Source of the DNA: Bacteriovoracaceae bacterium
GTDB taxonomy: Bacteria; Bdellovibrionota; Bacteriovoracia; Bacteriovoracales; Bacteriovoracaceae
Assembly: GCA_023954635.1 (NCBI GenBank)
Contig: JAGSHI010000015.1
Coordinates: 1 to 42,338 of the forward strand
Direction: 5' to 3'
DNA length: 42,338 nucleotides
A model generated the notes under the pieces. The model saw only the letters and a list, made by a program, of their open reading frames with translations, was not told the DNA's origin and did no database searches. Below are positions 1-42,338 of this stretch, in pieces (the stretch's first letter is position 1; each line of letters opens with the position of its first letter). The translations under genes and the position numbers were made by a program.

Positions 1-1190
1 ATAGTCTTTCCAACAAAGCCCTGATTGAGTTCTCTGGCAATCTCTTTTTGGGCCTCAAAGAGCCTATCAAAGCGCTCTTCAATCACCTCTTGAGGAACTT
101 TATCGTTAAGCCTAAAGGCTGGAGTTCCTTCTTCATCAGAATATCTAAAGATGCCTAAGTGGTTAAACCTGGCCTCTTTAATTCCATTTAAAAGTGCTTC
201 AAAATCTTCTTCAGTCTCTCCTGGGAAACCTACAATGATTGAAGTTCGAACAACCATTCCAGGAATTCTTGAACGCAACTTTTTAACTTTTGTTAAAATC
301 TCACTTCCAGTAATCTTACGATTCATTCTTCTTAGAACATTATCGCTAAAATGCTGAACCGGCATATCAAGGTAACTACATATTTTTTTACTAGTCGCAA
401 TTTTTTCAATCACTTCATCGGTAAGTTCATCAGGGTAGAAATAAAAGAGCCGAATCCAATCAACACCTTCAACACTTTCAAGGCCAGTTAGAAGTTCATA
501 AAGATTATTCTGATCATCCAAATCAACACCGTAGTCTGAGAGATCTTGGCTAATAAGATTGAGCTCTCTAACTCCAGTGTTTGCAAGGTTTTTTGCTTCA
601 GAAATCAGCGAGTCTACTTTTCTTGATCTAAGTCTTCCCCTAAGAGTAGGAATAATACAAAAAGTACAGTTACGATTACAGCCTTCTGAAATTTTCAACC
701 AGGCCATATAAAAAGGAGAAGTATTAAGTCTTGGGTCATACTCAGTATGAATAAATTTTGGAATTTCAACAAAACTCTTCGCTTCTAATTTTCCATCTTC
801 AAATGCTTTAAGCAGTTTAACAATCTTATGGTACTCACCAGTTCCAATAATAAGATCAACTTCAGGAAGTTCAGACTCAAGATCAATGGCATATCTTTGG
901 GCCATACATCCAGAGACAACTAATGCTTGGCATTTTCCATTGTCATCATTTTTAAATTCCGCCATATCAAGAATCGTATCGATTGATTCTTTTTTAGCAG
1001 CTTCAATAAATGAACAAGTATTCACAATAATGACTTCAGCGGATGCCGGATCTCTTGTGACTTTAAATCCATCCAGCCCCATATGCCCCAACATCACTTG
1101 GCTATCAACCAAGTTTTTTGAACACCCAAGAGAGGTGAAATGAACTGATTTTTCAATGAATTTTGGAGACACATCTCCACTACTAATCAT
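1..1190 (-). CDS. rimO: Ribosomal protein S12 methylthiotransferase RimO (3' end cut by window edge)
   Basis: Radical-SAM methylthiotransferase that adds a methylthio group to the conserved aspartate of ribosomal protein S12. Translating the minus strand gives an N-terminal UPF0004 domain opening with FTSLGCSKNLVDSQVMLG, further cysteines in VNTCSFIEA and VSGCMAQRY, then the radical-SAM cluster motif in SEGCNRNCTFCIIP (CxxxCxxC) followed by RGRLRSR. SLGCxKNLVDS and the QDLSDYG stretch favour RimO over its tRNA-modifying relative MiaB. About 396 codons are present; the family has about 440, so most of the C-terminal TRAM domain lies outside the window. The ATG at 1190 is taken as start, but a GTG two codons upstream (1196) is better spaced, 6 nt, from the AAGGAG at 1203-1208. 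The gene diverges from the lytic transglycosylase gene. Confidence 0.93.
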   Translation of the reverse strand, partial: MISSGDVSPKFIEKSVHFTSLGCSKNLVDSQVMLGHMGLDGFKVTRDPASAEVIIVNTCSFIEAAKKESIDTILDMAEFKNDDNGKCQALVVSGCMAQRYAIDLESELPEVDLIIGTGEYHKIVKLLKAFEDGKLEAKSFVEIPKFIHTEYDPRLNTSPFYMAWLKISEGCNRNCTFCIIPTLRGRLRSRKVDSLISEAKNLANTGVRELNLISQDLSDYGVDLDDQNNLYELLTGLESVEGVDWIRLFYFYPDELTDEVIEKIATSKKICSYLDMPVQHFSDNVLRRMNRKITGSEILTKVKKLRSRIPGMVVRTSIIVGFPGETEEDFEALLNGIKEARFNHLGIFRYSDEEGTPAFRLNDKVPQEVIEERFDRLFEAQKEIARELNQGFVGKT

Positions 1191-1291
1191 CTGCACAAAA
1201 GGCTCCTTAATATTTCGATAGCCATGCTTATGACAGATTGAATCATTTATCAAAGGTTTTCCCCATTTTTACAGGCATTTACCCCATTATT

Positions 1292-1320
1292 TTGACAAGA
1301 TTTCAGTTATTTACACTTAA
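1292..1320 (+). promoter_or_regulatory. Possible promoter of the lytic transglycosylase gene
   Basis: A perfect TTGACA (1292-1297) lies 48 bp before the ATG at 1345, followed at about 17 nt by a poor -10 (ACTTAA, 1315-1320). The -35 is convincing but the -10 is not, so this is only a candidate. It sits in the 150-bp divergent region shared with rimO. Confidence 0.3.
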
Positions 1321-1344
1321 GAGCAAGAAAGAGAAAATAATCAT

Positions 1345-3447
1345 ATGAAAACACTAACGACAAATTTACTCATTTTGATGTTCCTCTACTCCTGTGCCCA
1401 TAAGCCAATGGTGCCTCCTCCAACCGAAAAGTTCTTAGAAGAAACACGAAAGCTTTTGAAGTCAAACTCCAGTGAGCTCGACAATTATACTCATCTCAAC
1501 ATGGAACAAAAGTGGGCCAGAATTTACCTTCACGGCAAACAACTTTCGGATTCAGGGAGAAACGGATTGGCCTGTAACAAATTTAAGGCCCTTGAAGAAA
1601 CTCCGTTTCCTCTTCCGATCTTGGTCGATATTCAAATCTTAAAAGTCTGTCCTATTTCTGTTATCGAGGCCAGAAAGAGAATGGACTACCCAAAGAATGA
1701 AGTCCATCCTTGGGCCAAAGAAGAATTTCTTCTCACTGCTCTCAAACGAAGTAGAGAGTTTGGACTTACTGATCATCAAGCAAAATTTTTAGGTGAGCTT
1801 GCGTTTTATCAAGAAACGAGAGAACAAAAAGTTCACTACCTTAAAAAGTCCATTAAAATGGCACAGGACTCTGATCTTAAAAAGAAACTCCAAGAGAAAT
1901 TAGAAATTCTTTCACCAAGCCATATTAAGAATCCGACAGATGATCAGTTGTATGATTACGCAAGAGACCTAGAAAGATTTAGAAAATTTGAAGAAGCCAG
2001 GAAGCACTACACTCTTATCGGTCACAATATGGACAGTACGATTGAAGAAGTCGTAAAGGCCTACGAAAGAAAGGCCATGTCTTGGAAAATTCAAAGAAGT
2101 AATAAAAAATATCGAGAGATACTTGAAGAGCTACTTGGTCAAATACAAGCTCGCTTTGACGGTGACGAGAAAGTTGAAGAAGAATATTTAAAGTATTACT
2201 TCAAATACAAAATTTTAATTGCCAGAAGATTCTGGACTGAAAACAAGCGAAAGAAGGCTCATAAACTTCTTGATGAAGTCATTGCCGACAAAAGAGCAAC
2301 TCAAACCCAACTCGCTCATGCCTACTGGCTCAAAGGCTCTATTTACAGTGAGTTTAATCATTTCAAAAAATCTTTAGCCAATTATAAGTTAGCTTTTGAA
2401 AAAGAGATCGATGATGAAAACATCTTTTTAAAAGTCAGCTGGTCTTACGCCTGGACCCTTTATCTCAAGAAACAATATTCAGCTTCAATTGAAATCTTTG
2501 ATAGATCTCTCGAAAAGATTGAAGATCCTCTCGATAAGCTGAGGTATCAGTTTTGGTTGGCCAAAACACTTTGGAAAAACAAGAAAAAGAATAAGGCCAG
2601 AGACATTTATATGGATCTGTTAAAAAATGCTCCTCAGCACTACTATGGAATTCTCGCTCGTGCTGAAATGAATATGACTTTTCCAAAAGCACCTGAACTT
2701 CAAAACAAACTTGCTGAAGATTTTACTATCATGTGGCTTAAATCTTTAGATGAACTGGGAATGGGAAAAGATTATTTAGAAGGAATGATTCCAAAGTTAT
2801 CATCAAACGAACAAAAATTAGCTTACATTCCATACTTTTCTAGTGTCGAGTGGTTTGAAGGTGGACTTAAAACATATTTTTCTCTTCCTTCAAAAGAGCG
2901 TTACAAACTCTCTGACGCCTATTTACCATTAGTATTTCCAACTCCTTATAAGAAGCTAATAAAAAAAGCTTCAAAGAAATTTAGAATCTCTCCATCGTTT
3001 CTCTATTCTATTATGAGACAAGAATCTGCTTTTGATCCAGAGGCCAGATCTTGGGCCGATGCTTTTGGACTCCTTCAACTTACTCCCGAAAGAGCGAAAG
3101 AACTAAGAAGAAGGGCCGGAGTTAAATATAAAACTTATTCAGATCTCTACGATCCGGAAACTAATATTTACCTCGGGGCCAGGTTACTCAAGGACCTCCA
3201 GGTAAAATTTAAGAATAACTTTATTAGTTATGTTGGAAGTTATAATGCATCTGAAAGAGCTGTTAAACACTGGAAGAAAACTAGATTTAGAGGTGACTTT
3301 CTAGAGTATATTGAAAGAATTCCTTACGATGAGACTAGAAAATATGTGAAGCTTGTTCTTAGAAATTATATTAATTACAAGAGAAGTTTAACTCCAAAAC
3401 CTTTTCTATTTCCAAAAAGGTTTTTCACTTCGAGACTTACTGATTAA
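1345..3447 (+). CDS. Lytic transglycosylase lipoprotein, Slt70-like, with TPR-type helical repeats
   Basis: Cleaves the MurNAc-GlcNAc bond of peptidoglycan with formation of 1,6-anhydro-MurNAc. The 700-residue protein starts with a lipoprotein signal (hydrophobic LLILMFLYSC, lipobox cysteine at residue 17), so it is probably anchored in a membrane facing the periplasm. Residues about 60-520 are a long run of helical TPR-like repeats, as in the U-shaped part of Slt70. The C-terminal SLT domain (about 540-690) has the catalytic glutamate E560 in MRQESAFDP, then AFGLLQLTP and YVGSYNAS motifs. The length is close to Slt70 family members. The stop overlaps the convergent lolA stop by 11 bp. nagZ, which can act on products of these enzymes, lies elsewhere in the window. 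Confidence 0.9.
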   Translation: MKTLTTNLLILMFLYSCAHKPMVPPPTEKFLEETRKLLKSNSSELDNYTHLNMEQKWARIYLHGKQLSDSGRNGLACNKFKALEETPFPLPILVDIQILKVCPISVIEARKRMDYPKNEVHPWAKEEFLLTALKRSREFGLTDHQAKFLGELAFYQETREQKVHYLKKSIKMAQDSDLKKKLQEKLEILSPSHIKNPTDDQLYDYARDLERFRKFEEARKHYTLIGHNMDSTIEEVVKAYERKAMSWKIQRSNKKYREILEELLGQIQARFDGDEKVEEEYLKYYFKYKILIARRFWTENKRKKAHKLLDEVIADKRATQTQLAHAYWLKGSIYSEFNHFKKSLANYKLAFEKEIDDENIFLKVSWSYAWTLYLKKQYSASIEIFDRSLEKIEDPLDKLRYQFWLAKTLWKNKKKNKARDIYMDLLKNAPQHYYGILARAEMNMTFPKAPELQNKLAEDFTIMWLKSLDELGMGKDYLEGMIPKLSSNEQKLAYIPYFSSVEWFEGGLKTYFSLPSKERYKLSDAYLPLVFPTPYKKLIKKASKKFRISPSFLYSIMRQESAFDPEARSWADAFGLLQLTPERAKELRRRAGVKYKTYSDLYDPETNIYLGARLLKDLQVKFKNNFISYVGSYNASERAVKHWKKTRFRGDFLEYIERIPYDETRKYVKLVLRNYINYKRSLTPKPFLFPKRFFTSRLTD

Positions 3448-4039
3448 CTCTCGTATTCTTAGGGGTCTTAAAAACAAATCTCTCTTTTTTGAGAGGGACC
3501 CCAGTTTTCACACCTTTAAAACTCAATTTTATTTTGTGGCCATCAAGATAAACTAACTCTACATTTTTTATGTTATTAAACTCTCTTTTTTTAGATTTAA
3601 AAACAAGCTGAGCCTCTTTAATATCCAATTCTTTAGCAACGGTCTTAACAAATTTCAGTTCAGACTTTTCAGATTTATTTTTTACAGTATAAAACTTATT
3701 AGTCTTTAAACCTTTTTTCAAAATATCAAAGAAACGGCTGAGTCCATTTTTTCCTGTTTTTCTGATATTTAACTCACCAGGTTCACCTTCAATAAATGGA
3801 GCTTGATAATACCAAGACTTCTTCTTGTTACTAATGAATACAACTTTATCTGGAGCTAAAACTTCAAATCTAATTTGGGATGGATATTTATATTCTATTT
3901 GCCCAGTACTCTTTTTGATTTTTCCCTTGAGTGACGTTTTATACTCTTGGGAAAAGTCGGCCTTAAAACTTCCAGGCAAAAAATCTTTTGCAAATGCTTG
4001 AGTGTTAAAAAGAAGTGTAAAAAGTATTAGTGTTTTCAA
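3437..4039 (-). CDS. lolA: Outer-membrane lipoprotein carrier protein LolA
   Basis: Periplasmic chaperone that takes lipoproteins from the LolCDE exporter and carries them across the periplasm. The 200-residue product has a signal peptide (MKTLILFTLLFNTQAFA, cleavage before KD), then GSFKADFSQEY, YPSQIRFEV and SWYYQAPF, the typical first half of LolA with its hydrophobic lipoprotein-binding pocket. The open frame extends to an ATG at 4072, but that start would put acidic residues in front of the signal peptide and has no Shine-Dalgarno. The TTG at 4039 has GGAGG 5 nt upstream and is chosen. The gene follows smc on the same strand after 60 nt, probably co-transcribed. Its ribosome-binding site lies in the 3' arm of a strong hairpin. 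Confidence 0.82.
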   Translation of the reverse strand: MKTLILFTLLFNTQAFAKDFLPGSFKADFSQEYKTSLKGKIKKSTGQIEYKYPSQIRFEVLAPDKVVFISNKKKSWYYQAPFIEGEPGELNIRKTGKNGLSRFFDILKKGLKTNKFYTVKNKSEKSELKFVKTVAKELDIKEAQLVFKSKKREFNNIKNVELVYLDGHKIKLSFKGVKTGVPLKKERFVFKTPKNTRVNQ

Positions 4040-4045
4040 AAGAAC

Positions 4046-4086
4046 CTCCGAATCTCTGAAAGTATAACACATCAGAGATTGCGGAG
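4046..4086 (-). promoter_or_regulatory. Hairpin sequestering the lolA Shine-Dalgarno sequence
   Basis: On the minus-strand transcript, CTCCG-C-AATCTCTGA (4086-4072) pairs with TCAGAGATT-CGGAG (4059-4046): 9 plus 5 base pairs with a single bulged C and a 12-nt loop. The GGAG of the lolA Shine-Dalgarno is the end of the 3' arm. GTTCTTTT follows, so it could instead be a weak intrinsic terminator after smc. The pairing is seen directly; the role is inferred. Confidence 0.6.
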
Positions 4087-4099
4087 AAATAGTGGTTAA

Positions 4100-7000
4100 T
4101 TAGTGAAGTTGGACTGATACGGCCTTAGAAACACCAGGTTCCTGCATAGTTACACCATACAACGTATCGTTTAACTCCATTGTTTTCTTGTTGTGAGTAA
4201 TCAAAATAAACTGACTATCTGAGCTCATTTCTCTTAGCAGTTCATTGAATCGCCCAACATTGGCATCATCAAGAGGTGCATCAACTTCGTCCAGTAAACA
4301 AAATGGACTTGGCTTAACAAGAAAGATTGAGAAGATTAATGAAACGGCGGTTAGCGCTTTTTCACCACCCGACATCAAGTTTATATTCACCATCTTTTTA
4401 CCTGGAGGTTGAGCAATAATATCTACTCCGCACTCAGGATCATCAAGAAGACCAATTACTTTTAATTCTGCACTTCCCCCACCAAAAATGATCGGGAAAA
4501 CTTTTTCAAATCGTGAATTAACTTCATTAAACGCATGCTTGAACCTTTCACGAGATTTCGTATCGATATGCTCAATGGCACGAGCTAGATCATCAAGAGA
4601 AAGGCGTAATTCATTTTCCTGAAGTCTCAAGAAATCAAATCTATGCTTTTGTCTTTCGTAATCTTCAATTGCTTGCCAATTGATTTCACCAAGACGGTTA
4701 AATTCAGTTCTATAATTCTTTAACTTATGACCACAATCCTTAAGATCCTGACCATATCTTCTATTGAATTCGTACTCTTCTTTAAAAATTTCCTTTGGCC
4801 CATCTTCTGTTTCCATCGTGTACATCGAAGAGACATCTACAAGTTCATTGTAATCTTCTTCTTCATACTCTAAGAAACGACCTAAAGAATCTCTTAAATC
4901 AATCTTATATTTTTCAAAGATATTTTTAACAATTTCGCCTTCTTCAACAATCGACTGATCAATCTTTACTTCAACTTGAGCAATCTCTTTTTCGGCCTTA
5001 TTAATTTTTGTTGTTAGATCTTTAGTTTCATCTTCACGCTCTTTCATCGCTAGAAGCAACTGACCTAACTCATCTTTCATAATATTAAGAACTTCTTCTT
5101 TATCTTGAAGTCCAGCGGCCTCTTCAGTATTCGAAGCTTCAAGCTCTTTACTCTCAGTTTCAATATTTGTGATTTCTTCCTTATAAGTTTCAATCATTTC
5201 AACTGTAGTATTTTTCTTATCTCTACTTTTTTCTACCTGAGTTTGAATATCTTCAACCTGAGAAGTAATGGCCTCTAATCTCTCTTGAAAAGTTTTAGCG
5301 GCTACTTGTTTAGACATTAAGTCTTCACGAACTTCATCATAAGTTGATTTACGATCTTCATACATTTCAAATCGTTCTTCATGAGTTGCTGAAAGGCTAT
5401 CTATAGACTCTTTCAAGTCATTAAACTTACTTCCTAACCCTTCTTCCTCTTCCATTAACTCTAAACGAGATTTTGAAATTTCTGCTTTTCTATTTTTAAG
5501 AATATCTAATCTAGCTCCACCAGTTTCCATATTGGAAAGCTTACTTTCAAGAGCAGATTTCTTAGAAGCATAATCAGTACTAATATCTGAAAACTCAGTT
5601 CGAACTAATTCGAACTCAGCTTTTCTTTCTTCTAGATTAATCTCAAGTTCTGTTACCTTAGACTCAAGCTCAGTACTCTCCTCTAATAGTAATTTACAAT
5701 CAGCTTCAAGTTGCTCAATTGTATTATTTCTTTCAACTAGGCCAAGTCCACTTTCTCCACTCGAAATAGAGAGAATTTTTCCATTACCATTATTTTTGGC
5801 AACAACTTTCCCATCCATTGAACAAATAGATTTAAATGAAATATCTTCAGGAAGATTCTTGATCGTTTTTTCATCTAAGCTTGGAACTACGTAATATCCT
5901 CTTGTCAGAATATCAATTTTAGATTGAAATCCTTCACTTACTTTAAGGACATCTGAAAGTTTTAATATTCCATTACAACCATTAACTTCTAGTCTTTCAG
6001 CTGACTCTGAACTCTCTGAAGCATTCGTAAGTGGAATGATAAAATCTAAACCTTCATCTCTATTATCTGCACACCATGAATAAAAAGCGTCGAGATCAGT
6101 ATCATCAGATGCAATCAATGCATCCATAAACTCACCAAGTAGAGTTTGAACTGCTTTTGTATATTCTTCTTCACATTGAATAAGATTTCCAAAAAGTTCA
6201 ATTCCTGAACCTTCATGAGACTTTAAATAAGTTGAAGCCCCTTGCTTAACACCCTCTAGCGCTTCATTAAGTTCTTTAAGAGAGTTAATTCGTGATTCAA
6301 GTTTTATTAGTTCTTTTGATTTTACATTGGCTTGGTCATTTAATGATTTGAATTCCTGCTGAAGACTTTCAGTCTCAGTCTTTAACTCATCTGATTTATT
6401 AGCGAGCTCACTCTTTTTTGTTTCTGCAGTATTAACGGCGTCTCTTTCGTCGTTAATTTGAGTAGAGACACCTGAATATTGAGTCTCAAGGCTTTCAATC
6501 TCTTCAGTTATATCTTGAAGATTTTTTGCATACTCTTCTAATTTATTATTATTTTTAAAGATTTGCTGATCAAGTTCTGTAGACTCAGACTTTTTAAGCT
6601 CTAACTCTTCTTTAAGTTCATCTACCTGAGCAGAAAGATCTTCCGTTTCTTCTTTTAAGTTTTCACATCTTTCTTCAAGCTCAGCAAACTCGACTTCTTC
6701 ACTATTTTCAGATCGAATCTCTTCTAACTTCGTTTGAAGTTCTTCAATTTTAGATTCTCTTTCTTTTATATTTTCTTCTATCTCAGAAACTTCTGTCTCT
6801 CGACTTTCGAGTAGCTTTTCTTTTTCAGTCAAACTTTGACAAAGATAATTAAGCTTTTCTTCTGCAGCGGCAAGAGTCCTAGAAAGGTCATTGTACTCTT
6901 TTTGAAATTGTTCAATTTTGTCTGTCTTATCTTCTTTAGTGATTCTTTCTTCTTCTAAGCTAACTTCAAGAACATTCTTTCTAGTTCCCCAGTTTTCAAT

Positions 7001-7780
7001 TTCTAAAGACCGATCATTAAGGAGATTTTTTCCATCTCTATAATCTTTAAGAATATCAAATTCTTTATGAGCATTTACAACAATTTCATTTCTTTTGATT
7101 TTTTCTTTAAGAGATCTCGCTCTCTCAGCCTTTTCAGCTTGCTTTTGAAGAGCTTTAAGATTCTTTTCAATTTCATGTTGAAGATCTTGAAGCCTGGCAA
7201 GGTTTGATTCCGTTTGCTCAATCTTTTTTAACGATTCTTTTTTTCTTTGCTTGAATTTTGTAATCCCAGCAACTTCTTCAATCATTGTTCTTCTCTCAAC
7301 CGGCTTGGCCTGAACCAATCGGTTAATTTCACCTTGAGCAATAATTGAATAAGACTTGGCTCCCGCCCCTGTATCCATAAAGACTTCTTGAATATCTCGC
7401 AATCGACATGGGTGCCCATTAATTCGATATTCAGTCTCGCCATTTCTATATAGCTTTCTAGTCAGTGCGATTTCAGTTGGACTACTCACTTTATGCCCAA
7501 TATGAATATGCTTGCCTTCATTGTTCTCTAGAACAAGAGTGGCCTCGGCAAATCCCCCTGGATTATATTTCGACGATCCAGAAAAGATCACATCCTTCAT
7601 GGAATTCCCACGAAGGTGTTTGGCCGACATTTCGCCCATGACCCAGAAGAGAGCATCTACGATATTGGACTTACCGCATCCGTTTGGACCGACAATACCC
7701 GTAATACCCTCATCAAAATTGATAGAAGTTCTGTCCTTAAAGGACTTAAATCCCTGAAGTGTTAATCTCTTTAGCTTCAC
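4100..7780 (-). CDS. smc: Chromosome segregation ATPase SMC
   Basis: Structural-maintenance-of-chromosomes protein, which with ScpA and ScpB compacts and segregates DNA. The 1226-residue product has the full architecture: N-terminal head with Walker A GPNGCGKS (residues 31-38), a long coiled coil rich in E, K and L, a hinge at about 505-660 with the glycine-containing GVKQGASTYLKSHEGSG region, a second coiled coil, and the C-terminal head with signature LMSGGEKALTAV (about 1137) and Walker B FCLLDEVDAPLDD (D1164, E1165). The open frame continues 17 codons upstream, but the GTG at 7780 has AAGGAAG a few bases before it and yields the canonical N-terminus VKLKRLTLQGFKSF. ScpA and ScpB are not in the window. 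lolA follows on the same strand. Confidence 0.96.
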   Translation of the reverse strand: MKLKRLTLQGFKSFKDRTSINFDEGITGIVGPNGCGKSNIVDALFWVMGEMSAKHLRGNSMKDVIFSGSSKYNPGGFAEATLVLENNEGKHIHIGHKVSSPTEIALTRKLYRNGETEYRINGHPCRLRDIQEVFMDTGAGAKSYSIIAQGEINRLVQAKPVERRTMIEEVAGITKFKQRKKESLKKIEQTESNLARLQDLQHEIEKNLKALQKQAEKAERARSLKEKIKRNEIVVNAHKEFDILKDYRDGKNLLNDRSLEIENWGTRKNVLEVSLEEERITKEDKTDKIEQFQKEYNDLSRTLAAAEEKLNYLCQSLTEKEKLLESRETEVSEIEENIKERESKIEELQTKLEEIRSENSEEVEFAELEERCENLKEETEDLSAQVDELKEELELKKSESTELDQQIFKNNNKLEEYAKNLQDITEEIESLETQYSGVSTQINDERDAVNTAETKKSELANKSDELKTETESLQQEFKSLNDQANVKSKELIKLESRINSLKELNEALEGVKQGASTYLKSHEGSGIELFGNLIQCEEEYTKAVQTLLGEFMDALIASDDTDLDAFYSWCADNRDEGLDFIIPLTNASESSESAERLEVNGCNGILKLSDVLKVSEGFQSKIDILTRGYYVVPSLDEKTIKNLPEDISFKSICSMDGKVVAKNNGNGKILSISSGESGLGLVERNNTIEQLEADCKLLLEESTELESKVTELEINLEERKAEFELVRTEFSDISTDYASKKSALESKLSNMETGGARLDILKNRKAEISKSRLELMEEEEGLGSKFNDLKESIDSLSATHEERFEMYEDRKSTYDEVREDLMSKQVAAKTFQERLEAITSQVEDIQTQVEKSRDKKNTTVEMIETYKEEITNIETESKELEASNTEEAAGLQDKEEVLNIMKDELGQLLLAMKEREDETKDLTTKINKAEKEIAQVEVKIDQSIVEEGEIVKNIFEKYKIDLRDSLGRFLEYEEEDYNELVDVSSMYTMETEDGPKEIFKEEYEFNRRYGQDLKDCGHKLKNYRTEFNRLGEINWQAIEDYERQKHRFDFLRLQENELRLSLDDLARAIEHIDTKSRERFKHAFNEVNSRFEKVFPIIFGGGSAELKVIGLLDDPECGVDIIAQPPGKKMVNINLMSGGEKALTAVSLIFSIFLVKPSPFCLLDEVDAPLDDANVGRFNELLREMSSDSQFILITHNKKTMELNDTLYGVTMQEPGVSKAVSVQLH

Positions 7781-7841
7781 GAGCACTCTTCCTTTGCTGT
7801 GATGTTGTGTGTGTCTTTGTGTGTTACCCAATCTTTGAGTA

Positions 7842-7869
7842 CCTATAAATGTCCCATAATTGACATCAA
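7842..7869 (-). promoter_or_regulatory. Candidate smc promoter
   Basis: On the minus strand TTGATG (7869-7864), a 16-nt spacer and TATAGG (7847-7842) precede the smc start by about 60 nt. The leader between them is unusually rich in CA/AC (plus-strand GT runs at 7803-7825). Four of six bases match at each box, so the support is moderate. Confidence 0.4.
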
Positions 7870-7991
7870 GTGTACAAGTTTTTTTGCACCTTCAGGAAGG
7901 CCCAAGCACTTGGATTTATGGGGCCATGAGCAATTCGACGCTCCAGGTAGGCCTCAGTTTCTTACGGCCCTACGCATGATGATAAAATGCT

Positions 7992-8018
7992 TTGCATAAT
8001 TTCTTTGGCTTTTATAAA
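7992..8018 (+). promoter_or_regulatory. Possible promoter for the 117-residue protein gene
   Basis: TTGCAT (7992-7997) and TATAAA (8013-8018) are separated by only 15 nt, which is short. They lie 50-75 bp before the start at 8068. Apart from this and the smc promoter, I see nothing in the 7781-8067 gap. Confidence 0.28.
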
Positions 8019-8067
8019 TGACACGTGATACTCAAATTATCCCCCAAAAATTCAAGGAAGCATAACA

Positions 8068-8421
8068 ATGATGAGAGTCTATTATATTGCCAATTCTTAT
8101 GACGGTGCCTATTTCGTTTTGACTGATGATCTTCAAGATTACATTCAAAGAATGGCCGCCTATGTTTTAAACCTAGAAAAATCTGGAAAAACGAACCACT
8201 ATTCTTTTGGGAGCATCGAGATGACTCAAGAGGAATTTGAAAAATATAGAGTTGAGGCCACGAACCTTGAAAATGGAAGAATCAAGGCCAGAGAAGAAAG
8301 TATTGAAGAAGAAAAACAAATTATCGAGGAAACTCACGATGAGCCTCACCAGGACGAACCTTCTCACCTAGAGGTAGTCGGAGAAAAGAAAATTGAAAAG
8401 GGACACTTAAGGCTCGTTTAG
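8068..8421 (+). CDS. Small acidic protein of unknown function
   Basis: I do not recognise this 117-residue protein. The first half (MRVYYIANSYDGAYFVLTDD, then an amphipathic LQDYIQRMAAYVLNL) looks like a small folded domain. The second half, from about residue 65, is a charged, probably helical or disordered tail rich in E, K and H. It has no signal peptide or membrane segment, so it is probably cytoplasmic. An AAGGA Shine-Dalgarno lies 9 nt before the first of two consecutive ATG codons; either could be used. The gene stands alone on the plus strand and is followed 38 bp later by a strong intrinsic terminator, which supports it being a real monocistronic gene. Confidence 0.75.
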   Translation: MMRVYYIANSYDGAYFVLTDDLQDYIQRMAAYVLNLEKSGKTNHYSFGSIEMTQEEFEKYRVEATNLENGRIKAREESIEEEKQIIEETHDEPHQDEPSHLEVVGEKKIEKGHLRLV

Positions 8422-8459
8422 TTTGAATAAACTGTCGCAAGACTTGTCTTAATATAGGG

Positions 8460-8485
8460 AGCCACTCTTTGAGTGGCTTTTTTTT
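8460..8485 (+). terminator. Intrinsic terminator after the 117-residue protein gene
   Basis: AGCCACTC-TTT-GAGTGGCT forms an 8-bp perfect stem with a 3-nt loop and runs straight into a T tract (8478-8485). Confidence 0.9.
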
Positions 8486-8517
8486 GTCCAAAGCCTAGGA
8501 CTTCTTCTTAAGCGACT

Positions 8518-8607
8518 GGGATTGCGAACTCACTTCTACAAATTACACTTATACGGAGTACATAAAGATATAAAAATAAGCCTGTAGGCTTATTTTTTCG
8601 CAATCCC
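8518..8607. repeat. Long-range inverted repeat enclosing a hairpin
   Basis: GGGATTGCGAA (8518-8528) is an exact inverted copy of TTCGCAATCCC (8597-8607). The enclosed 68 nt contain the palindromic hairpin at 8575-8594. A further 7-bp hairpin, AACCAGC-TTC-GCTGGTT (8609-8625), follows at once. I see no open reading frame; the set resembles a multi-stem RNA or a small repeat element. Confidence 0.6.
8575..8598. terminator. Probable bidirectional terminator hairpin
   Basis: AATAAGCC-TGTA-GGCTTATT is an 8-bp stem with T-rich sequence on both sides: TTTTTT towards the plus strand, and TTTTTATA in the minus-strand reading. It could stop the tRNA-Pro transcript coming from the right as well as plus-strand readthrough. 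Confidence 0.5.
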
Positions 8608-8638
8608 CAACCAGCTTCGCTGGTTCTCATCCAAGTAG

Positions 8639-8762
8639 TTTTCAATACGTCATTTTTTCTTAGAACAAGGAAAATTTAATCAATGCGCCGGAGCGTACAT
8701 TGGTACGCGACTAAGTATTTATTCAATTTGACGAAGTTATAAGGAAAAAGGGCTATTGAAAA
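8639..8762. repeat. 124-bp imperfect palindrome abutting the tRNA-Pro CCA end
   Basis: The element is symmetric about 8700.5. The outer ends TTTTCAATA (8639-8647) and TATTGAAAA (8754-8762) match exactly, as does the apex GCGTAC-ATTG-GTACGC (8693-8708). Between them the arms match in blocks, for example TTAGAAC with TTATAAC, and AAATTTAATCAAT with AAATTGAATAAAT, with one single-base offset. The right end touches the encoded CCA of the tRNA. No coding potential is seen. It may be a structured RNA, a tRNA trailer or a small mobile-type repeat; I do not recognise a named family. Confidence 0.65.
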
Positions 8763-8839
8763 TGGTCGGAGCGACTGGATTCGAACCAGCGACCCCCTGC
8801 TCCCAAAGCAGGTGCGCTACCAAGCTGCGCTACGCTCCG
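8763..8839 (-). tRNA. tRNA-Pro (anticodon UGG)
   Basis: The minus strand folds as a full cloverleaf of 77 nt. The acceptor stem is CGGAGCG/CGCTCCG with discriminator A and an encoded CCA (8765-8763). The D arm is GCGC...GCGC with AGCTTGGTA in the loop. The anticodon arm is CCTGC-TTTGGGA-GCAGG, giving UGG. The T arm is GCTGG-TTCGAAT-CCAGT with a terminal G-T pair. It lies 36 nt after the rdgB stop in the same orientation. Confidence 0.96.
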
Positions 8840-8875
8840 ACTAAATGATTCTTGGTAGAAAAGATATAATGAAAT

Positions 8876-9469
8876 TCAGACCCTTTGGCAATCTCTTTCC
8901 CGAAGAAAGCTCGAAGCATGGAGAGAAGCCTTAGAGCGATGGGAATTTTCTTTTTTCCAGTTAGGAAGTTCTGCCAGTGTAGAGCGCTCATCGACTCCAT
9001 CTGGTACGAATATCGGATCATAGCCAAACCCATGACTACCACTGTAATTCTCACCTATCTGACCATGCACACGGCCCTCAAAGAAGTAATACTCATCTTC
9101 TGAAAAATATAAACAAAGCACGCAAATAAAATAGGCTGACCTATTTTCGATGCCATCTAACTTTTTCAAAAGAAGTTCTGCTCGATCCTTATCGGTTAAC
9201 CCCTCTCCCCCAAACCTTGCGGAATGAATCCCAAGCTCATTCGGGAGTGAAGCGACCACAAGACCGGAGTCGTCTGAAAGTACTGGCTGTTTAAATTTTT
9301 TAAAGTAACCCTCAGCTTTCAAAAGTGCATTTTCAGAAAATGACTTCCCCGTTTCATCTACTTCAATTTTCTCTGGGGCCTTCTCAACACTTATAATTTT
9401 CTTGTCAAAAAGCTCAGAAAACTCTTCTGCTTTGTGAGCATTCCCAGAGGCCAAAATAAATTCAATCAT
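8876..9469 (-). CDS. rdgB: Non-canonical purine NTP pyrophosphatase (RdgB/HAM1, ITPase)
   Basis: Hydrolyses dITP, ITP and XTP to the monophosphate and pyrophosphate, cleaning the nucleotide pool. The 197-residue product matches the family length and shows [13 protein letters not shown] at the N-terminus (substrate-binding S/TxNxxK), SDDSGLVV around residue 67 (catalytic aspartates), HSARFGGE, and [12 protein letters not shown] near residue 150 with a late SHRSKA. The ATG start overlaps the rph stop by 4 bp, the usual rph-rdgB arrangement, so the two are translationally coupled. tRNA-Pro follows 36 nt downstream on the same strand and may share the transcript. Confidence 0.93.
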
Positions 9470-10170
9470 TCTAATGCTTCTTTTTGTGCTTTAAAAACAT
9501 GAGTGAGTGCTTTCTTTGAACAATCAAGGATTGCCATTAACTGCTCATGAGAAAAAGGGTCACCCTCTGCAGTTCCCTGAACTTCGACAAATTTACCTGT
9601 TTCAGTCATCACGATATTGACGTCAGCTTCACAACTTGAATCTTCCTCGTAATCAAGATCAGCAATAATTTTCCCTTCCTTATCAATTCCAACACTCAAA
9701 GCAGCTAGACCATCTTTCAATGGAGACTCTGTCAAAAGCCCTTCATCCATCAACTTCTTAATCGCTAACTTTAATGCAACATAAGCCCCACTGATCGAAG
9801 TCGTTCTTGTTCCACCATCAGCGACAAGTACGTCGCAATCAACAACAATTGATCTCTCACCAAGTTTTTGAAGATCAACAACACTTCTTAAACTTCTTCC
9901 AATGAGTCTTTGGATTTCTTGGGTACGACCACTTACTTTACTTCTCTCTCTTCGGTTTCTTGTATGAGTTGAAGAAGGCAGCATTGAATACTCTGCAGTA
10001 ACCCATCCCCTAGACTCATTTCTCATCCAAGGAGGAACAGATTCTTCAACTGATGCCGTAATGTGAACTTTAGTATTTCCAAATTCTGCAATCACACTTC
10101 CTGCTGCATATGGATTTTGATTTAATGTAAACTTAATGCTTCGCGGCTCATCTCTTTTAATTAACGTCAT
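9466..10170 (-). CDS. rph: Ribonuclease PH
   Basis: Phosphorolytic 3'-5' exoribonuclease that trims tRNA 3' ends and works as a hexameric ring. The 234-residue product covers the whole RNase PH fold: [34 protein letters not shown], the RNA- and phosphate-binding [41 protein letters not shown], and [12 protein letters not shown] near the end. The length is about normal (E. coli 238). An AAGGGG Shine-Dalgarno lies 7 nt before the ATG. rdgB overlaps its 3' end by 4 bp. birA diverges across a 71-bp gap in which I find no strong promoter. Confidence 0.95.
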
Positions 10171-10241
10171 GTTTATACCCCTTGAATTGAATCTGCCCTA
10201 TACTACAATCGAGTCTGGTTTTCTGTAAACGAGGAAAGGCA

Positions 10242-10940
10242 ATGCATCATGTACATTTAGACGAAGTGGAGTCAACCCAGACTTATCTCAAAGAAAACCT
10301 CGAAGAGCTTAGAAGTATTCAGCAGAATGTTCTTGTTTCAACTAGATCTCAGACACTAGGGCAAGGTAGGTCTGGGAACTCTTGGCAATTTTTTGATAAC
10401 TCGCTCGCCTTCTCTTTTACGCTAGAGCCAAATGAGGAGTTAACTTTAACTAGTTTAGAGATTGGTGTTCTCCTTACAAAATTTTTTAAAGAGTACGACA
10501 GTCTTGAAATTTTATTAAAGTGGCCGAATGATCTTCTAAATTCTGACCTCGCAAAACTAGGTGGAATACTTTGTACTTACAAAGATCCGAAGACAATAGT
10601 CGTTGGTATAGGAATAAATTTAGGAAAGTCGGATGTTAACGATAGTGATTTTCCCTATCCAGTCTCTTCACTTTCAAGTGATTTGGTTCTTACAGAAAAT
10701 GATTACAGTGAAATACCTCGTGCAATTTATGATTTTATACTTACTAATAGAATTCGAAAAAATGCTCTTAAACCTTTATGGGACAAAGTTTGTGTTCACT
10801 TAAATAAGTCTGTTTCAATTATTGATGGTGAAAATAAAAAGACAGGGATATTTAAAGGCATCAGTCATGATGGTTCAGCACAACTTGAAATAGATGGAGA
10901 AGTTGAAACAGTCATGAATGGATCGTTATTTATTAATTAA
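10242..10940 (+). CDS. birA: Biotin-[acetyl-CoA carboxylase] ligase BirA (monofunctional)
   Basis: Activates biotin with ATP to biotinyl-AMP and attaches it to the biotin carboxyl carrier protein. The 232 residues comprise only the ligase: VESTQTYLK near the N-terminus, the biotinyl-AMP loop TLGQGRSGNSWQ (about 43-54), WPNDLLNSDLAKLGGILC (lysine around 105), VGIGINLG, and a short C-terminal beta domain ending in GEVETVMNGSLF. The N-terminal helix-turn-helix of bifunctional BirA is absent, so it should not repress biotin genes. The Shine-Dalgarno is GAGGAAAGG just upstream. Its 3' end overlaps the convergent receiver-domain gene by 8 bp. Confidence 0.9.
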   Translation: MHHVHLDEVESTQTYLKENLEELRSIQQNVLVSTRSQTLGQGRSGNSWQFFDNSLAFSFTLEPNEELTLTSLEIGVLLTKFFKEYDSLEILLKWPNDLLNSDLAKLGGILCTYKDPKTIVVGIGINLGKSDVNDSDFPYPVSSLSSDLVLTENDYSEIPRAIYDFILTNRIRKNALKPLWDKVCVHLNKSVSIIDGENKKTGIFKGISHDGSAQLEIDGEVETVMNGSLFIN

Positions 10941-12618
10941 TTGATTCTGAAATATCTCTAATTTCTTTTTTGATCAGATTCTCTGCTAAGTCAGGAATGA
11001 CTTCCCAAGCGACTTGCTCTACCTTATCACGACACATCTCTCGAACGAGATCTTCAATCATTGGTTTTAGTGACTCTTTTATCGATTCAATAATTTCATC
11101 TTTATCAATTTCAATCTCGACAACTTCTTCATGTGATTGCTGAGGAGCTTTAGGCTCAGTTTTCTCTTCGCGAGGTGGTTCTACATAATCACCTTTAGTC
11201 TCTAACGAATCAACCATGTCTGGATTCGCACCAGCACCTTCAACATATTCACTAATTGTTAAGTCTTGATTAGCACCTTTCTTATCATCAACCGCCCAAA
11301 ATTCATCAGGTGAGACCTCACTATCAATCTCATTGGCCAAATCAGATTGCTCATCTGCTGAACGAGAAAGTATCAATGGATCTGTTGCATCAAGCTCTTC
11401 GTCATCATCTTCACCATCATCTGGAGCAAGATCATCCATAGAAACTAGCTTAGATTTTGGTTCCCTTGGCTCTTCCGCCATTGATGATCCACCTAGATCT
11501 GGATAATCGAGGTCAGAATTATCAGGAACTTTTATTTCATCTTCTTCTGAAGCTTGCACAGCAACTGGTTCAGGTTCTGATTGAGCAACTTCTTCAATTA
11601 ATTCTGATTCAATTTCAGAACCTAAGTCTTCTAAATTCACAAGTTCAGAGCTTGTATCTTCAGAACTCGATATAACAGGAGGGAATAAAGAGTTATCCTC
11701 AGGTCCACCAATAACTCCAGGAATGCTCATGCCCCAAGATTCGATTTCATTATTCAAAGTTGATCCAGAGATTTCGCTCGTAGTTTTTTCACTATCTTCC
11801 TCCCAAAGTCCTCCACTGTTATCAAGTAGAGATTCATCTTCTTGGCTCGGACTGTCCACAACCCAACCATCATTCTCAGAGGTTAATTCTTCGTCAGCTT
11901 CTTGTTTAAAATAATCAGCACCTTCTTCTAATCCACTATTATCAGACGTGCCTTGTAAATCTACTTCTTCAGTAACTTCCTCATCCTCTGGTCCTAAATC
12001 TTCGGACTCATTAAAGTCGTCATTCTCTGTATGAAGCTGGATTTCTTCGGTTTTTTCACCAATATCCTCTTCTAAAACTTCTTCTTCCATAACTGAATCA
12101 GACTCCATTTCTGGTTCTGGCTCAACTATAATTTCAGTTTCTTCATCAGATAGAGAGATTTCTTCAGTTTGTTCTTCTTCATCCTCAATGACATCTGAGA
12201 CTTCTTCTGCTTCATCAGTAACTGATTCTTCTTTTTCATCATCCTCATCAAAAGATGAGTCTATAATGTCTGTACATTTTTGAACAAACTTTGCACTTTC
12301 AAATGGTTTAACAATTTTGTCATTAACTCCAATTTGCTCAAGTTGATTCTCATCAACAGAATCAAATGTGCCCAACATAACTAGTATATTTACACCTGGA
12401 GATATATTTAAAATTTCTTTGGCAAGATCATAACCGGATTTAGACTCTGACAAATTAAAGTCTAATAGAATGAGGTCATACTTTCGTACACTAATTTTAT
12501 CAAAGAGGTCAGTCTCATTTTTACATTGCTCTAACTCATAACCAGTTTCGGCCAGAGTTATTCCAACTACCTTTTGAATTGTTAAGCTGTCATCAGCGAC
12601 TAAAATTTTTGCCGTCAT
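10933..12618 (-). CDS. Receiver-domain protein with a very long acidic linker and a C-terminal helical domain
   Basis: Residues 1-120 are a response-regulator receiver domain with D9 and D10 (VADDS), phospho-acceptor D53 (LLDFN), T84 and K104 (VKPF). Residues about 121-480 form an extremely acidic, low-complexity stretch of E, D and S with no visible fold. The last 70 residues are helical (IDKDEIIESIKESLKPMIED ... VEQVAWEVIPDLAENLIKKE). I recall this type of C-terminus from receiver proteins of deltaproteobacteria but cannot name its function. There is no DNA-binding or enzymatic output domain, so output is probably by protein contact. The ATG at 12618 is chosen (GAGG 5 nt upstream) over an alternative start 11 codons earlier. 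It is the last gene of the FHA/PP2C block, 78 nt after the phosphatase. Confidence 0.82.
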   Translation of the reverse strand: MTAKILVADDSLTIQKVVGITLAETGYELEQCKNETDLFDKISVRKYDLILLDFNLSESKSGYDLAKEILNISPGVNILVMLGTFDSVDENQLEQIGVNDKIVKPFESAKFVQKCTDIIDSSFDEDDEKEESVTDEAEEVSDVIEDEEEQTEEISLSDEETEIIVEPEPEMESDSVMEEEVLEEDIGEKTEEIQLHTENDDFNESEDLGPEDEEVTEEVDLQGTSDNSGLEEGADYFKQEADEELTSENDGWVVDSPSQEDESLLDNSGGLWEEDSEKTTSEISGSTLNNEIESWGMSIPGVIGGPEDNSLFPPVISSSEDTSSELVNLEDLGSEIESELIEEVAQSEPEPVAVQASEEDEIKVPDNSDLDYPDLGGSSMAEEPREPKSKLVSMDDLAPDDGEDDDEELDATDPLILSRSADEQSDLANEIDSEVSPDEFWAVDDKKGANQDLTISEYVEGAGANPDMVDSLETKGDYVEPPREEKTEPKAPQQSHEEVVEIEIDKDEIIESIKESLKPMIEDLVREMCRDKVEQVAWEVIPDLAENLIKKEIRDISESIN

Positions 12619-12696
12619 ATATTCCTCAATAACATTTTCACCTAATCTCAATTACTTCGCAACAATTTGAATTAAATCCGACGAAAAAACTTGATA

Positions 12697-13434
12697 TTAA
12701 AACTGGAGGAAAATAGTCGATTGATTATCTAAATTCCCACGAGAATTGGCGAGATTAAAGAGTTCATCGATCTTTTCACTTTGAGGGAGGCTTTTTTCAA
12801 TAGTGTAGCAAATCTCTTTGGGTTCTACTCTACTGTAAACACCGTCTGACATGAGTATGAACAAGTCTTCTGGCAAAACTCTATACTCTGATATTTGGAG
12901 ATGAAGATCATCAAATAAACCAAAACCACTCATAGGAGCTGAGTGAAACTGGGGATCGTAATTATCTTTTGAGATAGTACGAAGAGAGTCCGGCTGAACA
13001 ACCACTTCAATATGTCCTCGTCTATATCTGTAACATAAACAATTTCCAGTCGAGGCAAAAGTAAGAATATTTTCAGCAAGTGCAGCACAAATGCCACTCG
13101 CTCCACCACGGTTAGACATTTCTTTCTCTGAATTTTCTTTCTTTAACAAACTATGTGCTAAATGAAGAGCATTTATGAGTGCATTCCCTTCAATTAAATA
13201 TTTATGGCTAAAATAGAAAGGAAGTGTTGAGTCAGGATCTCCACCAATTTTTGTATAAAACTTTTTAACTGTTTCTTTAACTAGCTCAACCGCCTTATCT
13301 CCAATATTTGTTCCGCCAAATCCATCAAATAATAAAAATAAATTATTCACTAGATCAATATCATGATCATCTTCATTTACTTGAAGGTAAGGTCCAGAAT
13401 CAGTTCTTGCGCTATAACTTTTTAGTTTAATCAT
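12697..13434 (-). CDS. PP2C-family serine/threonine protein phosphatase
   Basis: Metal-dependent phosphatase expected to remove phosphate from Ser/Thr residues in the cytoplasm. The 245-residue product shows the family's metal-binding motifs: acidic EDD at 21-23, FDGFGG (D37), MSDGVYSRV (D197) and GNLDNQST (D236, N237), plus GGASGICAAL and FASTGNCLCYRYRRG in the core strands. It is compact, with no regulatory extension and no membrane segment. It starts 2 nt after the stop of the large FHA-TPR gene, so the two are coupled. FHA domains bind phosphothreonine, so its likely substrates are partners of the neighbouring FHA proteins (inference). No cognate kinase is in the window. Confidence 0.85.
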   Translation of the reverse strand: MIKLKSYSARTDSGPYLQVNEDDHDIDLVNNLFLLFDGFGGTNIGDKAVELVKETVKKFYTKIGGDPDSTLPFYFSHKYLIEGNALINALHLAHSLLKKENSEKEMSNRGGASGICAALAENILTFASTGNCLCYRYRRGHIEVVVQPDSLRTISKDNYDPQFHSAPMSGFGLFDDLHLQISEYRVLPEDLFILMSDGVYSRVEPKEICYTIEKSLPQSEKIDELFNLANSRGNLDNQSTIFLQF

Positions 13435-13436
13435 CC

Positions 13437-15785
13437 CTAATCCAAATAATCTTTCAACTTCTCAGTAGCTTTTTGATAATACTCACTATCAGAAGGAGAA
13501 ATTTGTTGAACTTCTTGAAACTTTTCTTTCGCATCATTAAAAAGACTTAATGATTCCGAAATTATCGCTTCTCTATATATTTTACGTGAACGAATGGTTA
13601 ATTTGTCACTTATGTCATTCATCTCATTAAGTGCTTCCATGTGAGTTGGATCTACCTTCAATATTTCGCTGTAGATTTCATATGCACCCTTTAGGTCTTG
13701 ACCTTCACTCAATGATCGAGCTTTTCCAAGTAAAGGGTTAATTGCATCAGAAAGTTCTTTTTTAGAGGTATCAAGCATTTGACTTCCCTCTTTAACTAAA
13801 TCTTCATCCATCCCCTGAAGTCTTAAGAACTCTTCAAGTTTTAAAATTGCATTATGCCATTCTTTTTTTAAGTAATAGTTTTTACCAGGAGCAAGCTGGT
13901 CTACCATTCTCTTCCTTTCTGCTTTTTTCTGAGCTTCTTCAATGGCCTTTCTTTCTTGTTCTTTGACCCAGGCATCGAGCTCAATTTTCAGTTGAGGAAC
14001 ATCGAAGTTTTCTGGATCTAATTCCAAAATTTGAGCAAAGAATGCTTGTGCCGCTTCAACTTTTTTATCTTTAGTAGCTTCTTTCGCTCTAGTAACAAGT
14101 TCTTTAACTTTTTCCATTCTCTTTTTACGTTCTATTTCAGCTTGTTTTTTTCTTTCTAATTCTTCTAATTTTGCAAGGCCTTGTTTCGCAAGATCATAGA
14201 GAGTCTTCGATTGTTTATATTCGGGAGTCATTGTAAATATTTTTTCCAACTCATCCATAGCTTCTTTATATTTACCTTGATCAAAAAACTCTTTTGCTAA
14301 AAGGTAAGTTGAATCAAGAAACTCTAACTCTTCAGGTTTGAATTTTTTAGCAAGACGAGGATCTGTACCCTTTTTCTTTGCTACTTTATCTTTATCTTTA
14401 AGACCTCTCGATTTTGCATCTTTTCCTTTTGGACCAGGTGGCTTAGGAGCTGGCTCTTCATCTAGTAATACCCAAGCTCCAATTAATCCCACAACAATAT
14501 AGAGAAGTTTCTTTCTCTTTTCAGGATCCTGTAAGGCCTCTTTCGAAAACAGTGAACCTCCGCTAGATTTAGCTGCTTCTGCAGGTTCTCCAAAACTCTC
14601 ACCATCAATAACGACATCACCTTCCGGCAAATCGGCATCATTAAAATCTTCTGAGACTTCTACAATTTGCTGAACTTCTATCTCCTGCCCTTCTTCAACT
14701 GGCATAAGTCGACTTTCTTCTTCTTTTAGAAGGTCAGAAATAATATGAACTGTAAAAGTGGTTTCACCAATAATGAATTCATCATTGTTTGTAAGGTTTG
14801 ATTTATTTACTCTTTCACCGTTTAGAAGTGTTCCATTCCCAGAATTTAAATCTTCTAATACGCATGTAATGTTATTCTTTCTAACGATGGCATGTTTTGC
14901 AGAAACTTCAGGGTCATTTAAAACAATATCGCACTTTTCTGGATCTCTACCAATAATAGTCTCAGGCTTATCAATAATAAATTTGTCAAATGGTGCGACT
15001 TCACCAAATAATTCTAGTTCAAATCGAGCGAATGTTTGAAAGACTTTTGTTGATTCATCATCAACAGTATCAACGGCGTAGTCATCTGCTCCTTCATCGA
15101 ACATGTCTCCATCACCATCCTCGTCATAATCAAAGCCATCTCCCTCAGAGTCTTCATTATCACCATCTTCTTGTTCAAAATCACTACTCGTAAAGTCTGG
15201 ACTCTCTTCTTCTTCATCTCCTCCAAAGAGATCATCTTCACCTTCATCAGAAGAGCTTGCAAACTCATCAACCTCACCTTCTTCACCACCAAGCTCGTCT
15301 GCTGATTCGTCAAGTTGTTCAGTTTCAGTTTCAGTTTGTGCTTCACTATTTACTTCTTCTGGACTCGACTCTTCTTCAAGTTCTGGAGAATCTAATACTT
15401 CGGTTGCGGCCTCATCAACTTCAACAGGTGCTTCACTCTCATTTGGAGTCTCTTCATTTTGAGTAATAACGGGACCAATCCCAAAAACATTTAAGATATA
15501 TGGTCCAACAGTTATCACATCACCATTATTTAGTTCTTTTTCATCTACCGGGACACCATTGACGATTAATCCGCCATAATCAGACACCTGGCCAATAGTC
15601 CAATTTCCTTCTTTATATGTAATTTTTGCGTGCTCTCTCGATACTTGTTGATCTTCTAGACAGACATGACAATCATCGCTTCGACCGATAAACATAGATA
15701 CAGAAGCATCTCCAATGCCTTGGATCTCAGAAGAAAGATCTGCTTCTTCTACTAATTTGTTGTCTCGTAGCACACTAAGTTTCAC
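13437..15785 (-). CDS. Membrane protein with two FHA domains, acidic linkers and TPR repeats
   Basis: Phosphothreonine-reading scaffold, 782 residues. FHA-1 (about 30-105) has the signature G34-R35-S36 and S49-R50-E51-H52. Residues 110-245 are an extremely acidic linker. FHA-2 (about 276-350) has GRDPEKCDIVL, SAKHAIV and LNSGNGTLLNG (N314, N317). After a second acidic stretch, KRKKLLYIVVGLIGAWVLL (423-441) is a single membrane segment preceded by basic residues. From about 490 to the end are TPR-like repeats interrupted by a K/E-rich helical section. With the basic flank inside, the FHA half should be cytoplasmic and the TPR half periplasmic (inference). It overlaps the preceding FHA gene by 4 bp, and the PP2C gene follows after 2 nt. 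Confidence 0.86.
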   Translation of the reverse strand: MKLSVLRDNKLVEEADLSSEIQGIGDASVSMFIGRSDDCHVCLEDQQVSREHAKITYKEGNWTIGQVSDYGGLIVNGVPVDEKELNNGDVITVGPYILNVFGIGPVITQNEETPNESEAPVEVDEAATEVLDSPELEEESSPEEVNSEAQTETETEQLDESADELGGEEGEVDEFASSSDEGEDDLFGGDEEEESPDFTSSDFEQEDGDNEDSEGDGFDYDEDGDGDMFDEGADDYAVDTVDDESTKVFQTFARFELELFGEVAPFDKFIIDKPETIIGRDPEKCDIVLNDPEVSAKHAIVRKNNITCVLEDLNSGNGTLLNGERVNKSNLTNNDEFIIGETTFTVHIISDLLKEEESRLMPVEEGQEIEVQQIVEVSEDFNDADLPEGDVVIDGESFGEPAEAAKSSGGSLFSKEALQDPEKRKKLLYIVVGLIGAWVLLDEEPAPKPPGPKGKDAKSRGLKDKDKVAKKKGTDPRLAKKFKPEELEFLDSTYLLAKEFFDQGKYKEAMDELEKIFTMTPEYKQSKTLYDLAKQGLAKLEELERKKQAEIERKKRMEKVKELVTRAKEATKDKKVEAAQAFFAQILELDPENFDVPQLKIELDAWVKEQERKAIEEAQKKAERKRMVDQLAPGKNYYLKKEWHNAILKLEEFLRLQGMDEDLVKEGSQMLDTSKKELSDAINPLLGKARSLSEGQDLKGAYEIYSEILKVDPTHMEALNEMNDISDKLTIRSRKIYREAIISESLSLFNDAKEKFQEVQQISPSDSEYYQKATEKLKDYLD

Positions 15786-16840
15786 TTATTATTATCTCCG
15801 CTCTTGCGTTCCTTTCTCTCATGATCATCAAAACATTTAATTTCACCAAATAACTTACCCAATTCTTTTTCAACAATGGCTATACTATTTTCAGCGTCAA
15901 TTCGCCTTTCATCCTCTGGTTTATTCTGCAACATTCTAACAATTGAACAATAACTATTTTTTGCTTCTATATACCTTAAAGCCTCTGCTTCTCTTTTTGC
16001 TTTAATAAATACTAAGTCAATTTCCGCATCTAACCTTTGCTTAGCTTTATTTAAGTAGAAACTTGCTCTACCATTGGCAGGACTCAAAATTAAAGCGAGA
16101 TTAAATTCTCTAATCGCTCTAAAATAATTCCCTTCTCTAAACTCTCTTTGACCTCTATGTATAATTGCTTCCAACTTATCTCTTGTTTCTTTATTTTCCT
16201 CTTGGTCTTGTCTTCTAATTCTATCCTCAAGAGAGTCTACTTTAGTCTTTTTCTGTTTTGCCTTTGTTGCTTTTGGTGCAGGCTTTTCTTCTTCACCTAA
16301 CATTACCCAAGCTCCGACCAGAACAACTGCAAAAATGAGCAACTTCTTTCTTTTTTCCTCAGGAGTAGGTTCCTTTTTATTTTTCTTTTTCTTAGGTTTT
16401 TCCTCTTCCTCTTCATCCTCGTCGTCTTCCCACTCTTCATCATCATCTTCGTCTTCGTCTTCATCAACTTCTTCGAGTGCTTTTTCTACAATATTGTATC
16501 TATTAAACTTAAAAACTGTTTGACCAATAATAATTTTGTCACCATCTGATAATGTATGCTGACTAATTTTAAGATCATTAACAATAACTCCGTTATGACT
16601 TCCTAAATCTGTAACAACATATTTACCTGCAACTTTTGTTAATTCAGCATGCTCACGAGACGATTTTGCATCAATCACTTGAACATCTGCTGTTTCACTC
16701 CTTCCCATTACGAGACGCTGGCCCTTTAAGTAATAACTAAGACCTTTATTTTTACCAGTCATGCATAATAGTCGAAAATGCTCCCCTGCTATTTCAGGAG
16801 GGCTAATATCACGACTAATTTTTACATTCGCGGTAGCCAT
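15782..16840 (-). CDS. Membrane protein with one FHA domain and TPR-like repeats
   Basis: The 352-residue protein is a shorter paralogue of its downstream neighbour. The FHA domain spans about 43-118, with G46-R47-S48, S61-R62-E63-H64 and LGSHNGVIVND (N83-G84). It is followed by a solid acidic run (124-147), a lysine cluster, and one membrane segment at about 165-181 (KRKKLLIFAVVLVGAWVML), which closely resembles the segment in the next protein, including the GEEEKPAPK that follows. Residues 205-340 contain TPR-like helices (REGNYFRAIREFNLALILSP). The layout suggests an FHA domain in the cytoplasm and TPRs in the periplasm. It lies 6 nt after the preceding FHA gene and overlaps the following one by 4 bp. 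Confidence 0.85.
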   Translation of the reverse strand: MATANVKISRDISPPEIAGEHFRLLCMTGKNKGLSYYLKGQRLVMGRSETADVQVIDAKSSREHAELTKVAGKYVVTDLGSHNGVIVNDLKISQHTLSDGDKIIIGQTVFKFNRYNIVEKALEEVDEDEDEDDDEEWEDDEDEEEEEKPKKKKNKKEPTPEEKRKKLLIFAVVLVGAWVMLGEEEKPAPKATKAKQKKTKVDSLEDRIRRQDQEENKETRDKLEAIIHRGQREFREGNYFRAIREFNLALILSPANGRASFYLNKAKQRLDAEIDLVFIKAKREAEALRYIEAKNSYCSIVRMLQNKPEDERRIDAENSIAIVEKELGKLFGEIKCFDDHERKERKSGDNNK

Positions 16841-16846
16841 TTATTC

Positions 16847-18421
16847 TTACTCTTCTTTCACAAAAGTTATATAAAATGCTTTTGCAAAATTATCTTTTCC
16901 CATTAGAGATGCAACACACACTCTATGCTCGACCCCTTGCAACTCATAATTCCCCTCTTCCATGATTCCCCCACCATTAGCGGAGTTATCACAAAGCTCA
17001 ATAACAGTTGCAGCGAAACCTTTCTCTCTCGAAACATCTAATAAACTCATGTCCATTGCTGCTGACTCTCTAATCGAAGTCAGATCTTCGGCCTCAATAT
17101 TAATTGCTTTAAGGTTTTTCTCAGAATTTAAAACCATAGTAGGTACACCGGAGCCTCTAATAAACTCTTTAAGTGTTGAGACATAACCTTCGTCAGATTC
17201 AGCTTCTCCAAATTCATCAGATTCTTCATTTTTAAGTTCTCTAATTCTTTGCAGAACTGAGTTGATACTATTTCGAAGTGATCCAAGCTCACCCATTAAA
17301 TACCTTGACTCTAGGTTTCTTCTTTTACCTCTAAGAGCTTCCTCAATTTGATATTTCATCTCTTCCAATGGTCTTAATGTCATATAATAGACAACCCCAA
17401 AGAAGACAATCGCTGCGAGTAGCGCCGTGACAATAGATTCAAGGTAAGCTTTTTGAGACTTCGTCGCTTCAACAGCTAAGGATTTCGGTGAAAACCTAAT
17501 TGAAATGATACCTACGGGCTCCATAATCCCAAGTCGAGCATTATAGGCCATAATTTTTTTACCAATCCCAATTTCATCACCACTTAGAAGCTTTTTATAA
17601 ACTTTATTACCATCATCATCTTTACTTGCCATGGCCCATTCTCTCACCTGGACAGAAAACGGATCGGAGATATAATCATTTAGTTTTTCCATTGGACGAA
17701 CAATACGTCCTTCGAGATCAAATAGCTCATAGGCCTGAACGCCATCTTCACTATTTAAAAACTGAGTATTAACTTGATCTAAGTTTTTTGATTCTAGTGC
17801 ACGAGAGTTCATTCTCGAAATTTCTTCAGCGTAGTGAGCTCCACGTTTTGCCGTTTCAAATAGAAGAATTTGTTTCGTAGATTGTAAAACTGGATAAATA
17901 ATCAACGTCACGACGACAAAAACGAATACTGTTAAGACAATACCAAGAAGATACTTCCATTCATATTCTTCATTAATACCGTGAATAACATTCATGATCC
18001 TATATTTAAAGAAGTGCAAAATTTTTGCTACGATGTTATCAGGTGGATTTCCTCCACTGAAGATCACATCGATATCATCTTCATCATCCTCTTCATCGTC
18101 GGTTGCTTTTTTCTTAACGATAATTTTCTTCTCTTTTACAAAAACAACCTGAAGAATTAAATCTGGCAATGCAATTTTGTCACCATTTTTAGCTGTGGCC
18201 CTTTTTATGATTTTGCCATTTAAAAATGTTCCATTAGAGCTGCCCATGTCTTGTACATAGGCGACATCATCAGTAACAGTAATGCTCATATGTTTCTTAG
18301 AAACACCATTAACTGTAAGTGTAATGTCACAATCATCAGAGCGGCCGAGAGTATTCTCTCCATCTTCTAAAACAAACTCTTGTCCTCGAAGTTTCCCGCC
18401 AACTGCTACTAGTTTGTACAT
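16847..18421 (-). CDS. FHA-domain transmembrane sensor with periplasmic and HAMP-like domains, no kinase
   Basis: The 524-residue protein begins with an FHA domain (about 24-95: G26-R27-S28, S41 with H44, GSSNGTFLNG). An acidic linker leads to a first membrane segment (157-178), a periplasmic domain of about 145 residues, a second membrane segment (328-347), a HAMP-like linker opening with LRPLEEM (349-355) and extending to about 397, an acidic spacer, and a C-terminal domain (412-524) that looks PAS-like (VPTMVLNSEKNLKAINIEAE). There is no histidine kinase, cyclase or methyl-accepting output, so it would signal by protein contact. The gene overlaps the DUF192 gene by 13 bp and belongs to the same operon as the other FHA genes. 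Confidence 0.84.
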   Translation of the reverse strand: MYKLVAVGGKLRGQEFVLEDGENTLGRSDDCDITLTVNGVSKKHMSITVTDDVAYVQDMGSSNGTFLNGKIIKRATAKNGDKIALPDLILQVVFVKEKKIIVKKKATDDEEDDEDDIDVIFSGGNPPDNIVAKILHFFKYRIMNVIHGINEEYEWKYLLGIVLTVFVFVVVTLIIYPVLQSTKQILLFETAKRGAHYAEEISRMNSRALESKNLDQVNTQFLNSEDGVQAYELFDLEGRIVRPMEKLNDYISDPFSVQVREWAMASKDDDGNKVYKKLLSGDEIGIGKKIMAYNARLGIMEPVGIISIRFSPKSLAVEATKSQKAYLESIVTALLAAIVFFGVVYYMTLRPLEEMKYQIEEALRGKRRNLESRYLMGELGSLRNSINSVLQRIRELKNEESDEFGEAESDEGYVSTLKEFIRGSGVPTMVLNSEKNLKAINIEAEDLTSIRESAAMDMSLLDVSREKGFAATVIELCDNSANGGGIMEEGNYELQGVEHRVCVASLMGKDNFAKAFYITFVKEE

Positions 18422-18753
18422 ACTACCTCTAAGGTTTCTCCCTCATTGATATCAGAAGGTAAAGTACCTCCGGCCATTTCTAAAACTTGATGTGATTTAA
18501 AATATATCCATGTCATTCGCCATGGCTTAATCTCTCTAATAATCTTCACAACAGTCATATTCTTATCTAAAAAAATAACATCGATATTGTATCTCATAAA
18601 ACATGTATGAATCGAATTACATGGCTTTATCAAAAGAGCATCAAATCCAACCAAGCTTTTCGAAAACATTAAACCAATTAAACGTGTAACAAATCCGTCA
18701 GCAACTTTGACTTCTTCTGCGATCGTTTGATTTTTAAACTTTATCTTCATCAT
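18409..18753 (-). CDS. DUF192 family protein
   Basis: The 114-residue product fits DUF192: FVTRLIGLMF near the N-terminus, the hallmark CNSIHTCFMRYNIDVIFLDK (about 46-65) and KPWRMTWIYFKSHQVLEMAGG before the end. The biochemical role of the family is unknown to me. Many members carry a signal peptide, but this one does not. The ATG follows the tadC stop codon directly (TAA-ATG), and a second ATG is the next codon. The 3' end overlaps the FHA sensor gene by 13 bp. The close packing points to translational coupling and a shared job with the TadC/FHA genes, but nothing in the sequence says what that is. Confidence 0.85.
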   Translation of the reverse strand: MMKIKFKNQTIAEEVKVADGFVTRLIGLMFSKSLVGFDALLIKPCNSIHTCFMRYNIDVIFLDKNMTVVKIIREIKPWRMTWIYFKSHQVLEMAGGTLPSDINEGETLEVVCTN

Positions 18754-19662
18754 TTAATTATTCTCATTTAAGTACTGCAGAACCAGTGGCGCGCCCACGA
18801 CGAGGAAAACCGCTGGTACAATTAAAAACATCATAGGAAATAAAATTTTAGTTGCGGCTGTAGCACCAGCCTTCTCTGCTTCTGCCGATTTTTTCTGTCG
18901 AATTTCAGCCGACAAGGCTTTAAGAATAGGTCCAATAGAAGCACCAACAGAGTCGGCAGCAATTAGCGTTGCACAGAATGATGAAATCGTAATCATATCA
19001 ATTCTCCACGCAAAATTTCGAAGGGCCTCAGCTCTACTGGCACCAACTTTAATTTCTCTAATTAAAATTTCAAACTCTTCGGTAAGGGCACCGGCCTTTG
19101 CCTTCTCAATTACTTTTGTCATTGCGGCAATGAAATCTAGCCCCGCTTCAACAGAGAGAGCAAGCATATCAACAGCAAAAGGCATCTCCATAGTGATTAA
19201 CTTTTGTCTCTTTTGAATTTTTCCATTAATCCAAATGTCTGGATAAAAGAACCCTACAAAAGCGAGAACTGGTATGGCCTTCATGGGCCATGTTTCACCA
19301 AGAAATTCACGAAGCCCCAGAAAAGTTATAGGAAATCCGATAATCAAAAATAATTTAAACGAATAAAAATCTTCTGGTGTTAAAACCTGGGTTAGTCCTG
19401 CTGCTGCAAGCTTTCGCTTATACCTTTCTTTAATCTGTTTCTTTTTCTTCATTTGCGAAACAATTGGAGAAACATATCTTTTAAAAAATGGTCTTGAATA
19501 TTTTAGAATTGCACCATGAGATGCAATCAGGTCTTTTGTATCTGACTCTGAATCTTCTAGTTTCTCTTGCGCCTTAAATTCCTCTTCATCTTGAAACACT
19601 GTATTAGTAACAATGAAAACAGCTATTCCAATCATTCCGACGGCGGCGTACATCAATAACAT
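18754..19662 (-). CDS. TadC-like inner-membrane platform protein (type II secretion F domain)
   Basis: Inner-membrane platform protein of the Tad/Flp pilus or type II secretion type. The 302-residue protein has an N-terminal membrane segment, a basic region (KKKKQIKERYKRKLAAAGL), membrane segments at about 105-145, the cytoplasmic F-domain helices (EMPFAVDMLALSVEAGLDF, EIKVGASRAEALRNFA, SVGASIGPILKALSAEIRQ), and a C-terminal membrane pair (ILFPMMFLIVPAVFLVVGAP). This is the TadC arrangement. The partners TadA and TadB that normally precede it are absent from the window; nagZ is the upstream neighbour. A perfect AGGAGG lies 7 nt before the ATG, the strongest Shine-Dalgarno in this block, which fits it being the first gene of the signalling operon. 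A TATACT at 19707-19712 could be part of its promoter, without a good -35. Confidence 0.85.
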   Translation of the reverse strand: MLLMYAAVGMIGIAVFIVTNTVFQDEEEFKAQEKLEDSESDTKDLIASHGAILKYSRPFFKRYVSPIVSQMKKKKQIKERYKRKLAAAGLTQVLTPEDFYSFKLFLIIGFPITFLGLREFLGETWPMKAIPVLAFVGFFYPDIWINGKIQKRQKLITMEMPFAVDMLALSVEAGLDFIAAMTKVIEKAKAGALTEEFEILIREIKVGASRAEALRNFAWRIDMITISSFCATLIAADSVGASIGPILKALSAEIRQKKSAEAEKAGATAATKILFPMMFLIVPAVFLVVGAPLVLQYLNENN

Positions 19663-19773
19663 GATCGATCCTCCTCTCCCATTATGGAAGAATGCACAAA
19701 TCTATAAGTATAGGATATCAAAAGGAAAAATATTTTTAAGAGGGTGGTAAGTTTGTACCGGTATAAAGATTAA

Positions 19774-20853
19774 TTATGCCCGAGGTTTTTCCTCAATTTG
19801 TGAGATTATATCTCTCATAAATGTTTGTGAGGCCTTGGTATTAACAGACTTTTGAATGTCTGGAATATAATTTGGTTTATAGTCTGCTAAGTTTGATTTT
19901 TTTACTTCGTAAATTCTATCAACTTTTTGTTTCACATCTTCACTTTTCAATTCTTTATTTTTCAAAGCTTCTTTAAGTGCACTATAGGCCATCATCGCCT
20001 GATCGACATCACGATATTCGATAATATCTGCCCCGGCCTTTATGGCCATAACAGCAGCTTCTCCAGTTGAATATTTGTTTGTAATCGCCTGCATTTGCAT
20101 ATCATCAGTAATAATTATTTTGGAGAACTTGAGTTCTTCTCTCAATAACTCATAGGCCTTTGAACTTAAAGTACATGGAAGTTCTGGATCAATTCCTTCA
20201 ACAATTAAATGGGCCATCATGACAAATTCAACTCTACTTTTAACGGCCTTGATAAAAGGTTGAAACTCAACTTCTCTTAATTGTTCAATAGTTTTATCAA
20301 CTACAGGTAACGTAAAGTGTGAATCTTTTGAAGTACAACCATGCCCTGGAAAATGTTTTGCACAGGCAAGAATTCCATTTGTTTGAAGTCCTCTGATTAC
20401 TGAAGAAATATATTTTGAGACAACTTCTGCATCGTCACCAAATGCTCTGTCACCAATCACTTGATTTTCGGGATGTGTAACAACATCACAAACTGGCGCC
20501 AAGTTAATATTTATTCCACATGAAAGTAACTCTTCGGCCATTATTTTTGCGATATGAAAAACAATTTTCGGAGAACCTGTTCGAGATAAATCCAACATTG
20601 GAGGTATTTGTGTAAAGTGATTTTTAAATCTAACAACTCTCCCACCCTCGTGATCAACGGCCACAAAGAGAGGATATTCATTTCTAAGTTTTTGTATATC
20701 GTTAACTAGTTCGGCGAGTTGAGCAGGAGATTCAAAGTTTTCACTGAAGAGTAAGACTCCACCTATATTCTCTTTTTCAATAAACTCTGATTCTTCTGGG
20801 GTAAGTGATGTTCCACTTAAACCAGTCATAATCAGTTGACCAAGGTTGCTCAT
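19774..20853 (-). CDS. nagZ: Beta-N-acetylhexosaminidase NagZ (glycoside hydrolase family 3)
   Basis: Removes non-reducing GlcNAc from muropeptides during cell-wall recycling, in the cytoplasm. The 359-residue product has no signal peptide. It shows VAVDHEGGRVVRF (66-76), APVCDVV, the NagZ-specific KHFPGHGCTSKDSH (166-179, with the D177/H179 catalytic dyad), and IITDDMQM (nucleophile D250). The family length is 340-360. A GGAGG Shine-Dalgarno lies 4 nt before the ATG, and an 8-bp inverted repeat sits just upstream of it. The gene has its own promoter (20910-20937) and lies 111 bp upstream of tadC on the same strand. Its substrate can come from lytic transglycosylases such as the one at 1345-3447. 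Confidence 0.95.
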   Translation of the reverse strand: MSNLGQLIMTGLSGTSLTPEESEFIEKENIGGVLLFSENFESPAQLAELVNDIQKLRNEYPLFVAVDHEGGRVVRFKNHFTQIPPMLDLSRTGSPKIVFHIAKIMAEELLSCGININLAPVCDVVTHPENQVIGDRAFGDDAEVVSKYISSVIRGLQTNGILACAKHFPGHGCTSKDSHFTLPVVDKTIEQLREVEFQPFIKAVKSRVEFVMMAHLIVEGIDPELPCTLSSKAYELLREELKFSKIIITDDMQMQAITNKYSTGEAAVMAIKAGADIIEYRDVDQAMMAYSALKEALKNKELKSEDVKQKVDRIYEVKKSNLADYKPNYIPDIQKSVNTKASQTFMRDIISQIEEKPRA

Positions 20854-20867
20854 TTCGCCTCCAAATT

Positions 20868-20888
20868 AATCGAATAATTTATTCGATT
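20868..20888. promoter_or_regulatory. Inverted repeat in the nagZ leader
   Basis: AATCGAAT (20868-20875) and ATTCGATT (20881-20888) are perfect inverted copies separated by 5 bp. They lie between the nagZ -10 box and its Shine-Dalgarno. This is a typical operator geometry, or a small leader hairpin. Confidence 0.45.
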
Positions 20889-20909
20889 CAATACCGAAGT
20901 ATCCAAGCT

Positions 20910-20937
20910 ATTATAAACCTCAAAGAGAGAAATACAA
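20910..20937 (-). promoter_or_regulatory. nagZ promoter
   Basis: On the minus strand TTGTAT (20937-20932), a 16-nt spacer and a perfect TATAAT (20915-20910) precede the start codon by about 57 nt. Confidence 0.6.
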
Positions 20938-21016
20938 CTGAATGACTTACTGAATAGGTGTTTGTAAGAAACTACAAGAATACCCTACTTACCCAGTGCC
21001 AAAATGGAACCAAAAA

Positions 21017-21814
21017 TTAATTTGATTTAGAACCTTTGTATGACTGAGTGAACCCTTGAGAAACCCAAAATATTTTTTGAATTTTTGCGCGACTGTCCAA
21101 AAGATAGAAGATACTTTGTCCACCGGCCTCAAGAGTAAATCTAGAAAAACCATTTTTAGTTTTACCATCATATTTTAAAGTCGCTCTCGAGAAGACTTCT
21201 TCTCTAGTATTAATATATTGCTCCATAAAATATGGGTATCCTTCCCAAATAATATGGAAGTACATCTCTCCTGCTTGCTTACCAATCGCCTGGTTTAAAA
21301 ACCCTGTAACCGACGCACAATCAATCACCTGACTAAAGAAACAGTAGACACCTTTCCCTTTTGGAAAGGGAAAATTCTTTGTTCCATTCCATTGTTTTTC
21401 AGGGCTCGACATTTTCACAACTAGTGATTTATTTTTCGTGTCGAGTAACATCTCTGTAAAGAACTTTTGTTTTTCAAACCAAACGGTATATTGGCTGCGA
21501 AAAGGTCTAAGAACGGTGAGACTTTTTAATTTTCCGGGGTTACTAATGACAATACTTCTCTCAAGAGGTTTTTTAGTAGGATCATCATTTGAGAAAACTT
21601 GCCTCTTCAATATGAGTTGATTTTTATTCTTTATATACCCATTTTCTCTTTCGACAATAAATCTTCCGGACTTATCTTCGAGATCATAGATTCTTTTTGA
21701 ATTAGATTTAGTTAAATTATTTGTGCTGGATTTTTTAAAAAAAGAACATCCCTGCAGCAAAAGCAAGGATGTTAAACATAAAAGAACATTTGATTTAATC
21801 AACGAAATTTTCAA
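21017..21814 (-). CDS. Lipoprotein of unknown function
   Basis: I do not recognise this 265-residue protein. It opens with a clear lipoprotein signal: basic start, SNVLLCLTSLLLLQGC with the lipobox cysteine at residue 23, then a Ser/Asn/Lys-rich tether. The mature part is beta-rich, with repeated aromatic strands such as SQYTVWFEKQKFFTEM, YFHIIWEGYPYFMEQY and FSRFTLEAGGQSIFYL, suggesting a periplasmic beta-structured domain. No catalytic motif is seen. The TTG at 21814 lies within the last codons of the PilZ-like gene (20-bp overlap); another TTG at 21802 is also possible, and neither has a good Shine-Dalgarno. It is the third gene of a likely mreB-pilZ-lipoprotein operon, so it may act at the envelope (inference). 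Confidence 0.75.
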   Translation of the reverse strand: MKISLIKSNVLLCLTSLLLLQGCSFFKKSSTNNLTKSNSKRIYDLEDKSGRFIVERENGYIKNKNQLILKRQVFSNDDPTKKPLERSIVISNPGKLKSLTVLRPFRSQYTVWFEKQKFFTEMLLDTKNKSLVVKMSSPEKQWNGTKNFPFPKGKGVYCFFSQVIDCASVTGFLNQAIGKQAGEMYFHIIWEGYPYFMEQYINTREEVFSRATLKYDGKTKNGFSRFTLEAGGQSIFYLLDSRAKIQKIFWVSQGFTQSYKGSKSN

Positions 21815-22664
21815 AATCTTTCTGAATATTTTCTTCTGATTCAGACTCTTCTATTTTTTTATTCACTAAGGTTGTCAACTCAGGAGTTTCTCCAAACGTA
21901 AATCCAATTTTTGCCATTGGAAGATTGCCCATTCTAGGATTTACGTAGTCTACATTATAAACCATCTTTGCAGAGCTCAAGTTAAATACCTCTTTTTCAA
22001 AAAGAAGAGTAATATTTAAGTCACTGCTAGTATCAGTAAAATAATCTTTTTCTTTTTCATTAACGAGAAATGCGACTCCAGAATTAGAAAGATCTAATAC
22101 TCTAAAGCCAATAAGCTCATCATCTTGGTCACTTTCAACTCTGTCCTGGGCCTCTAAAATTTCTTCGTTCGTTAACTCTTGAAACTTTTTAAATGCATTA
22201 TGATTCGCTTCAATATGCTTATTTAAAAAAACAAGATTCTCAGTATCTGGTTGTTTTTGAATTTTAAAATATGAATAAACTTGAAAATGTGGGTAAGTAA
22301 GAAGTCTTTCATTTCCTCGTTTCTCAACTTTAAAAACATGTGGACTCATTTCAAACCAGAAGTCTTCGTTTCCTAGAACTTCAACCACATTTCCTTTTGT
22401 GAAATATTCAAGTCCATTCAATGTGAACTGAAGAAATAATTCTTTCTCTTTCCACGACTCATCAACTTTTCCAAGTCGTAATCTTAATTGCTGGCAAAAT
22501 GCTTCTCCCTCTTCATTGCTATGGCTATTTATAACCTCACACAAATCAGGAGCATCTCCTTTTTCCCAGATTTTAACTTTTTCCTTACTAGCAACCAGAT
22601 TTGAAATATCTTCAATTAATTCAGTCCAGTCTAGCTCTATAAAATTGGATGATGATGCTTCCAT
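21795..22664 (-). CDS. PilZ-like domain protein
   Basis: The 289-residue cytoplasmic protein has an N-terminal region of unknown type (about 1-150, rich in E, W and F, with no membrane segment) and a C-terminal beta-barrel stretch with PilZ features: FRVLDLSNSGVAFLVNE (about 187-203; the D-x-S-x-x-G element that binds c-di-GMP), then LNITLLFEKEVFNLSSAKMV and AKIGFTFGE. The arginine motif RxxxR expected just before is not evident, so nucleotide binding is uncertain. It begins 12 nt after the mreB stop, behind GGGGAG, and is therefore probably co-expressed with MreB. A PilZ-like adaptor linked to the elongation machinery is an inference from position. Confidence 0.65.
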   Translation of the reverse strand: MEASSSNFIELDWTELIEDISNLVASKEKVKIWEKGDAPDLCEVINSHSNEEGEAFCQQLRLRLGKVDESWKEKELFLQFTLNGLEYFTKGNVVEVLGNEDFWFEMSPHVFKVEKRGNERLLTYPHFQVYSYFKIQKQPDTENLVFLNKHIEANHNAFKKFQELTNEEILEAQDRVESDQDDELIGFRVLDLSNSGVAFLVNEKEKDYFTDTSSDLNITLLFEKEVFNLSSAKMVYNVDYVNPRMGNLPMAKIGFTFGETPELTTLVNKKIEESESEENIQKDFENFVD

Positions 22665-22676
22665 ACCAACTCCCCA

Positions 22677-23735
<1,059 letters not shown>

Positions 23736-24818
23736 TCAATCCCAGGTATAATGTCTTACTTTCTCACCTCTTTCAGCAATATCGGCCATGGCCTCAATTC
23801 CAAGCTCAATATGTCTATCAGTGTATTTTCTAAAGACAGATTTAGCAGAAGCTTTAGTTTTAATTCCGCCTTTTTTCATTGGGCAGTCAGAGATTAGTAA
23901 TAGGGCTCCAATATTTACCTTACTGACAAAACAAGTCGTAAATAATGCAGCTGTTTCCATTTCTACAGCGAGTACTCTTTCTTCAATTAAGTTCTTCTTA
24001 AATCTTTCATCAAATTCCCAGAACCTAAAGTCTGTAGAGTGAATGGTACCTGTTCTATATTCCATTCCATGTTCAACTAGAATTTGTGAAACAAATTTTT
24101 GAATTTTAAAAGTTGGAAGAGCTGGAACCTGTGGTGGTAAAAAGTGTTGTGATACACCTTCCGCTCTGATTGAAGCAATCGGGAGAACAAAATCTCCAAC
24201 CTTCAAGGAAGGGTGAACTGCACCAGCAAGACCTAAAAATAATACCGCCTTAGGATTTACAACTGAAACAAGCTCACCAATTAAAGCGGCCATTGCAGAA
24301 CCGACTCCAAATTCAATAATTGTTACCTTTGCCTTCTTAGATGAAGAAGCTTTAAAGGCACTCCCTTGAGTATATTTATGATCATCAAGGAGGGCATTGA
24401 ATCTCTGAGTATAATAATGAAAATTTGTTAGAATAATTTGTTGTTGGAATTCTTCAATCGAATGCCCGGTATATCTCTCCAACATATCGATCGCTATTTT
24501 TTTCTTATCCTGATTCCAATGAATCCTTCTAGATCTTAAAAGCAATCGTTTTTGTTGAATGGGGTCGACTTTTTTTGTTGTTCTAATTGCAGGAGTTAGA
24601 TCCATTAACCCAGCATCGTGTTCGAACTCATCACTGATATTAATTTTTTTTGCTTTATTAGCGAGATCTAATTCTTTAGAACGCAGCTTTTTAGCTTTCG
24701 TTTTTTTTGTTGAGCGAGGCGATTTCTTAGCGGTTTTCTTAACCACTTTTTTCTTCTTCGCTACTTTCTTTTTAGTAGTTTTTTTCGCTACTTTTTTCTT
24801 TTTGACAACCATTGTCAT
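23736..24818 (-). CDS. amn: AMP nucleosidase with a lysine-rich N-terminal tail
   Basis: Hydrolyses AMP to adenine and ribose 5-phosphate. Residues about 95-360 fit the catalytic part of AMP nucleosidase: DMLERYTGHSIEEFQQ, ILTNFHYYTQRF, the phosphorylase-fold IIEFGVGSAMAALIGE, AVLFLGLAGAVHPSLKVGDFVLP, and VLAVEMETAALF for ribose binding. The protein is shorter than E. coli Amn (484), like the compact type in other phyla. Residues 1-60 are almost wholly K, A, T and V (KKxAKKTTKKK pattern), resembling histone H1-like tails and not normal for this enzyme. Of the two early ATGs, the second (24812) is better spaced from AAAAGG. mreB follows after 21 nt. A purine nucleoside phosphorylase role is a less likely alternative. 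Confidence 0.82.
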   Translation of the reverse strand: MTMVVKKKKVAKKTTKKKVAKKKKVVKKTAKKSPRSTKKTKAKKLRSKELDLANKAKKINISDEFEHDAGLMDLTPAIRTTKKVDPIQQKRLLLRSRRIHWNQDKKKIAIDMLERYTGHSIEEFQQQIILTNFHYYTQRFNALLDDHKYTQGSAFKASSSKKAKVTIIEFGVGSAMAALIGELVSVVNPKAVLFLGLAGAVHPSLKVGDFVLPIASIRAEGVSQHFLPPQVPALPTFKIQKFVSQILVEHGMEYRTGTIHSTDFRFWEFDERFKKNLIEERVLAVEMETAALFTTCFVSKVNIGALLLISDCPMKKGGIKTKASAKSVFRKYTDRHIELGIEAMADIAERGEKVRHYTWD

Positions 24819-24854
24819 TTACCTTTTCAATTCCATGAAAATTCTATCTGTAAA

Positions 24855-24883
24855 ATTTAACACTTACGTACTTTTAATGACAA
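24855..24883 (-). promoter_or_regulatory. Promoter of the AMP nucleosidase gene
   Basis: Minus strand: TTGTCA (24883-24878), 17-nt spacer, TTAAAT (24860-24855), about 36 nt before the ATG at 24818. Its -35 overlaps the -35 of the divergent promoter. Confidence 0.5.
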
Positions 24884-24905
24884 CTACAAACCGACTTACT
24901 ATAGT
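24877..24905 (+). promoter_or_regulatory. Promoter of the 35-residue basic protein gene
   Basis: ATGACA (24877-24882), 17-nt spacer and TATAGT (24900-24905), each 5 of 6 to consensus. It predicts a leader of about 89 nt before the ATG at 25001. Confidence 0.6.
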
Positions 24906-25000
24906 GAGATAACGCATCGCCACTATTGCCAATATGCAGTCAATTGATTAGTATGTGGAATCCCTTGTTAATGTTAAACACTGCACAAAAGGAAGCTATC

Positions 25001-25108
25001 ATGGGTTTGGGAAGAAAAAGATCTGTAATGAAAATGAAAAGAAAAAAGAATCAAGCCAAGCTTAAGGCCAGAATCAAGAAAAAGATTCTAGCAGCTAAAA
25101 AAGCCTAA
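25001..25108 (+). CDS. Tiny, extremely basic protein (35 residues), possible ribosome-associated peptide
   Basis: The product begins MGLGRKRSVMKMKRKK and ends KKILAAKKA; nearly half of its residues are lysine or arginine and there is no acidic residue. The ATG at 25001 has AAGGA 7 nt upstream, and a good promoter lies about 100 bp before it, so it is a real gene; the same frame opens earlier at 24926 but without a Shine-Dalgarno. The SVMKMKRKKNQAKLKARIKK run resembles the short C-terminal domain of mitochondrial ribosomal protein mS38 (AURKAIP1/COX24) and its small bacterial counterparts. That assignment is by eye and uncertain; a nucleic-acid-binding peptide is the safer description. The convergent HprK-like gene ends only 5 bp beyond its stop. 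Confidence 0.72.
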   Translation: MGLGRKRSVMKMKRKKNQAKLKARIKKKILAAKKA

Positions 25109-25113
25109 TCTGA

Positions 25114-26130
25114 TCACCAGTTTAAGAATTTAATTAATGTCCTAGCATTTTTTTCTGGGTCATTCCCTAGTTCAATCTCAAAACAATCTGATTTGAGCAC
25201 CAACACTATTGCCGAAAAAAATCTTCTAACCCCAATTACCGCCTTGCGTACAAAATCCTCGACCCCAATCTCCCACCAGTATTCAAGAATCATCGGCAAC
25301 CCAACTCCTATAACCATGTGCTTTTGAAGCTGAAGAAGAGTTTTCAGTTTGCTCGATTTCTCAATTCGACATTCTTCTTTACCTAATCGAACTCCATGAA
25401 AGAGAAAATTTTTATGGACTGAGCTTTTACCAATCTTGTTATTTAGGCATTTAGAATCAAGAAGGTACTTCTTACCATAAAACTCCCGATCCATCGTATA
25501 GAAGCAATCTGAACTCTCAGCCAACTCTTTAAAGCTTTCAGAATTGTTTGCCCCAAGTCTTATAGGGAATGGATACAAGACACCATTGTCATCAACAAGG
25601 GGACAGTCATCAGATAGAAACTCAATCCCCAAATCAAGCGAGAGAAGGTTCTGAAGCAAAGTGCTTTTCCCTACTCCACTAGACATCATAACTATTAAAT
25701 TTGAGTCATTTTTCCTGACACCCATTGCGTGTATTCGATGAAGTCCAAGAAGGTCTAACTTTTTCCCCACTCTTGAATGAATGAGTAGATAAATAACTTC
25801 ATGAGTTTTTTCTAAGTTTGTCGAATAAAGTGAGCAGATTTCTTTTTTATAGTCGTAAATGGAAAGTAATTTTCCATGGTAATTATTAAAACGAACACCA
25901 TTTTCCTCATAAGTTATAGAGTTTTTTGATCGATAAACTTCTTTAAAGTTTGGAATTTTATCAAATGGAGGACTTATATTTTGATGTCTAAAATAATAAT
26001 CAACTTCTGATTTATCAAAAGGTGCTGACTTAAAATTAGAAAAATCTTTTTCAATTTTAGAAATCACGCTTGCTTCATCAGATTCGATTAAGCATTTAAG
26101 ACCTAAAAAATTGAAGTTAATTTGATACAT
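25114..26130 (-). CDS. HprK-like P-loop protein of unknown substrate
   Basis: The 338-residue protein has an N-terminal half without a recognised fold (1-125), then HRIHAMGVRKNDSNLIVMMS leading into a P-loop SSGVGKST (150-157). This is followed by the acidic motif FLSDDCPLVDD and LYPFPIRLG, an order seen in HPr kinase/phosphorylase relatives found in many biosynthetic and capsule loci. The usual HPr kinase signature and an HPr gene are absent, so regulation of sugar uptake is not implied. The start ATG has no Shine-Dalgarno and lies 6 nt after a -10 box, suggesting a leaderless message. It diverges from a family 2 glycosyltransferase gene, which suggests a joint role in surface polysaccharide or peptide modification (inference). 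Confidence 0.7.
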   Translation of the reverse strand: MYQINFNFLGLKCLIESDEASVISKIEKDFSNFKSAPFDKSEVDYYFRHQNISPPFDKIPNFKEVYRSKNSITYEENGVRFNNYHGKLLSIYDYKKEICSLYSTNLEKTHEVIYLLIHSRVGKKLDLLGLHRIHAMGVRKNDSNLIVMMSSGVGKSTLLQNLLSLDLGIEFLSDDCPLVDDNGVLYPFPIRLGANNSESFKELAESSDCFYTMDREFYGKKYLLDSKCLNNKIGKSSVHKNFLFHGVRLGKEECRIEKSSKLKTLLQLQKHMVIGVGLPMILEYWWEIGVEDFVRKAVIGVRRFFSAIVLVLKSDCFEIELGNDPEKNARTLIKFLNW

Positions 26131-26136
26131 TATATA

Positions 26137-26164
26137 AATATACTCTACAGAATTCGGATTTCAA
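26137..26164 (-). promoter_or_regulatory. Promoter of the HprK-like gene, apparently leaderless
   Basis: Minus strand: TTGAAA (26164-26159), 16-nt spacer, TATATT (26142-26137), both 5 of 6 to consensus. The start codon begins 6 nt after the -10, where transcription would be expected to start. Confidence 0.55.
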
Positions 26165-26174
26165 ACTCAGCTTC

Positions 26175-26183
26175 TGGTATAAT
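26175..26183 (+). promoter_or_regulatory. Extended -10 promoter of the glycosyltransferase gene, apparently leaderless
   Basis: TGGTATAAT is a perfect extended -10 (TGnTATAAT). Only 7 nt separate it from the ATG at 26191, so transcription should start at or next to the start codon. No good -35 is seen, as expected for an extended -10. Confidence 0.6.
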
Positions 26184-26190
26184 GTGATCA

Positions 26191-27195
26191 ATGACATCAT
26201 TGAACGAGCTAAATTATAAAATAATCCTAATTTCCTGGAAGAGGTCTCTACTTCTTAAAAGCTGCCTACAATCCCTAGAGGACTCAGGTATCGATATTTA
26301 CGAAAAGGTCATCTTGATCATCAACGGAGAAGATCAAGAGACAGAAAAAATGCTAAATATTAATTTTCCGAAGCTAGATTTTAAGCTGATTGAAAAGACC
26401 ACTCCTGCAAAAGCTCGCAATATAGCAATAAGTCTTACTAATGCTGACTGGGCTTTTTTTATAGATGATGATAGTTCGATTCCCCAAAACTACTTCTCAA
26501 TACTAGAACAAAATAAGGCCAAACTTCTAACTTGCTCGGCATTCGGCGGACCAGATCTTACACCAAAAAACTCCAGTCCTCTTGAAAAGGCAATTGGGCA
26601 AACGCTAAAGTCCCCTCTGGCAACTGCGACTACTCGCTACAGACACAACCCTGTACAAAAAGCATCAGTAGAACCCTGTGACGAAAAGAAGTTAATTTTA
26701 TGCAACTTATGGATCAATCTTAGTGATCTTCGAAGGCATAATTTAAGATTCCCAGAGGACATGCAAAGAAATGAAGAGAATATACTTTTATTTCAAATGA
26801 AAGTTTCAGGTCTCAAAATTTGTTATCTCTCAGATTTGTATGTTTATCACCACAGATCATCTACATTAACTTCAGTTTGGGAAAAATCTTTTTCGAGTGG
26901 CTTTCACAGAATTAAGACAATTATGAATGAGCCAGATTCAATTGAGCTTACTTTCCTTATCCCAATGTTTTTTGTTCTCTACCTAACGAGCTGTCTCTTT
27001 TTATTGAATATTTTTTATCTCATTCCGTTTTTTATCTACTGCATTCTTGTGCTATTTTTTAGTTTTATCTACAGAGAGCGTACTGAAAAAATAAGAGGTT
27101 TTTTGAATGTACTGGCAGTTCACGTTGTTATTAACATCGCTTATGGGTGTGGCTCTCTTTCCTCATTAATAAAGAAAGATATTTATTGGGATTGA
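26191..27195 (+). CDS. Family 2 glycosyltransferase with C-terminal membrane segments
   Basis: The 334-residue protein begins with a GT-A fold: YKIILISWKRSLLLKSCLQSL, VILIINGEDQE, TPAKARNIAISLTNADWAFF and the metal-binding IDDDSSIPQNYF (DxD at about 92-94). A later EDMQRNEENILLFQM with an acidic pair and LSDLYVYHHRSSTL fit the acceptor part of GT2 enzymes. The last 85 residues contain two or three hydrophobic segments (LIPMFFVLYLTSCLFLL, LIPFFIYCILVLFFSFIY), so the enzyme is membrane-bound with its active site in the cytoplasm. It probably adds a sugar to a lipid-linked or surface glycan; donor and acceptor are unknown. The start has no Shine-Dalgarno and sits at the predicted transcription start. 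Its 3' end overlaps the convergent lipoprotein gene by 13 bp. Confidence 0.82.
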   Translation: MTSLNELNYKIILISWKRSLLLKSCLQSLEDSGIDIYEKVILIINGEDQETEKMLNINFPKLDFKLIEKTTPAKARNIAISLTNADWAFFIDDDSSIPQNYFSILEQNKAKLLTCSAFGGPDLTPKNSSPLEKAIGQTLKSPLATATTRYRHNPVQKASVEPCDEKKLILCNLWINLSDLRRHNLRFPEDMQRNEENILLFQMKVSGLKICYLSDLYVYHHRSSTLTSVWEKSFSSGFHRIKTIMNEPDSIELTFLIPMFFVLYLTSCLFLLNIFYLIPFFIYCILVLFFSFIYRERTEKIRGFLNVLAVHVVINIAYGCGSLSSLIKKDIYWD

Positions 27196-29168
27196 GATTC
27201 TGATGTTTCATCTGAGCTAAATAAGTTGCTAATCTTCCCCCTATTCAACATCAGAGATGACATTTTTTTAATCCAGATACTATCGTCTAAATACCAAGAG
27301 CCTGTAAGACCTGTAATTTCAGTTTGGCTTCTTAGATTAATATCCAACTCGTCTCTAGTCTCAAAAGTTTTATCTTTATAAATATCATTCAGGATACTTA
27401 TAGAATCAAATGCCCTGATCTCAATTAAACGAGGTCTTCTATTATATTTGGTATGAAACTTTCTAATAAAGTTTTTACTCACAGGCTGAACATCATCACC
27501 TACGAAAAAGAGCTTCCCTAGTTTTGAACTATGAGTTGAAAGCATTCGAGATCTCCAACTAGGACCTCCAACCATTCGCAATTTAAATGCATCGAAATAT
27601 GTAAATGATGGAATTATCTGCAATGCCTCTTTCGGGTATGCTGGAATAAATATCCAATCAAAATCTAAGATTGGTTTTAATGTCTGTATTCTTCTAATAG
27701 ATTTTCTTTTTTCTAATGAATGAATCTCAGACAGTAACTCTAACTCTTCTTTCCTCGCTCGAGTATTTTTTAGGCCCAACAAGTTCCTTACTGGTTCCCT
27801 ATAATCAGTTTGATTTTTTTCATAGTCATTAATGCCCGTAATGCTGACACCTGACTGCTGAGCTCGTCTCCAAAATTCAGAAACGTATGCTTCACCCCTT
27901 GCTGAATGTGGGTATAAGATGGCTGCATTTTTACCAAAGACAGACAACATTTCGTCAGAAAATACTCTGGCTACCTGACTCTCAATAGAACCTGGAATTT
28001 CTAATAGGAGGTGATCTTTCTCGTCTTTAGGTAAATATATTTGAGAGAGAGAGATAAAAAGAACTCCATTCCTCTTGGCCTCAAGGTATTCTTTTGTCGC
28101 TTCGCTAGAAAATAATCCACCGATAATAGCTCCAACAGAGTGCTTTTCGACAAGGTCTCGAACTCGATATGCTCCAACCGCGCCACTTCCCTCGCTATCC
28201 AAAATATGAAGTGTATAGTTTTTCCCTTCTGGAAGATTCTTTTTAATTTCTTCTAGCCCACTATCAATACCTAAAAGGGCCCTCTCTCCATAGTTTTTCT
28301 TCTGACCCGAAAGAGGTAGAATTACACCAATAGAAAGTTGATTCATTTTTGAAAAGTTTTCTACTCTAAAAAAGAAGTTGTCGACTAAGGTACTAATCTC
28401 ATCATTACCTTCAAATCTTTTTCTGATCCACTCAAGAAAGTCTTTGGCCTCTTCTTTTTCACCATTATAATAAGTTTTCTCGGCCTCAAGGTAGGCTAAG
28501 TAACCTATAACTATTGGCTTCTCATCCTCAAATGTTTCTAATAGGTGGACCTTATCTCTTTTTCCGAGTTTTACAAATCCAGCGAGGAGATGCTCAAACA
28601 TTGGATCATTTTTAAGCTCAGAAAGACCCTTTTTAGAACTTAGGTATAAAACTAAACTTTTTATAACTTCTTTATCCCGTCCTAATTCTTTTGCCAGGTT
28701 ATAAGAGAGTTTATGGTGCTTCTTGGCTTCATCTTTTGAAAGTTTTGTATGGTCGGCCAAACTAATTGAAGAGAACGCTTTCTCCATAAAACCTAATTTA
28801 AAATAACTACTCGAAAGATTTAAGTAAATTTGTGCTGTCAGGGCCTCATCTAAGCTAGATGAAGAGAGTGCCAAGTCGAAATTAAAAATTGCTTTTTCAT
28901 AATCTCTCTTAGAGAAGAGAATGACACCAACAAGATTTCTTCTCATTGCTTTTTCAGAAACGAGCAATCCTTCCTCAGGCATCTCCATTAAAGATTTTAA
29001 AGCAACCTCGGGTTCACCTTGTCTATATTTCGATTTAATCTCTTCTAAACCAACAAGAAATCTTTCTGTATAAAGATCACTCCTTGCGCCACTTTTTATC
29101 ATTGTGATGCCACATGAACTTAATAAGATTAAAAAAGTAATTGAAAGCAGTCCTAAAACTTTTCTCAT
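27183..29168 (-). CDS. LpoA/LppC-like lipoprotein: TPR-like N-terminus and type 1 periplasmic-binding domain
   Basis: The 661-residue protein has a lipoprotein signal (MRKVLGLLSITFLILLSSC) followed by TPR-like helices (about 30-260; SLMEMPEEGLLVSEKAM, YLNLSSSYFKLGFMEKA). A type 1 periplasmic-binding fold follows (about 275-640): LSIGVILPLSGQKKNYGERA, SVGAIIGGLFSSEATKEYLE, AAILYPHSARGEAYVSEFWR and IRAFDSISILNDIY. This order matches LpoA/LppC, the outer-membrane activator of a class A penicillin-binding protein, but an amino-acid or branched-chain binding protein cannot be excluded. The ATG at 29168 (AAGGA upstream, promoter at 29200-29228) is preferred to a start 11 codons earlier, which would lie on the -10 box. 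Confidence 0.78.
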   Translation of the reverse strand: MRKVLGLLSITFLILLSSCGITMIKSGARSDLYTERFLVGLEEIKSKYRQGEPEVALKSLMEMPEEGLLVSEKAMRRNLVGVILFSKRDYEKAIFNFDLALSSSSLDEALTAQIYLNLSSSYFKLGFMEKAFSSISLADHTKLSKDEAKKHHKLSYNLAKELGRDKEVIKSLVLYLSSKKGLSELKNDPMFEHLLAGFVKLGKRDKVHLLETFEDEKPIVIGYLAYLEAEKTYYNGEKEEAKDFLEWIRKRFEGNDEISTLVDNFFFRVENFSKMNQLSIGVILPLSGQKKNYGERALLGIDSGLEEIKKNLPEGKNYTLHILDSEGSGAVGAYRVRDLVEKHSVGAIIGGLFSSEATKEYLEAKRNGVLFISLSQIYLPKDEKDHLLLEIPGSIESQVARVFSDEMLSVFGKNAAILYPHSARGEAYVSEFWRRAQQSGVSITGINDYEKNQTDYREPVRNLLGLKNTRARKEELELLSEIHSLEKRKSIRRIQTLKPILDFDWIFIPAYPKEALQIIPSFTYFDAFKLRMVGGPSWRSRMLSTHSSKLGKLFFVGDDVQPVSKNFIRKFHTKYNRRPRLIEIRAFDSISILNDIYKDKTFETRDELDINLRSQTEITGLTGSWYLDDSIWIKKMSSLMLNRGKISNLFSSDETSESQSQ

Positions 29169-29199
29169 TAGGTATTTTCCTTGCCAATGGTAATGGGAC

Positions 29200-29228
29200 A
29201 TTTTAACGGGGGCGAGGAAAGTTGTAAA
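29200..29228 (-). promoter_or_regulatory. Promoter of the LpoA-like gene
   Basis: Minus strand: TTTACA (29228-29223), 17-nt spacer, TAAAAT (29205-29200), each 5 of 6 to consensus with ideal spacing. The predicted leader is about 25 nt and contains the AAGGA Shine-Dalgarno. Confidence 0.68.
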
Positions 29229-29245
29229 AAATATAATAGTAAAAT

Positions 29246-29265
29246 GCCTGACCGAAAGGTAAGGC
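29246..29265 (-). terminator. Possible terminator after dnaJ
   Basis: GCCTtACC-TTTC-GGTcAGGC (minus strand) forms seven pairs with one mismatch, 5 nt after the dnaJ stop, followed by ATTTTACTATTATATTTTTT. The T tract is broken, so termination may be partial. Confidence 0.42.
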
Positions 29266-29270
29266 TATTA

Positions 29271-30395
29271 TTAATGAAAAAATTCTTTTACGCGGTCAAA
29301 GAAACCTTTGGACATGGGCGTCGAATCTTCAAACTCGGCGAGTTTTTCAAAGAACTCTCTCTGCTCTGCGCCTATTTTTGTCGGTGTTTCAACATGAATC
29401 TCAAGAATCTGGTCCCCTGTGCCATACGCACCAAGTCTTTGAATTCCTTTATTCTTAAGCCGCATCTTAGATCCAGACTGCGTACCTTCAGGAATTCGAA
29501 CCTCTACCTTCCCCTCGAGTGTTGGAACTTCAACCTCGGCCCCTAGAGCGGCTTGAGAAAATGAGATTGGCACTTCACAATGAACATTGAACCCATCTCT
29601 ATCAAAAAACTCATGTTCTTCAATATCAATGACGACATAAAGATCACCGCTTGGTCCACCGTTTAGACCAGCATCACCTTCTCCGGTCAGCTTTAGCCTT
29701 TGTCCGACATCGATTCCTGCTGGGACCTTTACGGCCAGATCAACATTCTTCTTGCTACGACCTTCGCCATTACATTTTCGACATGGGTCAGACACCATTT
29801 GTCCTGAGCCATGACACTTTGGACAAGTAGAAGCAACTGTAAAAAATCCCTGTTGTCTTCTTACTTCACCCATTCCGCCACACATGTCGCAACCAATAGG
29901 CTTAGTTCCATCTTTTCCGCCACTTCCATGGCAATCATCACAAACTGCCTTTCTCGCGAGAGAAACTTTTTTCTCTATGCCAAATGCAGCTTCTTCAAAA
30001 GTAATTCCAACTTCCATTTGAAGATCATTTCCAGGTCTTGCTCGGCTTCTGCCACCACGACGTCTACCGCCACCTAGAATGTCTCCAAAGATATCACCAA
30101 AAATATCTCCAAGATCAGAGTATTCTCCTCCAAACCCAAATCCACCTTGGCCCATACCACCATACTGACCATCTACCCCAGCATGTCCAAATTGATCGTA
30201 CTTTTGCTTTTTCTCTTCATTCAAAAGGACATCGGCAGCTTCACTTGCCTCTTTAAACTTGGCTTCTGCTTCAGGATTATCTGGATTTCGATCGGGATGA
30301 TATTTCATCGCCAACTTTCGATAAGCTTTTTTAACTTCATCCTTACTTGAGCTCTTTTCTACTCCAAGGACTTCGTAATAATCTCGTTTACTCAT
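29271..30395 (-). CDS. dnaJ: Co-chaperone DnaJ (Hsp40)
   Basis: Delivers unfolded proteins to DnaK and stimulates its ATPase. The 374-residue product is a full type I DnaJ: J domain at 1-70 with YYEVLGV and the HPD motif in YHPDRNPD, a G/F-rich region ([12 protein letters not shown]), four zinc-binding repeats ([32 protein letters not shown]), and the C-terminal substrate-binding domain ([34 protein letters not shown]). The ATG at 30395 gives the canonical [12 protein letters not shown]; an upstream TTG frame would run through the palindrome and is rejected. It lies 68 nt after dnaK on the same strand. Confidence 0.97.
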
Positions 30396-30420
30396 TCGAT
30401 ACTTCCATTTTTTTTGCAAA

Positions 30421-30440
30421 GAGGTCTCTATAGAGACCTC
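30421..30440. repeat. Perfect 20-bp palindrome between dnaK and dnaJ
   Basis: GAGGTCTCTATAGAGACCTC is fully self-complementary: in RNA an 8-bp stem with a TATA loop. Flanking TTGCA/TGCAA (30414-30418 and 30442-30446) can extend it by 5 bp across a small bulge. No T tract follows on the minus strand, so it is not a standard terminator. It could mark an mRNA processing or stability site or a protein-binding site. Confidence 0.7.
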
Positions 30441-30463
30441 GTGCAAATTATCCTGAATTAGTT

Positions 30464-32407
30464 TTAAACTTCTTTGAAGTCAGCGTCTACAACATCGTCG
30501 TCATTTTTTCCTGCATCTTGAGCACCTGCTCCAGGTCCAGCGCCTTCTGGTCCAGCACCTGGCTGAGCACCTTCAGGTCCAGGACCTCCAGGTTGACCAC
30601 CAGCTTGTTGATACATATCTGTAGCAATTTTATGACTAACAGTTTGTAGTGCTTCATTAGCAGCTTTTAATTCTTCTAGAGATTGAGACTCTAGTTTCGT
30701 TTTAGCTTCAGCGACTGCAGCTTCTAATTCAGCTTTAGCTTCATCAGAAATCTTACCTTCACCTTCCTTAACCATCTTCTCAGAAGCAAGAATTAAAGAA
30801 TCTAAATTATTTCTAGTATCAATGATCTCTCTTGCTGCTTGATCAGAATCTCTATTCTCTTCAGCATCACGAACCATTTTTTCAATTTCTTCTTCAGAAA
30901 GTCCAGATCCAGCAGTGATTTTAATTTCTTGAGACTTTCCAGTCGCTTTATCTACAGCATTAACATTAACAATACCGTTTGCATCAATATCGAAAGTTAC
31001 TTCAATTTGAGGAACTCCTCTAGGGGCTGGAGAAATATCACTTAGGTCAAACTTACCAAGAGTTTTATTGTCTTTAGCAAATTCTCTTTCACCCTGAAGT
31101 ACGTGGATACTAACAGCAGGTTGATTATCTTGGGCAGTTGAAAAAACTTGTGATTTCTTTACAGGAATCGTTGTGTTTTTTTCAATGATTTTAGTTGTAA
31201 CTCCACCAAGAGTTTCAATACCTAGAGATAAAGGTGTTACATCTAGAAGAAGAACATCTTTAACGTCTCCAGCTAGTACTCCACCTTGAATGGCAGCACC
31301 TGCAGCAACAACCTCATCAGGGTTAACACCCTTTGAAGGATCTTTACCAAAAATTTGTTTAACTTTTTCTTGTACCGCTGGAACTCTAGTGGAACCACCA
31401 ACAAGGATTACCTCGTCAATTTCATTCGCTGAAAGTCCAGAGTCTTGAATACAAGTGTTACATGGATTCGATAACCTTGAGATTAGCGGATCAATAAGAG
31501 ACTCAAACTGAGCTCTTGTAAGAGTCAAGTTAAGGTGTTTTGGTCCCGATTGATCAGCAGTAATAAACGGGAGGTTTATTTCAGACTGAGTTGTACTTGA
31601 AAGTTCATGTTTTGCTTTTTCAGCAGCTTCTTTCAATCTTTGAAGTGCCATTTGATCATTCTTAAGATCAATTCCACTCTCTTTCTTGAATTCATCGGCC
31701 ATCCAGTTAATTAAGATTTCGTCGAAGTCTTCACCACCAAGAAAAGTATCTCCGTTAGTTGCTTTTACTTCGAAAACACCATCAGATGTAATTTCTAAGA
31801 TTGAGATATCAAATGTACCACCACCTAAATCGAAGACAGCAATATTTTTGTCTACTTTCTGATCAAGTCCGTATGCAAGAGCGGCTGCCGTAGGCTCGTT
31901 GATAATCCTTTTAACTTCAAGTCCAGCAATTCGACCTGCATCTTTCGTTGCTTGTCTTTGAGCATCGTTAAAATAGGCAGGAACTGTAATAACAGCTTCT
32001 GTAATTGTTTCACCTAAATAATCTTCAGCTGACTTTTTAAGTTTTTCCAATACTGAAGCAGAGATTTCTTGAGGTGCAGTTTCTTTACCATCAACTTTTA
32101 CCCAAGCATCACCATTTTTGTTTGCAAAGATTTCAAAAGGGGCAACTTCCATGAACTTCTTAACTTCTGGAGCACTCGCCTTTCTACCAATTAGTCTCTT
32201 AATCCCGTATAGTGTTTTCCCAGGATTCGTCACTGCTTGTCTTTTTGCAATTTGACCAACTAGCTTCTCTTCATTTTTTCCATAACCGATAACAGAAGGA
32301 GTTGTATTGTGTCCCTCAGCGTTTGCGATAATTTTATACTTTCCGTTTTCAAGAACTGACACACATGAGTTTGTCGTTCCTAAGTCGATTCCAATAATTT
32401 TTCCCAT
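30464..32407 (-). CDS. dnaK: Molecular chaperone DnaK (Hsp70)
   Basis: ATP-driven chaperone that binds exposed hydrophobic peptides, cycling with DnaJ and GrpE. The 647-residue product starts [20 protein letters not shown], with the ATPase signatures [14 protein letters not shown] and [14 protein letters not shown], the interdomain linker [10 protein letters not shown], the substrate-binding domain ([15 protein letters not shown]), a helical lid, and a Gly/Pro-rich disordered tail ending in [12 protein letters not shown], the usual C-terminus. AAGGAG lies 6 nt before the ATG. It is the second gene of grpE-dnaK-dnaJ, 29 nt after grpE. Confidence 0.98.
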
Positions 32408-32436
32408 GATATTCTCCTTATCTATAATTATTTATT

Positions 32437-33057
32437 TTAGTTTTTTACTACAATTACTTTCGCAGCTCTCAGAAGTCTTCCGTTTAAAACATAACCTCTT
32501 TGAAACTCCATTATGATCTCGTCATCCTCTTTTCCCTCTGCTGGCTGTTGGGCCATTGCTTCGTGAAAATTTGGATCAAAACTTTTTCCAACAGATTCTA
32601 CAATTTCAAGTCCACTACTTTTTAAGACATCAAGAAATTGCTTTCTCACCATATCAACACCAGTAAGAATATTTTTAACCTTTTCATCAGTTTCAGAATT
32701 CAAGGCTTCAAGTGTTCGATCAAGATTATCAACGACCTCTATTAAGTCTGATAAAACTTTTTCATTTCCAAACTTTAAGAGATTTTGTTTTTCTCTATCA
32801 AATCTCTTTTTCATATTGTCCATCTCTGCAGCGAGATAAAAATATTTAGATTTAAAATCTTCCTGTTCTTTTACAGGGGCCTCAAGATCTTCTTTAAGCT
32901 CTTTAATTTCTTCTTTTAAATCTTCTGCTTCGGCCTTGATCTCTTCAGCATCTTTATGGATCTCTTCTGCTTCAGCTTTTATCTCAGAAGCTTCTTTATG
33001 AATCTCATCCATATTTTCTTTTAATTTCTTTTCTGCATCGCTTGTGGTTTCAACCAT
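32437..33057 (-). CDS. grpE: Nucleotide exchange factor GrpE
   Basis: Releases ADP from DnaK and acts as a dimer with a long paired helix. The 206-residue protein has an unusually regular charged N-terminal helix (about 13-62, units such as EIHKEASEIKAEAE, EIHKDAEEIKAEAE), then YFYLAAEMDNMKKRFDRE, VLSDLIEVVDNLDRTLEA, the typical GVDMVRKQFLDVLKSSGLE, FDPNFHEAMAQ and the C-terminal beta domain GYVLNGRLLRAAKVIV. The ATG at 33057 has GAGG 8 nt upstream and is chosen over the GTG three codons earlier. It is the first gene of the chaperone operon; hrcA is absent here and no CIRCE element is seen upstream. Confidence 0.93.
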   Translation of the reverse strand: MVETTSDAEKKLKENMDEIHKEASEIKAEAEEIHKDAEEIKAEAEDLKEEIKELKEDLEAPVKEQEDFKSKYFYLAAEMDNMKKRFDREKQNLLKFGNEKVLSDLIEVVDNLDRTLEALNSETDEKVKNILTGVDMVRKQFLDVLKSSGLEIVESVGKSFDPNFHEAMAQQPAEGKEDDEIIMEFQRGYVLNGRLLRAAKVIVVKN

Positions 33058-33090
33058 CTTTAACACCTCGCGTTTAACTCAACTCTTCTT

Positions 33091-33120
33091 CAAATATGTG
33101 GTCTATTCAATTGATGTCAA
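33091..33120 (-). promoter_or_regulatory. Possible grpE operon promoter
   Basis: A perfect TTGACA (33120-33115) is followed after 18 nt by TATTTG (33096-33091), a weak -10, about 34 nt before the grpE start. I see no heat-shock sigma factor consensus. Confidence 0.32.
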
Positions 33121-33166
33121 TGCGAAGTCATTAATATTTCTGGTGTGTAACTATAAACTATCGAAA

Positions 33167-34288
33167 TTATACAGATTTTACTCGGGAAAAAATCTGTCCA
33201 AGGAGAGAGTCCATAACTAAAAAGCCTTTTGAAGTTAGGGTTAGCCTATGGTTTTTCATAGTCTCAATGAGCCCTTTTGATAACCATTCGCTAACTAAAC
33301 TTTCAAGGCCATTAATCTCTTCATTATTCATAAAACGAGAGATATCAACTCCTTCATTAGTTCTTAGAGACATATAAAATTGTTCTAATTTAAATTCTTC
33401 ATCAGATAAGTTTTCAATCCCTATCTCTGGTTTCTGGGATTTCCATTTGTATCTAACTTTTTCCTTATTTATTAACCCAGTAGCACTCGGCCCAAGGGCG
33501 GCAACAGACTCAGAGTTCCAGTACGCTAGATTGTGCTGACTCTCAAAGCCTGGTTTAGCAAAATTACTGACTTCATAATGAAGAAACCCTTTCTCTTTAA
33601 GGAAAGAAGACACTTTTAAGTACTCGTCTTCTATCCAATCCTCTGAAGGTATTTCGTTATAGTGAATATAGTTTTCTTTAGTTGTTAATATATAAAGAGA
33701 AATATGTGATGGGTTATGCATAAGAACATTTTCAAGTTCTTTTATGACGTCTCTTTTTTTCTCTTTTGAATAAGGGAGTCCCAACATAAAATCTACAGAA
33801 AAATTTAGTTGGTGATCATTAAAAAATCCAAGCGTGTCCACTACATCTTCAAAATTATGAACTCTATCTAGATATTTAATAAAAGTTTGATCATATGATT
33901 GAATCCCAAGTGAGAACCTATTTGCTCCAATACTTTGCCAGGCCAAAAGGTCTTTTTCTTTCCAGCTACCGGGGTTAACTTCTACAGTAAACTCCGAGTT
34001 GGTCTTAAGTCCAAATCCTGACTTCTTAAAGTACTTTTCAAGAAAGTCTGCTCCCGTTTCTCCCCAAAGTGATGGTGTCCCACCTCCGATAAAAAGAGTC
34101 GACAAATCTCCAATCTCAGAGTTTTTTGTTTTTAAAAAGTTATTGTGCACTGTCGTAGATGACTCAAGATAATGATGGAATTCATTGAAATCCTTCGAAT
34201 CAGTTGAAACTTTTTTGTAGAAATCACAGTAATTACAGAGATGACGACAAAACGGAAAGTGAATATAGAGACGTTCAATTATGTCCAA
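33167..34288 (-). CDS. hemW: Radical-SAM heme chaperone HemW (HemN-like)
   Basis: Radical-SAM protein that carries heme; often annotated as oxygen-independent coproporphyrinogen oxidase. The 373-residue product begins RLYIHFPFCRHLCNYCDF with the cluster cysteines C14, C18 and C21. TLFIGGGTPSLW, FTVEVNPGS, GANRFSLGIQSYD and VDFMLGLPYS follow, then a HemW C-terminal region containing NLAYWNSESVAALGPSATG. The CxxxCxxC without the extra downstream cysteine of true HemN favours HemW. The open frame extends 42 codons further, past the divergent peptidase start, but the TTG at 34288 has GGAG 6 nt upstream and gives the normal N-terminus. Confidence 0.88.
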   Translation of the reverse strand: MDIIERLYIHFPFCRHLCNYCDFYKKVSTDSKDFNEFHHYLESSTTVHNNFLKTKNSEIGDLSTLFIGGGTPSLWGETGADFLEKYFKKSGFGLKTNSEFTVEVNPGSWKEKDLLAWQSIGANRFSLGIQSYDQTFIKYLDRVHNFEDVVDTLGFFNDHQLNFSVDFMLGLPYSKEKKRDVIKELENVLMHNPSHISLYILTTKENYIHYNEIPSEDWIEDEYLKVSSFLKEKGFLHYEVSNFAKPGFESQHNLAYWNSESVAALGPSATGLINKEKVRYKWKSQKPEIGIENLSDEEFKLEQFYMSLRTNEGVDISRFMNNEEINGLESLVSEWLSKGLIETMKNHRLTLTSKGFLVMDSLLGQIFSRVKSV

Positions 34289-34306
34289 GATATTCTCCAA
34301 TTGAGC

Positions 34307-34336
34307 TTGCTTGAGGTATGACCAAGTGACTATACT
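34307..34336 (+). promoter_or_regulatory. Possible promoter of the M16 peptidase gene
   Basis: TTGCTT (34307-34312), 18-nt spacer and TATACT (34331-34336; 5 of 6), 35 nt before the ATG at 34372. Confidence 0.4.
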
Positions 34337-34357
34337 ATGCCTTAAACTCAAAACCAA
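34329..34357 (-). promoter_or_regulatory. Possible hemW promoter, back to back with the peptidase promoter
   Basis: Minus strand: TTGGTT (34357-34352), 17-nt spacer, TATAGT (34334-34329), 40 nt before the TTG start. Its -10 overlaps the -10 of the plus-strand candidate, so the two promoters would compete for polymerase. Confidence 0.38.
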
Positions 34358-34371
34358 AAAATAGAAACTAT

Positions 34372-36948
34372 ATGAAACATCATCAAACGACTTTGGCCAA
34401 TGGCCTTCAAACACTTTTTATCGACTCTCCAGGTTACACCTCAGGAACTGTTCAAATCTGGTTCAGAGCTGGTAGTGCTCTTGAGAATAAAGAAAACCAA
34501 GGGATTGCCCACTTTTTAGAACATATGTTTTTTAAAGGAACGAAAAAAAGACCTGGTGCTGCTATCGCACATGAAGTTGAAAGTTTTGGTGGAGAGCTTA
34601 ATGCTTTCACGAGTTTTGATTATACTTGTTATTATATCAACTCTCCTAAGACACATTTGAATACCTCGGTAGAAATTCTACTTGATATGGTTTCCAATCC
34701 AATGTTCCTTCAAGAAGATCTCGAACCTGAAAGAGATGTAGTTTTTGAAGAGTTCAGAAGAAGTATTGATACCCCAGGACAGTTTGCTTTTAATAAACTT
34801 CAAAAATCTGCCTTTTCTGGTTCCTATTCTCATATGATTCTTGGGAATGAAAAAACCATAAAGAATTTCACTCGTGAACAATTGTTTGACTTCAGATCGA
34901 ACTATTACAATTTGGCGAATGCTTTTTTAGTTGTTAGTGGAGATTTAAAGGAAAAGAAAAAACTTCAAAAAACAATTGAATCGTTTAAGTTGCCTGAAGG
35001 AAAATCGAGTAGTTTCCCGAAGTTCAATCTTAAAAAGAAAACGACTATCGACATTCATCAAAAAGACGTTGTTATGGGGCAACTCTCCCTAGCTATTCAA
35101 GCCCCAAGTATAAAACATAAAGATGCTATCTCTGAAGATCTTGCCTTTACTTGTTTAGGACATGGAGAATCTTCAAAACTTTATAAGTCACTTGTTCTTG
35201 AAAACACTCTCGCCAATAATTGTGGTTGTAGCACAATGTTCATGGTTGATGGAGGTGTTCACTTTTTAAAAGCTAATTTCCCTATGGAAAATCTTAACAA
35301 GGTTTTAAATAGGCTTACTGACGTTATTAAAAGCACGACTAAAAATGGTCTTGAAAAAGACGATATTCATAAAGTAAAAAATCAATATGTTGCTTCAAAA
35401 ATTTATGAGATGGAATCTCTTGAGTCTTTTGCATTCTCATTAGGTCATAGTTATGCTCAAAATGGTGATATTAATGCAGAAGAAGAGTTTATTGATAAAG
35501 CGAGAAAAACGAGTAGTAGTGCAGTCAACATGTCTCTTCGAAAAATTTTCTCAAAGAATGTTCACTTAAGTCTACAGATACCAAGAAGTTCTGATATTTC
35601 CACTTCTCGTGAACACTTAAAGAAATTTGCTACTAATATCGAAAAAATTCAAAAAGGGCTTGAACAAAAATCAACCAAAGCTTTGGATATTAAAAAGTCT
35701 AAGCATGATCCACAAGTAAGATATATAAAAATTAAGAAAGGTGTTTCTCTTCTCTATAGACAAAATACGATGAATCCAACCTTTGCTCTTCAGGCCTATA
35801 TAAAAGGTGGCCTTACAGAAGAGACCGAAATCTCTGCTGGTAGTCACCATTTAATTAGCTCTCTTTTGACTAAGGGATTTGATAAAAGAAATTACAACGA
35901 TATAAAAACTCAGCTTGATACTCTTACTTCAAGCTTGTCAGGATTTTCCGGAAAAAATGCATACGGAATGATGATGCATGGACTGACTGAACATATGAGT
36001 AAACTTGTCCCTATGTTTGAAGGGAGTATATTAAGACCAGATTTTCCGTCAAAGTTTATTAAGCATGAAAAAGAAATAACTTTGCGGGCCATTCAGAATC
36101 AACAAGAAGATCCTGTTAGAATGTGTTTCAAAAATGTAGCTGATATTCTTTTTAATGGTCATCCATACGCGATGAACTTAATTGGAAATAAGGTCTCCAT
36201 AAAAAAGATTAGTAAGAAATCTCTTTCTGAACTTCATCATTCAAACCTAAAGAAAAAAGAAATACTTTTTACTTACTGTGGTGACCTAGAGTTAGATGAA
36301 ATTTTGAATTATCTAAAGCCCACATTTGACTCCCTAAAAGCCAGAACTGAAAAAAAGGTTTCTAAGAAAAAATATAAGCCCCTAACCGGCGAATATCGAT
36401 ACATTCCATTTGATAGAGAACAAACTCATATTTTTCATGGCGTACCTGTTGGTTCTTTAGGTAACAAGGAAAACTTGGTACTTAAAATGATTACAACACA
36501 TTTAAGTGGGCAAAGTAGTGAACTTTTTGTTGAAGTTAGAGATAGGCAAGGTCTTTGTTATACAGCACAACCTGTTCACTTCATGGCACTTGAAGGCGGT
36601 TACTGGGGTATCTATATGGCCAGTGGTTATGACAAGGTAACCAAAGCAATCGAAGCTATTAAATCTATTATTGCCAATATTGCTCAAAATGGAATTTCAA
36701 GGAAAGAGTTTCAACGAATAAAAGAGATGATCGAAGGACAAAACCAAGTCAATATCCAGACCAATGAAGATTATGCTGGAATTTATTCAGTACCGACACT
36801 TCAAGGACAAGGTCTAGATTATTTCTATAAAACGAATGAGCAAATCTCTAAAATGAGTTATGAAGATTTTCTAAAAGACTTAAGAAAAGTTTTCAATAGA
36901 AAATGGAGCTCTGTTATTGTTGGAAGAAACGAGACTACGAAGCCTTAA
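34372..36948 (+). CDS. M16-family zinc metallopeptidase, double length
   Basis: The 858-residue protein contains two M16 units in one chain. The N-terminal unit carries the inverted zinc motif HFLEH (H47, E50, H51) in GIAHFLEHMFFKGTKKRPG, with the third ligand glutamate in ERDVVFEEF (about 127). The C-terminal unit (about 440-858) has the fold (GGLTEETEISAGSHHLISSL; DRQGLCYTAQPVHFMALEGG) but no HxxEH, so it should be the non-catalytic half, as in clam-shell M16 enzymes such as PqqL. No signal peptide is seen, so it may be cytoplasmic. The Shine-Dalgarno is weak. The substrate is unknown. Its 3' end overlaps the convergent gene by 14 bp. Confidence 0.9.
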   Translation: MKHHQTTLANGLQTLFIDSPGYTSGTVQIWFRAGSALENKENQGIAHFLEHMFFKGTKKRPGAAIAHEVESFGGELNAFTSFDYTCYYINSPKTHLNTSVEILLDMVSNPMFLQEDLEPERDVVFEEFRRSIDTPGQFAFNKLQKSAFSGSYSHMILGNEKTIKNFTREQLFDFRSNYYNLANAFLVVSGDLKEKKKLQKTIESFKLPEGKSSSFPKFNLKKKTTIDIHQKDVVMGQLSLAIQAPSIKHKDAISEDLAFTCLGHGESSKLYKSLVLENTLANNCGCSTMFMVDGGVHFLKANFPMENLNKVLNRLTDVIKSTTKNGLEKDDIHKVKNQYVASKIYEMESLESFAFSLGHSYAQNGDINAEEEFIDKARKTSSSAVNMSLRKIFSKNVHLSLQIPRSSDISTSREHLKKFATNIEKIQKGLEQKSTKALDIKKSKHDPQVRYIKIKKGVSLLYRQNTMNPTFALQAYIKGGLTEETEISAGSHHLISSLLTKGFDKRNYNDIKTQLDTLTSSLSGFSGKNAYGMMMHGLTEHMSKLVPMFEGSILRPDFPSKFIKHEKEITLRAIQNQQEDPVRMCFKNVADILFNGHPYAMNLIGNKVSIKKISKKSLSELHHSNLKKKEILFTYCGDLELDEILNYLKPTFDSLKARTEKKVSKKKYKPLTGEYRYIPFDREQTHIFHGVPVGSLGNKENLVLKMITTHLSGQSSELFVEVRDRQGLCYTAQPVHFMALEGGYWGIYMASGYDKVTKAIEAIKSIIANIAQNGISRKEFQRIKEMIEGQNQVNIQTNEDYAGIYSVPTLQGQGLDYFYKTNEQISKMSYEDFLKDLRKVFNRKWSSVIVGRNETTKP

Positions 36949-37480
36949 TTTTATTTTTGTCTGAGACAAATAAAATCATTTCGTTATTAACTCCATCCAT
37001 ATTGTTCTGCTTGGATACAACATTCATCATTAATGTAATCTTATCGAATGTATTTGATAATAAATCAAAGAACTTTGGTATCTGATAAACTTGCGGAACA
37101 ATTGTATTAAGTCTGCTGTAAGCGATTTGACCAATCTCTTGATAATATTTTGTATCAATAATTTTCTTATTTAAGGACTCCGAAAAATAGCCACAAAGAA
37201 AAAGAGCAGTATCACCTATATCTCGATACATCCTTTTTTGGTTTGTTCTCGTCATGCTTGCTGTTTCTAATAACTTCAAACCTAAAGTCTTATCTCTAAC
37301 TTTTCCATCCTCAGTATGCTCAAAATACTGAATAGACTCTCCAAACCGGTCCATCACGAGGCTAGAATAATAGATAGTTTCCCCAGGCAAAGGGTTAGTA
37401 GATTTCTTATTGAGATCACTTAATTGATCAAAGAAATAGGTCTGCAAGGAAGATTCAAGTATAAGATTCTCTTTCGACAC
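36935..37480 (-). CDS. Conserved-looking protein of unknown function
   Basis: I do not recognise this 181-residue protein. It has no signal peptide or membrane segment and looks mostly helical: ESSLQTYFFDQLSDLNKK, LGLKLLETASMTRTNQKRMY, DTALFLCGYFSESLNKK, and a hydrophobic-patterned IPKFFDLLSNTFDKITLMMN. No catalytic motif stands out. The start is GTG with a very good AAGGAGG 5 nt upstream and an extended -10 (TGGTACAAT) just before, so it is clearly a gene. It is monocistronic on the minus strand between two plus-strand genes and overlaps the end of the M16 peptidase gene by 14 bp. Confidence 0.75.
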   Translation of the reverse strand: MSKENLILESSLQTYFFDQLSDLNKKSTNPLPGETIYYSSLVMDRFGESIQYFEHTEDGKVRDKTLGLKLLETASMTRTNQKRMYRDIGDTALFLCGYFSESLNKKIIDTKYYQEIGQIAYSRLNTIVPQVYQIPKFFDLLSNTFDKITLMMNVVSKQNNMDGVNNEMILFVSDKNKIKAS

Positions 37481-37498
37481 TAAGGCCTCCTTCCTTAT

Positions 37499-37507
37499 AT
37501 TGTACCA
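37499..37507 (-). promoter_or_regulatory. Extended -10 promoter of the 181-residue protein gene
   Basis: Minus strand TGGTACAAT (37507-37499) matches TGnTAnAAT and lies 18 nt before the GTG start, leaving a leader of roughly 11-12 nt that still contains the Shine-Dalgarno. The -35 region is poor. I see no clear promoter for the divergent mutase gene in the remaining 37508-37622. Confidence 0.5.
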
Positions 37508-37622
37508 AAAGACTCAAAATCACCTGAATCTGGAAAATCTTGCCCTATTTTCAGGACATTACGCCACGCAAAATGGGCAAATCCTTTAAAGATTCCGTTG
37601 TAACTGCTAATAATGAGGAAAC

Positions 37623-39812
37623 TTGATAACAATACCAATGGATAGAAATATGGCCAATGACTACAAGCCGGCAGGTTCCGATCTCACAAAATGGAAAGAT
37701 TTGGTTACCAAGGAGTCCAAGGGACTTAAGGCAGAAGACTTCACATGGAAAACACCTGAGGGTGTAGACATAAAATCTCTCTACACTAAAGAGGATTTAG
37801 ATGACTGCCAGTTTGCCAACACAATGCCAGGCTTTGAACCATTTGTTAGAGGCCCTAGGGCAACTATGTATACAGGCAGGCCTTGGACTATTAGACAATA
37901 CGCTGGATTTTCAACCGCAGAAGAGTCTAATCAATTTTATAAACAAGCATTAAAAAATGGAGGCCAAGGGGTCTCTGTTGCATTTGATCTAGCGACTCAT
38001 AGAGGTTACGACTCAGATCATCCTCGCGTAAAAGGTGACGTTGGTAAAGCTGGTGTTGCAATCGATTCTGTAGAAGATATGAAAATTCTTTTTGATGAGA
38101 TTCCTCTCGATAAAGTTTCTGTTTCTATGACTATGAATGGTGCTGTTCTTCCAATACTTGCCAACTATATCGTTGCGGCAGAAGAACAAGGTGTTAAACC
38201 TGAACAGCTTTCTGGAACTATCCAAAACGATATTCTTAAAGAGTTCATGGTGAGAAATACTTACATTCATCCGCCAACTCCAAGCATGAGAATCATATCA
38301 GACATTTTTTCTTATACAGCAAAACATATGCCTCGATTCAACTCAATAAGCATCTCTGGCTATCATATGCAAGAAGCTGGAGCTGATGCAGCTCTTGAAC
38401 TCGCCTACACACTTGCTGATGGAAAAGAATACGTTGATACGGCAATTGAATCAGGAATGAAAATCGACGACTTTGCTCCTAGGCTTTCTTTCTTTTTTGG
38501 CATTGGTATGAACTTCTACATGGAGATTGCCAAGCTTCGAGCGGCACGATTACTTTGGTCAAAAATTATTGATCAACACAATCCAACAAATATTAAATCG
38601 AAAATGCTTCGTACACATTGCCAGACAAGTGGATGGTCATTAACAGAACAAGACCCATACAATAATGTAATCCGTACAACGATTGAAGCTATGGCCGCTG
38701 TTTTCGGTGGAACTCAATCACTACATACAAACTCATTTGATGAGGCCATTGCACTACCGAGTAAGTTTTCTTCTAGGATTGCGAGAAATACTCAAATAAT
38801 CCTTCAAGAAGAAACCGGAATTACCAAAACAATTGACCCATGGGGCGGGTCTTTTATGATGGAAAAGTTGACGCAAGATCTTGCAGATAAAGCCTGGTCT
38901 ATCATAGAAGAAATTGACCAACTCGGAGGAATGGCAAAGGCCATTGAATCTGGTCGTCCTAAATTAGAAATCGAAAAATCTGCTGCTTCCAAACAAGCTC
39001 GAATAGATCTTGGTGAAGATGTCATCGTTGGTGTTAATAAATATACACTTAATGCTGAAGATGAAGAGCATATTGAAATTCTTGAGGTAGATAATGAAGC
39101 CGTTCGTGAGTCTCAACTCAAAAGACTAGCGGAGATTAAGAAAACAAGAGACAATAAAAAAGTAGAAGAAACTCTTTTGGACCTTACAAATTACGCAAAA
39201 AGTGGAAATGGAAATGGCCTAGAGTTAGCAGTAGCTGCAGCAAAAGCAAGGGCCACTGTTGGAGAAATTACTCTTGCCCTAGAAAAAGAATGGGGAAGAT
39301 TTAAAGCAACTTCTCAGACTGTTTCTGGAGTTTATGGAAGTGCTTTCAAAGAGGACAAGGATTGGGGAATGCTAAAAGACACAATTGAAGCATTTGAAAA
39401 AAGCCAAGGAAGAAGGCCAAGAATGCTTGTCGCAAAAATGGGACAAGACGGTCACGATCGTGGCGCGAAAGTTATTGCCACCGCCTTCAGCGACATTGGT
39501 TTTGATATTGATCTCGCTCCACTGTTTTCTACCCCTGAAGAAGTAGCTAAACAAGCAGTCGAAAATGATGTCCATGTCATTGGTGTTTCAAGCCAAGCGG
39601 CTGGACACAAAACTCTTGTACCCGATTTGATAGGTGAACTAAAAAAATTAAATGCTGAAGATATCATTGTAGTTGTGGGTGGGGTTATTCCTAAACAAGA
39701 CTACGATTTTTTAACTAAGGCAGGTGTAAAAGGCATTTTTGGACCAGGAACTCCTGTGCTTGAGTCGGCCACAAATATAATTAAATCTATTGAAGAGAAT
39801 ACGAAAAAATGA
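37623..39812 (+). CDS. scpA: Methylmalonyl-CoA mutase, adenosylcobalamin dependent
   Basis: Interconverts (R)-methylmalonyl-CoA and succinyl-CoA. The 729-residue protein has the complete large-subunit layout. The N-terminal TIM barrel contains [20 protein letters not shown], whose tyrosine and Arg-Gln context favour methylmalonyl- over isobutyryl-CoA, [19 protein letters not shown] and [14 protein letters not shown] with the active-site histidine. The C-terminal B12 domain has DGHDRG (axial ligand H611), [11 protein letters not shown] and VVVGGVIP. No small subunit gene is adjacent, so it is probably a homodimer. The TTG at 37623 follows GAGGAA closely; ATGs at 37638 and 37650 are alternatives. 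It overlaps meaB by 4 bp. Confidence 0.95.
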
Positions 39813-40771
39813 CAATTGATTTAAAGAAATTAAAATCAGGTGATAGAAGAACTTTGGCGAAAGCGATTACTCTCGTTGAAAGCCAAAATACCGAGCACCA
39901 AAAAGAAGCTCAAGCGCTAATCAAGTCCATTTTACCTTCAACTGGAAATAGTTTTCGTATCGGAATATCTGGTTCTCCAGGAGTTGGGAAGTCGACTTTT
40001 ATCGAGGCCCTAGGAAAAGAGTTAACAGAGTCCGGAAAAAAAGTTGCAGTACTTGCAGTTGACCCTACTTCACCTATAAGTGGAGGTTCTATTCTTGGTG
40101 ACAAAACAAGAATGGAAGAATTGAGTCAGGACAAAAATGCTTTTATTCGCCCTTCCCCTAGCAGTGGATCTCTAGGAGGCATTGCTTTTAAGACAAGAGA
40201 GGCCCTTCTTTTGTGTGAGGCCGCTGGTTTTGAAATTATTCTTATTGAAACTGTTGGTGTGGGACAAAGTGAATTTGAAGTGGCAGATCTTGTCGATTAT
40301 TTCACACTACTCATGCTTCCAGGTGGTGGAGATGAATTACAAGGTATTAAAAAAGGTATTTTAGAGTTGGCTGACGTTGTAGTTGTTAACAAGGCCGATA
40401 GAAACAATAAAGAGAATGCTGAGAATACAAAACAAGATTATCAAAACGCATTTAACTTGATGGCCGGTCACGATAAAGACGTCATTCAAGTAATGACTTG
40501 CTCGGCCCTTGAAAAGCAAAATATAAAAGAAGTTTATTCACATGTTTTCAAACAATTAGAAGAAAAGAACAAAGATGGTTCCCTCTCTGTAAGAAGACAG
40601 GATCAAAATAAAAGCTGGTTTAAAAGACTGGTTGATGAATTGTTAAAGAAATCCTTTTTTCAGGATCCTACTACTCTTAAATTGTACGAAGAGTTGTTAA
40701 CCAAAGTAGCTGAGAATAAAATGAACCCATTAGAAGCTGCAACAAATGTTATGAAGAAGTTTTTACCTTAA
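39809..40771 (+). CDS. meaB: MeaB/ArgK-type GTPase, chaperone of methylmalonyl-CoA mutase
   Basis: G3E-family GTPase that loads and protects the cobalamin cofactor of the mutase. The 320-residue product has the P-loop GSPGVGKS (55-62), [37 protein letters not shown], the Walker B/G3 region [31 protein letters not shown] and the guanine-specificity motif NKAD. This is the standard MeaB/ArgK order and length. The ATG overlaps the mutase stop by 4 bp (ATGA), so expression is coupled, and the pairing with its target enzyme is the usual one. The 3' end overlaps the convergent lysophospholipase gene by 9 bp. Confidence 0.96.
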
Positions 40772-41698
40772 AAATTCCAGGATCTCTTTCATCGCATTCT
40801 CTCTTATTTCATCCGACTCCATAAGAATTTCGTGCTTTGCACCTTCAAAACGTATTTTTCTACAGTTTTTCAGTTTGCAGAGTTTATTTTGCCTTCGGCT
40901 TCTTACAAAAGTGTCATCACTCGCCTGAAGAAGAAGAATTGGAACATCTCTAAGTTTCTTTTTTCTCTTAGATATTTTTCTTCCTGCAACAAGCGCTTCA
41001 ATAACCCAATTATTAGTTGGGCCACCCATAACCAAAGAGAGATCCTTTTTTTCAATATCTCTGGCCATTTCAAAACGAACTTCAGAATGAGTTACTTCAT
41101 TATTTAAAAATGGAAACTCAACAGAGCCTCTTCCTGCACCTTGAACATAGTTTTCACCAAGACCGACAAGGTTAAGCGCTCTCATAAAGTTAATTGTAAA
41201 AGTGTGAGAGAAACTTCCTGTCTCAACTTCAAGCATAGGAGCTACTGCGACTATCTTATCAAAAGTTCTGCCTTTTAAAATATGATGATAAAGGCCAATT
41301 GCTCCCCCCATTGAGTGAGCAATAAGAAATATCTTTTCATAACCTTGATTAAGAACATTCTCTTGAAGAAATCTGTCAAAGTCTTCTATATAGTCTTCAA
41401 AGTTTTTTACATAACCTTTGTGAGGGTCAACTAACATTCTTCCAGAGAAGCCCTGCCCTCTGTGATCCATCAAATAAATATCACATTCTTTATCTTTTAG
41501 ATCATAGGCGACTTCGGCATATTTTCGAGTAGGTTCAGTACGACCTGGAATAATGACAATGGCCCTTTTCATACCTCTTCTAATGGAATGAAAGTGAATC
41601 TTTATATCATCGACACCTGGAAATTCTCCCGATTGACCTTGATCATAAAAAGGGAAAACATCTTTCATTAATTTTTCTTTGTAATTATCTTCAATCAT
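40763..41698 (-). CDS. pldB: Alpha/beta hydrolase, PldB-like lysophospholipase
   Basis: Serine hydrolase expected to cleave the remaining acyl chain of lysophospholipids or monoacylglycerols. The 311-residue product carries [39 protein letters not shown] followed by [14 protein letters not shown], very close to PldB (lysophospholipase L2), the nucleophile S129 in AHSMGG, an aspartate in LQASDDTFV and the histidine in EGAKHEILM. No signal peptide is seen, so it is cytoplasmic or on the inner face of the membrane. The ATG at 41698 is chosen; a TTG nine codons earlier would overlap the upstream gene and has no Shine-Dalgarno. It ends overlapping meaB by 9 bp. Confidence 0.85.
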
Positions 41699-41708
41699 AT
41701 TTTTTGAA

Positions 41709-42083
41709 TTATCTTGATTCCGCAACTGATGGTGAGCATATCAACTCTAAGAGATAACCTGTCTTCTTTTCTTCTGCTATCGCAAATGTGTTCACTTGCA
41801 TTCTGGTAAATTTCTTTTTAGGACATATTAACTTACTAGAAATATAAGCGGGTCCTTTTCCGTAGATGCAATCAATACTTCTCGCAAAGCTATCCTTGCC
41901 CTCGGATTCATTACTCAAGTAGCATCTCCACTCAGTTTTCTCTAAGTCTATTTTAAGACGTTTAGTGCTTTGAACTTTGAATCTTTTAATCTTTTGTTTG
42001 GCATCAACAATGCTGACCTCCCACTGAGGAGCTGCATATGCTGATGCCATTATAAAAAATGTAAGTAGAAACTTACCTGTCAT
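41709..42083 (-). CDS. Small secreted protein of unknown function
   Basis: I do not recognise this 124-residue protein. It has a clear signal peptide (MTGKFLLTFFIMASAYA, cleavage before APQWEV), so the mature protein of about 105 residues is periplasmic or secreted. The mature part is beta-rich and has four cysteines (WRCYLSN, SIDCIYG, KLICPKKK, LELICSPS), which could form two disulfides. No catalytic motif is visible. The start overlaps the hflC stop region by 11 bp, so it is translated from the hflC message, and the PldB-like gene follows 10 bp after its stop. Confidence 0.75.
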   Translation of the reverse strand: MTGKFLLTFFIMASAYAAPQWEVSIVDAKQKIKRFKVQSTKRLKIDLEKTEWRCYLSNESEGKDSFARSIDCIYGKGPAYISSKLICPKKKFTRMQVNTFAIAEEKKTGYLLELICSPSVAESR

Positions 42084-42338
42084 TCTTAAAATACTTCAGA
42101 AATTGAGAGTCAGAAGAAAGAATGAATTTACCTTCAGCATTCATCGATCTCTTATAGGCATCCATGCTTCTTATAAATTCATAGAATTTTGGATCAACTC
42201 TAAAAGACTTGGCATAAATAGCTGAAGCGAGACCTTCGGCCTTACCTTTTATTTCTTCAGCTTTTCGATAGGCTTCAGACTCAATCTTTCTAAGATCTTT
42301 AAACATTCGACCTTCAATCTTAGCTTTTTCACCTTGAC
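42073..42338 (-). CDS. hflC: Membrane protease regulator HflC, C-terminal end (5' end beyond window)
   Basis: SPFH/band-7 protein that with HflK surrounds and modulates the FtsH protease. Only the last 87 residues are present, and the frame is open to the window edge. They contain the HflC C-terminal pattern: QGEKAKIEGRMFKDLRKIES, EAYRKAEEIKGKAEGLASAI, YAKSFRVDPKFYEFIRSMDA, YKRSMNAEGKFILSSDSQFL. A/E/K-rich coiled coil followed by DPxFYxFxRSxxAY is characteristic of HflC and HflK; the ending shortly after SDSQFLKYF favours HflC. The next gene starts 11 bp before its end. Confidence 0.82.
   Translation of the reverse strand, partial: QGEKAKIEGRMFKDLRKIESEAYRKAEEIKGKAEGLASAIYAKSFRVDPKFYEFIRSMDAYKRSMNAEGKFILSSDSQFLKYFKNDR

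Follow-up and report, generated by a model that had tools for sequence, protein, structure and literature searches.

A tight operon of TadC, three membrane FHA proteins and PP2C in Bdellovibrionota, very probably the split-off signalling half of a Tad pilus apparatus

Gene content and order of the block

The window, meaning the whole stretch of DNA that was analysed, comprises 42,338 nt from a Bacteriovoracaceae bacterium (GCA_023954635.1, contig JAGSHI010000015.1, 1 to 42,338). The open reading frames of the block all lie on its minus strand at the positions given below, with Pfam E-values where a family is named.

18754..19662, minus: TadC platform protein, 302 aa (T2SSF 2.9e-15); its orthologues stand first in the block in relatives
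18409..18753, minus: DUF192 protein, 114 aa, between TadC and FHA1 (DUF192 5.9e-17; adjacency)
16847..18421, minus: FHA1, 524 aa (FHA 1.8e-16; structure model)
18167..18352, minus: FHA domain of FHA1 (domain match, conserved phosphothreonine pocket)
15782..16840, minus: FHA2, 352 aa (FHA 4.3e-16; structure model)
16523..16711, minus: FHA domain of FHA2 (domain match)
13437..15785, minus: FHA3, 782 aa, GTG start, counterpart of Bd0474 (FHA 3.1e-34 with two stretches; TPR matches)
15504..15689, minus: first FHA domain of FHA3 (domain match)
14766..14960, minus: second FHA domain of FHA3 (domain match)
12697..13434, minus: PP2C phosphatase, 245 aa, counterpart of Bd0475 (PP2C_2 1.1e-5; motif survey)
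10933..12651, minus: receiver protein, 572 aa (Response_reg 3.9e-15; adjacency)

As shown, TadC, the DUF192 protein, three membrane FHA proteins carrying four FHA domains, and PP2C constitute one tight operon, followed by the receiver gene. A sequence-only reading of this DNA had named the same proteins, which the ORF positions and Pfam matches confirm, although it counted seven genes plus the receiver where there are six. From TadC to the receiver, in transcription order, the intergenic gaps are 0, -13, +6, -4, +2 and +45 nt, and the ATG of tadC has GGAGAGGAGG directly upstream. A FliA-type promoter 5' of tadC was considered and rejected, as it showed no enrichment across 111 loci. Among 113 related loci, same-strand neighbours were TadC-DUF192 in 102 of 103 cases, DUF192-FHA1 in 104/104, FHA1-FHA2 in 101/101, FHA2-FHA3 in 94/94, FHA3-PP2C in 96/96 and PP2C-receiver in 75 of 76, an arrangement that is far from chance. 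Loci from more than 10 families share the block order, TadC first, amid different flanks, and the block is strongly co-conserved, as the same reading had required. FHA1 was found in 235 of 241 genomes of the phylum, which makes the operon ancient. The scanned genes of the window included neither a kinase nor TadA nor a pilin, in agreement with what had been noticed earlier.

The receiver protein has an N-terminal REC domain in which DD, D64 and K115 are conserved, a long acidic region and a conserved C-terminal end, and its start is likely the ATG at 12618. Among the relatives' loci compared, the receiver gene adjoins the block only in the host's family (Bacteriovoracaceae), and it is thus a family-specific addition.

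FHA readers and the phosphatase

FHA1 consists of a cytoplasmic FHA domain, a transmembrane segment (TM), a periplasmic Cache-like sensor, a second TM, a HAMP-like coil and a PAS domain. Its AlphaFold model (pLDDT 83) has WalK (9a5d, E 7.3e-14) as best Foldseek match, and as modelled the protein resembles a WalK-type sensor with an FHA domain. FHA2 combines a cytoplasmic FHA domain, one TM (about residues 160-181) and a helical, TPR-like periplasmic part (pLDDT 85), and its FHA domain is nearest to GarA/OdhI. In FHA3, two FHA domains are joined to an acidic linker, a short hydrophobic TM-like stretch and a TPR part. The phosphothreonine pocket of FHA1 (R27, S41, H44, N63, G64, N68) is conserved across related loci and is the best-conserved part of that protein; the pocket Arg and Ser are nearly invariant in all four FHA domains, and in some other families the distal pocket of FHA2 (N83, G84) has eroded.

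The PP2C of the window retains the motifs NED, DGFGG, SDG and DN, with the metal-binding Asp motifs (DGxGG, SDG, DN) present, and PppA (6jkv) is among the solved sequences nearest to it. Since the full motif set occurs in 68 of 75 loci of the host's family, the enzyme is predicted to be catalytically intact there. In contrast, D37 is kept in only 4 of 21 loci of other families, and by sequence the metal ligands have been lost in most of those examined, including the counterpart of Bd0475, which looks like a pseudophosphatase. Dephosphorylation by PP2C would therefore not be a universal step.

This degeneration in many families would fit a different role for the block, in which the FHA domains have chiefly a scaffolding function, comparable to that of YscD in type III secretion, and retain no more than a vestige of phosphothreonine binding. 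All three FHA proteins also give a match to the Pfam family Yop-YscD_cpl, and a membrane-anchored FHA domain with a periplasmic part is itself YscD-like. Nevertheless, the conservation of the FHA1 pocket and of the Arg/Ser pair argues against such a loss of binding, and the nearest structures are phosphothreonine-binding GarA, OdhI and KGD complexes, not YscD. The ring-building parts of YscD are alpha/beta, whereas the periplasmic part of FHA2 is helical in the model. On account of the nearest FHA structures and this helical part, we judge a YscD-like scaffold role to be unlikely.

The other half of the Tad locus

In three other families (f4, f8 and f15) the six block genes run into Tad genes, and in a fourth (f24) a TadA-like protein is encoded one gene past PP2C. 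In f8 and f15 the whole Tad locus is contiguous with the block and comprises Flp-type pilins, TadE, CpaB, secretin, a TadZ-TadA fusion, TadB and an RHS protein. From the pilus locus beside the block in these relatives, the machine is recognised as a Tad pilus. In the host genome, contig C49 carries secretin, the TadZ-TadA fusion, TadB and the RHS protein without TadC; it holds the end of the secretin gene and is cut before CpaB, the pilins and the prepilin peptidase. The fusion (731 aa, CbiA/MinD and T2SSE domains) is present in 24 of 24 genomes. In relatives, this half also comes with pilins, matched weakly by Flp_Fap (4.4e-4) and bearing GQxxxEY motifs, and with a prepilin peptidase (Peptidase_A24 4.2e-5, just under its cut-off), and one relative gave RcpC (8.2e-19) and Secretin (1.5e-11) matches. 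The TadB/TadC platform pair is thus complete, with TadC in the block and TadB on C49, and is encoded at a single locus in f8 and f15.

C49 bears out the view that the block is one half, the regulatory one, of a membrane machine with its motor encoded elsewhere. A free-standing kinase-less or orphan machine, on the other hand, is ruled out by the adjoining motor genes in four other families. Beside the block in relatives, where the sequence-only reading expected neither a kinase nor a pilus locus, the pilus locus was seen and no kinase was; nor does "uncharacterised system" hold, given this locus and the published predation phenotypes of the Bdellovibrio counterpart (PMC6561027).

By gene order and protein sizes, the block appears to be the match of the Bdellovibrio operon Bd0470-Bd0475. 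The B. bacteriovorus operon contains the same genes in the same order: TadC, FHA proteins, a two-FHA protein with TPRs (Bd0474) and a 228-aa last gene (PMC6561027, PMC12034629, PMC5430801). In the Bdellovibrio-like genome G048, proteins of 674 and 228 aa equal the published lengths of Bd0474 and Bd0475, and one of 376 aa (ORF call) compares with 386 for Bd0473. The split is also the same, since the block lies at 468 kb and TadZ-TadA at 101 kb in G048, and the B. bacteriovorus Tad operon bd0109-bd0119, with TadA, TadB, RcpA, RcpC and the RHS protein Bd0109, stands apart. Unlike the Bdellovibrio-like counterpart, with its degenerate PP2C, the block studied here has an intact one and an added receiver gene, and in the host's family the pilin half includes a prepilin peptidase gene. 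Bd0470 (TadC) and Bd0474 are needed for predation: Bd0470::tn and Bd0474::tn were unable to kill, and Bd0474::tn retained attachment (PMC6561027). In host-independent strains, bd0108-0121 and bd0470 decrease together (PMC3818213). A Bd0075-like TPR protein was also noticed in the host genome, with weak similarity only.

It could be argued that the FHA and PP2C genes are passive neighbours of tadC, responding to envelope or growth signals and governing processes other than the pilus (for example c-di-GMP or the cell wall). Throughout the host's family the block is bordered by MreB, NagZ and two further genes, and the occurrence elsewhere of an FHA-GGDEF protein of DgcB type together with the candidate kinase described below implies that phosphothreonine signalling has other clients. 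The constancy of the block amid changing flanks, its junctions with motor genes and the common predation defect of the Bd0470 and Bd0474 mutants (PMC6561027) make this quite improbable. That the block serves instead a second Tad locus on contig C40 of this genome, which is complete and has FHA-like proteins nearby, is hardly conceivable, as TadB and TadC are both encoded on C40 itself and its type of TadA occurs in only one or two of the 24 genomes that all carry the C49-type fusion.

Given the observed gene content, synteny, two-locus split, motif conservation and domain architecture, we consider it highly probable that the block is the split-off half of the principal Tad (type IVb) pilus machinery in Bdellovibrionota, a signalling module gating the pilus in prey contact.

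Candidate kinase, proposed mechanism and known systems

The expectation that a kinase is encoded elsewhere is supported by a conserved membrane Ser/Thr kinase present in 233 of 241 genomes of the phylum, with the host copy on contig C86. It is the only kinase detected in 14 of 32 genomes, its catalytic residues are invariant (19/19), and we regard it as the strongest candidate for the kinase absent from the block, the link between the two being one that we infer. Eight of the 241 genomes have FHA1 without a kinase match and six the reverse, perhaps because of the incompleteness of metagenome-assembled genomes (MAGs). Co-occurrence was dropped as evidence, since two near-universal features cannot be tied in this way, and the neighbourhood was rejected as a Tad link, because in several other families the kinase has CoaE and a gene for an AMP-binding enzyme close to it. 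The authors of the DgcB study did not identify the kinase and suggested Bd3148 (PMC6733907), which, by rough genome position, is probably the one found here.

We hypothesize that TadC of the block completes an inner-membrane platform, for which the second locus would supply TadB, the TadZ-TadA motor, secretin, CpaB and Flp pilins, and that the FHA proteins and PP2C together gate the pilus during prey contact as a phosphothreonine-signalling module. FHA1 would be a membrane-bound sensor (Cache-HAMP-PAS) whose phosphothreonine reader faces the cytoplasm, and FHA2 and FHA3 would span the membrane, with readers on the cytoplasmic side and TPR scaffolds in the periplasm. The membrane kinase would phosphorylate Tad or partner proteins, which the FHA domains would recruit to the platform, allowing the step from attachment to killing; in the host's family PP2C could reverse the phosphorylation. 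What we infer in this scheme is the kinase, its targets and the sequence of steps. A broader idea, possible although rather doubtful, is that this one phylum-wide kinase is the prey-contact switch, its phosphothreonines being read by the four Tad FHA domains and by DgcB, coupling the pilus to c-di-GMP, and that the Tad phosphatase is now a pseudophosphatase in Bdellovibrio and many relatives.

These findings provide a testable parts list for a possible gating of a killing pilus by threonine phosphorylation in predatory bacteria: one sensor-like and two scaffold FHA proteins, a PP2C, intact in one family but probably inactive in others, and a conserved kinase candidate. They also assign to a phylum-wide Tad apparatus the two-FHA gene Bd0474, whose published role in predation had lacked an explanation, together with the neighbouring hypothetical gene Bd0475, and they account for the seemingly orphan TadC.

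Similar arrangements are known. The Kil system of Myxococcus xanthus is also Tad-like, encoded in two clusters, rich in FHA proteins and used on prey at contact (PMC8460266, PMC12075869), a likeness of gene layout and use; split clusters and many FHA proteins are likewise found in the block and C49. KilF, however, has an N-terminal FHA domain, and none was found at the N-terminus of the TadZ-TadA fusion, where a TadZ/MinD-like (MinD/CbiA) domain stands, so that this feature of the Kil ATPase is not shared. DgcB (Bd0742), an FHA-GGDEF protein, is another FHA phosphothreonine reader in predation and prey invasion, but it is a soluble cyclase encoded outside the Tad locus (PMC6733907). In the threonine phosphorylation pathway of the T6SS (PpkA, PppA, Fha1), an FHA reader and a PP2C likewise tune a contact-dependent machine, whereas the block goes with a Tad pilus, has several membrane FHA proteins and contains no kinase gene.

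The conserved block and the second Tad half

The genes under study lie on one strand of the window, which is an entire contig (C41) of an assembly of 3.70 Mb in 219 contigs:

19662 to 10933, minus strand: TadC, a DUF192 protein, three FHA proteins (four FHA domains), a PP2C phosphatase and a receiver protein

With intergenic gaps of 0, -13, +6, -4, +2 and +45 nt, the genes appear to form a single operon, at least as far as the sixth. The sequence-only reading had proposed that these genes form a system, and the conserved module is real: all scorable neighbour pairs are same-strand in 113 related loci, the only departures being a single TadC-DUF192 pair and a single PP2C-receiver pair, and FHA1 is present in 235 of 241 genomes. 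The receiver gene was seen adjoining the block only in the window's own family, and named relatives of the window TadC are mostly Bacteriovoracaceae and Halobacteriovoraceae. Upstream of tadC (window 19774-23714) are MreB, a weakly PilZ-like 289-aa protein, a 265-aa protein and NagZ, an order constant in the fetched loci of the family, with two extra genes sometimes intervening.

The same reading placed the motor elsewhere, and it was found at the end of another contig of the genome, C49, where a set of Tad genes lacking TadC consists of the final part of a secretin gene, the TadZ-TadA fusion (TadZA, 731 aa) and TadB, with an RHS protein next. In same-family relatives this second locus is complete, with small Flp-type ORFs, prepilin peptidase, minor pilin-like ORFs, CpaB, secretin, TadZA, TadB and the RHS protein, and a best-scoring TadZA was found in 24/24 genomes. 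Both halves constitute a single locus in some other families of the phylum. The order TadC, DUF192, FHA1, FHA2, FHA3, PP2C, Flp and TadE-like genes, CpaB, secretin, TadZA, TadB, RHS occurs in f15 (genome G044) and f8 (G101); the block continues into CpaB, secretin, a TadZA-type protein and then an RHS protein in f4 (G003), and in another genome of f8 (G007) CpaB, secretin and TadZA come next, the stretch examined stopping at TadZA. A 377-aa TadA-like protein is encoded one gene past PP2C in f24 (G125), and the halves are about 30 kb apart on the same contig in G062 (f8). Therefore, locus splitting explains the orphan TadC of the window. The apparatus as a whole is a Tad pilus.

In a relative from the same genus, the first gene of Flp type has a good FliA-like promoter (TAAA-N15-GCCGATAA) in front of it (L195:15188-15260, minus strand). 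A search upstream of tadC in 111 loci gave no promoter of this kind, so the block half and the pilin half may differ in their transcription. The window's genome also carries another Tad locus (C40:16500-34000, L037), with prepilin peptidase, secretin, CpaB, TadA, TadB, TadC and pilin-like genes; of the 24 genomes checked, only one or two showed a TadA of its type.

FHA proteins and phosphatase

The FHA domains of FHA1 and FHA2 have as nearest structures the pThr-binding GarA, OdhI and KGD complexes, and Bdellovibrio DgcB, an FHA-GGDEF protein, was matched too. Columns of FHA1 conserved across families (19-66% identity) are mainly pocket residues; R27 is present in 103 of 108 loci, and S41, N63, G64 and N68 in every one. 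R and S are nearly invariant in the remaining FHA domains, and outside the window's family the distal pocket of FHA2 is somewhat eroded. FHA2 consists of FHA, TM and a helical TPR-like part. Because the sensor kinase WalK is the structure that best matches the FHA1 model (mean pLDDT 83), across 389 columns, FHA1 is probably a Cache-HAMP-PAS sensor with an N-terminal FHA domain and without the kinase core, the pTM of the model being low (0.41).

The PP2C motifs DGxGG, SDG and DN are intact in 68 of 75 loci of the window's family, whereas D37 is kept in only 4 of 21 loci from other families, and the motifs are lost in the Bdellovibrio-like, f11, f18, f21, f22, f23, f26 and f27 versions. Profile comparison still identifies these degenerate versions as homologues (98.6%, E 7e-16); PP2C structures are their sole matches in PDB (E ~0.007), and Pfam gave isolated weak matches only. 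Judging from sequence, they may act as pseudophosphatases. A separate PP2C-family gene is also present in the Bdellovibrio-like genomes examined. In the window's genome, a PP2C gene adjoins a partial kinase-like gene (C197:8024-9416), apparently a separate phosphatase-kinase pair, and comparable adjacent pairs occur in some relatives.

A candidate kinase

That the kinase would be encoded elsewhere was rightly guessed, the candidate being a conserved membrane Ser/Thr kinase on contig C86. All 32 genomes tested had a Pkinase match, and 14 had exactly one (threshold E 1e-6), in a frame of ~640-830 aa. Relatives of this single kinase across families share an N-terminal kinase domain with invariant K44, E63, HRD, N156 and DFG, beyond which come a hydrophobic segment and a C-terminal region, the latter being PEGA in the Bdellovibrio-like kinase, and a profile search found the conserved kinase in 233/241 genomes. 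By parsimony, we infer that it serves the Tad FHA proteins. Additional kinase-like fragments are present in the window's genome itself.

In the window's family the kinase lies ~7 kb from a DgcB-type FHA-GGDEF gene; the region carrying both here is C86:80.1-89.9 kb (L038:5107-14949), and two further genomes of the family share the arrangement (L207, L209). The authors of the DgcB structure put forward Bd3148 as DgcB's kinase (PMC6733907); going by genome position, the single kinase would be compatible with Bd3148.

Comparison with Bdellovibrio

In a Bdellovibrio-like genome assembled as one contig (G048), the block lies at 468 kb and TadZA at 101 kb, and the last two block proteins, of 674 and 228 aa, are exactly as long as published for Bd0474 and Bd0475, members of one operon with Bd0470-Bd0473 (PMC12034629). 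Identification of the block as the counterpart of Bd0470-Bd0475 rests on gene order, protein lengths and approximate position in G048. A 1051-aa frame of the window's genome (C16:3944-4837) shows weak similarity to TPR proteins of the Bd0075 type; Bd0075 itself is bound by Bd0474 via extracytoplasmic TPR parts.

In the open-licence literature, the part searched, we found no description of the phylum-wide contiguity, the intact versus degenerate phosphatase, the FHA1 sensor architecture or the single-kinase candidate for the block, and these are what is new here. The importance of the Tad pilus for Bdellovibrio predation is already known: transposon mutants of Bd0470, annotated as TadC, neither attach nor kill, and those of Bd0474 keep attachment, with no killing and no prey rounding (PMC6561027), while bd0108-0121 and bd0470 are jointly down in host-independent strains (PMC3818213).
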